This document shows positions 1 to 64,000 of a DNA stretch of 64,000 nt, piece by piece. The notes under the pieces are model-generated. The model did not search any database. It saw only the letters and a list, made by a program, of their open reading frames with translations, and was not told where the DNA came from. This DNA comes from an uncultured Paracoccaceae bacterium. GTDB lineage: Bacteria; Pseudomonadota; Alphaproteobacteria; Rhodobacterales; Rhodobacteraceae. The translations under genes and the position numbers were made by a program. The stretch is taken from positions 1 to 64,000 of the forward strand of contig CALAXT010000055.1 of assembly GCA_937895435.1 (NCBI GenBank), given 5' to 3'. Numbering within the stretch: the stretch's first letter is position 1; each line of letters opens with the position of its first letter.

Positions 1-645
1 TTTCAGGGGCCTACCCGTCAGAACACCCATATGGTGCTGCGGCGGCGCTATTGGCTTTATTATCTGCTGCAATTTATGTCTGGCGCGCGTCGTCAGATTT
101 TTGTGGTGTTTGCAGCGTTCATGATGGTCGAACGCTTCGGCTTTCAGGTGCATGAACTGACCGCGCTTTTCCTGATCAATTATCTGGCCAATATGTTTTG
201 TGCCCCCATGATGGGTCGCGCGCTGGCACGGTTTGGCGAGCGGAATGTTTTGGTGTTTGAATATATCGGCCTGATGGCGGTCTTTACCGCATATGGTGGC
301 ATATACGTGTTTGGCTGGGGCTTTATCGTGGCCGCGACACTTTATGTGCTGGATCATCTGTTCTTTGGTCTGGCCTTTGGCCTGCGCACCTATTTCCAAA
401 AAATTGCCGATCCAGCCGATATTGCGCCGACGGCCGCAGTGGCTTTTACCATCAACCACATTGCAGCGGTTTTCTTGCCGGCACTTTTGGGCTATCTTTG
501 GGTCACAGCACCCTCGGCGGTGTTTTCGCTGGCGGTTGGTATGGCGCTGATATCGTTGTTGTTGGCCCTGATGATCCCACGCCACCCCGAGGCCGGATAC
601 GAAACCATTTTGACCCGTCGTCGCCCGGCCCAAGCCGCCGAGTGA
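1..645 (+). CDS. MFS transporter, C-terminal part (cut by window edge)
   Basis: The frame is open from base 1 with no stop before the first ATG at 31, so this is the 3' part of a longer gene. The visible 214 codons are strongly hydrophobic with about five to six membrane-spanning stretches, and have an Arg-rich cytoplasmic loop at the start (VLRRRYWLYYLL) and a charged C-terminal tail. The pattern fits the second half of a 12-helix major facilitator permease. The substrate cannot be read from this half. The gene ends 30 bases before prmA in the same direction. Family confidence is moderate. Confidence 0.6.
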   Translation, partial: FQGPTRQNTHMVLRRRYWLYYLLQFMSGARRQIFVVFAAFMMVERFGFQVHELTALFLINYLANMFCAPMMGRALARFGERNVLVFEYIGLMAVFTAYGGIYVFGWGFIVAATLYVLDHLFFGLAFGLRTYFQKIADPADIAPTAAVAFTINHIAAVFLPALLGYLWVTAPSAVFSLAVGMALISLLLALMIPRHPEAGYETILTRRRPAQAAE

Positions 646-675
646 ACCGCCTTTAATTCGACCATCGGAGGCCTG

Positions 676-1548
676 ATGCCCACCTATAGCGCACTCACCA
701 CCCTTGAGGGCCAAGAGGCCGCCGAAGCCCTTGGTGAAGCGATTGAAGCAATGGAGCCCACGCCCGTCGGTGTTGGCACCTTTGAGATTGAGGATGGGTC
801 AGGCCTTTGGGAAGTCGGTGCCTATTTCGTTGAAAAACCTGATGAAACTGGGCTGATGCTATTGGCAATGGCCTTTGGCGCCCGCCCTTTTACCCTGTCA
901 GAATTGCCCGAAATTGACTGGGTGGCCAAGGTCAAACGCGAATTATGCCCCGTGGAAGCGGGGCGGTTTTTTGTTTACGGCAGTCACGATGCTGACAAAG
1001 TTCCAGCAGAGTCGGTTGCGCTGCTTATCGAAGCCGCAATGGCTTTTGGAACGGGCCATCATGGCACAACCCAAGGCTGCCTGCGCGCTTTGGATCGGCT
1101 GGACCGTCAGGGGATCATTGGGCGCAACGTCGTGGACATTGGGTGCGGCACCGCCGTTTTGGCAATGGCCGCTGCCCATATCTGGCCCAATCCGGTCTTG
1201 GCATCCGATATAGACCCCGTCGCAGTTGAAGTGGCCGCCGCAAACGTGGCCGCAAACGGTCTTGCGGGCCGGGTGACTTGTCTGGAAGCCGAAGGTTTCA
1301 ACACCCCAGAGCTGGCAGAGGCTGCACCTTTTGACGTGATTTTGGCAAATATTCTAAAAGGTCCACTGATCGCACTGGCGCCTGATGTCGCCAAGAGCAG
1401 CGCGCCCGGCGGGCATGTTATTTTGTCAGGCTTGCTCAATGAACAGGCCCCTGCCGTGACTGCCGCCTATCATGCCCAAGGCTTTGAAACCGCGCATCAC
1501 GAAGAAATCGGTGATTGGACCACGCTGACTTTGCGCAAAGCTAAATAG
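676..1548 (+). CDS. prmA: Ribosomal protein L11 methyltransferase PrmA
   Basis: A 290-residue cytoplasmic SAM-dependent enzyme expected to methylate ribosomal protein L11. The N-terminal part (about 1-100) is the substrate-recognition region. The Rossmann methyltransferase domain follows, with the PrmA signature AFGTGHHGTT near residue 120, the SAM loop VVDIGCGTAVLAMAA near 152, the acidic strand end ASDIDPVA, and the catalytic-loop motif ILANILKGPL near 222. Length agrees with the family. The ATG at 676 is preceded by a good GGAGG. It is co-directional with the MFS gene and the small membrane protein downstream. Confidence 0.92.
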   Translation: MPTYSALTTLEGQEAAEALGEAIEAMEPTPVGVGTFEIEDGSGLWEVGAYFVEKPDETGLMLLAMAFGARPFTLSELPEIDWVAKVKRELCPVEAGRFFVYGSHDADKVPAESVALLIEAAMAFGTGHHGTTQGCLRALDRLDRQGIIGRNVVDIGCGTAVLAMAAAHIWPNPVLASDIDPVAVEVAAANVAANGLAGRVTCLEAEGFNTPELAEAAPFDVILANILKGPLIALAPDVAKSSAPGGHVILSGLLNEQAPAVTAAYHAQGFETAHHEEIGDWTTLTLRKAK

Positions 1549-1612
1549 GCTCTCCATAATTCGGCCAAAATTTTGCGCCATTGTCCCCAACAAAGGCCAA
1601 AGCGGGGGCAAC

Positions 1613-1972
1613 GTGACAACTGACGATCGTGAAATTTTTAAAGAACAGATCCGACAGATCGAGCGCGCCCACAAACGCGGCAAGGGCTTTGTTGCACCTG
1701 GAACGGTTCGCCACCTTGATCGCCCGACGGGTGATGGACACGCGTTTGGTTGGGTGATGGTGGGTGTTCTGACGATTTTATCAGTCTTTGTGATCAAAGG
1801 CATGCTGTATGCCCAAGCGGGCCCGGCCGAATACACAGCCCGACTGGATCATTTGGCCACCGGAGGGTGGCTGGAACAGGCGGGTGCCGTGTTATTTTAT
1901 CCTGATCCGTTGACACGTGTGATTGCATCAGCACTGCGCTCCACGACAAACGCACCGCTCTCAGACAATTAG
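1613..1972 (+). CDS. Small single-span membrane protein of unknown function
   Basis: 119 residues from a GTG start preceded by a G-rich stretch (AGCGGGGGCAAC). The N-terminal 45 residues are charged and soluble (EQIRQIERAHKRGKGF), followed by one hydrophobic helix (GWVMVGVLTILSVFVIKGML, about residues 46-65) and a C-terminal segment that ends in a short amphipathic stretch. No catalytic motif is visible. Its position after prmA and its typical base composition suggest a real lineage-conserved gene. A strong hairpin follows the stop codon directly. I do not recognise a function. Confidence 0.6.
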   Translation: MTTDDREIFKEQIRQIERAHKRGKGFVAPGTVRHLDRPTGDGHAFGWVMVGVLTILSVFVIKGMLYAQAGPAEYTARLDHLATGGWLEQAGAVLFYPDPLTRVIASALRSTTNAPLSDN

Positions 1973-2005
1973 AAAGGCCGCTGCCGGTTGCCCGGAGCGG
2001 CCTTT
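1973..2005. terminator. Bidirectional hairpin terminator between convergent genes
   Basis: A perfect 10-bp inverted repeat, AAAGGCCGCT and AGCGGCCTTT, encloses a 13-base loop. It starts on the base after the stop of the small membrane protein and lies 29 bases past the stop of the DUF1127 gene on the other strand, so it can serve both. Confidence 0.75.
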
Positions 2006-2034
2006 GCGCACGTCAGTAAGATCGCGGAACGATC

Positions 2035-2244
2035 TTAGACGTTACGGCCCGAGATTTCATCGATATCCCAGCGGTTCAAACCGATATCTTCCAGTTCACG
2101 ATCGCTCAGACGTGCAAGCGCGTTACGGGTCATGCGCGCATCGTTCCAAGCGGTCAGCATGCTGATTGCCTGGTGAAAAGCCGCGCCAAACCGACCAAAG
2201 GGGCGGCCGGCGACGACCGGGCGGAGGGTTTCAAGAGCAGCCAT
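2035..2244 (-). CDS. DUF1127 (YjiS-like) small protein
   Basis: 69 residues. The C-terminal half carries the DUF1127 signature: TRNALARLSDRELEDIGLNRWDI, read here as NALARLSDREL followed by DIGLNRWDI. Such short Arg-rich proteins are common in alphaproteobacteria; some are RNA-associated or stress-induced, but the role here is inferred only from family. The gene is monocistronic, running against the upstream gene pair. In Rhodobacter a DUF1127 gene is followed by repeated small RNAs of the CcsR type. I looked for such repeats after this one and found only the shared terminator hairpin. Confidence 0.85.
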   Translation of the reverse strand: MAALETLRPVVAGRPFGRFGAAFHQAISMLTAWNDARMTRNALARLSDRELEDIGLNRWDIDEISGRNV

Positions 2245-2589
2245 GGATCTATCCTTTACAAACTGCGTAGGGTGACAGCGTTCTGTCGATTGAGCGCATA
2301 TAGTTTGGGCAAATCAAAGACGCAATCGCTGCAACTGCATTGCTCAATTGCACGCACTGCATGGCTCACAAACGGACCCAAAGCCCTTTTTTGAAAGGGC
2401 CATTCGGCAATGGTGGCAAACCGTCGCTTTCCTCTGCCCAAGTGGCGCATTCTGCACCTGCAAAGTAATTTTGGCACCCAAACACGGTCGTCATCGCGGC
2501 CACACTTTGACCCTGGCCGGATTTTCGTTGGCCAATGTTCTTGGTTCGTGCTAACGGTCAGGCCAATCGCAGCCAAGGCAGGGGGCACT
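2245..2589. other. Intergenic region between the DUF1127 gene and ruvC
   Basis: 345 bases between divergent genes. On the minus strand, a weak sigma-70-like pair may drive the DUF1127 gene: TTGCGT (2320-2325) and TATATG (2297-2302), 17 bases apart. A hairpin GCCCTTT/AAAGGGC with a four-base loop lies at 2383-2400; it resembles a short terminator or a small-RNA end but has no obvious source transcript. An open frame continues upstream of ruvC from 2410 but looks non-coding. I see no clear ruvC promoter. Confidence 0.35.
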
Positions 2590-3123
2590 ATGCGGGTGAT
2601 GGGAATCGACCCCGGCCTGCGGAATATGGGATGGGGCATCATTGATGTGTTGGGCGCCCGAATCACCCATGTCGCAAACGGTATCTGCCATTCAACAGGC
2701 GATGACATGGCCAACAGGCTGTTGTCGCTTCATGATCAGTTGACCGATGTTCTGGCCCGCCACACCCCCGATCACGCCGCTGTCGAACAGACCTTTGTCA
2801 ACAAAGACGCTGTGGCCACGCTAAAGCTGGGGCAGGCACGCGCAATCGCGTTGCTGGTGCCTGCACAAGCCGGGCTGGCGGTGGGGGAATATGCCCCAAA
2901 TGCGGTGAAAAAAGCAGTGGTGGGCGTGGGGCACGCGGCCAAAGAACAGGTCGTCCACATGGTGCGCCTGCAATTACCCGGCGTAGAACTGGCGGGGGTG
3001 GATGCTGCCGACGCGCTGGCCATCGCCATCTGCCACGCCCATCATTTGCAATCAGCCGGGCGGTTGCAAAATGCCGTGGAACGATCACAAAGGACAAGCC
3101 GGGCGGCAGGAGAACAAAGATGA
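2590..3123 (+). CDS. ruvC: Holliday junction endonuclease RuvC
   Basis: 177 residues. Resolves Holliday junctions together with RuvAB during recombinational repair. The RNase H-like fold shows its acidic metal ligands: Asp in [12 protein letters not shown] at the N-terminus, Glu in [13 protein letters not shown] near residue 67, and the C-terminal pair in [15 protein letters not shown] chose the ATG at 2590 because it gives the standard family N-terminus ([10 protein letters not shown]). The frame runs on upstream to 2410, but that extension has no homologous look. Its stop overlaps the ruvA start by four bases (ATGA). Confidence 0.95.
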
Positions 3124-3809
3124 TTGGCAAGATTTCTGGCAGGCTGGAACATCGTGGCCCCGATCATGTGCTGATTGATGTGCGCGGTGTAGGCTATATC
3201 GTGCATGTCTCAGACCGCACCATGGCCAGCCTGCCCCCCACAGGCCAAGCGGTCGCACTGTATACTGAATTGCTGGTGCGCGAAGATCTGTTGCAGCTGT
3301 TTGGCTTTTTGACGCTGATCGATAAAGAATGGCACCGTCTGTTGACCAGCGTGCAGGGTGTTGGGGCCAAAGCCGCGATGGCCATCGTTGGCACGCTGGG
3401 CGCCGAAGGCACCAGCCGCGCCATCGCATTGGGCGACGCGAATGCCATCAAAGCCGCGCCCGGGGTTGGCCCCAAGCTCGCACAGCGCGTTGTGATGGAA
3501 CTGAAAGCCAAGGCCCCCGCCGTGATGGCGATGAGCGGGCAGGTGGGCCAAGGCCAAAACGCACAGCCCACCCCCGAGGATATGGCAGATCTTGAACCGC
3601 TGATAACATCAGATGCGCCCACGCCCCGCCCCAAAGCGGCCCCGCCCCCGCCATCAGCCACTGCCGAGGCGCTGTCAGCGTTGATCAATCTGGGCTACAG
3701 CCAAGGTGATGCCGCCAGCGCCGTCGCACAAGCGGCCAATGACGCCCCCGATTCAGCAACGGCCGCCCTGATCCGCGCGGCACTCAAACTCTTGGCGCCT
3801 AAAGCATGA
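3120..3809 (+). CDS. ruvA: Holliday junction DNA-binding protein RuvA
   Basis: 229 residues. Tetramer that binds the four-way junction and docks the RuvB motors. Domain I is the OB fold ([13 protein letters not shown] to about residue 63). Domain II carries two helix-hairpin-helix motifs ([14 protein letters not shown] and [14 protein letters not shown]). After a long Pro/Ala-rich linker (about 140-185), domain III ([16 protein letters not shown]) contacts RuvB. The linker makes it longer than the roughly 200-residue enterobacterial protein. It is translationally coupled to ruvC by ATGA. Confidence 0.95.
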
Positions 3810-3844
3810 TCCAAGCACCCAAGGCAGAAAACAAGGCATAAAAA

Positions 3845-4888
3845 ATGGCCGAACCCGACCCGACCCTGCGCCCAGCCCCGCTGCCCGAAGACACAAACCC
3901 CGAGGCCGACCGCGCCCTGCGCCCACAAATGTTGGACGATTTCATCGGCCAGCACGAGGCGCGCGCCAATCTGAAAGTTTTCATCGAAAGCGCGCGGATG
4001 CGCGGGCAAGCGATGGATCACACGCTGTTTCACGGCCCACCCGGTTTGGGTAAAACCACACTGGCACAGATCATGGCGCGAGAACTGGGGGTGGGGTTTC
4101 GCATGACATCGGGGCCAGTTTTGGCCAAAGCGGGTGATCTGGCGGCGATCTTGACCAATCTTGAACCGCGCGATGTGCTTTTCATAGACGAAATTCACCG
4201 CCTGTCGCCTGTGGTGGAAGAGGTTCTGTACCCAGCGTTGGAAGATTTCGCACTGGATTTGGTGATTGGTGAGGGGCCAGCAGCGCGCACAGTGCGCATT
4301 GAATTACAGCCCTTTACACTGGTGGGCGCTACAACCCGGATGGGTCTGCTGACAACGCCACTGCGCGACCGCTTTGGCATTCCGACCCGATTACAGTTTT
4401 ACACCGAAGACGAGCTGTTTCAGATCGTCACCCGCAGCGCCCGCCTGTTGGGTGTACGCGCTGAGCCCGAAGGCTGCCGTGAAATTGCGCGACGCGCCCG
4501 CGGCACGCCGCGCATCGCCGGACGCCTGTTGCGCCGGGTTGTGGATTTTGTGTTGGTAGAAGGCGATGGCCACCTGACCCGCGAAATTGCCGACCGGGCC
4601 TTGACCCGTTTGGGGGTGGATCATCTGGGGCTGGATGGCGCCGACCGACGCTATATGATGCTGCTGGCTGAAAGCTATGGCGGCGGCCCTGTTGGCGTGG
4701 AAACTATCGCTGCCGCCCTGTCAGAGGCGCGGGATTCTATCGAAGAGGTGATAGAGCCCTATTTGATGCAGATGGGTCTAATTCAGCGCACACCACGCGG
4801 CAGGATGCTGGCGGCAGGGGCTTGGCGGCATTTGGGACTGGAACCGCCCAGGCCGCGCGGCAGTGAGCAAGGCGAATTGTTGGCTTAG
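3845..4888 (+). CDS. ruvB: Holliday junction helicase RuvB
   Basis: 347 residues. AAA+ motor that drives branch migration with RuvA. Walker A is [13 protein letters not shown] near residue 63, Walker B is [10 protein letters not shown] near 113, sensor 1 is VGATTRMG, and the arginine-finger region is [14 protein letters not shown]. The C-terminal winged helix ends with the family-typical [14 protein letters not shown]. It starts 35 bases after ruvA in the same operon. In many relatives ybgC-tolQRAB follows ruvB; here cobB follows instead. Confidence 0.96.
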
Positions 4889-4928
4889 GTTCAGACCTTG
4901 CCGGTGGCTGGTATGTGGGACCGATGGG

Positions 4929-4960
4929 CCTCCGGCGGGGATATTTAAGAACAAAAGAGG
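4929..4960 (-). repeat. Dispersed intergenic repeat, copy A (partial)
   Basis: Read on the minus strand this contains CTTTTGTTCTTAAATATCCC followed by CGCCGGAGG. It shares AAATATCCCCG and the preceding T-rich lead with copies at 15606-15654 and 27059-27107, but lacks their GC hairpin. It lies between ruvB and cobB. Confidence 0.5.
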
Positions 4961-5066
4961 GTCATAGGACTGGCTTGGCAGAAGCTTGGGGCTGGGCTCT
5001 TGGAGTGGGGTTCTTGCACATGCCGCGCCTGCGTCCTATGGCCGGGAAAAGAACAGGACGCGCGCA

Positions 5067-6410
5067 ATGCAAGATGACATGTTTTCGGCAGAGGTGCCGG
5101 GGCTTTTGATATCAGCCCCGCGATCAGGGGCGGGCAAAACGACTGTAGCGCTTGGAATGATGCGTGCGTTTTGCCAAGACGGCTTGCGGGTGGCCCCGTT
5201 TAAATGTGGACCCGATTATATTGACCCAGCGTTTCACGCGGTGGCAGCCGGTCGCGAGAGTTACAATTTGGACAGTTGGGCGATGTCGGCTGGGATGATT
5301 GGTGCGTTGGGTGGGCTGGCCCAAGGTGCTGATTTGGCCCTGGCTGAAGGTGCGATGGGGCTATTTGATGGGGTTGCAACGGCGGGCGCTTGCGGTGTCG
5401 GTGCCAGTGCCGATATTGCCGCAATGCGTGGTTGGCCCGTCGTTTTGGTGTTGGATGTATCGGGTCAGGCGCAATCCGCCGCAGCAGTGGCCCAAGGCTT
5501 TGCCCGGTTTCGTGGCGATGTTCCCGTTGCGGGCGTGATTTTGAACCGTGTGGCCAGTGCGCGACATGAGCGCTTGATCCGAGGCGCGCTGGAGGGCACG
5601 GGCCTTACGGTTTTTGGTGCTGTGCCAAAAGCACCCGAGGTTGGTTTGCCAGAGCGGCATCTGGGTTTGGTTCAAGCGCAAGAACAGGCGGATTTGAATG
5701 TACGGCTGGATGCCATGGCGGATCTGATGCGCGCGCATGTTGATTTGGGGGCTGTACGGCAGGCTGCGCGCGCGCAAGCCACGCCACATCACCGCACCCC
5801 GCATCTTTTACCAAGGCCACCCGGGCAGCGCATTGCGCTTGCACAGGATGCGGCTTTTTCATTTGTCTATCCGCATATGGTCGCGGCGTGGCGCCAAGCA
5901 GGCGCTGAAATTGTGCCGTTTTCCCCCTTGAATGACGACGCCCCAGACCCTCAGGCCGATGTTGCATGGTTACCGGGTGGTTATCCCGAATTGCACGCTG
6001 GTGCGCTGGCAGCGGCTGAGCGGTTCAAAGCCGGAATGCGCGCGTTTGCCCAAACGCGGCCCGTGCACGGCGAATGCGGCGGGTATATGGCACTGGGGCA
6101 GACATTGGTGGATGCGGCTGGACATTCACACGCCATGGTGGGCGCGTTGGGTTTGGTGACAAGTTTTGCAAAGCGGCGGATGCATTTGGGCTATCGCCGG
6201 GCCGTGTTGCGCGCACCGATGCCCGGGGTTGCAATGGGGCAAAGTTTGTCGGGGCATGAATTTCACTATGCCACCATTTTAGAGCAGCCCGATGCAGCTT
6301 TGGCGGATGTAACAGATGCCACGGGCGCAGCGGTGGCTGAAAGCGGATCACAGCGCGGCCACGTGACGGGGAGCTTTTTTCACATGATTGCAGAGGCGGG
6401 CGCGGCATGA
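5067..6410 (+). CDS. cobB: Cobyrinic/hydrogenobyrinic acid a,c-diamide synthase
   Basis: 447 residues. Glutamine-dependent amidation of the a and c carboxylates of (hydrogeno)byrinic acid in cobalamin synthesis. The N-terminal ATPase domain has the P-loop SAPRSGAGKTTVALGMM and the substrate motif GPDYIDPAFH. The C-terminal class I glutamine amidotransferase-like domain has the nucleophile Cys in HGECGGYMALG near residue 337 and a late His in SGHEFHYATI. I chose the ATG at 5067 (MQDDMFSAEVPG); the frame opens earlier at 4986 but that stretch is unlike the family. It overlaps cobA by four bases. With aerobic cobF nearby, hydrogenobyrinate is the likelier substrate. Confidence 0.92.
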   Translation: MQDDMFSAEVPGLLISAPRSGAGKTTVALGMMRAFCQDGLRVAPFKCGPDYIDPAFHAVAAGRESYNLDSWAMSAGMIGALGGLAQGADLALAEGAMGLFDGVATAGACGVGASADIAAMRGWPVVLVLDVSGQAQSAAAVAQGFARFRGDVPVAGVILNRVASARHERLIRGALEGTGLTVFGAVPKAPEVGLPERHLGLVQAQEQADLNVRLDAMADLMRAHVDLGAVRQAARAQATPHHRTPHLLPRPPGQRIALAQDAAFSFVYPHMVAAWRQAGAEIVPFSPLNDDAPDPQADVAWLPGGYPELHAGALAAAERFKAGMRAFAQTRPVHGECGGYMALGQTLVDAAGHSHAMVGALGLVTSFAKRRMHLGYRRAVLRAPMPGVAMGQSLSGHEFHYATILEQPDAALADVTDATGAAVAESGSQRGHVTGSFFHMIAEAGAA

Positions 6411-7129
6411 GCGGATTTGTCAGTTTTGTCGGATCAGGGCCTGGTGATCCCGAATTGTTGACACTGAAAGCCGTGGCACGGCTTAAGGCCGCTGATGCGG
6501 TGCTGTTTGATGATCTATCATCGGGGCCAATCTTAAGCCATGCACGGGCAGGTGCCGATTTGGTGGCGGTTGGAAAGCGGGCGGGGCGACCATCACCCCG
6601 GCAAGATCATGTCAGCCAGCTCTTGGTTGATTACGCGCAGACCGGCGCGCGTGTCGTGCGGTTGAAATCGGGCGACCCCGCGATCTTTGGGCGACTGGAG
6701 GAAGAAATCACCGCCCTGCGCACAGCTGGAATTGACTTTGAGATCGTGCCCGGTGTCACCTCGGCCACGGCGGCGGCCGCTTTTGCGGGCATTCCCTTGA
6801 CGCGGCGGCTGGCTGCGCGGCGGGTGCAATTTATCACAGGCCATGACATCACCGGGGGGCTGCCACCAGATTTGAACTGGGCGGCGCTGGCTGATGCAAC
6901 GGCTACGACGGTTGTGTTTATGCCCAAGCGCACCTTTCCGACACTGGCACAGGCGCTGATTGCGGCGGGGCTGTCGGGCGAAACCCCGACGCTGATGGCC
7001 GAAAGCGTCTCGACCCCTGAGCAGCGTCTTGTGCGCACCACACTTGCAGAGTTGGCACACGCTTTGGCGCAAGATCCAGGCAAAGCACCCGCGCTGATCA
7101 TCTATGGGCCACTCGAAGACGGGTGGTAA
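6407..7129 (+). CDS. cobA: Uroporphyrinogen-III C-methyltransferase
   Basis: 240 residues, a stand-alone SUMT. It methylates uroporphyrinogen III at C2 and C7 to give precorrin-2, the branch point to cobalamin and siroheme. Signatures are VGSGPGDPELLTLKA at the N-terminus, VRLKSGDPAIFGR near residue 85, and EIVPGVTSATAAAAFAGIPL near 112. There is no CysG-type dehydrogenase/ferrochelatase fusion. It is coupled to cobB (ATGA overlap) and precedes the cobalamin riboswitch. Confidence 0.93.
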   Translation: MSGFVSFVGSGPGDPELLTLKAVARLKAADAVLFDDLSSGPILSHARAGADLVAVGKRAGRPSPRQDHVSQLLVDYAQTGARVVRLKSGDPAIFGRLEEEITALRTAGIDFEIVPGVTSATAAAAFAGIPLTRRLAARRVQFITGHDITGGLPPDLNWAALADATATTVVFMPKRTFPTLAQALIAAGLSGETPTLMAESVSTPEQRLVRTTLAELAHALAQDPGKAPALIIYGPLEDGW

Positions 7130-7227
7130 ACGCGACAGCTGGACGAGGCTTATCGCGCCCAACAAGGTCGCAATCAGCGCGCAACGCGCCGCTATCTGCC
7201 TTGACCGACGCAGGGGTTCCTGCGAGG

Positions 7228-7420
7228 GTGATTGAGTTAGGTGCCCTGAATGGGGGCTGAAACGGGAATGGGGTATTGCGGCAATGCGCGAAATCCCCAG
7301 CCGCCCCCGCGACTGAATGCGGAGAGCGCGCCACCAATATGCCACTGTCCGTTCTTGGGCGGGAAGGCGGTGATGCGCATCGACCCGCAAGCCAGGAGAC
7401 CGGCCTGACACGGAATGACC
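7228..7420 (+). promoter_or_regulatory. Cobalamin (B12) riboswitch
   Basis: The B12 box AAGCCAGGAGACCGGCCTG lies at 7389-7407. Upstream are other conserved elements in order: GGTGCCCTGAATGGGGGCTG, then GGGAATGGGGT, then GAAATCCCCAGCCGCCCCCG followed by CGACTG. Together they match the cobalamin aptamer core. A ribosome-binding AAGGAG (7443-7448) and the ATG of the CbiM-like gene follow, so the switch probably controls translation or transcription of that gene. Ends are approximate. A perfect inverted repeat CGCAGG/CCTGCG sits just upstream at 7209-7224. Confidence 0.92.
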
Positions 7421-7457
7421 ATGTGGCCGTCGGCGGGACGGCAAGGAGTGAACGAGA

Positions 7458-8129
7458 ATGCATATTGAACCCGGCGTCGTCGATGGCGCGAAAATGATTC
7501 TGGCGGTTGGCACGGCGGCGACCTCAGCCGGGCTGGGCATGAAGCTGGTTGGCGAAGATCTTAAAACGCGCAACCCAGCGTCTTTTGTCGCCCGCACCGC
7601 TTTGGCGACGGTTGGCACGTTCATCTGCTTTGAGGTGCTGCCGCATTTCGTGGCTGGCGTATCGGAAGTGCACTTGATCATGGGCACCACCCTGATGCTG
7701 ATTTTGGGCGCGGGCCCTGCAGCTTTGGGTTTGGCGATGGGTCTGCTGTTTCAGGGCCTGTTTTTCTCGCCAACCGACTTGCCTATGTTCTTTGTGAACG
7801 TGACCACGCTGGTCTTCCCGCTGTTCTTGATTGCAACCATGGCAAAGCGCGTACTGCCATCCAATAAGCCCTATGTTGATCTGACCTACACTGACGTGTT
7901 GAAGCTGTCGGCCGTCTATCAAGGCGGTATCATCGCATGGGTCGCATTCTGGGTGATCTTTGGTCAGGGTTTTGGTGCGGCTTCGCAAGTGATGACATTT
8001 GCAGCTGCCTATGCGTTGGTGATTGCTGTCGAGCCTCTGGTTGATCTGGCCGCACTGGCCGGGGCCAAAGCGTTGGTGCGTTACAAAGACAGCGGCTTTT
8101 TTGCCGCCCGTCTGCACAACGCAGCCTGA
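7458..8129 (+). CDS. CbiM-like cobalt permease (ECF-type substrate-capture subunit)
   Basis: 223 residues, almost entirely hydrophobic, with six to seven predicted membrane segments. The N-terminus MHIEPGVVDGAKM matches the metal-capturing N-terminus of the CbiM family, in which Met1-His2 and nearby residues bind Co(II). It lies behind a B12 riboswitch and between cobA and cobF, which supports cobalt uptake for the corrin ring. No CbiN, CbiQ or CbiO partner is in the window, so the energising module is elsewhere or absent. A hairpin terminator follows. Nickel is the main alternative substrate, made unlikely by context. Confidence 0.82.
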   Translation: MHIEPGVVDGAKMILAVGTAATSAGLGMKLVGEDLKTRNPASFVARTALATVGTFICFEVLPHFVAGVSEVHLIMGTTLMLILGAGPAALGLAMGLLFQGLFFSPTDLPMFFVNVTTLVFPLFLIATMAKRVLPSNKPYVDLTYTDVLKLSAVYQGGIIAWVAFWVIFGQGFGAASQVMTFAAAYALVIAVEPLVDLAALAGAKALVRYKDSGFFAARLHNAA

Positions 8130-8151
8130 GCGTCAGTTTAATTATTAAAGG

Positions 8152-8180
8152 CGCGGCAGGTCTTGGGCCTGCCGCGTTTT
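8152..8180 (+). terminator. Rho-independent terminator after the cobalt permease gene
   Basis: Perfect 9-bp stem CGCGGCAGG/CCTGCCGCG, seven-base loop, then a T run (8177-8181). It ends only about 15 bases before the cobF start codon. Confidence 0.85.
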
Positions 8181-8195
8181 TCGTGGGAAACAGCC

Positions 8196-8951
8196 ATGAT
8201 TACGCTTGAACTGATTGGTATTGGCACCGGCAACCCCGACCACCTGACAGGGCAGGCCATTGCTGCGCTGAACAAGGCCGATCTGGTGATGATCCCGTCA
8301 AAAGGCGCCCAAAAGGCCGATTTGGCGGATTTGCGTTACGCATTGTGTCGTCAGTTTTTGACAAACCCCGAAACAGCCGTGGCCGAATTTACCCTGCCCA
8401 CACGCGATCCCGCGACGCCAGACTACACCGCACGGGTAAACGATTGGCACGATGCCATCGCCAAAGTTTGGGCTGATGTTATCACCGCGCACCCCCAGGC
8501 GCGGCGGGTGGCGCTGTTGGTTTGGGGGGACCCATCGCTTTACGACAGCACGCTGCGGATTGCCGACAGGCTGCGTGCGGCTGGCATGGCACTTGAGGTA
8601 AACGTGGTCCCCGGCCTGACCAGCCTGCAATTGCTGACTGCAGCACATGCAATTGCGTTGAACACGCTGGCTGATCCGGTTTTGGTAACAACGGGTCGGC
8701 ATTTGCGTGATCACGGCTGGCCTGCGGGCATTCCAACGCTAGCGGTGATGCTGGATGGAGAAAACAGCTTTCAAAAGCTCGCCACCGACGGCGTGCATAT
8801 TTACTGGGGCGCCTATCTTGGAATGCCACAACAGCTGTTGATCAGCGGTCCTTTAGATACGGCCACCCCGCGCATTCTCGCCACAAGGGCTGCGGCCCGC
8901 GCCCAGCACGGCTGGATCATGGATATCTATCTGCTGCGCCGCGCCCTCTAG
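8196..8951 (+). CDS. cobF: Precorrin-6A synthase (deacetylating) CobF
   Basis: 251 residues. In the aerobic cobalamin pathway CobF methylates C1 of precorrin-5 and releases acetate to form precorrin-6A. The precorrin-methylase fold is shown by LIGIGTGNPDHLTGQA at the N-terminus, LLVWGDPSLYDSTLR near residue 106 and VVPGLTSLQLL near 139. I chose the ATG at 8196; an upstream in-frame ATG at 8163 would lie inside the preceding terminator. CobF marks the oxygen-dependent route. The stop codon shares CTAG with the stop of marR on the other strand. Confidence 0.92.
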   Translation: MITLELIGIGTGNPDHLTGQAIAALNKADLVMIPSKGAQKADLADLRYALCRQFLTNPETAVAEFTLPTRDPATPDYTARVNDWHDAIAKVWADVITAHPQARRVALLVWGDPSLYDSTLRIADRLRAAGMALEVNVVPGLTSLQLLTAAHAIALNTLADPVLVTTGRHLRDHGWPAGIPTLAVMLDGENSFQKLATDGVHIYWGAYLGMPQQLLISGPLDTATPRILATRAAARAQHGWIMDIYLLRRAL

Positions 8952-9448
8952 CCTCCGGGGGCCGTTGACCCAGTTTCATCACAAAAAAGATCGGTGGCGG
9001 TTTCAGCGGTGGGATCATCTTCAAGCCGGGTGCGCAACGCCCGCAAAACCGGCAATACCGCCCGCACCCGATCTGCGCCCAGCGATTCGACCATATCTGA
9101 AATCATTGGGGCAACCGCATGCAAAGCGGCATCGCGTGCGGCGCGACCTGCCGGACTGATCGCCACAAGTTTTCGCCGGGCGTCATCCCAATCGGGGCGG
9201 ATATGAACATATCCGGCCCAATCAAGCTTTGACAATGTATTGGTCATGGCGCCACGGGTCAGATGGAAAGCCTTTGCCAGCTGCGCCGGGGTGCGCTCTT
9301 CATTGGCGCGGGCCAACAGGTTGAGCACCGCGAAATGTGACAATTCCATGCCTTTTGGCAGGGCGTGGGTCACATGGCTGCGGGCCAGCCGTTCTGCCAT
9401 GAACAGCTCGCTGAACAATGCAACGGCAAGGGCCTCAGACTTTTCCAT
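8948..9448 (-). CDS. MarR-family transcriptional regulator
   Basis: 166 residues. A winged helix-turn-helix is visible: RTPAQLAKAFHLTRGAMTNT (recognition region) followed by LSKLDWAGYVHIRPDWDDAR (wing) and the MarR-typical LVAISPAGRAARDAAL. I chose the ATG at 9448 (MEKSEALAVALF), four bases after the nitrilase stop and preceded by GAGGGG. A longer frame would overlap the nitrilase gene. Last gene of the leftward comF-grxC-nitrilase group. Target genes and ligand are unknown. Confidence 0.85.
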   Translation of the reverse strand: MEKSEALAVALFSELFMAERLARSHVTHALPKGMELSHFAVLNLLARANEERTPAQLAKAFHLTRGAMTNTLSKLDWAGYVHIRPDWDDARRKLVAISPAGRAARDAALHAVAPMISDMVESLGADRVRAVLPVLRALRTRLEDDPTAETATDLFCDETGSTAPGG

Positions 9449-9452
9449 TGGG

Positions 9453-10289
9453 TTATGGCCCCTCAAAATCCCGATCATGCGACAGGGCAGGCACGCGGGC
9501 GCGGGCCGCGGCCACCGCTGCGCAATCAAGATCGGCATAGACAACGCCGGGCACAGTGCCACCATCGGCCAATACCTCACCCCAAGGGGCAATGATCAGG
9601 CTGTGGCCATGCGTGCGTCGCTGTGCTGGCCCGGTAGAACACGGATGCAGGCCTGTTTGTGCCGGCGCCAACACATAACAACCGGTTTCAATCGCCCGAG
9701 CGCGCAACAAAGTTTCCCAATGCGCAGCACCCGTGATGTGATTAAACGCAGCCGGAACGGTCAAAAAATCCGCCCCCGCCTGTGCCAACCTGCGATAAAG
9801 CGCGGCAAATCGCACATCATAACAAACCGACAGACCAACCGCCCCAAACGGGGTTTGCGCCAAAACAGCCCGACTGCCGGGTCGATATGCTGCTGATTCG
9901 CGGTAAACCTCGGTCGGTGAAACATTCACATCAAACATGTGAATCTTGTCATAGCGCGCGGCAATCGTGCCATCGGGGCCAATCAGAAACGACCGATTGG
10001 CAAAACGGCCATCATCATCCCCCGTCCGCAGCCCAAGTGAGCCTATCAAAAGCCAGATGCGAAGCTCTGCCGCTTCGGCCCGCAGCGCGGCCAGCGTCGG
10101 GTCATCCTCTTCGGTGTGCAAAACACTGGCCAGCCATGCGCGGTCTGACCCAAGCGCATTGGTACATTCAGGCGTCAAAACAAAACCAGCCCCGCCTTTT
10201 TGCGCCGCCTCACGTACCAAAGCCACGGTTTGGGGCAAGTTGGCCACTGGATCATCAGAAACTGTCAGCTGCACAAGGCCTGCGCGCAT
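9453..10289 (-). CDS. Carbon-nitrogen hydrolase (nitrilase superfamily, Nit-like)
   Basis: 278 residues. The catalytic triad is complete: Glu in LTPECTNAL near residue 41, Lys in YDKIHMFDV near 112, Cys in GLSVCYDVRF near 155. The DVNV-x-ES loop and LRARAIETGCYVLAPAQTG near 208 match the Nit1/Nit2 branch, whose members hydrolyse deaminated glutathione or omega-amides. A repair role beside glutaredoxin would fit, but the exact substrate is inferred. It starts three bases after the grxC stop and ends just before marR, so it is co-transcribed. Confidence 0.88.
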   Translation of the reverse strand: MRAGLVQLTVSDDPVANLPQTVALVREAAQKGGAGFVLTPECTNALGSDRAWLASVLHTEEDDPTLAALRAEAAELRIWLLIGSLGLRTGDDDGRFANRSFLIGPDGTIAARYDKIHMFDVNVSPTEVYRESAAYRPGSRAVLAQTPFGAVGLSVCYDVRFAALYRRLAQAGADFLTVPAAFNHITGAAHWETLLRARAIETGCYVLAPAQTGLHPCSTGPAQRRTHGHSLIIAPWGEVLADGGTVPGVVYADLDCAAVAAARARVPALSHDRDFEGP

Positions 10290-10292
10290 CCC

Positions 10293-10553
10293 TCAGCCCT
10301 CCTGCAGCAGCGGGTCCAACCGACCCGCGCTATCCAGTGCATATAAATCATCACATCCACCGACATGGGTCGTGCCAACAAAGATTTGCGGCACGGTGCG
10401 GCTGCCCGGCGCGCGGCGCACCATATCGTCGCGCAACGTCGGATCGGTTGAAATATCGTATTCGTGAAAAGCCACGCCCTTTTGGGCCAGCAACCGTTTG
10501 GCCGCATGGCAGAAACCACAAAGCGGCGAGGTATAGATATCAACTTGTTTCAT
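10293..10553 (-). CDS. grxC: Glutaredoxin 3 (GrxC-type)
   Basis: 86 residues, a single thioredoxin-fold domain. The active site is CGFC (YTSPLCGFCHAAKRLL), the alphaproteobacterial variant of CPYC. TVPQIFVG carries the cis-proline and HVGGCDDLYAL the glutathione-binding GG. I chose the ATG at 10553 (MKQVDIYTS); the upstream in-frame extension is not conserved-looking. It is a dithiol glutaredoxin for reducing protein or mixed glutathione disulfides, in an operon with comF and the Nit-like hydrolase. Confidence 0.92.
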   Translation of the reverse strand: MKQVDIYTSPLCGFCHAAKRLLAQKGVAFHEYDISTDPTLRDDMVRRAPGSRTVPQIFVGTTHVGGCDDLYALDSAGRLDPLLQEG

Positions 10554-10589
10554 TGGGCAAATCCTTGTTTCACCCGGCATTATAGGGCT

Positions 10590-11306
10590 TTAGATATCCT
10601 TCGCAACGCGGGCCAGCACCAGAACTGAAACAGATTTTGCACCTGCGGCATTACACGCCTCGGCCGCAGCAGCCAGTGTTGCGCCTGAGGTCATCACATC
10701 ATCAATCAACAGCACTTCCCGGCCATCAATTTGGGCCGCACGGCGCGGATGCGGACAGAGCGCACCTTGCATATTGTCAAAACGGGCAGCAAGCCCGCAC
10801 CCTTCTTGGCTGGGGGTGCGACGGGGCCGGATCAGCAAATCGGGGCAGTGGTCAAACCCACACATCATTGCCACATGCGCCGATAGCAGCGCGGCTTGGT
10901 TATATTTGCGCCGCAACAATCGAAACCAGTGCAGCGGTACCGGGGCGACAAGCATATTGGGCCGGAAAATCGGCTGACCCACCCCAACCATCCATCGCGC
11001 CGCTGGCCCGGCCATCTCTGCCCGATCGGCATGTTTAAACCCCAAGATCATTTTTCGGGCGGTTCCTGCGTAAAGCAGCGCGGCCCGCCCACGCCCCCAA
11101 GGGCGGGCAATCTGCAGACATTCATCACAGCGCGGCCGCGTGCCATCATCTTCGCCAGGCAATGGCAGGCCACAGCTGTCACAAACCAGCCCGCCCAAAA
11201 ACGGCGTCTCACGCCAGCAGGGGCCGCACAGGGCAAAATCATCCGCCACAACCGTGCCGCAGCCAAGACATTGCGGCGGGTAAATCAAATGCGCCAACCT
11301 TTGCAT
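10590..11306 (-). CDS. ComF-family phosphoribosyltransferase-like protein
   Basis: 238 residues. The N-terminus has a double zinc ribbon of Cys pairs (CLGCG, CGPC, CDSCG, CDEC within residues 14-67). The C-terminal phosphoribosyltransferase domain has the PRPP loop VLLIDDVMTSGATLAAAAE near 197. ComF in naturally transformable bacteria helps DNA uptake; in alphaproteobacteria the role is unproven and the usual annotation is amidophosphoribosyltransferase-like. First gene of the leftward operon, divergent from the methyltransferase gene with only about 30 bases between. Confidence 0.88.
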   Translation of the reverse strand: MQRLAHLIYPPQCLGCGTVVADDFALCGPCWRETPFLGGLVCDSCGLPLPGEDDGTRPRCDECLQIARPWGRGRAALLYAGTARKMILGFKHADRAEMAGPAARWMVGVGQPIFRPNMLVAPVPLHWFRLLRRKYNQAALLSAHVAMMCGFDHCPDLLIRPRRTPSQEGCGLAARFDNMQGALCPHPRRAAQIDGREVLLIDDVMTSGATLAAAAEACNAAGAKSVSVLVLARVAKDI

Positions 11307-11336
11307 TTCACACCCCTTTTGCCTATGACTGCGGCT

Positions 11337-12173
11337 ATGACCCAGCCACCCCCCCTGTCTGACCGCACCGCGTTACAGCGCAAGCGCAGCCGCGCCAGCG
11401 CGGGGCGAACACCCGCGATGTTTTTACATGAACTGGTCGCCGACGAGTGCCAGCAAAGACTTAATGAGGTTAACAAGCCCTTTAAAAATCCAGCCATCGT
11501 CACCGGTTTTCCCGATTTTTGGCGCGGTCTCTGGCCAAATGCAAAAATTGTTGCCGACGGCGATCTGCTGGATCTGGCCCCCGGTGCGCATGATCTGGTG
11601 ATCCATGCCCTGGCACTGCACTGGGCCAATGACCCAATTGGGCAAATGGTGCAATGCCGCCGCGCACTTTGTGCCGATGGGCTGTTTTTAGCTGCGATGT
11701 TTGGGGGCCAAACGCTGTCAACCCTGCGCACCAGTCTGGCCGAAGCCGAAGTGGCCGTATCAGGCGGGCTGTCGCCACGGGTACTTCCCATGGCCGAGAT
11801 CCGCGATCTGGGCGGGCTGCTGGGCCGGGCGGGGCTGGCGATGCCCGTGGCCGATGCCCTACCCATGCGGGTAAGCTATGCAAATCCCTGGGCCCTGATG
11901 CACGACCTGCGGGCAATGGGGGAAACCAATGCACTGAGCGCGCGACTGCGCACCCCCACCAAACGGGCGCTTTTCAACAAAGCCGCCGCACTTTATCCGC
12001 ACGATGGCGGCCGGATCACTGCTGAGTTTGATCTGATCTTTCTCACTGGGTGGTGCCCAGATGACAGCCAACCCAAACCGCTTCGGCCCGGCAGTGCCAC
12101 CATCCACCTGTCCGAGGCCCTGCGCGCTTTTGAACCACCCCCAAACCAAACCAAGACTGGCCAGACCGATTGA
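11337..12173 (+). CDS. SAM-dependent methyltransferase, BioC/NDUFAF5-like
   Basis: 278 residues. The body follows the BioC/NDUFAF5 pattern: an N-terminal LQRKRSRA, then DLVIHALALHWANDPIGQMV near residue 80, then an FAAMFGG-like motif (here LAAMFGGQTL) and LMHDLRAMGETNAL near 185. The usual glycine-rich SAM loop (DxGxGxG) is not evident, as in several NDUFAF5 relatives. I chose the ATG at 11337; an ATG at 11325 is also possible, and longer frames would overlap comF. The substrate is unknown. Confidence 0.78.
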   Translation: MTQPPPLSDRTALQRKRSRASAGRTPAMFLHELVADECQQRLNEVNKPFKNPAIVTGFPDFWRGLWPNAKIVADGDLLDLAPGAHDLVIHALALHWANDPIGQMVQCRRALCADGLFLAAMFGGQTLSTLRTSLAEAEVAVSGGLSPRVLPMAEIRDLGGLLGRAGLAMPVADALPMRVSYANPWALMHDLRAMGETNALSARLRTPTKRALFNKAAALYPHDGGRITAEFDLIFLTGWCPDDSQPKPLRPGSATIHLSEALRAFEPPPNQTKTGQTD

Positions 12174-12220
12174 CCCTGCGGCAAAAAAGACTATGTGGGT
12201 TTTAACAGAATTCAGGAATT

Positions 12221-13306
12221 ATGATGTTTGACGCGAAAACCCCCAGCTGCCCCAAAGCCGCGGTCGAAATGATGCCACTGCCGCACGCCCCGGCAGACCA
12301 TCCAGCAATCGCCAAGGAAAAGGTGGGGGTGCTGCTCGCAAATCTCGGCACGCCAGATCATTATGATTACTGGTCAATGCGGCGGTATTTGAACGAGTTT
12401 TTGTCGGACCGGCGGGTGATCGACTATTCCCCATGGCTGTGGCAGCCGTTGTTGCAGTTGATCATTTTGACAAAACGCCCATTTACTTCGGGGCGAAACT
12501 ATAAATCGATCTGGAACACCGAGGCAGATGAAAGCCCGTTGATGACGATCACGAAAGCCCAAACCGCTAAAATCGCCGCTGTGATGCAAGAACGCCATGG
12601 CGACAATGTAGTGGTGGATTTCTGCATGCGTTATGGCAACCCCTCAACCCCAGCTAGACTGCGTGCGCTGATCGAACAGGGGTGCCGTAAAATTGTGTTC
12701 TTTCCACTCTATCCCCAATATGCAGGTGCCACGACCGCCACCGCGAACGATCAGTTTTTTCGCGCCCTGATGGCAGAAAAATGGCAACCCCCCGTGCGTA
12801 CGGTTCCTGCCTATTCCGATCATCCCGTCTATATCGACGCTCTGGCGAAATCGGTTGAACGCGCATGGGAGCAGATGGCAGAAAAGCCCGATGTGCTTGT
12901 CGCTTCATATCACGGCATGCCAAAACGCTATTTGCTTGAGGGCGATCCCTATCACTGCCAGTGTCAGAAAACGACGCGCCTGCTGCGCGAACGCTTGGGC
13001 TGGGACAAAGACAAGATCGTGACAACCTTTCAGTCGCGCTTTGGCACTGAAACCTGGCTGCAACCCTACACAGTAGAAGAAGTTGCACGTCTAGCCGAGG
13101 CTGGCAAAAAACGAATCGCTGTGATTGCACCAGCGTTTTCCTCTGATTGCATCGAAACGCTGGAGGAAATTAACGAAGAAATCCGAGAAAGCTTTGAAGA
13201 GGCTGGTGGCCAAAGCTTTACCTATATCCCGTGCCTGAACGACGATGACGCGCATATCGCGGCACTGAGCCAAGTGATAGAAGAACATATGGCCGGTTGG
13301 GTCTGA
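12221..13306 (+). CDS. hemH: Ferrochelatase HemH
   Basis: 361 residues. Inserts Fe(II) into protoporphyrin IX, the last step of heme synthesis. VGVLLANLGTPDHYDYWSMRRYL is the family start region. The catalytic His is in ASYHGMPKRYLLEGDPYHCQ near residue 227, and the conserved Glu is in APAFSSDCIETLEEI near 300. The Cys cluster around YHCQCQKTTR and the C-terminal Cys suggest a possible 2Fe-2S type as in some proteobacterial enzymes; I cannot confirm this. The ATG codons at 12221 and 12224 are both possible starts. Confidence 0.95.
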   Translation: MMFDAKTPSCPKAAVEMMPLPHAPADHPAIAKEKVGVLLANLGTPDHYDYWSMRRYLNEFLSDRRVIDYSPWLWQPLLQLIILTKRPFTSGRNYKSIWNTEADESPLMTITKAQTAKIAAVMQERHGDNVVVDFCMRYGNPSTPARLRALIEQGCRKIVFFPLYPQYAGATTATANDQFFRALMAEKWQPPVRTVPAYSDHPVYIDALAKSVERAWEQMAEKPDVLVASYHGMPKRYLLEGDPYHCQCQKTTRLLRERLGWDKDKIVTTFQSRFGTETWLQPYTVEEVARLAEAGKKRIAVIAPAFSSDCIETLEEINEEIRESFEEAGGQSFTYIPCLNDDDAHIAALSQVIEEHMAGWV

Positions 13307-13340
13307 TAATCACGACCCAAAAGACACTAAAATTACATGA

Positions 13341-13371
13341 AAAAAGGCGGTGGAAATCCCACCGCCTTTTT
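13341..13371. terminator. Bidirectional terminator after hemH
   Basis: AAAAAGGCGGTGG, a short ATC-containing loop, then CCACCGCCTTTTT. The stem is 8 GC-rich pairs with A and T runs on either side, so it terminates in both directions. It lies between hemH and the convergent 60-residue gene. Confidence 0.9.
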
Positions 13372-13393
13372 CTAATTATCAGTGCCGATGCGA

Positions 13394-13576
13394 TTAGTTT
13401 GACGCAACAGCAGCCAGCATCACAACCAGCATAACCGGCACAAGAATGCCACCAGCCGAAGATGACGATGCGGCTTCTGCCACAACTTCAGGCTCCATTG
13501 TTGGGGCAGCCATACCACCGGCAAACGCAGTCGAAGCGGCAACCGTCAAAGCGGCAGCAAGAACAAGTTTCTTCAT
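13394..13576 (-). CDS. Small secreted or membrane peptide of unknown function
   Basis: 60 residues. A clear signal peptide (MKKLVLAAALTVAASTAFAG, predicted cut after AFA) is followed by an acidic/Ser linker and a C-terminal hydrophobic span (GGILVPVMLVVMLAAVASN). A good Shine-Dalgarno (TGGAGGA) precedes the ATG. The mature part is about 40 residues and probably sits in the inner membrane. It has its own promoter-like sequence and shares a terminator with hemH. I think a similar peptide is found beside hemH in other roseobacters, but that is memory only. Function unknown. Confidence 0.75.
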   Translation of the reverse strand: MKKLVLAAALTVAASTAFAGGMAAPTMEPEVVAEAASSSSAGGILVPVMLVVMLAAVASN

Positions 13577-13611
13577 TTCAGTCCTCCAGAAATTGCCCGT
13601 ATCCGCAGATT

Positions 13612-13641
13612 TTTATAGCAGAGCGGGACGCCTATATTGAA
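13612..13641 (-). promoter_or_regulatory. Predicted promoter of the 60-residue peptide gene
   Basis: On the minus strand the -10 is TATAAA (13612-13617), with a weak -35 TTCAAT (13636-13641) 18 bases upstream. The A+T-rich -10 is unusually clear for this genome. Confidence 0.4.
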
Positions 13642-13723
13642 ACCTCGTATACGCGTTTAAGCAGTAATAAGCGTAAATTGCAATCTCTGTTTTCGCGATT
13701 TTCCCTTATCTGCAAGGCTGGCG

Positions 13724-14320
13724 TCAAATAAGCAACACCGGTGTCCCCACGTTAGCCAAACTAAACAGCTCGGCGATATGCTCGTTATAAAGACCAACAC
13801 AGCCGCTCGATGATCGCCGCCCAATCTTGCGCGTGTCATGGGTGCCGTGAATACGATAATACTGCCAGCTAAGATAAAGCGCGTGCGTTCCCAATGGATT
13901 CTCTGGCCCCGGAGGCACATAATCGGGCCACTCTGGGTTGCGCTTTTTCATGTTCTCCGTTGGGCTCCAGCTGGGCCCTACAACCTTTCGGATAATCTCA
14001 GTACGCCCCCGCCGCGTCAACTCATCGGTCAAGGGCACAGATGTCGGGTAAAGCTTATAGGTCACCTCATCAGCCGACCAGAAATGCAATGCACGCGATG
14101 TCATATCAACAAGAATCGCCCCCTTTTTCAAATCGCTGAAATAGGGCTGCCACTGCAGCGACCGAAAACTTGAGATGTTATGACGAACAGAGGCTGATAC
14201 CGGCGCATCAATCTCGGTCGACCCATCAAGCGCCAAAGCCGGGTGGCACAGACTGACCCCAGCCGCAGCACTGGCCAAAAAATGGCGGCGGCTCAAACGA
14301 TGTGGCGATGATGCACTCAT
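13724..14320 (-). CDS. L,D-transpeptidase (YkuD domain), Tat-exported
   Basis: 198 residues. It starts with a twin-arginine signal (HRLSRRHFLASAAAGVSL), so it is exported folded to the periplasm. The YkuD catalytic domain occupies roughly residues 70-198: GAILVDMTSRALHFW at its start, LGTHALYLSW, then YRIHGTHDTRKIGRRSSSGC with the catalytic His and Cys. The residue two after Cys, normally Arg (SxGCxR), is Gly here (SSGCVGLYNEH). I chose the ATG at 14320, preceded by GGGAGGT. It is expected to form 3-3 peptidoglycan cross-links or attach proteins to peptidoglycan. Confidence 0.88.
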   Translation of the reverse strand: MSASSPHRLSRRHFLASAAAGVSLCHPALALDGSTEIDAPVSASVRHNISSFRSLQWQPYFSDLKKGAILVDMTSRALHFWSADEVTYKLYPTSVPLTDELTRRGRTEIIRKVVGPSWSPTENMKKRNPEWPDYVPPGPENPLGTHALYLSWQYYRIHGTHDTRKIGRRSSSGCVGLYNEHIAELFSLANVGTPVLLI

Positions 14321-14492
14321 CTCAACCTCCCAAAATAAGCAAAATCCAAGACATGTTAACCACTCGGTGGCTCCACCGCAATTCAAACCCAAAGCCTGCC
14401 TCGGCCACACCAGCAAATCTCAGCCGATATCAGCGTTTGAACCTGCCACCACAACCCGCTATCAATAGAAAACACCGTGTGTGAGGGCCCAG

Positions 14493-15008
14493 ATGCTTCG
14501 TCTTTCCCTAATTATCCTTACCGCAAGCCTTGCACTTGTGGCCTGCGCCCCAACCCCCAGCGGCCCAACACTGGGCACCGATGGCAAACCCCTGCCCAAG
14601 GTCTATCGCATCGGTCGAACCGACACCGCCCGCATTCAATACCGCCTGCTAGACGCAACCAACGCCCTGCGGATGGCCGCCAACGCCCCGCAACTGCGCC
14701 TCAACGCAGAACTTACCGCCGCCGCAATGACGCATTCGCGTGACATGTCTGTACAAAACCGACCATGGCATTTCGGCTCTGACGGCTCTTCGCCGCTCGA
14801 TCGGGTCCGCCGCGCAGGATATCCCGGAATGATGCTGGGCGAAAACATATCAGAAACCTTCGAGACCGAACTTGAAACTTTGGCCGCCTGGATCGAGCAG
14901 CCCGAAACCCGCGCCGTCTTGCTCGACCCCGCCGCCACGGATCTGGGCATCGGGTATTTTCAAACTGCCAATGGCAAAATCTGGTGGACAGTCGTGACAG
15001 GGGGTTAA
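14493..15008 (+). CDS. CAP/SCP-domain lipoprotein
   Basis: 171 residues. A lipoprotein signal peptide ends in the lipobox LVAC (Cys near residue 18). The CAP (SCP/PR1, YkwD-like) domain follows: LLDATNALRMAANAPQL, then LTAAAMTHSRDM with the first conserved His, GENISETFE, and the C-terminal IWWTVVTGG. I chose the ATG at 14493, which has GAGG six bases upstream; a GTG at 14481 is less likely. Bacterial CAP proteins are cell-envelope factors of mostly unknown activity. It lies between two L,D-transpeptidase genes that face it. Confidence 0.85.
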   Translation: MLRLSLIILTASLALVACAPTPSGPTLGTDGKPLPKVYRIGRTDTARIQYRLLDATNALRMAANAPQLRLNAELTAAAMTHSRDMSVQNRPWHFGSDGSSPLDRVRRAGYPGMMLGENISETFETELETLAAWIEQPETRAVLLDPAATDLGIGYFQTANGKIWWTVVTGG

Positions 15009-15026
15009 ACCCCCAGCCTTCCAGAT

Positions 15027-15524
15027 TTATGGCCTGATCAAAACAGGCGTACCCGGCGCCACCATCGCATAAATTTCTTCAATCTCATGATCGCGCACGG
15101 CAATGCAGCCGGCCGTCCAATCACGCTTTCCCTGATCTTTCCCAGCCTGCCCATGGATAAAAATATCCTTGCCCACCGGCCGACCCAAGGCAGACGCAAG
15201 CGCCCGATCAGTCTCATTTGGATAAGATATCCCCAACGACAGATGATACGCCGAGGCCGGATTGCGATGCGTAATGCGGTAAACCCCCTCAGGGGTCCGA
15301 CCATCCCCCTCAAACTGCTTATGCCCCTCGGGGGCAAAGCCCAAATCGACTCTGTAGCGGCGCACCAAAACATCCCCGGCAAACAAATCCATCTGCCGCG
15401 CCGCCTTATGCACCGCAATCGTCGTCACCGGCGGGCCTTCATACACTTGCGGCTTCGGGCTACACCCCAGCAGCGCCACCATCACCAAAACCGCCCAAAC
15501 TCCCGTGAACCGTCCGCCAGCCAT
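15027..15524 (-). CDS. L,D-transpeptidase family lipoprotein (YafK-like)
   Basis: 165 residues. Lipoprotein signal with lipobox LLGC ([16 protein letters not shown]). The YkuD/YafK domain has [28 protein letters not shown], and the catalytic pair in [20 protein letters not shown], followed by [12 protein letters not shown]. The TAGCIAV form is typical of YafK-type enzymes. I chose the ATG at 15524; a longer frame upstream reads through the GC-rich repeat and is not credible. The enzyme probably acts on the peptidoglycan-outer membrane linkage. Confidence 0.85.
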
Positions 15525-15605
15525 CTCTGCCCCATTGTCAAAACCATCGTCCCAACCCTGCAAATAGAATACCAATACCCCCTCGCACCCACCAGAACCT
15601 ACACG

Positions 15606-15654
15606 TCTTTCGTTTTCAAATATCCCCGGGGGCCCGGGGGCAGGCAGCCCCCGG
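15606..15654 (+). repeat. Dispersed intergenic repeat, copy B, with GC hairpin
   Basis: TCTTTCGTTTTCAAATATCC leads into a GC-rich end with a perfect 8-bp hairpin CCGGGGGC (15634-15641) / GCCCCCGG (15647-15654) and loop AGGCA. From 15617 to 15654 it is identical to 27070-27107 at 36 of 38 positions. It lies in the divergent gap between the YafK-like gene and copA, not at a gene end. Confidence 0.7.
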
Positions 15655-15733
15655 CTTAACCACAATCAAGCCCCCTCTTGACCTTTGCCGCCCTCAACCC
15701 CCATGTGAATCAAACCCCAAGAAAGAAACCACC

Positions 15734-18190
15734 ATGCCCAATTCCACGCAGCTCAGCTTTCGTGTCTCTGGCATGTCTTGTGCCAGCTGCGCTGGGCGGG
15801 TCGAACGTGCGCTGCAAGCACTTGATGGGGTACAAACGGCCACGGTCAATCTGGCCCAGCGCAGCATTGACGTCAGCTATGCAACACCCGCTGATCCACA
15901 AACCATCCAGCAGTGCCTCAACCAAGCAGGCTATCCCGCGCAAACCACCAAGCTGCAAATTGAGCTCGAAGGTATGTCCTGCGCCAGCTGCACGGCCCGG
16001 GTCGAGCGCGCCCTGCGCGCATTGCCAGGCGTGCTGCACGCCGAAGTGCATCTGACCACGCGCAGTGCCCAAGTCGAATTTCTAACCGGCGCACTCAGTC
16101 AAACAGAACTGGCCCAAAGCTTGACGCGCGCAGGATATCCCGCGCGGATCATCGGGCCTGATGATGGCCACACCACCCATACCGATCCCACCTTAGCCGA
16201 ACAGGTCGCCCTGCGCCGGTCTGTGCTGCAAGCAACAGCCATGACGCTGCCGATTTTTGTGGTTGAAATGGGGGGGCATTTGTTTCCTGGCTTTCACAGC
16301 TGGGTCCATCACGCACTGGGCCAGCAAACACTCTGGATACTTGAATTTCTGCTGACCAGTTTGGTGCTCATCGGTCCGGGTGCTGTTTTTATCACCAGGG
16401 GTCTCCCACATCTGCTGCGCGGCACGCCAGATATGAACGCTTTGGTGGCGCTGGGCGCACTGTCGGCCTGGACCTATTCGACCATCGCAACATTTGCCCC
16501 AAATCTGCTGCCCCCCGAAAGCCGCGCGGTGTACTTTGAGGCAGCTGCCGTTATCGTCACCCTGATTCTGCTTGGCCGCTTGCTAGAGGCCCGCGCGCGT
16601 GGCCAAGCGGGCCAGGCCATTCGCCACCTGATCGGCCTGCAGCCAACCACAGCGCGTGTCACACGCCCAACTGGACAGTTTGATCTGCCACTTTCAGAGC
16701 TAAGGATCGGGGATTTGGTCGATGTACGGCCCGGCGAACGGCTCCCCGCTGATGGCTACGTTCACTCTGGAAAATCACTGGTCGATCAATCCATGCTGAC
16801 GGGTGAGCCGCTGCCCGTTGCGCGCGGCCCCGGTGATGCGGTGGTGGCCGGAACGCTGAACGGCAGCGGTGCGCTGCAGCTCAAGGTCAGCCGGATTGGC
16901 GCTGATACGGCGCTGGCGCGGATCATTTCCCTTGTCCAACAAGCACAGGGCGGCAAGTTGCCGGTGCAACATCTGGTCGACCGCATAACGCTTTGGTTTG
17001 TGCCAATGATCTTGGCGGTGGCTGTTGGCACGGTGGTGCTTTGGCTGATCTTTGGCCCCTCGCTTGCGCATGCGCTTGTGGCAGGGGTTTGTGTGCTGAT
17101 CATCGCCTGCCCATGCGCCATGGGCCTTGCCACGCCCACATCGGTTCTGGTGGGCACCGGGCGGGGTGCAGAACTCGGGCTGCTCTTTCGCAAAGGCAGT
17201 GCGCTGCAACAACTGGAACAAGTGAAAATAATCGCATTTGATAAAACGGGCACCCTAACGCTTGGCAAACCAGAACTGACCGATCTGCAGACAGCTGCGG
17301 GCTTTGACGAGAACGATATTTTGGCGATGGTCGCAGCGGTTGAGCAACAATCAGAGCATCCGCTGGCGCATGCGCTGGTCAGCGCGGCCACGGCGCGTGG
17401 GCTGGCACTGCCTGTGCCCAGCGCGGTCACAGCCGTGCCCGGCTATGGCATTACTGCCATGCTGGGCGCGCGCCATATTACCATTGGTGCCGCCCGCATA
17501 ATGGCACAGCAATCTATCCCAACCGCCGCCTTTGACAGCATCGCAAACACATTGGCGCAATCCGGCAAAACCCCCATTTACGTTGCCATCGACACCACAT
17601 TGGCTGCCATTCTGGCTGTGTCTGACCCCCTCAAACCCACAGCACGCGCCACAATCACCGCGCTGCATGCTGCTGGGCTGAAAACTGCGATGATCACAGG
17701 CGATCACCACGCCACTGCCAATGCAATTGCAACACAGTTGGGCATCCCACATGTCACGGCCGATGTTTTGCCCGCCGACAAACAAGCCGCGCTTGAGGCA
17801 TTACACCGCGATTATGGCCCAGTCGCTTTTGTTGGTGACGGCATCAACGATGCACCCGCATTGGCAAGCGCTGATGTTGGCATCGCCATTGGAACAGGCA
17901 CCGACGTTGCAATTGAAACCGCTGATCTGGTCTTGATGTCGGGCGACCCTGCCGGGGTGTTGCGGGCAATTTCGTTAAGCCACGCAGTTATGGCCAATAT
18001 CCGTCAGAACCTGGCATGGGCGTTTGGGTATAACCTGGCCCTGGTGCCCGTGGCCGCTGGCGCGCTTTACCCAGCCTTTGGTTGGAACTTGTCGCCCATG
18101 TTAGCCGCAGGTGCGATGGCCGCTTCGTCCGTTTTGGTGGTGGGCAACGCGCTGCGGCTGCGCGGATTTGAACGACGATCAACCCCATGA
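15734..18190 (+). CDS. copA: Copper-exporting P1B-type ATPase CopA
   Basis: 818 residues. Pumps Cu(I) out of the cytoplasm. It has two N-terminal heavy-metal domains with near-identical metal loops, [15 protein letters not shown] (about residues 13-27) and [15 protein letters not shown] (about 82-96), suggesting domain duplication. The membrane CPC site is [15 protein letters not shown], the phosphorylated Asp is in [14 protein letters not shown], and the hinge is [21 protein letters not shown] long-spacer promoter may start with CTTGACC at 15677-15683, as in CueR/HmrR promoters, but I find no matching dyad. The stop overlaps the next gene by four bases. Confidence 0.95.
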
Positions 18191-19602
18191 AACGGCAGGG
18201 CCTCTTTGCGGCAAGTTGCTGGCTGCTGGTGCTATCAGGCGGGGCCTTGGCCTGTGCACTGCCGCCGTCAGTGGTGCTGACACTGCCGGTGGGTCATTAC
18301 ATTATGGGTGCTGCCAGTGCGGTTGGGGTGACGGCCCTTTTGGGTGCGATGGCTGGACGACTGCCCAGTTTTAGCGCACATCTGTTGTGGGACAGACGCA
18401 GATTGCTGCCCACGGCGCTCACCAGCTATTTGTCTTTTCTTGGGTTGATTGCGCTAATATCCATTGGATTTTTGGGCGACCGAGACCCAATGCACAACAT
18501 GCTGACACTGGTGATTTGGACGGTGATTTGGGTCATCGTGCCGCTGGGTTCGGTGATGTTTGGCAATCTGTGGCGCGCCATCAACCCGTGGACAGGGCCA
18601 GTGCGCATCGCCCGTTTGCTGATCCGGCGGCGCAGCCGTTTGGGGCTGGCTACTTGGGGCCATTGGCCGGCCGTGGTGGGATTTTTCGGGTTTTCCTGGT
18701 TTGGCATGGTATCGGTTGCCCCAGATGACCCTGCCGTTCTGGCGCAGGCAACCCTGATCTATTGGGTGGTGATCTTTGTTCTAGCCGTGCTGGAAGGGGA
18801 CACTTGGTTAGAACAGGGCGAATTTCTGACCGTATATTTTAGCTATTTGGCGAAAATTGCGCCATTTTGGCTGGTGCTTTCCCACAAACGGGCGCGGCTG
18901 ATGGCGGGCTGGCCCGGCACACAGGTGCGCGACATGAACACCCTCACCCCAAGTGCAATGGCCTTTATCAGCCTGACGCTGGCCGCACTGACATTTGACG
19001 GGCTATCGGAAAGCTTTTGGTGGCTGGCGATGCTGGGTGTGAACCCCTTGGAATTCCCCGGCCGAACGGCTGTTTTGGGCGCAAACACGCTGGGGCTTTT
19101 GGCGGTGTGGGCCGCCACAGCCGCGGCCATCATGACAGCACTTTGGGCCGAGGCATGGCTGCAAAAAGACGCGGCCACCGGTGCGGTCTGGCAATCAGCA
19201 AGCCCCGTATTGCTGAGCTTTTTGGCCATTGCTGCAGGGTATCACGCGGCACATTATCTGGTGTCGTTGCTCACGAATGGGCAATTTCTGTTGGCAGCGC
19301 TGAATGATCCGTTCTTTCAGGGTGACAGCATTCTCGGCTTGCCCCCAATCTATGTGTCTTTTGGGTTTTTGGCAGATTTTGAGATGATGACCCTGATATG
19401 GAACTTGCAATTTGTCCTAATCTTGGGTGCACATGTGCTGGCGGTTGTGCTGGCCCTGCAACTGACACCCACTCCCCCTGCGACACTGGCACCGCCCGCT
19501 GGGCGCCATCGCCGCTTGATTGCATATTTGCCTATGACCATGTTGATGGTGGGTTACACCGTGCTGGGGCTGTGGTTATTATCAACCCCACGCGGCGCAT
19601 AG
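18187..19602 (+). CDS. Multi-pass membrane protein of unknown function
   Basis: 471 residues with about 11-13 predicted membrane helices, beginning with a signal-like hydrophobic segment ([20 protein letters not shown]). Short conserved-looking loops include [41 protein letters not shown] and [14 protein letters not shown], with several His, Asp and Trp residues that could form a polar site. I recall similar proteins being listed in databases as fenitrothion hydrolase, a name I would not transfer. It is coupled to copA by ATGA and precedes the Liv-type importer by 67 bases. Role unknown. Confidence 0.75.
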
Positions 19603-19669
19603 GCCCGCACGGTTTAAATGCCAAAGGGCGCACGGGCGTCTTTGGTCCCAAGAATGAGGAACGGGCATC

Positions 19670-20965
19670 ATGACAGCGAAATTGGGCAGTGCATTCCCCA
19701 ATCGGCGTTCAGTTTTGGGTGGTATGGCGGCGGGCAGCGGCCTGCTGGCGGCGGCAGGGGCCTTTCCGGGCTTTGTTCAGGCCCAAAGTTCGGCCCCCAT
19801 CAAGCTGGGCTTTCAGCTGCACCGCACCGGTATTGGTGCATCCTATGGCCGGTGGTATCAGCGCACAACGCAGGCAGCCCTTAAGCTGTTGAATGAAACC
19901 GGTGGGATCAATGGCCGCCCGGTTGAAGTGGTGTTTGAAGATGATGGCACAGACCCCGCACGCGGTGCCGAGGTTGTGGGCAAACTGGCCACCCAACACG
20001 GCTGTGATGCAATTTTTGGCCCCCTGTTTAGCCATGTTGTCATCGGCTCGGCCCCCCGGGCGGGCGAACTTAAAATACCCTATCTGGTCTGCTCTGAGGG
20101 CTATCACGTTGCCTCGGGCATGCTGAACCGTTGGACGCTTCAGCCCGGCATCACTGATGTCAAAGCACAGGTGCGCGCCATGGCCCCTTGGGTCACGGCC
20201 AACCTGGGCAAAAAGGTGACAATGATCTTTCCCGATTATGCCTTTGGCCATGATCATCGTGATTTCTTTACCCAAGCAGTGAAAGAGCAGGGCGGTGAGG
20301 TGATTGCCCATCTGGCTATTCCACCCACAGAAACATCCTTTACCCGCTATATGCCGCAAATTCCGGCAGAAACCGAGGTTCTCTATCACGTGATGGTCGG
20401 GCCGGCGGTTTTGACCTTTGTCAAAGAGCTGGGCGAATTTTACGGAAACGGCCCACGCCCAGAAATCTTTGGCTTTATCGATTCACTAGAAGCTGTGAAT
20501 CTGGCCAGCCCCGGGTTGGAATTTCTGGAAGGCACCCATTTTTGGGAAGGTCATTGCCGCAATCAACAACCCGATGCGTCCGTGGACGAAACATTTTACC
20601 GGGCCGCTGTCGGCGTTGATGCGACCGGCGCATCACTGGCCGATGCCCGCGATATTTCAACCTATTCCCACATGTTTTCGACGTGGGAGACGCTTTTTGT
20701 GATCAAAGCCGGAATGGAAGCGGCTGGATATCAGGGCCCCAAAGACCGTCAAAGTTTTGTGGAAGCGATCGAGGCCATGACGACCCTGCCCGCCAGCCGC
20801 GCACACCCCCAGGGTGATAAGATATTTAACGGCAAAACCCATCAGGTCTTTGGGCATCAGTCAATTTCCAAGGTGACCGGCGGCCAGCTCATGCGGGTCT
20901 ATCAGACCTCAATTGCGCAGGGGCAATACCCCGATGCGGTCGATTACACGCAGCAGTCTTTCTAA
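19670..20965 (+). CDS. LivJ-like ABC importer substrate-binding protein, Tat-exported
   Basis: 431 residues, periplasmic. The N-terminus has a twin-arginine signal (NRRSVLGGMAAGSGLLAAAG) with a likely cut after FVQA. The mature protein is a type I periplasmic-binding fold: IKLGFQLHRTGIGASYGRWY, then LNETGGINGRPVEVVFEDD, and a hinge around AIFGPLFSHVV. It resembles the branched-chain amino acid/amide group of binding proteins, but the ligand is not evident. First gene of the five-gene transporter set; a strong hairpin separates it from the permeases. Confidence 0.88.
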   Translation: MTAKLGSAFPNRRSVLGGMAAGSGLLAAAGAFPGFVQAQSSAPIKLGFQLHRTGIGASYGRWYQRTTQAALKLLNETGGINGRPVEVVFEDDGTDPARGAEVVGKLATQHGCDAIFGPLFSHVVIGSAPRAGELKIPYLVCSEGYHVASGMLNRWTLQPGITDVKAQVRAMAPWVTANLGKKVTMIFPDYAFGHDHRDFFTQAVKEQGGEVIAHLAIPPTETSFTRYMPQIPAETEVLYHVMVGPAVLTFVKELGEFYGNGPRPEIFGFIDSLEAVNLASPGLEFLEGTHFWEGHCRNQQPDASVDETFYRAAVGVDATGASLADARDISTYSHMFSTWETLFVIKAGMEAAGYQGPKDRQSFVEAIEAMTTLPASRAHPQGDKIFNGKTHQVFGHQSISKVTGGQLMRVYQTSIAQGQYPDAVDYTQQSF

Positions 20966-20966
20966 C

Positions 20967-20996
20967 CTGGCCCCCATCTCAAAGGTGGGGGACCAG
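20967..20996 (+). promoter_or_regulatory. Intercistronic stem-loop between binding protein and permease genes
   Basis: CTGGCCCCCA pairs with TGGGGG-A-CCAG: 10 base pairs with a single A bulge and a nine-base loop (TCTCAAAGG). It starts one base after the binding-protein stop and has no T run. Such stems often protect the upstream mRNA or attenuate distal genes, giving more binding protein than membrane components. Confidence 0.65.
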
Positions 20997-21013
20997 CGCC
21001 CCCAAACCCACAC

Positions 21014-21898
21014 ATGGCTTTTGGACCCTTTCTTCTGCTTGCCCTGATGGAGGGGCTGGTAACCGCCGCCGTTCTGGCGTTGACGGCGCTGGGTTTGAGC
21101 TTGGTGTTTGGTGTGATGCGCGTGGTTAATGTCGCACATGGGGCATTCTTTATGCTGGGTGCTGTTGGCGCGTGGTTTGTCACCGAATGGGTGGGCAACC
21201 CACCAGCGTTGGGCTTTGCCTTGGCACTCGTGATCTGCCCACTGGCGGTTGGCGCCATTGCAGCCTTGGCCAATGGTCTGGTGCTAAAGCGGCTGAACTA
21301 CGACCCCGAGGCCACGATTGTTGCAACGATTGGGTTGCTTTACATCTTTCAGCAAATGGCCCTGACGCTATATGGGCCAGACGCGCGGCCTGTTCCTGCA
21401 CCCTTTAGCTTTCGGGTGCAACTGCCATGGTTTGGCTATTCTGGTTATAAACTGGCGGTGATTGGGGCAGCAGCCGTGGTGCTTGCCGGGGTTTGGCTGG
21501 TGCTAAACCGCAGCAAAATCGGATTGGTAATGCGCGCGACCCAGATTGATCGCGAAATGGCGCAAGCCTTTGGGATAAATGTTGATCGGGTCTATGCTGG
21601 GGTGTTTGCAATGGGGGCAGGGCTTGCAGCGGTGGCGGCGGTGCTGATCGTGCCCATTCAACAGGCGCATTATCTGATGGGGGGCGACCCATTGCTGCTG
21701 TCATTCATCGTGGTCATAATTGGGGGGTTGGGCAGCCTGCGGGGTACGCTGGTGGCGGCGCTGTTGATTGGGCTGTCTGATGGAGTGATATCGGTCTTTT
21801 TCTCACCCACGCTGGCCAAGATTATTGCAACGCTTTTGGTGGCGTTGGTGCTTGTGTTCCGCCCACAGGGGCTTTTTGGCCGACAGGTGACACGATGA
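21014..21898 (+). CDS. LivH-type ABC permease
   Basis: 294 residues with about eight membrane helices. Family hallmarks include GLSLVFGVMRVVNVAHGAFFML near residue 28, LKRLNYDPEATIVATIGLLY near 95, MRATQIDREMAQAFGINVDRVY near 175 (the EAA-like cytoplasmic loop), and a C-terminal VLVFRPQGLFGR. It forms the transmembrane channel with the LivM-type partner. The stop overlaps the next start (ATGA). Confidence 0.92.
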   Translation: MAFGPFLLLALMEGLVTAAVLALTALGLSLVFGVMRVVNVAHGAFFMLGAVGAWFVTEWVGNPPALGFALALVICPLAVGAIAALANGLVLKRLNYDPEATIVATIGLLYIFQQMALTLYGPDARPVPAPFSFRVQLPWFGYSGYKLAVIGAAAVVLAGVWLVLNRSKIGLVMRATQIDREMAQAFGINVDRVYAGVFAMGAGLAAVAAVLIVPIQQAHYLMGGDPLLLSFIVVIIGGLGSLRGTLVAALLIGLSDGVISVFFSPTLAKIIATLLVALVLVFRPQGLFGRQVTR

Positions 21899-22842
21899 AC
21901 GGCCAACCGCTGAAACCGTGGCTGGCGCCACTGGCCTTGATCGGTCTGCTGGCTGTTATGGGCTTTGTGTTGCCCGCCTATCATCACAACAATATGGCCC
22001 GCATTCTGGTGCTAGCAGTCTTTGCCATGGGCTATAATATCGCCTTTGGCTATACGGGCCTGCTCAGCTTGGGACACGCGCTGTTTTTTGGCGCCGGGCT
22101 TTACGCGGCCGGGCTGGCCATCAACCAAGGTGGGGTCACGGCAGGGCTGGCGCTTGGGCTGGGGCTTTTGGCGGGTGGTGGTGTCGCACTGGCCACCGGG
22201 GTTTTGGCACTGCGGACAGCGGGTGTGTCTTTTATGATCGTGACCCTCATGTTTGCCCAGGCCGGATATCTGCTGCTGTTATACTTCGGAGCCTTTACAG
22301 GTGGCGACGAAGGCTTTGTGGTGGCCAGAACTGGACGCGTGTTGGGTGGGTTTGACCTGACAACCGATGGCCCTCGCTATGGGCTGGCGCTTGGGCTGTT
22401 TACATTGGCAATTCTGGGGCAAACCGCCATTGTACGCGCACCCTTTGGGCGGGTGATGGTCGCCATGCGCGAAAACAGCGCGCGCGCGCAGATGCTGGGG
22501 TTTGACCCGTTTCGCACCAAACTGATCGTTTTGGTGATATCGGGGCTTTATTCCGGGGTGGCGGGCGCAGCCTACGGCATTCTTTTTGGCTATGTTGGGG
22601 CCAGCTTTGCCGCCATTCAATATTCAATCCTCCCACTTTTATGGGTTCTGTTGGGGGGCTCTGGCACAGTTTTGGGACCGTTTTTGGGCGTTTTCATAAT
22701 GTTTTACCTGATTGATCTGTCCAGTAGCTATACATCGGCCCACCTTATGGTGGTGGGGGTTGCGCTGTTGGTGCTGGTGCTGTTTGCACCGCGGGGCATC
22801 TTGGGGGGCCTGCGCAAAAGGTGGGGCACATGGCTGGCATAG
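21895..22842 (+). CDS. LivM-type ABC permease
   Basis: 315 residues with about nine to ten membrane helices. The signature AFGYTGLLSLGHALFFGAGLYA near residue 48 and the cytoplasmic loop VMVAMRENSARAQMLGFDPF near 187 are typical of LivM. It ends with the usual LFAPRGILGGLRKRWG. It is coupled to the LivH-type gene and overlaps the following ATPase gene by 13 bases. Confidence 0.92.
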   Translation: MNGQPLKPWLAPLALIGLLAVMGFVLPAYHHNNMARILVLAVFAMGYNIAFGYTGLLSLGHALFFGAGLYAAGLAINQGGVTAGLALGLGLLAGGGVALATGVLALRTAGVSFMIVTLMFAQAGYLLLLYFGAFTGGDEGFVVARTGRVLGGFDLTTDGPRYGLALGLFTLAILGQTAIVRAPFGRVMVAMRENSARAQMLGFDPFRTKLIVLVISGLYSGVAGAAYGILFGYVGASFAAIQYSILPLLWVLLGGSGTVLGPFLGVFIMFYLIDLSSSYTSAHLMVVGVALLVLVLFAPRGILGGLRKRWGTWLA

Positions 22843-23540
22843 GCTTGTTGGAAACCCAGGGCCTGACACGGCACTTTGGCGGCTTGCGGGCGGTTGAAGC
22901 CGTTGATTTCACGCTGAACACAGGCCAAATCCATGCACTGATTGGGCCAAATGGTGCGGGCAAAACCACCTTTGTTGGGCTGCTTTGTGGCCGTGTGCCG
23001 GTGCAGGCTGGAACCATTCACTTTGACGGACAAGACATCACCCATATGCCAGCCCATTTGCGGGTGCGCGCAGGTATCGCCTATACATTTCAAATCACGT
23101 CCATTTTTCGCGGGCTCAGCGTTTTTGACAATGTGGCCCTCGCAGCCCAACGGCCAAGTCGACATGATCTGGGCGCTGCAACCAAACATATTTTGCACCA
23201 AGTAGGGCTGGAATCGCAGATAAATCAGCAAGCAGACACTCTGTCTTATGGCCATCAAAGGCTGCTAGAGATTGCAATGGGTCTGGCGCTGCGCCCACGA
23301 CTCCTGATCCTCGATGAACCGACCCAAGGGCTCAGCAATGCCGAAATCACGGGCTTCAAGGCGCTGGTTCGTGCAGTTGTGCCACAAACCACTGTGCTTT
23401 TGATCGAACATAACATGGATGTTGTGATGGATCTGGCAGACCAGATCACCGTGTTGAACATGGGCCAAACACTGGCCACTGGCACACCAGCAACCATTCA
23501 GGCCAATGCAGCGGTACAATCCGCCTATCTTGGGGGCTGA
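22830..23540 (+). CDS. LivG-type ABC ATPase
   Basis: 236 residues. Walker A is IGPNGAGKTTFVGLL near residue 36. The ABC signature is degenerate, DTLSYGHQRLLEIAMGLAL. Walker B is PRLLILDEPTQGLS, and the H-loop is in LLIEHNMDVVMDL. I chose the ATG at 22830 (MAGIGLLETQGL); a GTG at 22821 would add three residues. It hydrolyses ATP to drive the LivH/LivM channel. Confidence 0.92.
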   Translation: MAGIGLLETQGLTRHFGGLRAVEAVDFTLNTGQIHALIGPNGAGKTTFVGLLCGRVPVQAGTIHFDGQDITHMPAHLRVRAGIAYTFQITSIFRGLSVFDNVALAAQRPSRHDLGAATKHILHQVGLESQINQQADTLSYGHQRLLEIAMGLALRPRLLILDEPTQGLSNAEITGFKALVRAVVPQTTVLLIEHNMDVVMDLADQITVLNMGQTLATGTPATIQANAAVQSAYLGG

Positions 23541-24236
23541 ATGCTAAAAATTTCAGACCTTTGTGCGGGATATGGCGGTGCGCAGGTTTTGCACGACCTC
23601 AACCTTGATGTACGCCCAGCCGAGATTTTATGCGTTATGGGGCGCAATGGGGCGGGAAAAACCACCCTGCTGCGCGCCATCATGGGACAGTTAGCGCGGC
23701 AATCGGGCCATATCATACTGGATGGCACCGATATTCAAACCCTGCCCGCCCATCAGGTGCCACGTCTGGGCATTGGCTATGTGCCCCAAGGGCGCCGCCT
23801 TTTTGGCGAACTGACCGTTGCTGAAAATATGGAAATCGGTCTGCAAACCCGCGGACGTGGCGCGGTCACCCGGGACCGGGTGCTGCAACTTTTCCCACGC
23901 CTGCGCGATCGGCTGGGACAAATTTCGCAAACACTCTCGGGCGGTGAACAGCAAATGCTGGCGATTGCTCGGGCGCTGTGCCTGGAACCTAAGATCCTGC
24001 TGCTCGATGAACCATCAGAAGGGTTACAACCCTCAATGATCCGGCTGATCGGGGATACTGTGCGCGCCCTGCGACAAACCGGGGTGGCCATCGTACTGGT
24101 TGAACAGCGTGTGGCCCCAGTGCTGGCCGTCGCAGATCGTGTGGCCTTTATCGAACGCGGCACCTGCGCCGAAATCTGTGACGCCACAGACCTGAACACA
24201 AATGCGCCACAATTTCAACGCTATGTGGGGGTCTAA
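23541..24236 (+). CDS. LivF-type ABC ATPase
   Basis: 231 residues. Walker A is MGRNGAGKTTLLRAI near residue 31, signature QTLSGGEQQMLAIARAL near 132, Walker B PKILLLDEPSEGL near 151, and the H-loop region is IVLVEQRVAPVLAV, where Gln-Arg stands in place of the common His. VPQGRRLFGELTVAENM is diagnostic for LivF. The ATG follows the LivG-type stop codon with no gap. Last gene of the operon, ending four bases from the convergent DUF2125 gene. Confidence 0.92.
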   Translation: MLKISDLCAGYGGAQVLHDLNLDVRPAEILCVMGRNGAGKTTLLRAIMGQLARQSGHIILDGTDIQTLPAHQVPRLGIGYVPQGRRLFGELTVAENMEIGLQTRGRGAVTRDRVLQLFPRLRDRLGQISQTLSGGEQQMLAIARALCLEPKILLLDEPSEGLQPSMIRLIGDTVRALRQTGVAIVLVEQRVAPVLAVADRVAFIERGTCAEICDATDLNTNAPQFQRYVGV

Positions 24237-24240
24237 AATG

Positions 24241-25704
24241 CTATTGCAGCTGCGCACCATTGGCAAAAATCGACCCATCAGTGCGCATTTCGATTTGTGA
24301 ATGGCGAATATCAGGTGCCGCCCCCTCAGTGGAAAACAGGCCCAAAATCAACTTGGCACCAGCCGCCTGATCTGGGGCCAAAAGACCTGCAGCCGCCAGC
24401 TTGTCCAGCAGCGTCAAACCACCCGTCAACGTCAAATCCACCACACCCGTCGGCGCAGCGGTGCTGCCAGATAAATCAGTGGGCAACGCCGCCACCGCCC
24501 CTTTGGCCACCAGTTGGGCCCCCATCGCCGAGAGCCGCGCGCCGTTTAATGTAACCGTTTCGACCACAACCGGCACTGTATCGCTTGTCAGATCTTGTGG
24601 CGTCAGCAACCACGCATCCATCAGCCAGCGGAGCCCCACGCGCAGATCAACCGCCACATCTATTGGGTCGCGCGGCAAGATCATAGCGCGGTCAATCATA
24701 TTCCATCCCGCATTTGAAAGCTGCAGACCATCTATCCGCAAACCAATCTCGGCCTCCTGCGCGATGGGTTGTTTTGGCAGCGGAACGCTGACATCCCACG
24801 CAAACTCGTCAACTGTAACAACCACTGCTGACTTTTCCGCAGTGCGGCCAAAACCCTCTGTGATCAGGGCGCGTTGGTCAAAACGTTCACGGCTCAGCCG
24901 CTGCGTAAGCGCGTGCGACTGCCAGCCAAACTGGCGACCATCCGCCATTGTGGCAACCAGCGGGCCCAAGCTCATGACAACATCCGTGCGCAGCCCCGCC
25001 GCCAAGTTTGCCGCCAAATCAGACGGGTCCAGCCCCATTGGCACAGCCCCTGTTCGGACACTGCGAATATCATTTTGCAAGGCGCGCCCTGCCATCACAT
25101 GCGCCCCAACACGCAACTCAAAATCTGCATCCAGCTGCCCGACATGAATTTCCGACTCTATCTGGCGCATCGCCCCAAGCTGCATCCGGTATTGGCCAAA
25201 AACATCCGACATCTGCAGTGCAAAACGCAAAGATTCGCCCTGCACGCCCAGCACAATTGGCTGGGCGCTCGCCAATCGCAGATCCGGTATATCATGGCGC
25301 AGCGTCAGATCCTCGGCCACGCCATCCGCCAAAATGCGCCCCCCAGTCTGGCGCAAATTCAGCACAAATGGTTCAGCAGCCCCAAATTCTGACATAAGCT
25401 GAATGCGCAGGGTCACATCCGGGTCGGCAGTCAGTTCAACCTCGCCGCCCACCATCTCGCGCAGATGCAGCCGCGCCAACCGCGCCTCGCTCACAGCCTC
25501 CGCACTCGACGACACCCAAGTCACATCCGTCAGCGTTACCACATCACCCGCCCGCTCAATCGCACCAGCGCGCAACACCCCCCCTGTGGCCGCACTTTGA
25601 TCTTGCAAGATCCGCCAAAGCGCCTCAGCGCTTAAAGCCCAGACTGGGGACAACCCACCCAGAGCCCAAAAAACTGCCGCCAAAACACCCCGCCACATCG
25701 CCAT
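24241..25704 (-). CDS. DUF2125-like exported protein
   Basis: 487 residues. The N-terminal hydrophobic stretch MAMWRGVLAAVFWALGGLSP with AWALS-type end looks like a signal peptide. The rest is beta-rich with repeating patterns such as VVTLTDVTWV, VELTADPDVTLRI and VVDLTLTGGL, as in large AsmA-like or DUF2125 envelope proteins. No catalytic motif. I assign DUF2125 from overall look and lineage. It is monocistronic on the minus strand and its role is unknown. Confidence 0.65.
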   Translation of the reverse strand: MAMWRGVLAAVFWALGGLSPVWALSAEALWRILQDQSAATGGVLRAGAIERAGDVVTLTDVTWVSSSAEAVSEARLARLHLREMVGGEVELTADPDVTLRIQLMSEFGAAEPFVLNLRQTGGRILADGVAEDLTLRHDIPDLRLASAQPIVLGVQGESLRFALQMSDVFGQYRMQLGAMRQIESEIHVGQLDADFELRVGAHVMAGRALQNDIRSVRTGAVPMGLDPSDLAANLAAGLRTDVVMSLGPLVATMADGRQFGWQSHALTQRLSRERFDQRALITEGFGRTAEKSAVVVTVDEFAWDVSVPLPKQPIAQEAEIGLRIDGLQLSNAGWNMIDRAMILPRDPIDVAVDLRVGLRWLMDAWLLTPQDLTSDTVPVVVETVTLNGARLSAMGAQLVAKGAVAALPTDLSGSTAAPTGVVDLTLTGGLTLLDKLAAAGLLAPDQAAGAKLILGLFSTEGAAPDIRHSQIEMRTDGSIFANGAQLQ

Positions 25705-25843
25705 CCCTCACCCCACTTGCACAAAACAAACGTGCCACAGCCATCCCGACAAAGCCAGCCACAGGGGGCATCTTGCGTCCACTTCCTTGCGCCAGTCCAA
25801 CGGCTGACATAAATGGTCAAACAACAGGCGAAAGATCACCTAG

Positions 25844-27055
25844 ATGCAAATACCTACCCCAATATCACCAGATGCGCTTGTGATCGGCGCAGGTCCAGCC
25901 GGGCTGATGGCCGCAGAAACGCTGGCAAGCGCCAGCCACCGGGTACATGTGATTGAGGGCAAGCCCAGCATAGGGCGCAAATTCCTAATGGCTGGCAAAT
26001 CTGGTCTGAATCTCACAAAAGACGAACCACTGACAGACTTCATCGCCCAATATGGCCAGGCCGCCTCGTGGCTCAAACCAATGCTGGCCGAATTTGGCCC
26101 ACCCGAGGTGCAAGCATGGGCGCAGTCTCTGGGCCAACCCATCTTTACTGGCAGCACCGGGCGGGTCTTCCCCAAGGCAATGAAAGCCTCTCCCCTGCTC
26201 CGCGCATGGCTCAGCCGCTTGGACACATTGGGTGTGACGCACGCCACCAACTGGCGCTGGCAAGGCCTAAGGGACGGCGCTCTGGTGTTTGAAACCGCCC
26301 AAGGGCAACAAACCCTGCGGCCAGCTTGCACCATTTTGGCGCTTGGTGGCGCAAGCTGGGCACGACTTGGCTCAGATGGGGCGTGGGCCACAGGATTGGC
26401 CGCCGCGGGTGTAGGCCTGGCCCCATTTCAACCCGCCAATATGGGCTTCGCCGTCGATTGGGGCCCCCAAATGGCCCCCCATTTTGGCAAACCCGTCAAA
26501 AGCACGCACCTCACCGCAGGTCCTTTGCACACACGCGGCGAATGGGTGATCTCCGCACGTGGGATTGAGGGTGGCGCTATCTACATGCTCTCACGCGCCC
26601 TGCGCGATGGCTATCCATTGGTCATCGACCTTCTCCCTGACCTTTCGCACACAATCGTAACCCAGCGGCTAGAAAAACAAGGTAAAACCAGTCTCAGCAC
26701 CCATCTCAGAAAAGCGCTCCACCTTGATCCCACGCGTATCGCGCTTGTGCACGAATGCGCCCGTTCCGCACACGGCCAACCTCAACCATCCCCAGCGGCC
26801 CGCGCCAAGCAGCTCAAAGCGCTGACCCTCCACATCACCCACCCCCACCCAATGGATGAAGCAATATCAACCGCCGGCGGAATCCAACAATCCAGTCTGA
26901 CAGACGGGCTTGAATTGCGTGCCCGCCCCGGCACATTTGCCTGTGGCGAAATGCTCGACTGGGAGTCCACTACCGGCGGCTACCTAATTACCGCCTGTCT
27001 CGCAACAGGACGCTGGGCCGGCCAAAATGCCGCGCAATTCCTCAAAAACCGCTAA
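25844..27055 (+). CDS. NAD(P)/FAD-dependent oxidoreductase (TIGR03862/HI0933-like)
   Basis: 403 residues. FAD-binding Rossmann motif DALVIGAGPAGLMAAETL near residue 9, then KFLMAGKSGLNLTKDEPL near 47, a hallmark of the HI0933-like flavoprotein family (cf. GxSGxGRCNxTN). The second dinucleotide stretch is ILALGGASWARLGSDGAW near 167. The C-terminal CGEMLDWESTTGGYLITAC closes the FAD site. The substrate is unknown. On the plus strand the gene is strikingly C-rich, unlike the G-rich cob and liv genes. A copy of the dispersed repeat follows the stop. Confidence 0.88.
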   Translation: MQIPTPISPDALVIGAGPAGLMAAETLASASHRVHVIEGKPSIGRKFLMAGKSGLNLTKDEPLTDFIAQYGQAASWLKPMLAEFGPPEVQAWAQSLGQPIFTGSTGRVFPKAMKASPLLRAWLSRLDTLGVTHATNWRWQGLRDGALVFETAQGQQTLRPACTILALGGASWARLGSDGAWATGLAAAGVGLAPFQPANMGFAVDWGPQMAPHFGKPVKSTHLTAGPLHTRGEWVISARGIEGGAIYMLSRALRDGYPLVIDLLPDLSHTIVTQRLEKQGKTSLSTHLRKALHLDPTRIALVHECARSAHGQPQPSPAARAKQLKALTLHITHPHPMDEAISTAGGIQQSSLTDGLELRARPGTFACGEMLDWESTTGGYLITACLATGRWAGQNAAQFLKNR

Positions 27056-27058
27056 ATC

Positions 27059-27107
27059 TTTTCTGTTTGCAAATATCCCCGGGGGTCCGGGAGCAGGCAG
27101 CCCCCGG
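27059..27107 (+). repeat. Dispersed intergenic repeat, copy C, with GC hairpin
   Basis: A T-rich lead (TTTTCTGTTTGCAAATATCC) is followed by the GC hairpin CCGGGAGC (27087-27094) / GCCCCCGG (27100-27107) with one mismatch and the same AGGCA loop as copy B. It fills the gap between the flavoprotein gene and convergent holA and could act as a terminator. Confidence 0.7.
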
Positions 27108-27109
27108 TC

Positions 27110-28135
27110 TCAGCGCCGAACCATCATCGCCAGACGAATAAACAGCCGCTCAACCAATGCCAAAGCTGGCGCACGCTGCTGGGCTGATCGTAACGTCAGA
27201 TCTGTGTCCACCACCATCGCCAACGCCGTCTCTAATCTGGCCATTCCCCAAGCCTGCGCCTGCTTGGCCATGCGCTCACGCCGTGGGCCAAAGACGGGCG
27301 GGCGGGCGCGGGCCAACCCTTGCGCAACCCCTCCCCCATCGACACAGGCCGCGTGCAGCGTGCGGAAATGCCTGTTGGCCGCGATACAAAGGCCAACTGC
27401 GGCGACGCCCTGTCCACCCAGCCGCTGCATCAAGGGCCCAATCTCACCTGCGCGGCCCTCGGCCACCACATGCAATATATCATCCAGTTCGGCCTCAATC
27501 GTTGCAGGGGCCAGCGCGGCAATCTCGGCGCTGCTTAGTGCCGACCCATCACCAAACTTATAAAGTCCCAGCTTTTCGACCATTTGGCGAAAATCTCCAG
27601 GGTCAAGCGCACGCGCCAACGCAGCGATGTCGCCCGCAGCTTCGGGCGCCACAGCCCCCACACCGGCCGCCTTTAAAAGGGCTGTGATCTCATCACGGTC
27701 AGGCGGGTCATCATAAAGCCCAATCGCCAATGCCGCGCGGTCGGTTTCAAAAAACTTTCGCAGGCTGGACTTGGCAGCCAATGCCCCAGCAGTCACAACC
27801 AAAACAGCGTCTCCATCGCGCCAATCAGCCAAAACGGCAGCAACTTGGGCTGTCACCCCATCGCCTGCTTCTTCAAGCAGCACCGCCCTTTGGCCGGGAA
27901 AAAAGCCCTGCGCGCGCATCTCATCACCCAGCCGCGCACCATCTTTGCGCAATTCCGCAGCCGCCATCCGCGTCAGCCGCATTTCAGACGGGCCATCTGG
28001 CCCAATCAGTGCAGCGATCAATTCTTGGCGGCGCAGGGCAACGCGCATGGGGTCTGCGCCATAGATCAGCACAGCCGGCCGCTGGGGGTCGGGCTTGGCG
28101 AAATAGCGCCGCGCCTCTGCCCCGGCCAGCTTCAC
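27110..28135 (-). CDS. holA: DNA polymerase III subunit delta HolA
   Basis: 341 residues. Clamp-loader subunit that opens the beta clamp. It begins [20 protein letters not shown] and has VLIYGADPMRVALRRQEL near residue 22, the family's degenerate nucleotide-binding start, then FFPGQRAVLLEEAGDG, and a C-terminal collar with LARARPPVFGPRRERMAKQA. It overlaps the lptE stop by four bases, an arrangement leuS-lptE-holA that is standard in alphaproteobacteria. Confidence 0.92.
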   Translation of the reverse strand: MKLAGAEARRYFAKPDPQRPAVLIYGADPMRVALRRQELIAALIGPDGPSEMRLTRMAAAELRKDGARLGDEMRAQGFFPGQRAVLLEEAGDGVTAQVAAVLADWRDGDAVLVVTAGALAAKSSLRKFFETDRAALAIGLYDDPPDRDEITALLKAAGVGAVAPEAAGDIAALARALDPGDFRQMVEKLGLYKFGDGSALSSAEIAALAPATIEAELDDILHVVAEGRAGEIGPLMQRLGGQGVAAVGLCIAANRHFRTLHAACVDGGGVAQGLARARPPVFGPRRERMAKQAQAWGMARLETALAMVVDTDLTLRSAQQRAPALALVERLFIRLAMMVRR

Positions 28136-28641
28136 GGCAAAGCCTCAGAGACGCGCATCAAAACCAGTCTATCCTCAATCTGCTGTGCCAATTGCACCAT
28201 CAGCCGGGTTCCTGCATCACGCTCTGCCGACAGCGTCGACAGCCGCCCACCGCCAGAATTATATCCTGTAAAGCCAGACACAACACCCTGAGCACGCACC
28301 ACGCCCCCCGGTACATCCCGCACTTCATAAGATACGCTGCCACTCAGAGTATAGCGGGTAATCGCTTGATCTGAGGTGATCCCACCGGACGACTCTTTGG
28401 TTGTAATATCATAGCTCAGAACCATATCGGGGACAGACTGTGTTCGGCCCAGTCGGTCTTCCAACGCTGCCACAAGATCATAGCCCAAGCGCGTGTCAGG
28501 CGCGGCTATCTGCACCTTGCCCCGCAGCCCCTGCGCCGCACCCTGTGGCCCATACACCGGCTGAAAGCCACACGCACTCATCACAGCCAAAGGCAGCAAC
28601 AAAAGACCCCCCAAGGCCGCTTTGCGCCTAGATAACAACAT
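28132..28641 (-). CDS. lptE: LPS-assembly lipoprotein LptE
   Basis: 169 residues. Outer-membrane lipoprotein that plugs LptD during lipopolysaccharide insertion. The signal peptide ends in [13 protein letters not shown]: the lipidated Cys followed by GFxPVYG is the family signature. I chose the ATG at 28641 ([12 protein letters not shown]), which overlaps the end of leuS by 14 bases; a start further upstream would lie deeper in leuS. The body is small and beta-rich, of usual length. Confidence 0.9.
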
Positions 28642-31174
28642 TGACGATGCGCCCCGGCACAATAATCAACTTTTTGGGCGCGGCACCGGCCAAAAGTTTG
28701 GCCACATCCGGTTCCACCAAAACCAGCGCCTCAATTTGCGCATTCGGCATGTCTTTTGGCACCTGAATTTCTGCCCGCCGCTTGCCATTAACCTGAATGG
28801 GCAACGTGATCTGATCCTCTACCAACATCGCAGGATCGGGCTGAGGCCAAGGCGCAGATGCGACCAGACCGATACCACCCAGCATTGCCCAGACCTCTTC
28901 GGCCAAGTGCGGCACCATGGGTGACATCAGCTGCGCCATCACCCGCATGGTTTGACGCTTGGCATCGGCACTGGCGTCTGATTTTGACACCGCGTTTGTC
29001 AGCTCATACAGCTTGGCCACAGCTTTGTTAAAAGCAAAACCTTCGATCCCACGCGTCACCTCATCAATCGCGCGGTGCATGGCTTTCAGCAATGCCAGGT
29101 CGTGGCTGGGGTCGCCCCCACCGCGCCGGTCAATCTCATCGGCCAAACGCCAGACCCGGCCCAGATGGCGAAAGGCCGCCTCGGCGCCAGATGCGGTCCA
29201 TTCCACATCACGTTCGGGGGGGCTGTCTGACATCACAAACCAGCGTGCAGTATCTGCACCAAATGCGCTGATGATGCTGACCGGATCGACCACATTTTTC
29301 TTTGATTTTGACATTTTAGCCGAAGGGATCACCTGAACGGGCGCCCCCGTGGCCTTTAGCCTGCCGTCTTCCACGTCTTCTGGCAAATGATAGACAGGCC
29401 GCCCCGCCGCATCGCGTGTCAGATAGATCTCGTGCGTCACCATGCCTTGGGTGAACAGCGCATCAAAGGGCTCAATCGCTTTGGCGGGCAGATGGCCAGT
29501 GGCATGCATCGCCCGCGCAAAAAACCGCGAGTAAAGCAGATGCAAGATCGCATGTTCAATTCCACCAATATATTGGTCAACATTCATCCAATAGGCCGCA
29601 TCTTCGGCCACGGTGGGCGTGGCACCATGCGGCGCCGTAAAGCGCGCATAATACCAGCTGCTGTCCACAAATGTGTCCATCGTATCTGTTTCGCGGCGCG
29701 CGGGGGCACCACAGGCCGGGCAGGTGCAATCGCGCCACGTCGGATGGCGATCAAGCGGGTTACCCGGCTTATCAAACGTCACATCGTCGGGCAGGCGGAT
29801 CGGCAGATTTTCTTTGGCCTCAGGTACAACACCACAGGCCTCGCAATGCACCACTGGGATTGGGCATCCCCAATAGCGCTGGCGCGACAGTCCCCAATCA
29901 CGCAGGCGGTAATTCGTAACACCACGGCCAATCCCACGCGATTCACAGCTGTCAATGGCCGCAACCACGGCCTGTTCACCGGTCTGTACTTCATTACCAG
30001 CAAAACCCAACAGATAGCGCACCGGTTCGGTTTTGGGCGGCACAAACGCCTGTGCAAGATCTGTCATCGGATCTGTTAAGCTTGCAAATACGGGGGCAAT
30101 AGCCAGACCATATTTGGTGGCAAAATCAAAATCACGCTGATCATGGGCCGGGCAGCCGAAAATGGCACCCGTGCCATAATCCATCAAAATGAAGTTTGCG
30201 ATGTAAACCGGCAACTGCCACTCTGGGTTCAACGGGTGGCGCACGGTAATGCCCGTGTCAAACCCACGCTTTTCAGCCTTTTCCAGCGCTTCTTCCGATG
30301 TGCCAACTTTACGGCATTCAGCAACAAAGGCGGCCAGATTGGGGTTTGCGCCCTCAAGCGCGCGGGCCAGCGGGTGATCAGGCGAAATCGCCGCAAATGA
30401 CGCGCCAAGCAATGTGTCCGGACGGGTGGTGTAGACCTCAAGCTTTTCAAAGCCTTGCGGTGCGTTAAGCGTATCAAACGCAAATTGCAGGCCCCGGCTT
30501 TTGCCGATCCAATTGGCTTGCATCAGACGGACCTTTTCAGGCCAATTGTGCAAACCATCCAAGGCGTCCAGCAGCTCAGGCGCATAATCAGAAATACGGA
30601 AAAACCACTGAGTCAGCTCGCGCCGCTCAACCGGGGCACCTGATCGCCAACCACAGCCGTCAATCACCTGCTCATTGGCCAAAACAGTCATGTCAACCGG
30701 GTCCCAGTTCACAACTGCATTTTTGCGATACACCAAGCCTTTATCCAACATGTCGATGAACATCGCCTGCTGCTGCCCGTAGTATTCTGGATCGCAGGTG
30801 GCGAATTCCCGGCTCCAATCAATCGAAAGACCCAGCGGCTTCATCTGGGCGCGCATGTCGGCAATGTTGCCATACGTCCACTCTTTGGGGTGGCCCCCAC
30901 GTTCGATTGCCGCGTTTTCTGCCGGCATACCAAACGCATCCCACCCCATCGGATGCAACACGCTAAAGCCACAGCTGGCCTTGTAGCGCGCAATGACGTC
31001 GCCCATCGTGTAGTTTCGCACATGGCCCATATGGATGCGCCCCGACGGATAGGGAAACATTTCCAAAACGTAGTATTTTGGGCGATCTGGGTCACGACGG
31101 GCGGTAAATATACCAGCCTCATCCCAGGCCTTTTGCCATTTGGCTTCGGTTTCAGCGGGATCATAGCGCGACAT
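28628..31174 (-). CDS. leuS: Leucyl-tRNA synthetase
   Basis: 848 residues, class I synthetase. The HIGH region is [20 protein letters not shown] near residue 42. The editing (CP1) domain follows, with [12 protein letters not shown] near 245. A zinc-ribbon-like Cys set is seen in CEACGVVPE and CPACGAPAR. The KMSKS loop is [16 protein letters not shown] near 620. I chose the ATG at 31174 ([14 protein letters not shown]), the standard N-terminus; the frame extends upstream into the divergent hslV promoter region. First gene of leuS-lptE-holA. Confidence 0.96.
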
Positions 31175-31245
31175 GGCGGGCCTCTTTGCTGCAAGCTTGC
31201 CGCTGGTTATACCGCCCGCCCCGCCAAGGTCCAGCCCCGCGCAGG

Positions 31246-31274
31246 CTTGCAGGCCCCCATCCAAGCCGCCATAT
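31246..31274 (+). promoter_or_regulatory. Predicted RpoH (heat-shock) promoter of hslVU
   Basis: CTTGCA at 31246-31251 and CCATAT at 31269-31274, 17 bases apart, resemble the alphaproteobacterial sigma-32 pattern (CTTG, then CCATNT-like -10). The position, 35 bases before the hslV ATG, suits a start near 31281. Confidence 0.5.
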
Positions 31275-31308
31275 TGGGAAAAATGGCGCAAAACAGGGCG
31301 AGCCAGTG

Positions 31309-31866
31309 ATGAATGATGACAAATTTCCAGGCTGGCACGGCACAACAATTTTAGCGGTGCGCAAAGACGGTAAGGTGGTTGTGGCCGGGGATGGTCAGGT
31401 CAGCCTGGGGCAAACTGTGCTAAAGGGCACAGCACGCAAAGTGCGGCGCCTGCAAACCGCCGGACATGAGGTCGTTGCAGGCTTTGCCGGATCAACGGCC
31501 GATGCCTTTACGTTGCTGGAACGGTTGGAAAAAAAGCTTGAAGCGACACCCGGCCAGTTGGCACGAGCCGCAGTAGAGCTGGCCAAAGACTGGCGCACCG
31601 ACAAATATTTGCAAAAGCTAGAAGCCATGCTGATTGTCACCGATGGCACCGTGCTGCTGGTAGTGACGGGTGCGGGCGATGTGCTGGAACCCGAATATGA
31701 TATTGCCGCAATCGGGTCGGGGGGCAATTATGCGTTGGCTGCCGCCCGCGCGCTGATGGAAACCGACATGAACGCTGAGGCCATCGCCCGCCGCGCCATG
31801 GCGATTGCCGCTGATATTTGTGTCTATACCAATGGCAAACTGACCGTTGAAACGATCAGCGCATAG
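31309..31866 (+). CDS. hslV: ATP-dependent protease peptidase subunit HslV
   Basis: 185 residues. Threonine peptidase of the HslUV (ClpQY) complex. A short propeptide [11 protein letters not shown] precedes the catalytic N-terminal Thr in [38 protein letters not shown] and [16 protein letters not shown] are family motifs. I chose the ATG at 31309; the frame runs on upstream over the promoter. It is followed 29 bases later by hslU. Heat-shock control is suggested by the upstream promoter. Confidence 0.95.
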
Positions 31867-31895
31867 CCCCACGCCACGCAAAGGACCCCATCATC

Positions 31896-33203
31896 ATGAC
31901 AGATTTGACCCCGCGCGAAATCGTATCAGAACTTGATCGCTATATCATCGGTCAGGCCGATGCCAAACGCGCGGTAGCGGTGGCCCTGCGCAACCGCTGG
32001 CGGCGCAAGCACCTGCCCGATGATCTGCGGGATGAGGTTTACCCGAAAAACATTTTAATGATCGGGCCAACAGGCGTGGGCAAAACCGAAATCAGCCGCA
32101 GACTGGCCCGACTGGCCCGCGCACCCTTTTTAAAGATTGAGGCAACAAAGTTCACCGAAGTTGGCTATGTCGGGCGTGACGTCGACAGCATCATCCGTGA
32201 TCTGGTTGACGTGGCCATTGCACAAACGCGTGCCCAGATGCGCGAAGATGTTGCCGCCCGCGCCCAAGCCGCCGCCGAAGACCGCGTTTTGGCAGCCATC
32301 ACAGGTGAAAATGCCCGCGAACAAACGCGCGAGATGTTTCGTGGCAAGCTTAAGCGCGGCGAGCTGGACGATACCATGATTGAACTCGACATGGCCGACA
32401 CCTCAAATCCGGTGCCATTCGATCTGCCAGGCATGCAGCCAGGCCAACAGCCCGGCATGATGAATTTAGGCGATATTTTCGGCAAAGCCTTTGGCCAGCG
32501 CACCGTGCGCCGCAAGGTTCGGGTGGCTGACAGCTATGAGGCCCTGATGGGCGAAGAAGCCGATAAACTGCTGGATGATGAGGCCGTAACCCGCAACGCA
32601 TTAACGGCTGTTCAGGAAAGCGGCATTGTTTTTATTGATGAAATTGATAAGGTCTGCACCCGCGCCGATACCCGTGGCGGCGATGTCAGCCGCGAAGGCG
32701 TGCAGCGTGATTTGTTACCCCTGATTGAGGGCACCAGCGTTTCAACCAAATATGGCACCGTCAAGACTGATCATATTTTGTTCATCGCCTCGGGGGCGTT
32801 TCATGTCGCAAAACCCTCTGATTTGCTGCCCGAATTGCAGGGCCGTCTGCCAATCCGCGTAGAACTAACCCCCCTGAGCGAGTCAGATTTTATCCGCATT
32901 CTGACCGAACCAGACAATGCGCTGACACGGCAATATAGCGCCCTTTTGCAAACCGAAGGCGTCACTGTCACCTTTGCCGCCGATGGCATTGCTGCCTTGG
33001 CCCATATCGCAGCCGAGGTTAATCAAGGCGTGGAAAACATCGGAGCGCGTCGGCTTTACACGGTGATTGAGCGCGTGTTCGAGGATATTTCTTTTTCAGC
33101 ACCTGATCGTGCGGGTGAGCAGATATTGGTGGATGCAGCCTTTGTCGAAACCCATTTGGGCGCGCTGTCACGATCGGCCGATCTTAGCAGATATGTGCTG
33201 TAA
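31896..33203 (+). CDS. hslU: HslU unfoldase (ATPase of HslUV)
   Basis: 435 residues. AAA+ unfoldase that feeds HslV. It begins [20 protein letters not shown]. Walker A is [19 protein letters not shown] near residue 55. The pore loop is [19 protein letters not shown] near 86. After the variable I domain, Walker B is [12 protein letters not shown] near 245. It ends with ADLSRYVL, whose C-terminal residues dock into HslV. A good match over its full length. Confidence 0.96.
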
Positions 33204-33204
33204 A

Positions 33205-34341
33205 ATGCCACAAAAACGGCGGCACTGGGCGTGTGTCTGCGCCGCTGTTTTTCTGGGTTTGGCGGCCTGCACCCCGCGCCCCCAAATGGATATTCAGCCA
33301 CAGGCCCGGGGTATTGGCACCGCCCAAGCCGTTTTTGTTGCAACAGGCCGTACCCCGCGCGCCGAAAGCCCCGGATTTACCGGCGAGCGCGACACGGTTT
33401 TGCATTTTGCCCGATTTGACGTATCTATTCCCCCCGCCCATCAGTTGGGCGAAATTGCCTTGCCAAAAAATGGCCAAAAAACTGATCCGCAAAAACATTT
33501 TGTAACCCTGTCCAGCACAGGATTTGATGACCAAACCGCCTTTAACGGTGCCCTACGGCAGGCATTGGCCAAGACACCGGGGACAACACGCGAGGCGGTG
33601 GTGTTCGTGCATGGGTTCAACACCAATTTCACCGAAGGCCTGTTTCGCGCGGCCCAGCTTTCCAATGATTTGGCGCTGGGCGCAGTTGTCGTGCATTACT
33701 CTTGGCCATCCCTGGGAAAGCCGCTCGCCTATGTCTATGATCGTGATTCAGCTTTGATAGCCCGAGATGGGCTGCATGCGCTTTTGCGGGGTCTGTCAGA
33801 GGCTGGCGCTGACCGTATTTTGATTGTGGGTCATTCCATGGGTGGCAGTCTGGTCATGGAGGGGCTGCGCCAAATGTCGCTGACGGGTGATCAGCGCACA
33901 CTATCACGGTTGAGCGGTGTGGTGATGGTGTCCCCTGATATTGATGTTGAATTGTTTAAATCTCAGGCGCGCCAAATCGGCACGCTGCCACAACCTTTTG
34001 TCATCTTTACCTCTGAGCGTGACAGGGCGCTCGCGCTGTCATCGGGGCTGACGGCACGCAGGCCACGGTTGGGCACCTTGGCAGATGTATCCGAAGTGGC
34101 CGATCTTGATGTCACCATACTAGAGGTCGGCGCGTTTTCTGCCGGTTTGGGGCATTTTACTGCCGGGGATTCCCCAGCGCTGATCGCGCTTTTAACCCGA
34201 ATTGATAATCTTGACATTGCCCTGCGCAATGATGCCCTGCGCCGCACGGATCTTATCAGTGGCACAATTTTGACCATTCGGGATGCCACACGCATTGTTC
34301 TAAGCCCCGTGGCCGCCGTAGCAGACGAGCTGCGCCCCTAA
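33205..34341 (+). CDS. Alpha/beta-hydrolase lipoprotein (DUF900-like)
   Basis: 378 residues. Lipoprotein signal with lipobox LAAC (CVCAAVFLGLAACTPRP). The alpha/beta-hydrolase part includes VVFVHGFNTNFTEG near residue 133, HYSWPSLGKPLAY, and the nucleophile elbow LIVGHSMGGSLVMEGL near 210, matching the DUF900 family. Late acidic and His residues (FTAGDSP region) could complete the triad. I chose the ATG one base after the hslU stop; an ATG at 33193 would overlap hslU. Its stop overlaps the convergent smr stop. The substrate is unknown. Confidence 0.85.
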   Translation: MPQKRRHWACVCAAVFLGLAACTPRPQMDIQPQARGIGTAQAVFVATGRTPRAESPGFTGERDTVLHFARFDVSIPPAHQLGEIALPKNGQKTDPQKHFVTLSSTGFDDQTAFNGALRQALAKTPGTTREAVVFVHGFNTNFTEGLFRAAQLSNDLALGAVVVHYSWPSLGKPLAYVYDRDSALIARDGLHALLRGLSEAGADRILIVGHSMGGSLVMEGLRQMSLTGDQRTLSRLSGVVMVSPDIDVELFKSQARQIGTLPQPFVIFTSERDRALALSSGLTARRPRLGTLADVSEVADLDVTILEVGAFSAGLGHFTAGDSPALIALLTRIDNLDIALRNDALRRTDLISGTILTIRDATRIVLSPVAAVADELRP

Positions 34342-34961
34342 CGCTGCCGCCGCAGATAGACATAGAACGCCCCAGCACCGCCGTGGCGCAGATGTGCTTG
34401 GGTCAATTGTAACACAAGCCCCCCCAACGGGGCCAAACGCAGCCAATGTGGAACCTGATGGCGCAAAACGCCACTTTGCTGCGCGGTTGGGCCATGATCT
34501 GCTGTTGATTTATATCCCTTACCTGCCCCCTTGCCCGTGATCACCAAAACCAAACGCAGACCCTCTGCGTGGCTGCGCATAACAAAGCGGGTTAGGGCTG
34601 GGTGAGCCTGTGCGACGGTCATGCCATGCAAATCAATCCGCGCCTCAGGGTCTAATTTACCACGGGACAGCCGTTGATAAGCCTTACGGTCCATATGGAT
34701 CATCGGCGGGGCGGTGCCATTGGGGCCACGCATCACAGCCGCGCCTTGTAACGGTGCGTTAGCACCGATTTCAAACGCACGAATTGGCTGGGCCGATAGC
34801 GCGGCATGCACGTTGGGCTTTGGCCTGTGTGCAGATATTTGCGCGAAATCTGCTGTCAGACCTGGAGGCCGATCAGGGTGCAAAGGCGCCGCGGTGTCAG
34901 CCACCCGGCGCCAAAGATCTTGTTCATCCTTGGAAAGCCCGCGGGGCTTGCGCGGGGCCAT
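34338..34961 (-). CDS. Smr-domain protein
   Basis: 207 residues. The C-terminal Smr domain (about 110-207) has ARIDLHGMTVAQAHPAL, VLVITGKGAGKGYKST and the end HLRHGGAGAFYVYLRRQR. The N-terminal half is basic and likely disordered (MAPRKPRGLSKDEQDLWRRV). Smr domains act as nicking nucleases or on RNA in ribosome rescue; which applies here is open. It follows the Tim44-like gene with a three-base gap and is co-transcribed with it. Confidence 0.88.
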   Translation of the reverse strand: MAPRKPRGLSKDEQDLWRRVADTAAPLHPDRPPGLTADFAQISAHRPKPNVHAALSAQPIRAFEIGANAPLQGAAVMRGPNGTAPPMIHMDRKAYQRLSRGKLDPEARIDLHGMTVAQAHPALTRFVMRSHAEGLRLVLVITGKGAGKGYKSTADHGPTAQQSGVLRHQVPHWLRLAPLGGLVLQLTQAHLRHGGAGAFYVYLRRQR

Positions 34962-34964
34962 CCT

Positions 34965-35624
34965 TCATTCTCCGGTGGCCACAAGCTGCCAGTTTGGATT
35001 TTGGGCGCCCATCTTGCGCGCAAAGGTCCAAATGTCTTTCTGGCGACGAATTTCGTTGGCGTCGCCCTCAACCACATTGCCCTCGGCATCGCGCATCACG
35101 GATGTCAGTTCACCCACAAAACGGATGGTTACCTCGGCCTCGCGGGTGTCGTGATCAAAGCTGGCGCTGATTAATGACAACTCACGAATGCCAACAAACT
35201 GCGCCTGAACACTCAAACCACGGGCTTCGCGTTCTTCCAGCACCGATTGAAAGGTATCATAGACATCACGCGCCAAAAACGGCACCAGATCATCCATTGC
35301 GCCTTTTTCAAAACCCATCACGATCATTTCATAAGCACCCCGCGCGCCACGCAAGAATTCGGTCACGTTGAAACTGGGTTCTTCTGATTTCATCGCCGCC
35401 AGCGCTTTTGCTGTCGCCGAGCCTTCGGGGGCATGGTCGGTGATGTCTGCATCTGGGCCACCATCAATGACCTCAAGCCCACGGCGCAGATCATCACGGG
35501 TCTGCACGACAGGCGCCACAGGCTTTTCAAACCCATCGCGGCTGCCAAGCACATCGCGCAAGCGCAGGATCAAAAATATCGCAATTCCGGCCAAAACAAG
35601 AAGCTGGATAACGGCAGAGCTCAT
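34965..35624 (-). CDS. Tim44/TimA-like inner-membrane adaptor
   Basis: 219 residues. One N-terminal membrane helix (SSAVIQLLVLAGIAIFLILR) is followed by an acidic linker and a C-terminal Tim44-like domain from about residue 95: FLRGARGAYEMIVMGFEKGA, LAREARDVYDTF-like (here FLARDVYDTFQSVL), and FTWTFAR-type end (here DIWTFARKMGAQNP). I chose the ATG at 35624 (MSSAVIQLLV). It faces secB and fxsA, a common alphaproteobacterial neighbourhood. A membrane chaperone or adaptor role is inferred from mitochondrial Tim44. Confidence 0.85.
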   Translation of the reverse strand: MSSAVIQLLVLAGIAIFLILRLRDVLGSRDGFEKPVAPVVQTRDDLRRGLEVIDGGPDADITDHAPEGSATAKALAAMKSEEPSFNVTEFLRGARGAYEMIVMGFEKGAMDDLVPFLARDVYDTFQSVLEEREARGLSVQAQFVGIRELSLISASFDHDTREAEVTIRFVGELTSVMRDAEGNVVEGDANEIRRQKDIWTFARKMGAQNPNWQLVATGE

Positions 35625-35767
35625 CAGGACCTCGAGTTCGGTTGGGCCATCAGGGTGGCCAGTGTTGGAAAATGGCGACTGAACATTTGTTTGTCCGCCT
35701 GACTCCACTTATGTAGGGCAGACGGGGGATCAAGTCCACCGTTGGACCGAAAGGATGGAAACTACCG

Positions 35768-36274
35768 ATGTGGGTTGTTTTTCCGCTGCTGTGGCCACTG
35801 ATTGAAATTGCGCTTTTTGTCACGCTGGGCGGAGCAATCGGGCTGTGGGGCACGCTGGCATTGGTGATTGGCAGCGCGGCACTGGGGATATCCATCCTGC
35901 GCGGTCAAGGCATGGGATCTGTTAACCAAATGCGTCAACGTATGGCGGGCCAGACCGGTGCGCTGGAAATGATTGCCCAACAGATGGCCACGCCATTAGC
36001 TGCGATCCTGCTGATATTGCCGGGTTTTTTAACAGACACTATTGGGCTTTTGCTGTTGTTGCCGCCCATTCAACTGCTGCTGGCACGTCTGGCACTGGCC
36101 CGGTTGCAGCGCGCAGGTGCGGCCGCAGGGTTTGACAATCGGGGCCATCAACACCAAGCAACCCCCGACATCATCGAGGGCGATTGGAAAGACATCACCC
36201 CAGAAAACCCCGCCACCGACGCCAGCAAAAATCTTGACCAATCGGGGCGCGACCCAAACCGCACGCGCCATTGA
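35768..36274 (+). CDS. FxsA-family membrane protein
   Basis: 168 residues. Three to four hydrophobic segments match FxsA: FPLLWPLIEIALFVTLGGAI at the N-terminus, GLWGTLALVIGSAALGISIL, and the hallmark LLILPGFLTDTIGLLLLLPP near residue 80. The cytoplasmic tail (about 110-168) is charged and acidic. FxsA in E. coli affects phage T7 exclusion; the cellular function is unknown. It is divergent from the Tim44-like gene. Confidence 0.9.
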   Translation: MWVVFPLLWPLIEIALFVTLGGAIGLWGTLALVIGSAALGISILRGQGMGSVNQMRQRMAGQTGALEMIAQQMATPLAAILLILPGFLTDTIGLLLLLPPIQLLLARLALARLQRAGAAAGFDNRGHQHQATPDIIEGDWKDITPENPATDASKNLDQSGRDPNRTRH

Positions 36275-36334
36275 GAATCCCCCCTGAACCTGCTAGGTAT
36301 CTTTCATCGATTTTTTATTTTTCAGGAGTGAATG

Positions 36335-36844
36335 ATGGCTGAAAATGGCAATGGGGCAGCCCCGCAAGCCGCGCCACAGGTGAAAATGCAAGTTCTGGCG
36401 CAATATGCACGCGACGTGTCATTTGAAAACGCAGTGGCGCAAAAGGGCACCCAAGGCGGTGAGGTTCAACCTGAAATCCAGGTTGCCGTCAGCCTCGATG
36501 CCCGCAAGCGTCCGACTGACAATCAGTATGAGGTGATCACCAAATACAAGGTCACATCCATGAACAAAGCCACCAACGAAACCTTGTTTCTGATGGAACT
36601 GGATTACGCTGGGGTTTTTCATATTGAAAACGTGCCCGACGATCAGCTGCACCCGTTTTTGTTGATTGAATGCCCACGCATCCTGTTTCCATTTGCCCGC
36701 CGCATAATCTCTGACATGACGCGTGATGGTGGCTTTCCACCCCTAAATATTGATACCGTCGACTTTGTATCGCTTTATCGTCAAGAGCTGGCACGCCGCG
36801 CGCAGGCGCAGCAGGCACAGGAAACGCCGACAGCAGTATCATAA
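36335..36844 (+). CDS. secB: Protein-export chaperone SecB
   Basis: 169 residues. Tetrameric cytosolic chaperone that passes preproteins to SecA. Motifs include VLAQYARDVSFENAVA near residue 20, ELDYAGVFHIENVPDDQLHP near 90, and LIECPRILFPFARRIISDMT near 110. I prefer the ATG at 36335, six bases from AGGAG, over the adjacent ATG at 36332. It ends ten bases from the convergent dnaQ stop. Confidence 0.95.
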   Translation: MAENGNGAAPQAAPQVKMQVLAQYARDVSFENAVAQKGTQGGEVQPEIQVAVSLDARKRPTDNQYEVITKYKVTSMNKATNETLFLMELDYAGVFHIENVPDDQLHPFLLIECPRILFPFARRIISDMTRDGGFPPLNIDTVDFVSLYRQELARRAQAQQAQETPTAVS

Positions 36845-36854
36845 AAAACCAGAT

Positions 36855-37547
36855 TCAGACTTTGTTCCAAAGAGCCGCCGCGCCCAGCTTTTCTACGAAA
36901 GCGTCATGCGCGGCGGCTTCTTCTTTTGTAATGCGTGGTGCAAGCGGTTTTGGGCGCAGGCCCGGGCGCCATGTACCACTTTGCCCCGCACCCCCGCCCT
37001 GCGACGGGCCGTTGCTGACCAGACCAAAATCTGGCTGACGGCCACCGATCAATTCCAGATAGACCTCCGCCAGAATTTCACTGTCAAGCAAAGCGCCATG
37101 CTTTTCACGGGCAGAATTATCGACACCAAAGCGACGGCACAGCGCATCAAGCGACGCGGGCGAACCGGGGAACTTGCGCCGCGCGATCAAAAGCGTGTCA
37201 GTGGCGCGGGTCATTGGCAAAAGCGGCAGTTTGGCCCAGCCCAATTCTGCATTCAAAAACTTCATATCAAAGGCCGCGTTGTGAATAACCAACGGCGCAT
37301 CAGCCACAAATTCCAAAAAGGCGGCCCCAACGTGAGCAAAAACCGGTTTGTCACGCAAAAAGTCATCGCCCAAACCATGCACAGCAAAGGCCTCGGCCGG
37401 CATAGAGCGTTGGGGATTGATATATTGGTGATACGTGCGACCGGTGGGCATGTGATTTAACAGCTCTACCGCGCCAATCTCGACTATCCGGTGCCCTTCA
37501 GTCGGTTCAAAACCCGTGGTTTCTGTATCTAGAACAATCTCACGCAT
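36855..37547 (-). CDS. dnaQ: DNA polymerase III epsilon subunit (3'-5' proofreading exonuclease)
   Basis: 230 residues. The DEDDh exonuclease motifs are in order: VLDTETTGFEPTEGHRIVEI (Exo I), VIHNAAFDMKFLNAEL (Exo II), and REKHGALLDSEILAEVYLEL (Exo III, with the catalytic His and Asp). The C-terminal tail, which binds the polymerase subunit, is Gly/Pro-rich. It overlaps coaE by eight bases in the leftward operon maf-aroE-coaE-dnaQ. Confidence 0.95.
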   Translation of the reverse strand: MREIVLDTETTGFEPTEGHRIVEIGAVELLNHMPTGRTYHQYINPQRSMPAEAFAVHGLGDDFLRDKPVFAHVGAAFLEFVADAPLVIHNAAFDMKFLNAELGWAKLPLLPMTRATDTLLIARRKFPGSPASLDALCRRFGVDNSAREKHGALLDSEILAEVYLELIGGRQPDFGLVSNGPSQGGGAGQSGTWRPGLRPKPLAPRITKEEAAAHDAFVEKLGAAALWNKV

Positions 37548-38136
37548 GTTGGGCCTTTCGGATGCGGTCGATCACCGCACGCACTGCTTTTGCAGCACCT
37601 TGTGGGCTGTGGGTTTCAATAATAAAATCAGCACGCGCACGCTTTGCACAATCAGCCATCTGCTTTGACCTGATGGTTTCAAACAATGCCTCGGTCATGC
37701 CGGGCCGGGCCATAACACGGGCGCGCTGCACATCAGCTGGGGCGCTGACCACCAAATTGGCATCCATCATCGCATCTGTTCCCGTTTCAAACAACAAAGG
37801 CACATCAAGTACAATCAGATCGGCAGCGTGTTCACGATCAATGAACGCCAATCGGTCTGCAGCCACCAACGGATGCACAAGGCGTTCGATCTGCGACAGG
37901 GCCGTTGGGTCTGCACGCATCCAAGCTTTTAATGCCCCACGGTCAATCTGGCCGTCCCGCAACGCATCAGGACAGATTTCGGCCAGCGGCACCACCGCTG
38001 CACCGCCCACGCCATAAAGCCTGTGAACCGCAGCATCGGCATCCCAAACTGGCACACCCTCGGCTGCAAAAAGCGCCGCTGTGGCTGATTTGCCCATACC
38101 GATCGACCCGGTCAGCCCCAGCAAAAACGGCTTCAT
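37540..38136 (-). CDS. coaE: Dephospho-CoA kinase
   Basis: 198 residues. Phosphorylates the ribose 3'-OH of dephospho-CoA, the last step of coenzyme A synthesis. P-loop LGLTGSIGMGKSATAALF at the N-terminus, then VPVWDADAAVHRLYG near residue 30, VLDVPLLFETGTDAMMDANL near 107, and a basic lid containing RVMARPGMTEAL. Standard length. ATGA overlap with aroE upstream. Confidence 0.95.
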   Translation of the reverse strand: MKPFLLGLTGSIGMGKSATAALFAAEGVPVWDADAAVHRLYGVGGAAVVPLAEICPDALRDGQIDRGALKAWMRADPTALSQIERLVHPLVAADRLAFIDREHAADLIVLDVPLLFETGTDAMMDANLVVSAPADVQRARVMARPGMTEALFETIRSKQMADCAKRARADFIIETHSPQGAAKAVRAVIDRIRKAQHA

Positions 38137-38969
38137 CCTGCCAAAACCGCTGCACGCGTCGCCTCATCAATCACGGGGCGTTGGCCAAACCACCGCTCAA
38201 AACCTGGGGCACCCTGATGCAGCAACATGCCCAAACCATCAACAACGGTGCACCCGCGTTCAGCCGCAGCCTGCAAAAATGGCGTCATTAAAGGTGTGTA
38301 GACCAGATCATTGACCACGGCATCAGGCGACAACCCATCAAGCGGCACGCGAAACTCTGATTTTCCAACCATACCAAGCGACGTGGTGTTGACAACCGTG
38401 GCCGCCCCAATCGGCAGTTCAGAGGCATGGCCCCAATCGTAAACCACAACCCGCGCCCCGAATGAGGCACGCAAAATTTCTGCCCTCTGCCTTGTACGAT
38501 TTGTCAGACGCACCTCTGGCACGCCCAATTCCAACAAAGACGCGATGACAGCCCGCGCCGCGCCGCCTGCACCAAACACCGCCGCTGGCCCCGATTCTGG
38601 CTGCCAATCAGGTGCATTTTGCCGCAAATTGGCCGTAAAGCCGTAACCATCGGTGTTGTCAGCGTGAATTTTGCCATCACTGCGAAAAATTAACGTGTTG
38701 GCAGACCCAATCAACGCCGCCCGATCTGTGACGACATCAGCAAGTTGCAGCACCGTTTCTTTGTGTGGCAATGTCACATTGACGCCCCGAAACCCCGCTT
38801 TGGGCAAAGCTTGCAAAACCTGTGGTAAATCCGCCTGCATCACATCCATAGGAATGTAATATCCGGGCAAACCCATCGTTCGCAGCCAATGACCATGAAG
38901 CAGGGGCGAACGACTGTGGGCAATGGGTGAACCGATAACGCCGGCCAGTGGTATTTTTTCAGCCGTCAT
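38133..38969 (-). CDS. aroE: Shikimate dehydrogenase
   Basis: 278 residues. NADPH-dependent reduction of 3-dehydroshikimate in aromatic amino acid synthesis. The substrate-binding part has GVIGSPIAHSRSPLLHGHWL near residue 10 and GVNVTLPHKETVLQLAD near 58 (catalytic Lys), plus SANTLIFRSDG and HADNTDGYGF. The NADP loop is AVFGAGGAARAVIASL near 128. It overlaps maf by four bases (ATGA). Confidence 0.95.
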   Translation of the reverse strand: MTAEKIPLAGVIGSPIAHSRSPLLHGHWLRTMGLPGYYIPMDVMQADLPQVLQALPKAGFRGVNVTLPHKETVLQLADVVTDRAALIGSANTLIFRSDGKIHADNTDGYGFTANLRQNAPDWQPESGPAAVFGAGGAARAVIASLLELGVPEVRLTNRTRQRAEILRASFGARVVVYDWGHASELPIGAATVVNTTSLGMVGKSEFRVPLDGLSPDAVVNDLVYTPLMTPFLQAAAERGCTVVDGLGMLLHQGAPGFERWFGQRPVIDEATRAAVLAG

Positions 38970-39559
38970 GTTTCGATCACCCCCCGCTGGGCAAGATAAG
39001 ACAAAAGCGGCAGCAGCGGCAAACCCAGAACAGCGAAATAATCACCCTTAACTGCCGAAAAAAGCCGCACGCCTTGGTGTTCAAGTTTATAGCACCCAAC
39101 CGCATCAGCGACGCCCGGCCAATTGTCAGACAAATACCTTTCTTGGGCTGCTTTCGACAACGCACGCATGGTCAACCGAACCGTTTCAATATGCCGCCAC
39201 ACAGGTTTCGCGTTTTCATAAACCACAACAGCCGAAATCAACATGTGGGTCTGGCCAGACAACGCCGCGATTTGGGCCCGTGCTTGATCAAGAGTGTCAC
39301 ATTTTTCAAAAATCTGACCTTTCAAATGCAGAATCTGATCACAGCCAATCACCATGGCATCTGGGTGTTTATCGGCAATCTTGCGCGCCTTGAATTCAGC
39401 CAAGGCATCCGCAATGTCACGCGGTGCCGCCTGTTCGGCCTCTAAACTGGCCCGAAGCGCCTGTTCATCTATCCGCGCTGGTATTTGTTCGAATGCAAGA
39501 CCGGCCCGGCGCAACAGATCACCCCGGATGGAAGAGGCTGAACCAAGAATAAGACGCAT
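38966..39559 (-). CDS. maf: Maf-family nucleoside triphosphate pyrophosphatase
   Basis: 197 residues. The Maf signature is at the N-terminus (RLILGSASSIRGDLLRRAG), followed by EFKARKIADKHPDAMVIGCDQ with the catalytic Asp, then FEKCDTLDQARAQIAALSGQ. It hydrolyses modified or canonical nucleotides to monophosphates. I chose the ATG at 39559; the longer frame reads into the origin region. A perfect DnaA box lies 11 bases upstream of the start, over the leader, so DnaA could affect the operon's expression. Confidence 0.92.
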   Translation of the reverse strand: MRLILGSASSIRGDLLRRAGLAFEQIPARIDEQALRASLEAEQAAPRDIADALAEFKARKIADKHPDAMVIGCDQILHLKGQIFEKCDTLDQARAQIAALSGQTHMLISAVVVYENAKPVWRHIETVRLTMRALSKAAQERYLSDNWPGVADAVGCYKLEHQGVRLFSAVKGDYFAVLGLPLLPLLSYLAQRGVIET

Positions 39560-39960
39560 GGGCAAACCCTGTGGATAAACCGGTGGCGTTCCCGGTGTGT
39601 TCAATGGCGAAACTGCCACCCTTTGAAAAAACCCCATCACTCACGCTGGATCAGGGTGGATTGGCGGCGGATTTTCCTGTGTGGATCAAACATCCCCAAA
39701 ACCAAATATCCTGCAAACCATGGGCGATTGAATGAAAAATATCAACAAACTTTGCGTTTCTGATATTTGGTCCAAACTACTGAATTTCTGTCTTTTTTCC
39801 TGACCAAAAAAAATTATGCACCGGTTGTGGATAAAGTTATGCGAACAAAACCGAAGATCAGCAACTGTGGGGATAACCGTTTAATCCACACTATCCACAG
39901 GGCTTACTACATCATCAATCTTTCTATATATTCTTATATATAAAGAAGAAGGCCCAACCT
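39560..39960. other. Predicted chromosomal replication origin (oriC)
   Basis: Non-coding region between divergent maf and hemJ. DnaA boxes: TGTGGATAA at 39570-39578 and 39826-39834 (perfect complements of TTATCCACA). Single-mismatch boxes are TGTGGATCA 39680-39688, TTATGCACC 39814-39822, TGGGGATAA 39868-39876, TAATCCACA 39882-39890 and CTATCCACA 39891-39899. Five of the seven cluster within 86 bases. An AT-rich tract follows directly. Gene order on both sides (maf-aroE-coaE-dnaQ; rho-mnmE-mnmG-rsmG-parAB) matches the origin environment of Caulobacter and relatives. Confidence 0.82.
39911..39950. other. AT-rich tract, likely DNA unwinding element
   Basis: 33 of 40 bases are A or T, including CTATATATTCTTATATATAA. 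It lies 11 bases past the last DnaA box and just before hemJ. In a GC-rich genome this is the expected place and composition for initial strand opening. Confidence 0.7.
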
Positions 39961-39977
39961 GCAGGAGCAACCGCCCA

Positions 39978-40421
39978 ATGTCTGATCTTTTGTCAACGCT
40001 CTATCCTTGGACAAAATCACTGCACATTCTTTCAGTGATTTCTTGGATGGCAGGGCTGTTTTATCTGCCACGCCTGTTTGTCTATCATGTCGAAGCAGGC
40101 AATCAGGCCATAAATCCTACCTTTGAAATTATGGAACGTCGTTTGTTGCGGGCCATCATGAACCCAGCAATGATTTCAACTTGGATCTTTGGCTTACTGC
40201 TTGTGATGACACCCGGCATTGTCGACTGGTCAATGATATGGCCTTGGGCCAAGACAATCAGCGTATTGCTCATGACATGGTTTCATATGTGGCTGTCAGC
40301 TCGGCGCAAAGGATTTGTGGCTGGCACAAACACACTGACGGGTCGGCAATATCGCATGATGAATGAAGTTCCGACTGTTTTGTTGGTAATCATTGTTTTG
40401 GCGGTTGTCGTGAAGTTCTAG
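39978..40421 (+). CDS. hemJ: Protoporphyrinogen oxidase HemJ
   Basis: 147 residues, four membrane helices. Oxygen-independent-type oxidation of protoporphyrinogen IX in heme synthesis. YPWTKSLHILSVISWMAGLF carries the conserved His and the following LPRLFVYHVEA, and MERRLLRAIMNPAMISTW the conserved Arg. KTISVLLMTWFHMWLSARRK is the third helix. Preceded by AGGAG (39963-39967). First gene to the right of the origin; in relatives hemE usually lies close by but is absent here. Confidence 0.92.
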   Translation: MSDLLSTLYPWTKSLHILSVISWMAGLFYLPRLFVYHVEAGNQAINPTFEIMERRLLRAIMNPAMISTWIFGLLLVMTPGIVDWSMIWPWAKTISVLLMTWFHMWLSARRKGFVAGTNTLTGRQYRMMNEVPTVLLVIIVLAVVVKF

Positions 40422-40461
40422 ATTTGTTGACTCGGACAAGTATTGAGCGTATCGCCTTTTT

Positions 40462-40483
40462 CCAAGGGGCCGTCCGGCCTTGG
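40462..40483 (+). terminator. Possible terminator between hemJ and rho
   Basis: CCAAGG and CCTTGG enclose GGCCGTCCGG, which can add three inner pairs around a GG bulge; TTTCTCCCTT follows. It is imperfect and may also serve as a leader hairpin of rho, which is often autoregulated. Confidence 0.4.
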
Positions 40484-40547
40484 TTTCTCCCTTATTTAAA
40501 TGTTTGTCTGTGTGCGTTGGCACTGACATCGGAGCACCCGCTTTACC

Positions 40548-41819
40548 ATGACTGTTGAACGTCTCGACCTGGCCACCTTGAAAGCCCATACACCTGCCGC
40601 CCTACTTGCAATGGCAGAGGACCTTGAAATTGAGAACGCGCCCTCAATGCGTAAGGGTGAAATGATGTTCTCAATTCTCAAAGAGCGCGCAGAAGAAGGC
40701 TGGGAAATTTCTGGCGACGGCGTGTTAGAGGTGCTGCAAGACGGTTTTGGCTTTCTTCGTTCACCAGAGGCGAATTATCTATCTGGACCCGATGACATCT
40801 ATGTTTCACCAGACATCATTCGCCAGTATTCTCTGCGCACTGGTGACACTATTGAAGGTGTGATGCAGGCACCCCGTGAAAATGAGCGATATTTTTGTCT
40901 TACAAAAATGACGCAAATTAACTTTACCGACCCTGAGAAGGCACGTCACAAGGTTCACTTTGATAACCTGACACCACTTTATCCAAATGAACGGCTTAAG
41001 ATGGAGGTCGAAGACCCGACCGTCAAAGACCGATCAGCCCGGATTATTGATTTGGTAGCCCCACTGGGAAAAGGCCAGCGCGCCTTGATCGTGGCACCGC
41101 CGCGTACAGGTAAAACGGTCCTTTTGCAAAACATCGCCCATTCGATCGCAACCAATCATCCAGAGTGCTATCTGATTGTTTTGCTGATTGATGAACGCCC
41201 AGAAGAAGTCACTGACATGCAGCGATCAGTCAAAGGTGAGGTTGTATCCTCTACCTTTGATGAACCGGCAACACGGCACGTAGCAGTTGCGGAAATGGTG
41301 ATTGAAAAGGCCAAGCGCCTTGTTGAACACAAGCGCGATGTTGTGATTTTACTTGATTCGATCACCCGTTTGGGCCGCGCGTTCAACACAGTTGTTCCAT
41401 CATCAGGCAAGGTTTTGACTGGCGGTGTTGATGCCAATGCCTTGCAACGTCCGAAGCGGTTTTTTGGCGCAGCCCGTAATATCGAAGAAGGTGGGTCGCT
41501 GACAATTATCGCCACGGCGCTGATCGACACTGGAAGCCGAATGGATGAAGTCATTTTTGAAGAATTCAAAGGCACAGGTAACAGCGAGATTGTCTTGGAT
41601 CGGAAAGTGGCAGACAAGCGTGTCTTCCCAGCCATGGATATTCTGAAATCTGGCACCCGAAAAGAAGATCTGTTGATTGATAAAGCCGATTTGCAGAAAA
41701 CCTATGTGCTGCGTCGCATTCTTAACCCAATGGGTACAACAGATGCGATTGAGTTCCTGATTTCCAAATTGAAGCAAACGAAATCAAACGCTGATTTCTT
41801 TGACTCAATGAATTCATAA
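40548..41819 (+). CDS. rho: Transcription termination factor Rho
   Basis: 423 residues. Hexameric RNA helicase. The N-terminal domain ([20 protein letters not shown]) is followed by the RNA-binding cold-shock fold ([20 protein letters not shown] near 64). Walker A is [19 protein letters not shown] near 180, Walker [17 protein letters not shown] near 265, and the secondary RNA site follows. With most convergent pairs in this window lacking hairpins, Rho-dependent ends are probably important. Confidence 0.97.
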
Positions 41820-41846
41820 ACCCTGCTGACGAAAATGAGGATGGGG

Positions 41847-43142
41847 ATGGATACGATCTATGCCCTGGCCTCGGCCCGGGGAAAAGCTGGTGTTGCTGTT
41901 GTGCGGTTGTCTGGCCCAGAGGCTTGGGCGGCAGCAGGGGAATTGATGGGCCGACAGATTGGTGCGGCCCGCCAAACACAATTGTGCACTCTGTCACACG
42001 CAGGAACCGTGCTGGATCAGGCTTTGGTTTTGCCCTTTGCCAAAGGTGCAAGCTTTACTGGTGAACAGGTTGTCGAGCTGCATTTACATGGCAGCACCGC
42101 GGTTGTTGCCGCAGTTTTGGTTGCATTGTCCACCCTGCCCGGCTTACGATTGGCGCAACCTGGTGAATTTACCAGACGCGCCTTGGAAAACGGTTGCTTG
42201 GATTTGGCCCAAGTCGAAGGTTTAGCGGCGCTGATTGATGCAGAAACCGAAGCCCAGCGCAAGCAAGCCTTGCGGGTGCTATCAGGTGCAATTGGGCAGC
42301 GGGCCGAGGCATGGCGCAGCCAATTGCTACGCGCCGCTGCACTGCTAGAGGCAACCATAGATTTTGCTGATGAAGACGTGCCAGTCGACGTCACCCCAGA
42401 AGTTCTTGAACTGATAGCCTCAGTTCAAGCCGACCTGCATCGAGAAGCAGATGGTACCCGCATAGCCGAGCGAATTCGTGATGGGTTTGAGGTGGCGATT
42501 GTCGGTCTGCCCAACGCTGGGAAATCGACGCTGTTGAATGCGTTGGCTGGACGCGAGGCCGCGATTACATCGGAACACGCCGGAACGACCCGCGATGTTA
42601 TTGAGGTGCGGATGGATATAGCGGGTCTGGCCGTCACTTTGCTTGATACAGCCGGTTTGCGTATATCAGACGATGCAGTGGAAACCATTGGCATCAATCG
42701 GGCGCTAGAACGGGCCAGTGGTGCTGATTTACGGGTGTTTCTATCTGATGAGCAGGGTCAGCTGCCATCCGGAATTGTGCCAAGCGGTGACGATCTGGTT
42801 GTTCGGGGCAAGGCAGATCTTGCCGCCCAAAATGGCGGTTTGGCGGTATCGGGTAAAACGGGTCTGGGCATTGCGGCGCTGATTGCGCAGATTTCCACCG
42901 TTTTGGAAACCCGTGCCAGCACGGCCGCCACCCTGACACATGAGCGTCACCGGATTGCGGTTATGCAGGCAATGGATGCTTTGGCTCTGGCGTGCAATGA
43001 GATAGAGATGGGCACAGACCGTGCCGAACTGGCGGCGCTTTATTTGCGCCAGGCGATCATGGCACTGGAATCCTTGGTGGGGCGAATTGATGTCGAACAG
43101 GTTTTGGGTGAAATCTTCGCGCGATTTTGCATCGGAAAATAG
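41847..43142 (+). CDS. mnmE: tRNA modification GTPase MnmE
   Basis: 431 residues. With MnmG it installs the (carboxymethyl)aminomethyl group on wobble U34. N-terminal folate-binding domain starts [20 protein letters not shown]; the GTPase domain has [20 protein letters not shown] near 213, TTRDVIEV, and [18 protein letters not shown]. The C-terminal FCIGK motif with the essential Cys is present. Three in-frame ATGs exist (41835, 41841, 41847); I prefer the last, which has GAGGA six bases upstream. Confidence 0.95.
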
Positions 43143-43145
43143 GGA

Positions 43146-45020
43146 GTGTTTCACGTGAAACATTTTGACGTTGTGGTGGTTGGTGGTGGCCATGCTGGCG
43201 CAGAGGCCGCCCATGCGGCTGCCCGGCTTGGGGCAAGTGTGGCCCTTGTCACTCTGCGCCGTGACGGGATTGGTACCATGTCTTGTAACCCTGCGATTGG
43301 CGGTTTGGGTAAAGGCCATCTGGTGCGGGAAATTGACGCGCTGGATGGTGTTATGGGGCGCGTGGCTGATGCGGCTGGCATTCAATTTCGATTGTTGAAC
43401 CGGCGTAAAGGGCCAGCCGTTCAGGGCCCAAGGGCACAGGCTGACCGCAAACTTTATCGCGAAGCGATGCAGGCTGAAACCGCTGCCCGCCCCGGGCTGA
43501 GCGTGATTGAGGCAGAAGTTGCCGATTTGCAAATGCAAGCGGGTCGGGTGTGTGGCGTGGTGTTGGCTGATGGTGCCCAGATCAATGCTGGCGCGGTTGT
43601 TCTGACCTCGGGCACGTTTTTACGTGGGGTCATTCACATTGGTGAAGAACAGCGCCCCGGGGGTCGGATGGGTGATGCGCCATCGGTGCGTCTGGCAGAG
43701 CGGATGACCGCGCTTGGTCTGCCGTTGGGGCGGCTGAAAACGGGTACGCCCCCACGGCTGGATGGCCGCACGATTGATTGGGATCAGCTGGAAAAACAGC
43801 CAGGTGACGCCGATCCGGTCGTGTTCTCATTTTTGCACAAAGCACCATTGGTAAGGCAGATCTCATGTGGGATCACACATACCAACGAGGAAACGCACGA
43901 TATTATTCGGCGCAATCTGGGCCGGTCCGCGATGTATGGTGGCCATATTGAGGGCGTTGGCCCACGCTATTGTCCATCAATCGAAGATAAGGTTGTGCGT
44001 TTCGCCGATAAGGGCGCACATCAGATTTTTCTTGAACCCGAAGGGCTGGATGATTCGACAGTCTACCCCAATGGCATCTCGACCTCTTTGCCAGTTGATG
44101 TTCAAAACGACTACGTTCACTCGATGAAGGGGTTAGAGCGTGCGGTTATTTTGCAGCCGGGTTATGCCATCGAATATGATTATGTTGACCCCCAAGCCCT
44201 GCACCCGACGCTTGAGCTGAAATCGGTGCCGGGTCTGTTCTTGGCGGGACAGATAAATGGCACCACAGGCTATGAAGAGGCTGCCGCCCAGGGGTTGGTT
44301 GCAGGTTTGAACGCAGCGCGCCAATGCCGTGATGCCGCCCCGGTGATTTTCAGCCGATCAGAAAGCTATATCGGCGTTATGATTGATGATCTTGTGACGC
44401 GTGGCGTATCTGAGCCGTACCGGATGTTTACATCGCGGGCTGAATTCAGATTGTCGCTGCGTGCGGACAATGCCGATCAGCGTCTGACGCCGATGGGCTT
44501 GGCGCTTGGCTGCGTTGGGCCAGACCGAGAGCGAGCATTTGGCGAAAAGACTGCCGCGCTTGGTGGAGCGACAGTTGCGTTAAAGGCGCTGTCTTTCAGC
44601 CCAACCGAAATTGCGGCGTGTGGCATTCGAATTAACCAAGACGGCGTGCGCCGATCGGGGTTCGATCTGCTGGCCTTTCCTGATGTGACACCCGAACAGT
44701 TGGAGGCGTTGGCGCCGCAGCTTTTGGATATGGCGCCTGATATTCGTGCACAAATTGCGCGTGATGCGCTTTATGCCCCCTATCTTGAACGGCAAAACCA
44801 AGAGGTGCGCGCGATGAAGCGCGATGAGGCGCAGCACTTGCCCTCCGATTTCCCCTATGTCGGATTGCAGGGGCTTTCGAATGAATTGCAGGGCAAGCTG
44901 GCCCGTATTCGCCCTGCCACACTGGCGCAGGCTGCAAGGATTGACGGCATGACGCCAGCTGCGCTGACACTGATTTTGGCGCGGCTTAAAACAGGTGCTG
45001 CGCGGGCGCGGGCACAATGA
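43146..45020 (+). CDS. mnmG: tRNA uridine-5-carboxymethylaminomethyl modification enzyme MnmG
   Basis: 624 residues. FAD-binding partner of MnmE. The Rossmann motif is [20 protein letters not shown] near residue 7, followed by [20 protein letters not shown] near 45, [15 protein letters not shown] and [20 protein letters not shown]. The start is a GTG at 43146 giving [11 protein letters not shown], in which codons 1-6 are formed by the parS palindrome. An alternative start would lose part of the FAD motif. It overlaps rsmG by four bases. Confidence 0.96.
43147..43162. other. parS site 1 (ParB-binding palindrome)
   Basis: TGTTTCACGTGAAACA, a perfect 16-bp palindrome identical to the bacterial parS consensus. 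It lies about 3.2 kb right of the origin and forms the first codons of mnmG (FHVKH). The ParB that would bind it is encoded 3.3 kb downstream. Confidence 0.95.
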
Positions 45021-45631
45021 CACCGGCCAGTTTTTTTCCGAATGTTTCACGTGAAACATTGGTGCGACTTGAAGAATATGCAGCGCTATTGGCGAAATGG
45101 AACCCTGTAATCAATCTGGTGTCCAAATCTACCCTGCCTGATGTCTGGCAGCGGCATATGCGCGATTCGGCGCAATTGTGGCCTTTGTGCCCGAAGGGCG
45201 CGCGTTTATGGGTGGATATGGGCAGTGGTGGCGGATTTCCGGGCATTGTTATTGCGATCCTTGCTGCAGAATTAGCACCAGAAATGCGTGTTATTTTGAT
45301 TGAAAGTGATCAACGCAAGGCCACGTTTTTGCGCACAGTCGCGCAAACCTTGGGTCTTGAGCTACGGGTCGAAAGCCAGCGCGCAGAAGATGTGCCACCG
45401 CTCGGTGCTGATGTGGTGTCTGCACGCGCGCTGACAGCGTTGAGTGGTTTGCTGCCACTGGCCCAGCGGCACTTGGCCGAAAATGGTGTGGCGATCTTTC
45501 CAAAAGGCCAGTCGGCGGCTCAAGAACTGACAGACGCGCTTGAACTTTGGCAATTTGCGGTTACAAAAACCCCCAGTGAGACCGATCATCAGGCGGTCGT
45601 TCTTCAAATCAGGGATATTGCCCGTGCCTGA
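45017..45631 (+). CDS. rsmG: 16S rRNA (guanine-527-N7)-methyltransferase RsmG
   Basis: 204 residues. Methylates G527 of 16S rRNA. SAM-binding motif [20 protein letters not shown] near residue 65, with [20 protein letters not shown] before it and [17 protein letters not shown] near 130. ATG overlaps the mnmG stop. Residues 10-15 (VSRETL) are encoded by the second parS copy. It ends eight bases inside parA. Confidence 0.95.
45043..45058. other. parS site 2 (ParB-binding palindrome)
   Basis: TGTTTCACGTGAAACA, identical to site 1 and 1,896 bases to its right. It falls within codons 9-15 of rsmG. Flanking bases differ between the two sites, so only the palindrome itself is conserved. Confidence 0.95.
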
Positions 45632-46436
45632 GCTTCACACTGCAAGAATCATTGCGATTGCCAACCAAAAGGGGGGTGTGGGAAAGACCACAACCACCAT
45701 AAATTTGGCCGCAGCTTTAGCGGAACATGGCAAACGGGTTTTATTGATTGATCTCGATCCGCAGGGAAACGCGTCAACCGGGCTTGGTTTGGCTGCGCCA
45801 GATCGTACCCTGACCAGCTATGATCTGTTGGTTGAGGGCGCGGTGCTGGGCAGTGTTGCTGTGGCAAGCGAATTTCCTGGCATTTGGATCTGCCCGGCCA
45901 CCAGCGATCTGTCATCGGCAGAAATGGCCGTAATTGAAAACCCACGCCGCATGATGCTGCTGCGCGAAGCGTTGCGCGTGGGTGGCTATGCAGCACCGGC
46001 GTTTGATTATGTGCTGATTGATTGCCCACCGACGCTCGGTTTGTTGACGATCAACGCCCTGGTGGCCGCCGATTCAGTTTTGGTGCCCTTGCAAAGTGAA
46101 TTTTTTGCGTTGGAAGGTCTGTCCCAACTTGTGCTGACCGTGCGCGAGGTCCGCCAAACAGCAAACCCCGACCTTCGGTTTGAGGGGATCGTGCTGACAA
46201 TGTACGACGGTCGAAACCGTCTGTCGCAATTGGTAGAAGCAGATGCCCGCGAGACGTTGGGCGATTTGGTGTTTAAAACGATCATCCCGCGCAATGTTCG
46301 CCTAAGCGAAGCGCCATCATTTTCAAAACCTGTGTTGCAATATGACAGCGCATCACGGGGGGCAGCGGCGTATCGGGCCTTGGCGATAGAAATTCTGGCC
46401 TTGCAAGAAACCCGGAAAGGAACGGCAAATGGCTGA
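45624..46436 (+). CDS. parA: Chromosome-partitioning ATPase ParA
   Basis: 270 residues. Deviant Walker A ATPase that moves ParB-bound origins. IIAIANQKGGVGKTTTTINL near residue 10 has the signature Lys, VLLIDLDPQGNASTGLG near 40 is the A' region, and DYVLIDCPPTLGLLTINAL near 128 is Walker B. The start is a GTG at 45624 ([10 protein letters not shown]), overlapping rsmG by eight bases; a longer frame would lie within rsmG. It overlaps parB by eight bases. Confidence 0.95.
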   Translation: MPELHTARIIAIANQKGGVGKTTTTINLAAALAEHGKRVLLIDLDPQGNASTGLGLAAPDRTLTSYDLLVEGAVLGSVAVASEFPGIWICPATSDLSSAEMAVIENPRRMMLLREALRVGGYAAPAFDYVLIDCPPTLGLLTINALVAADSVLVPLQSEFFALEGLSQLVLTVREVRQTANPDLRFEGIVLTMYDGRNRLSQLVEADARETLGDLVFKTIIPRNVRLSEAPSFSKPVLQYDSASRGAAAYRALAIEILALQETRKGTANG

Positions 46437-47388
46437 TAAAAAAGATGCCCGGCGTGGTCTGGGCCGTGGTCTGGCCGCGCTTATGGCCGATATTCAAACT
46501 GATGGTGATTTGTCTGCCAGCCCCACAGCCACACCTGGTGGCCGTTTAGCATCACTTTCACCGCGCAGGCCTGACCAGATGCTGCCAATTGAAAAGTTGG
46601 TGCCCAACCCCGATCAGCCTCGCCGTGATTTCACGGAACCGGCGCTTTCAGAATTGGTGGAATCGATCCGTGAAAAGGGAATTATTCAACCCCTGATCGT
46701 GCGTGAAGTGGCACAAAAACCCGGCATGTATGAAATTGTCGCGGGTGAAAGGCGCTGGCGCGCGGCGCAACGTGCGCAATTGCACGAAGTGCCAGTGTTG
46801 GTGCGCAGCTTTACCGATTCTGAAGTGTTGGAAATTGCGATTGTTGAAAACATTCAGCGCGCCGATTTGAATGCCGCCGAAGAAGCGATGGCCTATCGCC
46901 AATTGATGGACCGGTTTGGCCATACACAAGAAAAACTGGCCGAGGCATTGGGCAAAAGCCGCAGTCACATTGCCAATCTGTTGCGGCTTTTGACCCTGCC
47001 CCAGCCTATTTTGGGGTGGTTGCGCGATGGGTCTTTGACGGCAGGTCACGCGCGCGCGCTGATCAACACGCCCGAACCTGTTGATATGGCGCGACAAGTT
47101 ATCAGCCGAAAACTTTCGGTGCGTGATACTGAGCGGCTTGCCGCCAGCGCACAATCGCGCCCCGATCGGCCCAAGGCTGATGCAGCAGCAAAATTCAAAA
47201 CAGGCCCAAAAGATGCCGATACACTGGCGCTTGAGGCTGATTTAGCAGCAAATATTGGCATGAAAGTGTCTATTGAGCATGAAACCGGCACCGAAGGTGG
47301 ACGGATCACTGTTCATTATGGTTCACTTGACCAGCTTGAGACGCTTTGTCAGATGCTCAGCTCTGGGTCTGGACGTTCTGGGTTTTAG
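46429..47388 (+). CDS. parB: Chromosome-partitioning protein ParB
   Basis: 319 residues. CTP-dependent DNA clamp loaded at parS. It starts with the ParA-activating basic motif MADKKDARRGLGRGLAALMA. Box I is PNPDQPRRDF, the CTP-binding box II is IVAGERRWRAAQRA near residue 102, and NIQRADLNAAEEAMAY follows. The helix-turn-helix is THTQEKLAEALGKSRSHIAN-like near 165 (here TQEKLAEALGKSRSHIANLL). The C-terminal dimerisation part ends LCQMLSSGSGRSGF. Its stop overlaps the hemW stop on the other strand. Confidence 0.96.
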   Translation: MADKKDARRGLGRGLAALMADIQTDGDLSASPTATPGGRLASLSPRRPDQMLPIEKLVPNPDQPRRDFTEPALSELVESIREKGIIQPLIVREVAQKPGMYEIVAGERRWRAAQRAQLHEVPVLVRSFTDSEVLEIAIVENIQRADLNAAEEAMAYRQLMDRFGHTQEKLAEALGKSRSHIANLLRLLTLPQPILGWLRDGSLTAGHARALINTPEPVDMARQVISRKLSVRDTERLAASAQSRPDRPKADAAAKFKTGPKDADTLALEADLAANIGMKVSIEHETGTEGGRITVHYGSLDQLETLCQMLSSGSGRSGF

Positions 47389-48563
47389 GTGGGATCTGGC
47401 AACAGATCTCGCACCACGCTGTTAAGAACCATCCGACCATTCTGGGTCGCCATCAGACGTTCAGCGCTTTGGGTGACCATCCCCATCTCAGCCAATCGGG
47501 CGCAGGCCCGTGGATCAAGTGCGACGCCTGAAAGTGCGTGATAGCGCGCCAGATCAAGCCCTTCGCTAAGCCGCAGCGACATCATCAGATATTCAGCAGC
47601 CTGTTCTGCTTGGGGCACAAGCTGGCGTGCTATTTCTCCGTCGCCCGATATGCTGACCTGTTTAAGCCATTCAAACGGGGCGCGGGGGGTTTCGGTGGCC
47701 CATCTTTGACCATCAAGTGTCAGCCGTCCATGTGCGCCTGGGCCAATGCCCGCGTAATCGCCAGCGCGCCAATAGACCAAATTATGACGTGATTGCGCGC
47801 CAGCACGGGCGTGATTTGATATCTCATAGGCGGGCATTCCGGCCGCGCCGGTCAGATCTTGTGTCAGGGCGTAAAGATCCGCAGACAAATCATCATCGGG
47901 CAATCCCTTTAGGCCCCCGGCTGCGTGGCGCGCGCCAAAGGCAGTGCCATCTTCAATGGTCAGTTGGTAAAGGGAAAGATGATCCACCGCCATCGTCAGG
48001 GCGTGTGACAGCTCTGCCCGCCAATCTTTTAGGCTTTGATCCTGGCGTGCATAAATCAGATCAAAACTGACGCGCTCAAACGTAGCACGGGCAATGTCAA
48101 ACGCTGCGCGCCCTTCGGCTGCGGAATGCATGCGGCCTAGTTTTCGCAGATCGGTGTCGTTCAGGGCCTGCAGGCCCATGGAAATTCGGGTGACCCCAGC
48201 TTGTTGAAACCCACGAAAACGACCAGCTTCGACCGATGTCGGGTTGGCCTCTAGCGTGATTTCGGGGTCGTTGACCATGGGCCATGTTGCGCGAATCCGC
48301 TCTATTACAGCGGCGATCAGATCGGGCTGCATCAGGCTGGGTGTGCCGCCACCAAAAAACACGGATTGCAGCACCCGGCCTTGGGTTTCAGCGCCAATAC
48401 GGTCAATTTCGGAAAGATATGCCGCTTGCCATGCGGGCTGATCGATGGTGGCCACAACGTGGCTGTTGAAATCGCAATAGGGGCATTTTGCCGCACAAAA
48501 AGGCCAGTGAATATAAAGACCAAAGCCGCCATTTTGCCAATCGGGCAGGGCGGCTTTGGTCAT
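47385..48563 (-). CDS. hemW: Heme chaperone HemW (radical SAM)
   Basis: 392 residues. The radical-SAM cluster motif is HWPFCAAKCPYCDFNSHV near residue 20 (CxxxCxxC). SVFFGGGTPSLMQPDLI near 67 is the conserved GGGTP, and EITLEANPTSVEAGRF follows. The C-terminal HemN-like domain ends in the usual RLSEGLDL region. HemW traffics heme and was formerly annotated as coproporphyrinogen oxidase; it lacks the fourth N-terminal Cys expected for HemN. The ATG at 48563 overlaps the rdgB stop by four bases. Confidence 0.92.
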   Translation of the reverse strand: MTKAALPDWQNGGFGLYIHWPFCAAKCPYCDFNSHVVATIDQPAWQAAYLSEIDRIGAETQGRVLQSVFFGGGTPSLMQPDLIAAVIERIRATWPMVNDPEITLEANPTSVEAGRFRGFQQAGVTRISMGLQALNDTDLRKLGRMHSAAEGRAAFDIARATFERVSFDLIYARQDQSLKDWRAELSHALTMAVDHLSLYQLTIEDGTAFGARHAAGGLKGLPDDDLSADLYALTQDLTGAAGMPAYEISNHARAGAQSRHNLVYWRAGDYAGIGPGAHGRLTLDGQRWATETPRAPFEWLKQVSISGDGEIARQLVPQAEQAAEYLMMSLRLSEGLDLARYHALSGVALDPRACARLAEMGMVTQSAERLMATQNGRMVLNSVVRDLLPDPT

Positions 48564-49168
48564 GAAAAACACCCGGCAATCAGCTTGGCAAATGCGTCAG
48601 CACGGTGACTGATTTCATTTTTCTGCCAACGGTCCATTTCGCCAAAGGTCAGCGCAAAGCCGTCGGGTTGAAAAATGGGATCATAACCGTGTCCTTGGGT
48701 CCCACGCATGGGCCAGACGACTTGCCCAACCATTTCGCCCGCAAAAACGGCGTCAGAGCCATCCGGCCACGCCAACACCAGTGTGCAACAAAATTTAGCA
48801 CGTCGTGGAAAGGGGGCGTGGGCTGCTTCTAACGCGGTCCACACCTTTTTCATCGCCATTGGAAAATCACGGCCCTGCGGCGTTTCCGCCCAATCGGCGG
48901 TATAAACGCCCGGTGCCCCATTCAACGCTTCGACCGCCAACCCAGAATCGTCGGCCAATGCAGGCAGGCCACTGGCTTTGGCAGCAAAATGTGCTTTGAT
49001 CCGGGCATTGCCTACGAATGTGGTTTCCGTCTCGCGTGGCTCGGCCAGGCCCAGTTCCCCAGCCGAGGTCAGTGCGATGCCATAAGGTTCCAGCAGCTTG
49101 CTGATTTCTTCAAGTTTGCCTTGATTATGGGTGGCAACGATCAGCCTGTCGCCATCAAACCGTTTCAT
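48560..49168 (-). CDS. rdgB: Non-canonical purine NTP pyrophosphatase RdgB
   Basis: 202 residues. Removes ITP, dITP and XTP from nucleotide pools. [20 protein letters not shown] near residue 9 is the nucleotide-binding start, [20 protein letters not shown] near 72 holds the catalytic Asp, and [16 protein letters not shown] near 152 and ISHRADAF near 188 complete the family pattern. It lies in the leftward run rph-rdgB-hemW and overlaps both neighbours by four bases. Confidence 0.95.
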
Positions 49169-49878
49169 CCCAGAGCGGCCTTTTGTGCGGCAACCAACGC
49201 GCTGGCGCCGGCCTCGGCCATATCCAGTAGGGATTGCATTTCTTCACGTGAAAAGGTTGATCCTTCGGCGCTCATTTGCACTTCAATCAGGCGGCCCTTG
49301 CCGGTCAAGATAAAATTGCCATCTGTGCCAGCTTCGCTGTCTTCGGGGTAATCCAGATCCAGAACTGGCTGCCCGGCATAGATGCCACAGGAAACCGCCG
49401 CGACATGATCCATGATCGGGTCAGAAATAATGTCACCCGCCTTTAGCAGCTTATTCACGGCCAAACGCAGGGCTACCCAGCCGCCGGTTATTGACGCACA
49501 GCGGGTGCCGCCATCGGCCTGCAAGACATCGCAGTCAATCGTGATCTGGCGTTCGCCCAAGGCCTGACGGTCAACCCCAGCACGCAGCGCCCGCCCGATC
49601 AGGCGTTGAATTTCCTGTGTGCGGCCCGACTGTTTGCCAGCTGCCGCTTCGCGGCGATTGCGGCTGTGTGTGGCGCGTGGCAGCATGCCGTATTCAGCGG
49701 TCACCCAGCCCTGCCCAGTGTTGCGCAGGAATGAGGGCGCGCGCTCTTCTAATGAGGCCGAGCACAATACATGGGTGTTGCCCATCTTGATCAGGCAAGA
49801 CCCTTCAGCGTGTTTCATTACCCCGGTTTCAATAGAAATTGGGCGCATTTCGTTCAGTTGACGGCCGGAAGGGCGCAT
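49165..49878 (-). CDS. rph: Ribonuclease PH
   Basis: 237 residues. Phosphorolytic trimming of tRNA 3' ends. It begins [20 protein letters not shown] and contains [20 protein letters not shown] near 55, [19 protein letters not shown] near 84, and [18 protein letters not shown] near 115. I chose the ATG at 49878 with AAGGAAC upstream; the longer frame enters the rph-hrcA gap. A degenerate parS-like sequence lies inside it at 49240-49255. Confidence 0.95.
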
Positions 49879-49941
49879 GATCTGTTCCTTTTCTGATATG
49901 TCTGCCAGATACAGGGGTGGGCGCGTGCTTCGCAACCCCGA

Positions 49942-49970
49942 TTGACGAAGTGCACTTGTGTTCCTACATC
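49942..49970 (+). promoter_or_regulatory. Predicted sigma-70 promoter of hrcA-grpE
   Basis: TTGACG (49942-49947) and TACATC (49965-49970), 17 bases apart, 23 bases before the hrcA ATG. The -35 is a 5/6 match. I found no CIRCE inverted repeat here, so hrcA does not look self-repressed by the usual element. Confidence 0.4.
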
Positions 49971-49993
49971 TATCAAGACATCAGGATCATACC

Positions 49994-51064
49994 ATGAGTG
50001 ATGGACACCGCCGTATTTCTGATATGAATGACCGCACGCGCGAAGTGTTTCGCCGCGTTGTTGAGGGCTATCTGGAAACTGGTGATCCTGTTGGATCACG
50101 CACGTTGACCCGCAGCATGAGTGAAAAACTCTCAGCCGCGACCATTCGCAACGTCATGCAAGATTTGGAATATCTGGGCGTTCTGGGCAGCCCGCATGTA
50201 TCAGCTGGGCGTATTCCCACGCAGATTGGCTTGCGGATGTTTGTCGACAGTCTGTTAGAGGTTTCGGCCGTCCAAGATGCCGATCGGGAAATGATCGATG
50301 CCACGTTGCAGGGGCCAGAACCTGATGTGGGCCATTTGCTGGACAGGGTTGGCCTTGCGTTGTCTGGATTGACGCGCGGTGCAAGTCTTGTTTTGGCCCC
50401 AAAACAAGAAGCTGCCATCCGTCATGTTGAATTCGTCAGCTTGGCCTCTGATCGGGCGTTGGTGGTGCTGGTCTTTGCCGATGGTCAGGTGGAAAATCGC
50501 GTGTTTAAACCCCCGGCAGGCCAAACGCCGTCTTCGATGCGCGAGGCTGCGAATTTTCTGAATGCTATGGCAGAAGGTTTGACGCTCAGCGAATTGCGCG
50601 AGCGGATCGCCAAAGAGATCGTCGCACGCCGTCAGGAACTGGACGATTTGGCCCGAAACATGGTTGAAAGTGGTCTGGCGCTTTGGGAAGATGAGAACGG
50701 CGCACAAGAGCGGTTGATCGTGCGGGGCAGCGCCAATTTGCTTGGCACAACCGAGCAGACAGAAGATCTGGAACGGGTGCGCCAGCTGTTTGATGATCTT
50801 GAGCGCAAGCGTGACATCGCGTCATTTCTGGAATTGGCGGATGAGGGTGAAGGCGTCCGAATTTTTATTGGCTCTGAGAACAAGCTTTTTTCACTTTCGG
50901 GTTCCTCTTTGGTCGTCTCTCCCTATATGAACGCTGACCGTAAGATTATAGGTGCGGTGGGCGTGATCGGGCCAACCCGATTGAATTATGGGCGGATCGT
51001 GCCGATTGTCGATTACACGGCGCAGCTGGTTGGGAAACTGATTTCTGATCGCGGCAAGGGGTAG
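49994..51064 (+). CDS. hrcA: Heat-inducible transcription repressor HrcA
   Basis: 356 residues. Represses groESL-type operons through CIRCE. The N-terminal winged helix includes VFRRVVEGYLETGDPVGSRT near residue 18 and SAATIRNVMQDLEYLGVLGS near 45, then PHVSAGRIPTQIGLRMFVDS. The C-terminal part has VRIFIGSENKLFSLSGSSLV and IGAVGVIGPTRLNYGRIVPI near 320. I chose the ATG at 49994 (MSDGHRRISDMNDR). The gene is three bases from grpE and divergent from rph. Confidence 0.94.
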   Translation: MSDGHRRISDMNDRTREVFRRVVEGYLETGDPVGSRTLTRSMSEKLSAATIRNVMQDLEYLGVLGSPHVSAGRIPTQIGLRMFVDSLLEVSAVQDADREMIDATLQGPEPDVGHLLDRVGLALSGLTRGASLVLAPKQEAAIRHVEFVSLASDRALVVLVFADGQVENRVFKPPAGQTPSSMREAANFLNAMAEGLTLSELRERIAKEIVARRQELDDLARNMVESGLALWEDENGAQERLIVRGSANLLGTTEQTEDLERVRQLFDDLERKRDIASFLELADEGEGVRIFIGSENKLFSLSGSSLVVSPYMNADRKIIGAVGVIGPTRLNYGRIVPIVDYTAQLVGKLISDRGKG

Positions 51065-51067
51065 AAA

Positions 51068-51616
51068 ATGAACGAAAAGACTGATGAAACTCTCTCAGAT
51101 CAAGCATTTGAAGAAAATGCTGGGGGAAATGATGATGCGATTGCGGATGTGATCGAACAGCTGACAGCTGAACGCGATGACATGCGCGACCGTTTTATGC
51201 GGACGTTGGCAGATGCCGAAAATGCCCGAAAGCGTGGTGAAAAAGACCGACGCGAGGCTGAGCAGTATGGTGCGGCCAAATTCGCGCGCGATATGTTGCC
51301 CGTCTATGACAATCTTAAGCGTGCGCTTGATGCCGCCACCGACGAACAGCGCGCGGCAGCTGGTGCCGTTCTAGAAGGTGTTGAACTGACACTGCGCGAA
51401 TTGGCCAACACCTTTGGCAAACATAGTATTCAGATTGTGTCGCCCGAGATCGGATCAGCGTTTGATCCGCAGCAACATCAGGCAATGTTTGAAGCCCCGG
51501 TGCCCGGCACCAAGGCGGGTGACATCATTCAGGTGATGGGCGAAGGCTTTATGCTGCATGACCGCCTGTTGCGCCCGGCGCAGGTTGGCGTTTCATCAAC
51601 GCCAGCAGGTCATTGA
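51068..51616 (+). CDS. grpE: Nucleotide exchange factor GrpE
   Basis: 182 residues. Exchanges ADP for ATP on DnaK. The N-terminus is acidic (MNEKTDETLSDQAFEENAGG), followed by a long coiled-coil helix (DVIEQLTAERDDMRDRFMRT) and DAENARKRGEKDRREAEQYG. The C-terminal beta domain has QHQAMFEAPVPGTKAGDIIQ and VMGEGFMLHDRLLRPAQVGV. The stop overlaps the mutS stop by seven bases. dnaK is not in the window. Confidence 0.94.
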   Translation: MNEKTDETLSDQAFEENAGGNDDAIADVIEQLTAERDDMRDRFMRTLADAENARKRGEKDRREAEQYGAAKFARDMLPVYDNLKRALDAATDEQRAAAGAVLEGVELTLRELANTFGKHSIQIVSPEIGSAFDPQQHQAMFEAPVPGTKAGDIIQVMGEGFMLHDRLLRPAQVGVSSTPAGH

Positions 51617-54279
51617 CCCTCGCCGAGATCCTTCAGCTCATAAATCAGCGCAAGCGCCTCTCTTGGGGTTAGCGCATCTGGGTGGATCTCGGCAAGTTTT
51701 TCGACCAAGGGCGATTTTGTTTGTGCCGCGGGTTGCGGTGGCATGCGGGATGGTGCGGCAGAAAACAGCGGCAGGTCGTCGATGACGGCGTGCTGTCTGC
51801 CGCCGCCCTCACGTTCACCGCGTTCCAACGCTTCAAGCACAACACGTGCGCGTTCAACAACAGATGCGGGCAGGCCAGCCAATTTGGCTACCTGTACCCC
51901 ATACGACCGATCCGCCGCACCCCGGCGAACTTCATGTAGAAAAATCACATCACCTTGCCATTCGCGAACGGCGACGGTGGCGTTTTCAACGCCGTCCAGT
52001 TTGGCTGCAAGTGTGGTCATTTCATGATAATGTGTTGCAAAAAGTGCGCGGCTGCCGTTCACCGTGTGTAAATGCTCTAGCACCGCCCAAGCAATTGACA
52101 GACCATCATAGGTGGCCGTTCCGCGCCCAATTTCATCCAAGATAACCAGTGCGCGCGCATCAGCTTGGTTCAAAATGGCGGCCGTTTCCACCATTTCCAC
52201 CATAAATGTCGATCGGCCCCGCGCCAGATCATCCGAGGCGCCAACTCGGCTGAATAATTGGCTGACCAGCCCAATATGCGCCGTTTGCGCTGGAACGAAT
52301 GACCCCATTTGGGCCAACACGGTGATCAGTGCATTTTGCCGTAAAAACGTTGATTTCCCAGCCATGTTTGGGCCTGTTAGCAGCCAGATTGCGGCACCTT
52401 TGGTGGCCGAAAGGTCGCAATCATTGGCTACGAAAGGGCGCCCGTCGCGGCGCAATGCCCGTTCGACAACTGGGTGACGGCCACCTTCAATCAAAAACGC
52501 GCGGCTTTCATCGACCAAGGGTTCAACCCAATCGGCCTGAACAGCCAGATCAGCGAGTGCGGCGGTTATATCTAATTCTGCCAAGGCGCGCGCTGTGTGC
52601 GCAATTGCGCCCGACCGTGCGATAACTGTTTGGCTTAGGCTGTCAAACAGCCCCCGCTCTATCTCTTGCGCCTGGTTTCCGGCGTTTAGGATACGGGTTT
52701 GCAGATCGCTTAGTTCAACGGTGGCAAAGCGCAGTTGGCCTGCGGTGCTTTGGCGGTGAATGAATGTGGCGTTCAATGGCGCAGACATCATTTTGTCGGC
52801 ATGGGTGGCGGTTGTTTCGATAAAATAGCCCAACACGTTGTTGTGCTTGATTTTTAGCGTGGAGATACCGGTTTGCGTGGCATATTCTGCCTGAAGTGAG
52901 GCGATAACCTCACGGCCCTCATCACGCAGCAGGCGCAGCCCATCCAAATGGGCGTCATATTGTGCAGCGATAAAGCCACCATCCCGCAGCAAAAGCGGTG
53001 GTTCTGCAACCAGCGCCCGGCCCAAAAGTTCGGCCAGATCGTCATGCCCCACCAAAGCTGTGCAGGCTTCTGACAGGCGTTCGGGCAGATCATGGTTGGG
53101 TAAGAGCGTGGCAATTTCCCCGGCCTGTTCCAAGCCTGCGCGTATGGCGGCCAGATCACGTGGGCCACCGCGGTCAAGTGCCAGACGGGCCAAGGCGCGA
53201 TCTATATCGGGGACACGGGCCAAGGCTTGCCGCAGGGCATGGCGCTGTTGTTGGGCGCCCACCATATGGCGGACGGCACTCAGGCGTGCGTGAATTTCCC
53301 ACAAGTCGCGCGATGGTCCAGCCAAACGGCTTTCAAGCAGCCGCCCACCTGCGGCGGTGACGGTGTGATCAATGGTGGTCAAAAGCGCACCATCGCGACC
53401 GCCCGACAAGTTTGACACCAGTTCAAGATTGCGCCGGGTGGCTGCATCAATTTGCATGGCGCGGCTGGCATCTTCGCGCAGTGGCGGTTGCAGCAGTGGC
53501 AGCCGCCCGCGTTGTGTTAGATCAAGATAATCAACAATTGCCCCCAAGGCGGATATTTCCGCCCGGCCAAAACTGCCAAACGCATCAAGTGTGGCCACTT
53601 GCCAAAGGGCACACAGGCGTTTTTGCGCGGATGTGCTGTCAAAGCTGGCACGTGACAGCGGGCTAAGTGCCGCCCCGTTTCCGCGCAGAATTTCAGCCAG
53701 CAAGGGGTCAATTGTTGGGTCAGCGCCTTCGCAAATCACCACCTCACGCGGGGCCAAACGTGCCAATTCAGGGCCAAGGCGCGACAGGGCGCAGGGCATC
53801 ACCCGCAGCGCCCCGGTTGAAATGTCCACCCACGCCAGCGCACCTTCATCACGCACACTGGCGTAGGCACAAAGATAATTGTGCCGCCGGGCTTCCAGAA
53901 GCCCTTCCTCGGTCAGGGTTCCGGGGGTGACCAGCCGCACCACATCGCGGTGCACCACTGACTTATAGCCACGTTTTTTTGCCTCGGCGGGGTCTTCCAT
54001 CTGTTCGGCGATGGCCACGCGAAAGCCTTTGCGGATCAGAGTCAGCAAATAGCCCTCTGCTGCATGAACTGGCACACCGCACATCGCGATGTCTTCGCCC
54101 AGATGTTTGCCGCGTTTGGTAAGCGCAATGTCAAGCGCTGCGGCGGCCGATAGCGCATCATCAAAGAACATTTCATAGAAATCGCCCATGCGGTAAAACA
54201 AAAGCGCATCGGGGTGCCGCCCCTTTATTTCCAGATATTGCGCCATCATTGGCGTTGTTTGGGCGTCTGTTTCTATCAC
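51610..54279 (-). CDS. mutS: DNA mismatch repair protein MutS
   Basis: 889 residues. Mismatch-sensing F-x-E motif in FYRMGDFYEMFFDDALSAAA near residue 30. The C-terminal ABC-type ATPase has Walker A LLTGPNMAGKSTFLRQNALI near 630, SRVGASDDLARGRSTFMVEM (signature), and Walker B ALVILDEIGRGTATYDGLSI near 705. The start is a GTG at 54277-54279 with AGGATAG upstream; a Met-Met pair 11-12 codons in (MMAQYLEIKG) could be the real start. Convergent overlap with grpE. Confidence 0.96.
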   Translation of the reverse strand: MIETDAQTTPMMAQYLEIKGRHPDALLFYRMGDFYEMFFDDALSAAAALDIALTKRGKHLGEDIAMCGVPVHAAEGYLLTLIRKGFRVAIAEQMEDPAEAKKRGYKSVVHRDVVRLVTPGTLTEEGLLEARRHNYLCAYASVRDEGALAWVDISTGALRVMPCALSRLGPELARLAPREVVICEGADPTIDPLLAEILRGNGAALSPLSRASFDSTSAQKRLCALWQVATLDAFGSFGRAEISALGAIVDYLDLTQRGRLPLLQPPLREDASRAMQIDAATRRNLELVSNLSGGRDGALLTTIDHTVTAAGGRLLESRLAGPSRDLWEIHARLSAVRHMVGAQQQRHALRQALARVPDIDRALARLALDRGGPRDLAAIRAGLEQAGEIATLLPNHDLPERLSEACTALVGHDDLAELLGRALVAEPPLLLRDGGFIAAQYDAHLDGLRLLRDEGREVIASLQAEYATQTGISTLKIKHNNVLGYFIETTATHADKMMSAPLNATFIHRQSTAGQLRFATVELSDLQTRILNAGNQAQEIERGLFDSLSQTVIARSGAIAHTARALAELDITAALADLAVQADWVEPLVDESRAFLIEGGRHPVVERALRRDGRPFVANDCDLSATKGAAIWLLTGPNMAGKSTFLRQNALITVLAQMGSFVPAQTAHIGLVSQLFSRVGASDDLARGRSTFMVEMVETAAILNQADARALVILDEIGRGTATYDGLSIAWAVLEHLHTVNGSRALFATHYHEMTTLAAKLDGVENATVAVREWQGDVIFLHEVRRGAADRSYGVQVAKLAGLPASVVERARVVLEALERGEREGGGRQHAVIDDLPLFSAAPSRMPPQPAAQTKSPLVEKLAEIHPDALTPREALALIYELKDLGEGQ

Positions 54280-54340
54280 GGTCTATCCTGATGGCTGGGC
54301 CCAAGCCTAGTGAGCCGCACCGGTTGGGAAAAGGCAAAAT

Positions 54341-55090
54341 TTATGCAGGTTTTGTACTGGCGGTGACATAGTTCACCGACAGATCGCGCGCTGACAGCGA
54401 CCAACGCCACAAAACAGGATTAAACACAAATCCTTGTCGGTCGACGGGGGTCAGGCCCGCTTGGGTAATCAGCGTCTCTAGCTCATTAGGGGTGATGAAT
54501 TTTCGCCAATCATGCGTGCCTTTGGGCAACCATCGCATGATGTGTTCTGCCCCGATGATCGCCATCAGATAGCTTTTGGGGTTACGATTGATTGTTGAAC
54601 AAATCATCAATCCGCCCGGCTTCAGCAAACGCTGGCACGCCGTTAGGTAGGTCAGCGGATTGGCGACATGCTCGACCACTTCCATATTCAGAACCACATC
54701 GAATTGCGCCCCGGAATCAGCCATATCTTCGGCGGTGGTGCAGCGATAATCAATCGTCAGGCCAGATTGCTCGGCGTGCAGCTGTGCTACGGGAATGTTG
54801 CGCGCGGCGGCATCAGCGCCCGTAACATCGGCGCCCAAGCGTGCCATCGGCTCTGACAACAATCCACCGCCACAGCCGATGTCAAGCAGCCGCAGCCCCT
54901 GAAATGGCAAGGGGTCCTGCATGTCGCGGCCAAATTCTGCGGCGATTTGGGCTGTTATATAATCCAATCGGCAGGGGTTGAGCATATGAAGTGGTTTGAA
55001 TTTACCGTTTGGGTCCCACCATTCAGCGGCCATGGCCTCAAACTTGGCAACTTCGGATGGGTCGATGGTGGTTCTGGCATCATTTTGCAT
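54341..55090 (-). CDS. ubiG: Ubiquinone biosynthesis O-methyltransferase UbiG
   Basis: 249 residues. Performs both O-methylations in ubiquinone synthesis. It starts [20 protein letters not shown] and has [19 protein letters not shown] near residue 20, the SAM loop [20 protein letters not shown] near 65, [20 protein letters not shown] near 130 and [21 protein letters not shown] chose the ATG at 55090 with GGAG upstream; it is divergent from pip. Confidence 0.95.
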
Positions 55091-55155
55091 TTTGCGCTCC
55101 GGTAATTTTCTGCAAGCCTGTGGCGGGGCCTGCTTGGACTCTATATAGAACATTC

Positions 55156-56145
55156 ATGGACAGGTTCGCAGGTCAAAAAAGCGCAGTGTCGCATCTCTAT
55201 CCCCCGATTGATCCATTTGATCAGCGGATGTTGGATGTTGGCGATGGACATAAGATCTATGTTGAGCAGTGTGGTCATCCGCAGGGCATGCCTGTTGTGG
55301 TGCTTCATGGCGGGCCAGGGGGTGGGTGCAGCCCAACGATGCGGCGGTATTTTGACCCCAGTGTGTACCGTATCGTGCTGTTTGATCAGCGTGGGTGTGG
55401 CCGGTCGCGCCCGCATGCATCAGTTACTGCCAACACAACCGCACATCTGATTGGCGATATTGAACAAATTCGCCGTACCTTGGGCATTGATCGCTGGCTG
55501 GTGTTTGGGGGCAGTTGGGGGGCGACACTTGCGCTGCTTTATGCCCAAGCGCACCCAGAGCGCGCTGCCCACTTGGTGCTGCGTGGCGTGTTTTTGATGA
55601 CGCAGGCAGAGCTGGATTGGTTTTATGGTGGTGGGGCAGGTCGGTTTTGGCCTGACCTTTGGGCGCGGTTTTGTGAAATTATTCCAGAAGATGAGCGCGG
55701 TGATCTTATTGCGGCCTATCACCGTCGATTGTTTTCGGGCGATATGATGCTGGAAACCCGCTTTGCCCGTGCATGGTCCGGTTGGGAAAATGCCTTGGCA
55801 TCGGTTGACCATGATGGCCGAACGATTGATGGCCCCGCCGAATACGCTCGCGCCTTTGCCCGGTTGGAAAATCACTATTTCGTCAATGGTGGTTTTTTAG
55901 AGCATGATGGCCAGATTGAGGCCCAGCTGCACCGCTTGGCTGATGTGCCCGGCACGATCGTGCAGGGGCGGTTGGATATGATTTGTCCGCCCACGGCGGC
56001 ATGGCGTCTGGCCCAAGGCTGGCGCAGGTCAGTGCTGCGCATGGTTCCGGCAGCTGGGCATGCGCTGTCAGAGCCGGGGATCAGTGCGGCCCTGATCGCA
56101 GCCACCGATGCCTTGCGGGGCCGCGAGGCGGTTTTGGGGTTGTAA
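55156..56145 (+). CDS. pip: Proline iminopeptidase
   Basis: 329 residues. Alpha/beta-hydrolase that removes N-terminal proline. VVVLHGGPGGGCSPTMRRYF near residue 40 is the oxyanion-hole HGGPGG, then VLFDQRGCGRSRPHA, the nucleophile elbow LVFGGSWGATLALLYAQAHP near 112 (Ser), and FLMTQAELDWFYGGGAGRFW. Late Asp (QGRLDMICPP) and His (PAAGHALSEP) complete the triad. I chose the ATG at 55156; the longer frame overlaps ubiG. Confidence 0.92.
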   Translation: MDRFAGQKSAVSHLYPPIDPFDQRMLDVGDGHKIYVEQCGHPQGMPVVVLHGGPGGGCSPTMRRYFDPSVYRIVLFDQRGCGRSRPHASVTANTTAHLIGDIEQIRRTLGIDRWLVFGGSWGATLALLYAQAHPERAAHLVLRGVFLMTQAELDWFYGGGAGRFWPDLWARFCEIIPEDERGDLIAAYHRRLFSGDMMLETRFARAWSGWENALASVDHDGRTIDGPAEYARAFARLENHYFVNGGFLEHDGQIEAQLHRLADVPGTIVQGRLDMICPPTAAWRLAQGWRRSVLRMVPAAGHALSEPGISAALIAATDALRGREAVLGL

Positions 56146-56149
56146 CCGC

Positions 56150-57034
56150 CTATTGGTCAGATTGGCCTTTACCATAATAAAGCCCCATCACATGTTCCGC
56201 TTGGGCAAAAAACAGCCAACGTCCGGCCAAAACACCCACCACGTGACTGGCCAGCGCCACAGCAGCCTCGGTGTGACCGGGGTCCGTGGCCATGACAATT
56301 GCCGGCAGTGTATAGCCCAGCAGCATCGAAATCACGCGTAACCGTTTGATATGTTTCCGCCCAATTTGGTGCACCATCTCGCGCAGCAGATAATTCTCGC
56401 CAGTATGGGGGGCGGCAAAGGCGCGCACCTTACCAATCGCGCCAAGTCCTGTTGCACTCTCGATAGTGCTGTGTGGCTTTTCGGCCCGGTTGTCGCCTGT
56501 GACCCACGCCACACCTTGTAAAATTCCGCCCAGCAGCATTAAAAAAGCTGCCAGAAAGACCAAACTTGCCAGTGCCGCGCCACCGGCAGCGGCTATCGTC
56601 AGAAAGAGGGCCGGAGTTGTCCAGCTGTTCCAGCGTGGCACGGTTTTCAGTTGGGCATAGATCATCGCAGTGGCAAAAACGGTTGCTGCGCAAAGCGCCG
56701 CGCCTATGGCACCTAAAATGGGCAGTCGTTCACCGGCAAACACCCAAATTGCACCATAAAGTGCCATCACCGACAGGGCGGCCACTGACATCACCGCCTC
56801 ACGCGACAGCCAGCTGCTGCGCCATTGACTAAAGGCACGCCAAGCGCGTTGTGGATTGCCCAAATGCAGCGCGGCCGCCCCCAGCCCGATGCCCGCGAGC
56901 ACAAAGCCCAAACCTAAAAACGTGGCAGCAACCCAGCCGCTGACGTCTGGATAGCCTAGGCCCAACCAAAACAGCAGCCCAAAGCCCAAGCCCGACAGCG
57001 TGGTAAAAATGATCAGTGAGGGTGCAGGATGCAT
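56150..57034 (-). CDS. soeC: SoeC-like membrane anchor (DmsC/NrfD type)
   Basis: 294 residues with about eight membrane helices. It matches the DmsC-like anchor: HPAPSLIIFTTLSGLGFGLL at the N-terminus, LGAAALHLGNPQRAWRAFSQ near residue 52, WRSSWLSREAVMSVAALSVM near 72. It would pass electrons from the Fe-S subunit to quinone. Two bases after soeB, third gene of the operon. A DMSO-reductase anchor is the alternative; context and the cytoplasmic catalytic subunit favour SoeC. Confidence 0.72.
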   Translation of the reverse strand: MHPAPSLIIFTTLSGLGFGLLFWLGLGYPDVSGWVAATFLGLGFVLAGIGLGAAALHLGNPQRAWRAFSQWRSSWLSREAVMSVAALSVMALYGAIWVFAGERLPILGAIGAALCAATVFATAMIYAQLKTVPRWNSWTTPALFLTIAAAGGAALASLVFLAAFLMLLGGILQGVAWVTGDNRAEKPHSTIESATGLGAIGKVRAFAAPHTGENYLLREMVHQIGRKHIKRLRVISMLLGYTLPAIVMATDPGHTEAAVALASHVVGVLAGRWLFFAQAEHVMGLYYGKGQSDQ

Positions 57035-57036
57035 GT

Positions 57037-57792
57037 TTATTCCCCCTTGCCCGGCAGCGAATCAAGCGCACGGTCAAGCCACCCCAAAAAGCCGCCCGCA
57101 TCAACATTGACAGTAGGCATGGCTTTGGGTGGGGCCTTGGCCAGCGTATCTTTCAGGCGGGGCGGCAGATATTTGTTCACAGGTTTTGTTCCCAATTCTG
57201 GCATCAGATCAAAGCCGCCCCGATCGGCGACCAACTGGCTGACGGCGCTGGTGGGGTCGCCCAAATCGCCGAAATGGCGCGCACCCGACGGGCAGGTGCG
57301 CACACAGGCGGGCACGCGGTCGATCTCGGGCAAGTTTTCATTGTAAATGCGATCAACGCAGAGCGTGCATTTTTTCATCACCCCGGCAGCAGCATCCATT
57401 TCGCGCGCCCCATAAGGGCATGCCCATGCACACAGCCCGCAACCGATACACGCATCTTCATTTACCAGCACAATGCCGTCTTCCACCCGTTTATAGCTGG
57501 CCCCGGTTGGGCAGACAGTAACGCAGGGCGCATCGTCACAATGCAGGCAGGATTTTGGAAAATGGATCAGCTGTGTGGGGGCGGACTCGGGCTGCACCTC
57601 ATAGGAATGTACCCGGTTCAAAAATGTGCCCAGCGGGTTTGCGCCATAGGGGTCTGCATCCGACAGGGGCGCACCATAGTTTTCCGTGTTCCAGCCTTTG
57701 CAAGATACCACACAGGCGTGGCAGCCAACACAGGTATCAAGGTCAATTACCAGGCCCAGTTTCTTGGTGCCGCAGGGGGGCAGTGTGGTCAT
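57037..57792 (-). CDS. soeB: SoeB-like four-cluster ferredoxin subunit
   Basis: 251 residues, no signal peptide. Four [4Fe-4S] binding sets are visible: CVGCHACVVSCKGWN near residue 18, CLHCDDAPCVTVCPTGASY near 75, CIGCGLCAWACPYGARE near 109, and CTLCVDRIYNENLPEIDRVP with later CVRTCPSGARHFG near 140-165. This is the DmsB/SoeB arrangement. It shuttles electrons from the molybdenum subunit to the membrane anchor. ATGA overlap with soeA. Confidence 0.75.
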   Translation of the reverse strand: MTTLPPCGTKKLGLVIDLDTCVGCHACVVSCKGWNTENYGAPLSDADPYGANPLGTFLNRVHSYEVQPESAPTQLIHFPKSCLHCDDAPCVTVCPTGASYKRVEDGIVLVNEDACIGCGLCAWACPYGAREMDAAAGVMKKCTLCVDRIYNENLPEIDRVPACVRTCPSGARHFGDLGDPTSAVSQLVADRGGFDLMPELGTKPVNKYLPPRLKDTLAKAPPKAMPTVNVDAGGFLGWLDRALDSLPGKGE

Positions 57793-60608
57793 GATTTTTT
57801 TCCCTGTTCCAGCAGCTGTGGGCCTTGGCCTACGGGTGAGGCCAGCGTGTCAAATTGTGGCTGTGCGGCATCAGGGGCGGGGACTTTTTTAATGGCCACA
57901 CGTAAATCAAACCATGCGGCCTGTCCGGTGATTGGGTCAGAATTGGCCCAACGCAGCCCGTCGCCTTTGGGGGGCAACAATTCATGAATCAGGTGGTTTA
58001 GCAAAAACCCCTTGGTCGCTTCTGGTGCATCTTTGTCCAGGGCCCACGCGCCGCGGCGTTTGCCTATGGCGTTCCATGTCCAAACTGTATGCGGGTTTAG
58101 CGCTGCATTCAGCGCAACGGGCACTGTGATTGCCCCATGCGCTGATGACAGTTGCGCCCAATCCCCCTCGGAAAAGCCGTGATCATCCCAGATATTTTTT
58201 GGCAGATAGAGCGGGTTATGGCCGTGAATTTGCCGCAGCCAAGCGTTCTGTGACCCCCAAGAATGATACATCGCCATGGGCCGTTGCGTTAGTGCATGCA
58301 GGGGAAACGCGTCTGTATCTACGGCGCCATCTTCAAACGGAGGATACCAGATCGGCAGCGGGTCCATCGCTTGTTTCAGCCGCTCGCGCAGATGCTCGGG
58401 TGGCTGGCGGTCACCGTGGCCCTCTGCTGCCGCCTGAAATCGGCGCATTGGTTCGCTATAAAGATTGAACAGATATGGCAGCGGTTTGTCATAAAGCCCA
58501 ATTTTTACCGCCCAATCCTGATAGGCGGTGTTCCAAGGTTTAAAATAGGCGGCCTCGGCGGGGACATGCGCCATCCAAAAGCTGCCGTTTTCAATATAAC
58601 GGTTCAATTGGTCGGGGTTGGGCGCGCCCCGGCCCTGACCACAGCCATCTTCGCCACGAAACCCAGCCAGTGGGCCAACGCCGGGCCTGCGTTCGTGGTT
58701 GACGATATAATCGGCATAATCAGTATATTTCGCACCACCGTCTTCGGTCACAAAGCCGGGCAAGCCCAGGCGTGCGCCCAGATCCACCAAAACCGATTGG
58801 AATCCGCGCACATCGCGGTCGGGTTCAATCACCGGCCAGCGGATTGCATCGGCCGCGGCATCAGCCTCACAGATTGGGCGGTCTAGCAGGCTGATACAAT
58901 CGTGGCGTTCAAGATAGGTGGTATCTGGCAAGATCAGATCAGCATAGGCCACCATTTCCGATGAATAGGCATCGGAATAGATGATGCGTGGAATGACATA
59001 GTTGCCGCTTTCATCGGTGTCGGTCAGCATCTCAATGACGCCGCGTGTGTTCATCGACGAATTCCACGCCATATTCGCCATATACAGCATCAGCGTGTCT
59101 ATTTTATAGGGATCGCCAGCATGTGCATTGGAAATCACCATATGCATCAGCCCATGGGCTGACATTGGCGCTTCCCAAGAAAATGCCTTGTCGATCCGGG
59201 CTGGGGTGCCATCGGGGCGCAGTGCCAGATCGGCTGGGCCGGTGACATAGCCCAAATGCGGCCCATCCAGAGGTTTGCCGGGCGTGACCTGACAATGCGG
59301 CTTGGGGTGCGCATCAAACGGTTTGGGATAAGGTGGTTTGAACCGCATGCCACCGGGCCGTTCAATGGCCCCAAGCAGCATTTGCAGCAAGTGCAGTGCT
59401 CGGCAGGTTTGAAAGCCGTTAGAATGTGCCGAAATCCCGCGCATGGCGTGAAAGCTGACAGGCCGCCCGGTCATACTGGCGTGATGAGTGCCGCGAAAGT
59501 CGGTCCAAGGTTGGGGAATTTCGATCGCTTCGTCAAAGGCCACGCGGGCCAGTTCCGCTGCCATGCCACGTATACGTTCAGCCGAAATGCCAACGCGGTC
59601 TGCGACTGTATCGGGCGCATATTCTTTGGTCAGATAGCGGGTGGCAATCTGATGCATCACGGCGCGATGCGTAATGCCATCGCGCGTCAGGGTCCCGGTT
59701 AGGTCTGGCAAAATGCCCGGGCTGTCAAAGGCCATTGGCGTGCCAGATGCGCTGTCAATCACTAACGGTTTTCCCGCGTCATTGCGCAAAAACAGCCCAA
59801 ATTCCGCTGATGCAGGATCAGCATTGACCAAAACAGGCGCATTGGTGAAGCGCGCCAGATACTCCAGATCAATTTGGCCAGCGCGGAGCAACTCATGCAC
59901 CATCGCCAAAATGAACAACCCGTCGGTGCCGGGTGTGATTTCAACCCAGTCATCCGCAACCGCGTTATACCCTGTCCGGATTGGGTTCACGCCAACAATA
60001 CGGGCACCCCGTTCCTTAAGCCGACCAATACCCATTTTGATTGGATTGCTGTCATGGTCTTCGGCCACACCAAACAGCATGAAAAATTTGGTGTGATCCC
60101 AGTCGGGTTGGCCAAATTCCCAAAAACTGCCACCGACAGAATAGATGCCGGCTGCCGCCATATTGACCGAACAAAAGCCACCATGGGCAGCATAATTGGG
60201 CGTGCCATAAGATTGCGCCCACAGGCTGGTGAAGCTTTGCGATTGGTCGCGCCCAGTGAAAAAGGCCAGTTTTTCTGGTGCGGTGGCACGCAGGGGGGCC
60301 AGCCAGTCTACGGCTGTTTGCAGCGCCTCATCCCAACTGATTTCCTCAAACTGCCCTGATCCGCGCGGCCCCACCCGTTTAAGCGGCGCGCGCAACCGCG
60401 ACGGTGCGTTAACCTGCATGATCCCCGCAGATCCTTTGGCACACAGCACGCCTTTGTTCACAGGATGGTCTCGGTTGCCCTCAATATAGGCGACTTTGCC
60501 GTCTTTTAGATGCACATCGATGCCGCAGCGACAGGCGCACATATAGCATGTGGTCTTGCGAATTTCATCGGAAACAGGTGGCGAAGTGTCAAGAAAGGGC
60601 GCGGTCAT
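57789..60608 (-). CDS. soeA: SoeA-like sulfite dehydrogenase (quinone), molybdopterin subunit
   Basis: 939 residues. Complex iron-sulfur molybdoenzyme family. The N-terminal [4Fe-4S] set is CYMCACRCGIDV...CAKGSAG near residues 20-58. No Tat signal is present, so it is cytoplasmic, as known for SoeA and unlike periplasmic DmsA. MPT-binding motifs include HGGFCSVNMAAAGIYS near 148 and LYMANMAWNSSMNTRGVIEM. Oxidation of sulfite to sulfate, for example from taurine or other sulfonates, is the likely role. I chose the ATG at 60608; other molybdenum reductases remain possible. Confidence 0.75.
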   Translation of the reverse strand: MTAPFLDTSPPVSDEIRKTTCYMCACRCGIDVHLKDGKVAYIEGNRDHPVNKGVLCAKGSAGIMQVNAPSRLRAPLKRVGPRGSGQFEEISWDEALQTAVDWLAPLRATAPEKLAFFTGRDQSQSFTSLWAQSYGTPNYAAHGGFCSVNMAAAGIYSVGGSFWEFGQPDWDHTKFFMLFGVAEDHDSNPIKMGIGRLKERGARIVGVNPIRTGYNAVADDWVEITPGTDGLFILAMVHELLRAGQIDLEYLARFTNAPVLVNADPASAEFGLFLRNDAGKPLVIDSASGTPMAFDSPGILPDLTGTLTRDGITHRAVMHQIATRYLTKEYAPDTVADRVGISAERIRGMAAELARVAFDEAIEIPQPWTDFRGTHHASMTGRPVSFHAMRGISAHSNGFQTCRALHLLQMLLGAIERPGGMRFKPPYPKPFDAHPKPHCQVTPGKPLDGPHLGYVTGPADLALRPDGTPARIDKAFSWEAPMSAHGLMHMVISNAHAGDPYKIDTLMLYMANMAWNSSMNTRGVIEMLTDTDESGNYVIPRIIYSDAYSSEMVAYADLILPDTTYLERHDCISLLDRPICEADAAADAIRWPVIEPDRDVRGFQSVLVDLGARLGLPGFVTEDGGAKYTDYADYIVNHERRPGVGPLAGFRGEDGCGQGRGAPNPDQLNRYIENGSFWMAHVPAEAAYFKPWNTAYQDWAVKIGLYDKPLPYLFNLYSEPMRRFQAAAEGHGDRQPPEHLRERLKQAMDPLPIWYPPFEDGAVDTDAFPLHALTQRPMAMYHSWGSQNAWLRQIHGHNPLYLPKNIWDDHGFSEGDWAQLSSAHGAITVPVALNAALNPHTVWTWNAIGKRRGAWALDKDAPEATKGFLLNHLIHELLPPKGDGLRWANSDPITGQAAWFDLRVAIKKVPAPDAAQPQFDTLASPVGQGPQLLEQGKKS

Positions 60609-60789
60609 GGCAGGGTCGGACCTTTGCTGTCGAGTTTTTCTGCGCGGTGACGCATGGTTTGGTGCATTCATCGCGAAACTGCACGGCTTTGCAAGGGTGG
60701 GTGTGGAAAACCTGCTGTGTGGCGTTGTGCTGATTTTGGCTTGGCCGGGGCGTTTGTGCTGATAAAACGCTGCAAACAGGAGACGCGAC

Positions 60790-61689
60790 ATGAGCCATGA
60801 CGTCAGCACCCATACCGCCGAAGAAGATGCCCGCAATGACCAAATTTTGATTTGGGTGAATGGCAAGCTGCTGCCGCGATCACAGGCGATGGTCAGTGTC
60901 TATGACTCGGGGTTTTTGCTGGGTGATGGCGTTTGGGAAGGGCTGCGGCTTTATGACGGCCGCTGGTCGTTCATGGATGACCATCTTGATCGCCTGTTTG
61001 AAGCGGCCAAGGCGATTGATCTAGACCTGCCGCTGGATCGGGCTGGTATTGCGCGTGCGATTTTTGACACGCAGACTGCAAATGACATGCAGACCGACGC
61101 CCATGCCCGGCTGATGGTAACGCGGGGGGTGAAAACCCGGCCTTTTCAACACCCCGCCTTGTCGCGTTCAGGGCCGACCATGGTCATCATCATGGAACAT
61201 TCCCGCCCGTCCATTCCGCGGCCCATCCGGCTTGCAACTGTGCCACATTTGCGCGGCCTGCCGATGACACAAGACCCAAAACTGAACAGTCATTCGAAAT
61301 TGAATTGCATCTTGGCCTGTATCGCAGCCGAAAAGGCTGGCGCGGATGAGGCACTGATGTTGGATTTTCATGGGTTCGTTAACACCACCAATGCCTGCAA
61401 TTTTTTCATTGTACGCAAGGGTGCCGTTTGGACCAGCACAGGTGATTACTGTATGAACGGCATCACCAGACAAAAGGTGATCGATCTTTGCCGCGCTAAT
61501 GATATCCCCATATTTGAACGAAATTACTCATTGGTTGATACATATGGCGCGGATGAGGCATTTTTGACCGGCACGTTTGGCGCACAAACGCCTGTGGGCG
61601 AAATTGACGGCCGAATGATTGGCACCGGTCAAATGGGGCCTGTCACCCAAAGATTGCGCGATCTCTACAAGGCGCTGGTGTTGGCATGA
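60790..61689 (+). CDS. Class IV aminotransferase (BCAT/D-amino acid aminotransferase fold)
   Basis: 299 residues, PLP enzyme. IWVNGKLLPRSQAMVSVYDS and SGFLLGDGVWEGLRLYDGRW are the N-terminal class IV motifs. The PLP-binding Lys is in LNSHSKLNCILACIAAEKAG near residue 178, followed by GADEALMLDFHGFVNTTNAC with the phosphate-binding Glu position replaced by VNTTN. LTGTFGAQTPVGEIDGRMIG is the C-terminal cofactor loop. The amino donor is unknown. ATGA overlap with the sulfotransferase-like gene; divergent from soeA by 181 bases. Confidence 0.85.
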   Translation: MSHDVSTHTAEEDARNDQILIWVNGKLLPRSQAMVSVYDSGFLLGDGVWEGLRLYDGRWSFMDDHLDRLFEAAKAIDLDLPLDRAGIARAIFDTQTANDMQTDAHARLMVTRGVKTRPFQHPALSRSGPTMVIIMEHSRPSIPRPIRLATVPHLRGLPMTQDPKLNSHSKLNCILACIAAEKAGADEALMLDFHGFVNTTNACNFFIVRKGAVWTSTGDYCMNGITRQKVIDLCRANDIPIFERNYSLVDTYGADEAFLTGTFGAQTPVGEIDGRMIGTGQMGPVTQRLRDLYKALVLA

Positions 61690-62429
61690 ACATCGCCATG
61701 TGGTCAGGCCCGCGCAATCTTTCTACGGCGCTGATGTATGCTTTCGCCGCACGCAGCGATTGCGCGGTGTGGGATGAGCCGTTTTACAGCCCTTATTTGG
61801 CAACGACGGGCATTGACCATCCGATGTGTGATGCGGTGATTGCCGCGCATGATGCAGACGCTGGCCGGGTGGCCGCAGCCTGCGCTGGGCCCGCACCACA
61901 ACAAAAGCCGCTTTTTTATCAAAAGCATATGACGCTTCATATGATCCCTGAATTTCCACGGGGTTTCATGCCTACTTGTACGAATGTCTTTTTGATTCGG
62001 CACCCGGCGCGGGTGATCGCCAGCTATGCCCGCAAACGCGAAGGGCCGACGTTAAGCGATATCGGTTTCGTACAGCAGGCGGCACTTTTTGATGAAGTGG
62101 CTGATGATTTGGGTGCCCCACCCTTGGTTTTGGACGCGGCAGATGTCTTGGCAGATCCTGCGGCGGCACTTTTGGCGCTGTGTACGGCGTTGCAGGTGCC
62201 GTTTCAGCCGCAGATGCTGCATTGGCCTGTGGGTGGCAATGCGGCAGATGGGGTGTGGGCGGCGCATTGGTATGGCGCGGTGCATAACTCTACTGGGTTT
62301 GCTGAACCCGAGGGTGCTCCACCCGTCTTGTCGGAAGAATATCAGCCGCTTTTGCAGGCCGCGCTGCCTTTTTACGAGCGTTTGTTTGAATATCGTATTT
62401 GCCCCACCCAAACAGACCTGCAGCCATGA
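61686..62429 (+). CDS. Sulfotransferase-like P-loop protein
   Basis: 247 residues, no signal peptide. NIAMWSGPRNLSTALMYAFA at the N-terminus is a sulfotransferase-type 5' phosphosulfate-binding loop, with Arg-Asn in place of the usual Lys-(S/T). VFLIRHPARVIASYARKREG near residue 104 matches the 3' phosphate-binding IxRxPxxxxxS motif. LVLDAADVLADPAAALLALC follows as the C-terminal PAPS-region helix. Whether it transfers sulfuryl groups is not known. It is coupled by four-base overlaps to both neighbours. Confidence 0.75.
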   Translation: MNIAMWSGPRNLSTALMYAFAARSDCAVWDEPFYSPYLATTGIDHPMCDAVIAAHDADAGRVAAACAGPAPQQKPLFYQKHMTLHMIPEFPRGFMPTCTNVFLIRHPARVIASYARKREGPTLSDIGFVQQAALFDEVADDLGAPPLVLDAADVLADPAAALLALCTALQVPFQPQMLHWPVGGNAADGVWAAHWYGAVHNSTGFAEPEGAPPVLSEEYQPLLQAALPFYERLFEYRICPTQTDLQP

Positions 62430-63601
62430 GCCCTGCGCCGATCATACGTGCCCGGCGGCTTCGCCTTGGGTTTGTCGGTGGTGGTGGGGGGCTCATTGGT
62501 CAAACCCATGCCAATGGCGCGCGTTTGTCCAATGCGTGGGATGTTGTTGCTGGTGCGCTGTCATCTGACCCGGATCGGGCGCAGGCCTCAGGCCGGGCGT
62601 GGCAGTTGGCTGATGACAGGATCTATTCTGATTTTCGTGAAATGGCCCGGGCTGAGGCGGCGCGCCCTGATGGCATAGACGCCGTGGCCATTGTCACACC
62701 CAATTACCTGCATGCCCCGGTTGCCCATGCGTTTATGGATGCAGGGATTGATATCATCAGTGATAAGCCGTTGACCACGAACATGGCTGAGGCCAAGGCT
62801 TTATTGGCCAAACAGCAGCAAAGTGGTGTGATCTTTGGCTTGACCCATGTGTACGCCTGTCACGTGATGGTGCGTCAGGCACGTGAAATGGTGGCGCGCG
62901 GGATGATTGGTGACATCCGCCAAATCCACGTTGAATATTTTCAGGACTGGGCGCTTGGATTGCAAGACAGTGCGGTCGCTGCCGATGGGCCGTGGCGGTT
63001 GGACCCTTTGCGGGGCGGCGAAACCTTTACGGTGGGCGATATCGGAACGCATGCTGAACATCTGGCACGGTTTGTCAGCGGCTTGCCGCTGACGGCGCTG
63101 CGTGCTGAATTTCATGTGACAGGTGGGCCAAAAAGGTTGGAAGATACCGCCTTCATGATGCTGCGCTTTGGCGATAATGTCCCGGGGACGCTGCTGGTCA
63201 GTCAGGCGATGGCGGGCAGCGCTTGTGGTCTGCGTCTGCGGATGAGTGGCACGTTGGCCAGTTTGGAATGGTGCGCCGAAACGCCCGAGATTTTGCAGTT
63301 TCGTCCCATTGATGCGCCAATGCAGGTGCTGACCCGTGGCCATGGCGCCGGTATTTTTTCACCCGCCGCACAGTTGGTGCGCATGCCGCGTGGCCATCCC
63401 GAAGCACTGACAGATGCTTGGGCCAATCTTTATCTTGAGCTGGCCACGGCGATTGCCGCCCGCCGTGGCACAGTTGCCCCCTTTGGGGCTGGTGTGGTGG
63501 CATTTGCCACGATTGAGGACGGCCTGCGCGGCATGGCGTTTTGTCAATCAGCGGTTTTGTCTCATGCAAACGGGCTTTGGGTTCGGATTGAGGGCGTGTG
63601 A
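62426..63601 (+). CDS. Gfo/Idh/MocA-family oxidoreductase
   Basis: 391 residues. NAD(P)-binding Rossmann start LRLGFVGGGGGLIGQTHANG near residue 12, then AVAIVTPNYLHAPVAHAFMD near 88 and DIISDKPLTTNMAEAKALLA near 110 (the EKP-like motif, here DKP). FTVGDIGTHAEHLARFVSGL near 205 supplies the catalytic Asp-x-x-x-His pair. Substrates are usually sugars, polyols or their derivatives. I chose the ATG at 62426, overlapping the previous stop. It ends next to a convergent partial gene. Confidence 0.88.
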   Translation: MSPAPIIRARRLRLGFVGGGGGLIGQTHANGARLSNAWDVVAGALSSDPDRAQASGRAWQLADDRIYSDFREMARAEAARPDGIDAVAIVTPNYLHAPVAHAFMDAGIDIISDKPLTTNMAEAKALLAKQQQSGVIFGLTHVYACHVMVRQAREMVARGMIGDIRQIHVEYFQDWALGLQDSAVAADGPWRLDPLRGGETFTVGDIGTHAEHLARFVSGLPLTALRAEFHVTGGPKRLEDTAFMMLRFGDNVPGTLLVSQAMAGSACGLRLRMSGTLASLEWCAETPEILQFRPIDAPMQVLTRGHGAGIFSPAAQLVRMPRGHPEALTDAWANLYLELATAIAARRGTVAPFGAGVVAFATIEDGLRGMAFCQSAVLSHANGLWVRIEGV

Positions 63602-64000
63602 TCAGTGCAGTTCAAGCTGCACCGGGGCCGTTAATTCAGTCTTGGTGCGGGCATGCGCGATTTTCAACCGCAACAGCGAGGGTTTCAGCGCCCCTTTAAT
63701 CAACGCCGCGTAAACATCTAAAATGCCCGGCCGGGTGTAAGCGCCATAGTGGCAAATCAATCGGTCAGGCGGGGCCAAGTGATGCCCTAATGCGGCCAAA
63801 GCCGCGCGCGTGGGCGCGCGGTCTATTTGCAGGTTTATCCAATGCGGCAGTGCCGCGCGCAGACCGCAACGAAACAGCCCGTTCAGCCCACCACCAACCA
63901 AAATGCCCGCGCCAATATCAAACAATATATTGCCATGGCTGGTCACGTTTAAAATCTCGCACCCTTGCGCGGCAGGGCTTTGGGCGGCGCGTTCTGCCTC
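63602..64000 (-). CDS. Unidentified protein, C-terminal part (cut by window edge)
   Basis: The frame is open on the minus strand from base 64000 with no stop to 63605, so the 132 visible residues are the end of a longer protein. Features are SHGNILFDIGAGILVGGGLN, a Gly-rich segment, then IDRAPTRAALAALGHHLAPP and a basic C-terminal end. A GTG at 63946 could be a start, but the continuing frame makes this unlikely. I do not recognise the family. It abuts the oxidoreductase stop with no gap. Confidence 0.45.
   Translation of the reverse strand, partial: EAERAAQSPAAQGCEILNVTSHGNILFDIGAGILVGGGLNGLFRCGLRAALPHWINLQIDRAPTRAALAALGHHLAPPDRLICHYGAYTRPGILDVYAALIKGALKPSLLRLKIAHARTKTELTAPVQLELH

Follow-up and report, generated by a model that had tools for sequence, protein, structure and literature searches.

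The window analysed here, a stretch of 64,000 nucleotides, contains a non-coding gap of 418 bases (39560..39977) between maf (38966..39559, minus strand, start at 39559; Pfam PF02545, with a query that included the upstream extension to 39640) and hemJ (UPF0093; 39978..40421, plus strand, start at 39978; Pfam PF03653). To the left of the gap, Pfam matches on the minus strand correspond to Maf, shikimate dehydrogenase, CoaE and a DnaQ-like exonuclease, with SecB on the plus strand beyond the exonuclease. To the right, the plus strand encodes HemJ, Rho, MnmE, MnmG, RsmG, ParA and ParB, with the parA and parB frames spanning 45540..47388. These assignments confirm the divergence of genes on both sides that had been proposed in a preliminary description of this DNA, with the maf side on the minus strand and the hemJ side on the plus strand. 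The gap is 56% A+T compared with 43% for the whole window, and the genome, previously described simply as GC-rich, is better called moderately so, given the 57% G+C of the window.

Two perfect DnaA boxes had been reported in the gap, and both were recovered as TTATCCACA on the minus strand, one at 39570..39578, 10 bases upstream of the maf start and within a block conserved among relatives in a 97-row alignment, and the other at 39826..39834. The motif scan also detected four boxes with one mismatch each: TGATCCACA (39680..39688, minus strand), TTATCCCCA (39868..39876, minus strand) and the back-to-back boxes TAATCCACA and CTATCCACA on the plus strand (39882..39899, at 39882 and 39891). Five single-mismatch boxes had been claimed, and the fifth has two mismatches; likewise, four of the five boxes said to lie within 86 bases hold, the fifth probably being the weak box-like site TTATGCACC (39814..39822, plus strand, two mismatches), which was read by eye. 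When the gap was dinucleotide-shuffled 2,000 times, the number of boxes with at most one mismatch averaged 0.15 and reached a maximum of 3, with 0/2,000 shuffles attaining the six observed, and a Poisson estimate from genome density for six boxes in 330 bases is approximately 2e-11.

The box excess is local to the gap. The whole window holds 15 box matches against 9.1 expected, a number reached by 3 of 100 shuffles, and the entire genome (2.66 Mb) holds 402 boxes with at most one mismatch compared with 307 for the reversed motif, and 14 perfect boxes, two of them in the gap, compared with 8. Clustering across the genome was judged by close-pair searches, with individual box positions drawn from 100 of the 402 sites. 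The genome contains one same-strand ATCCACA pair within 0-30 bases, at 39884-39899 in the gap. A search for box cores arranged as close inverted pairs yielded a single genome site, on contig C44 and not in the gap, and equally many in the reversed control. Among the same 100 of 402 sites, one perfect and two single-mismatch boxes were seen within 313 bases on contig C7 (14186-14498, corresponding to 1471-1783 of locus L001), where 2 of 200 shuffles of the locus reached three boxes. This cluster was considered as a rival origin gap and rejected because it lies inside a long open frame, identified by eye as glycine dehydrogenase.

Conservation of this arrangement was assessed at 109 hemJ loci, comprising a set of 29 (L011-L039) and the best 80 of at least 580 (L040-L119), of which 96 were aligned with the window to give the 97 rows. 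The 13 loci left out were L024, which has no box, L049, whose upstream sequence covers just 206 bases, and the lower-scoring L029-L039, of which L034 and L035 belong to the same family as the window. Three weaker or lower matches (G032, G036, G029) fell outside the locus set, and two loci, L012 and L084, do not differ over the stretch compared. The best named HemJ relatives among the matches listed mostly carry the label of Rhodobacteraceae or of one of its genera, and Aliiroseovarius heads them with 72% identity.

Across the 96 aligned relatives, the 480-base stretches preceding hemJ contain 304 boxes with no more than one mismatch, compared with 2 for the reversed motif. At least one such box was found in 96/96 relatives, at least two in 90/96 and at least three in 70/96, and a perfect box precedes hemJ in 44/96. 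A divergent maf is present in 95/96, leaving a gap with a median length of 414 bases (351-1235), and rho lies on the hemJ strand in 96/96. Box conservation tracks the maf-hemJ layout: among the 12 left-out loci with full-length upstream sequence, the 700 bases before hemJ held no box in eight and 1, 2, 2 and 1 in the rest, and a search of the available locus sequence for maf next to hemJ came up empty for all 13. Within the same family, boxes precede hemJ in 17 of 24 genomes. The layout is absent from the remaining seven (three with hemJ but no box, three with weak matches only and one with none), and this was counted against reading the gap as the chromosomal origin of replication, oriC. In six of those seven genomes, the sequence upstream of the better maf match carries 5, 2, 1, 1, 1 and 0 boxes. 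In G023 (locus L020), which is among the 17 genomes with boxes, no maf was found beside hemJ, and only a distant Maf homologue is encoded elsewhere.

Adjoining the boxes on the hemJ side, a 40-base scan located the A+T-rich tract of the preliminary description, there given as 82% A+T, with its best position at 39911..39950 (82.5% A+T), which is likely to be the DNA unwinding element. Stretches of 40 bases with at least 82% A+T account for 4 of 63,960 positions in the window, and all four start within 39901-40000. Alignment of the relatives additionally revealed a short G+C-rich spacer followed by a conserved CTAC..CATCAT-type block (39900..39918, plus strand), a possible unwinding or single-strand binding motif. 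The order across the 97 rows is the maf-proximal box, a variable middle, boxes, the G+C-rich spacer, the CTAC..CATCAT block and the A+T-rich tract, and a side-by-side plus-strand box pair like that of the window was seen by eye in a number of the rows. The columns of the block rank with the best conserved in the gap, with CATCATC or CATCATT in 60/97 rows versus 3.1 in shuffles and C[T/A]AC in 83/97 rows versus 31 in shuffles, counts that are not independent because the rows are related. On the plus strand, pyrimidines make up 70% of the A+T tract on average over the 97 rows and 59% in the window.

The motif scan also detected two perfect copies of the parS sequence TGTTTCACGTGAAACA, one at the predicted start of mnmG (43147..43162) and the other 26 bases into the predicted rsmG frame (45043..45058). 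No further parS site occurs in the genome when up to one mismatch is allowed; the two lie 3.2 and 5.1 kb from the gap, and the reversed control yielded 0. Both parS and parAB are found close to the proposed origin. Each of the two sites, neither of which the preliminary description included, falls at the 5' end of a predicted coding gene.

In order to read the GC skew, for which the preliminary description had named a minimum close to the gap as supporting evidence, the genome itself and two relatives were considered. The genome consists of 81 contigs, and its own skew covers the contig that carries the gap (C55, 89,922 bases), where the cumulative skew is lowest in the bin that ends at 40,000. 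In the relative G003, a single contig of 3,558,757 bases taken as circular, a coarse series of 60 stretches of 18 kb gives mostly negative skew between 1.62 and 3.42 Mb and mostly positive skew on the way round from 3.48 Mb to 1.56 Mb. The cumulative sum is lowest in the stretch at 3.42 Mb and peaks in the one at 1.56 Mb, roughly opposite on a chromosome of 3.56 Mb. The fine series, which skips six gaps of 0.8-2 kb including one near the locus (3,478,001-3,480,000), is lowest across 3.4745-3.4925 Mb (-1799 at 3,474,500, -1640 at 3,486,500 and -1840 at 3,492,500), with hemJ at 3,477,014-3,477,457. The lowest bin and the gap are 15 kb apart and separated by a small rise, which was also counted against the oriC reading. 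A skew minimum was found at 40.0 kb on the contig itself and within about 15 kb of the locus in G003, and Pseudooceanicola spongiae (G041, CP045201.1) gave an ambiguous result with two fine minima, one of -3204 at 3,134,500 and one of about -2913 near 3,210,000, for a hemJ near 3,214,000.

One alternative explanation is that DnaA acts through the boxes on the promoters of maf and/or hemJ, with oriC located elsewhere, for example at dnaA. The boxes do sit near both gene starts. According to one survey, dnaA is conserved close to ori in Rhodobacterales (PMC8116508). In the genome studied here, dnaA is found on contig C38 and not on the contig of the gap; the skew of C38 rises through its first 40 kb, which says little alone because dnaA is only 6.7 kb from the contig end. 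The distance between dnaA and hemJ is approximately 82 to 215 kb in five relatives (G003, G013, G018, G041 and G042), and in G003, where dnaA lies at position 316 and only 82 kb from hemJ, coarse skew alone could not separate the two loci. The fine skew in G003 does separate them, with values of -1799 to -1840 near the gap compared with +237 to +346 at dnaA, well above the minimum. In P. spongiae, dnaA (at 3,048,425) lies on the falling limb of the skew, at neither minimum, so that this genome supports the locus over dnaA without singling the locus out. In addition, no DnaA boxes were found in the 3,483 bases around the dnaA gene of the genome studied here, and the parS sites lie near the maf-hemJ gap. 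A purely promoter-related role for the boxes, with the origin elsewhere, is consequently regarded as very unlikely.

The deepest skew minimum in P. spongiae, which lies about 79 kb to the left of the locus and was also counted against the oriC reading, raises the further possibility that the box cluster serves to titrate DnaA, with the true oriC lying some tens of kb away. The sawtooth skew of this genome would be accounted for equally well by a local inversion. Moreover, the A+T tract and the boxes are conserved together in the gap, and the skew minimum lies at the gap on its own contig and within 15 kb in G003, leaving titration as an explanation that we regard as exceedingly improbable, even more so than promoter control. 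The boxes, the A+T tract, their conservation, the skew minima on the contig and in G003, and the parS sites support the original proposal of an oriC between maf and hemJ, and we conclude that the gap (39560-39977) is almost certainly the chromosomal oriC of this Rhodobacteraceae species.

This assignment agrees with published descriptions of origins in the family. An oriC beside maf was stated from DoriC to be conserved in Rhodobacteraceae in a report on Ketogulonicigenium vulgare Hbe602 (PMC4793288), and the gap likewise adjoins maf; no difference from the Rhodobacteraceae oriC described there (Ori-Finder/DoriC) was found in a comparison based on the published descriptions. In another report, boxes and composition served to place oriC in 101 of 109 strains, and ties were settled by the skew minimum and parAB (PMC6699656), and the gap similarly combines DnaA boxes with proximity to a skew minimum and parAB. 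Since an oriC beside maf has already been stated for Rhodobacteraceae, the origin type and its address are already known, and the gap is one more, ordinary, well-supported member.

In the genome studied here, a search with PF01208, which we take to represent hemE, placed this gene on a different contig from the gap, and no gene matching PF03618, which we take to represent COG1806, was found in the genome. The Caulobacter gene order beyond hemE and COG1806 is presumably shared with the window as a wider gene set. The preliminary description had stated that the gene set of the window surrounds oriC in Caulobacter, which is true of the wider set only, because of these two missing neighbors; the direct flanks of Cori in Caulobacter crescentus are described as hemE and COG1806 (PMC1914354), unlike the maf and hemJ that flank the gap. 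Like Cori, the gap is non-coding, exceeds 400 bases and carries several DnaA boxes (five in Cori; PMC1914354). Whereas five CtrA sites are described in Cori (PMC1914354), no TTAA-N7-TTAA site was found in the gap at up to one mismatch. An exact CtrA site is present in 12/97 aligned rows. In Rhodobacterales, CtrA is not known to be essential for the regulation of replication. The gap also contains no GANTC sites and no exact IHF site, and three sequences in it that differ from an IHF consensus by one mismatch are candidate sites.

The arrangement also resembles the basal unwinding system (BUS) of Bacillus subtilis, in which tandem boxes likewise face a short G+C-rich spacer, a trinucleotide-like block and an A+T-rich tract (PMC8287927). 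The CTAC..CATCAT block shares its place and repeat length with the B. subtilis DnaA-trios and departs from the published rule (PMC8287927). Identification of the block as DnaA-trios was rejected, as the published pattern of at least three NAN trios with a spacer of 0-16 bases from a box does not occur in the window. Nor was the rule enriched in the relatives, where it was satisfied in 44/97 rows compared with a mean of 51.9 after shuffling of the downstream bases, a roughly matched control. The single paper listed in a search for DnaA-trio literature on Alphaproteobacteria concerns epsilonproteobacterial origins. A tentative and rather doubtful reading is that the block and the pyrimidine-rich A+T tract together form a motif, specific to this lineage, at which DnaA binds single strands, in effect a deviant DnaA-trio missed by the published rule. 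If this reading were true, the block would define how Rhodobacteraceae origins open, and a conserved block beside the boxes offers a concrete target for unwinding assays.

With the gap as oriC, initiation can be pictured as follows. DnaA would bind the box array in the gap, and the plus-strand box pair (39882-39899) would probably anchor a DnaA filament running rightwards over the block at 39900-39918. This filament would open the A+T-rich tract (39911-39950), where helicase could be loaded and from which forks would depart both ways, and ParB bound at the pair of parS sites, which lie 3-5 kb rightward of the gap, may help to segregate the new origins. Location of the origin fixes the replichores of this draft genome, and the accompanying alignment covers origins across the family. 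As the hemE and COG1806 flanks are absent here while the slot seems to be kept, origin prediction by these flanks alone, guides that are used elsewhere in alphaproteobacteria (PMC1914354), would be expected to miss this group.

Finally, one of the seven same-family genomes without the layout (G017, locus L249) has a HemE-like open frame, recognized by eye, between maf and hemJ. This frame suggests that the layout of the window may derive from a Caulobacter-like order that lost hemE (and COG1806), with G017 as a possible intermediate. Elsewhere in the window, a cobalamin riboswitch was detected at 7222-7422 (Rfam RF00174, 121 bits).
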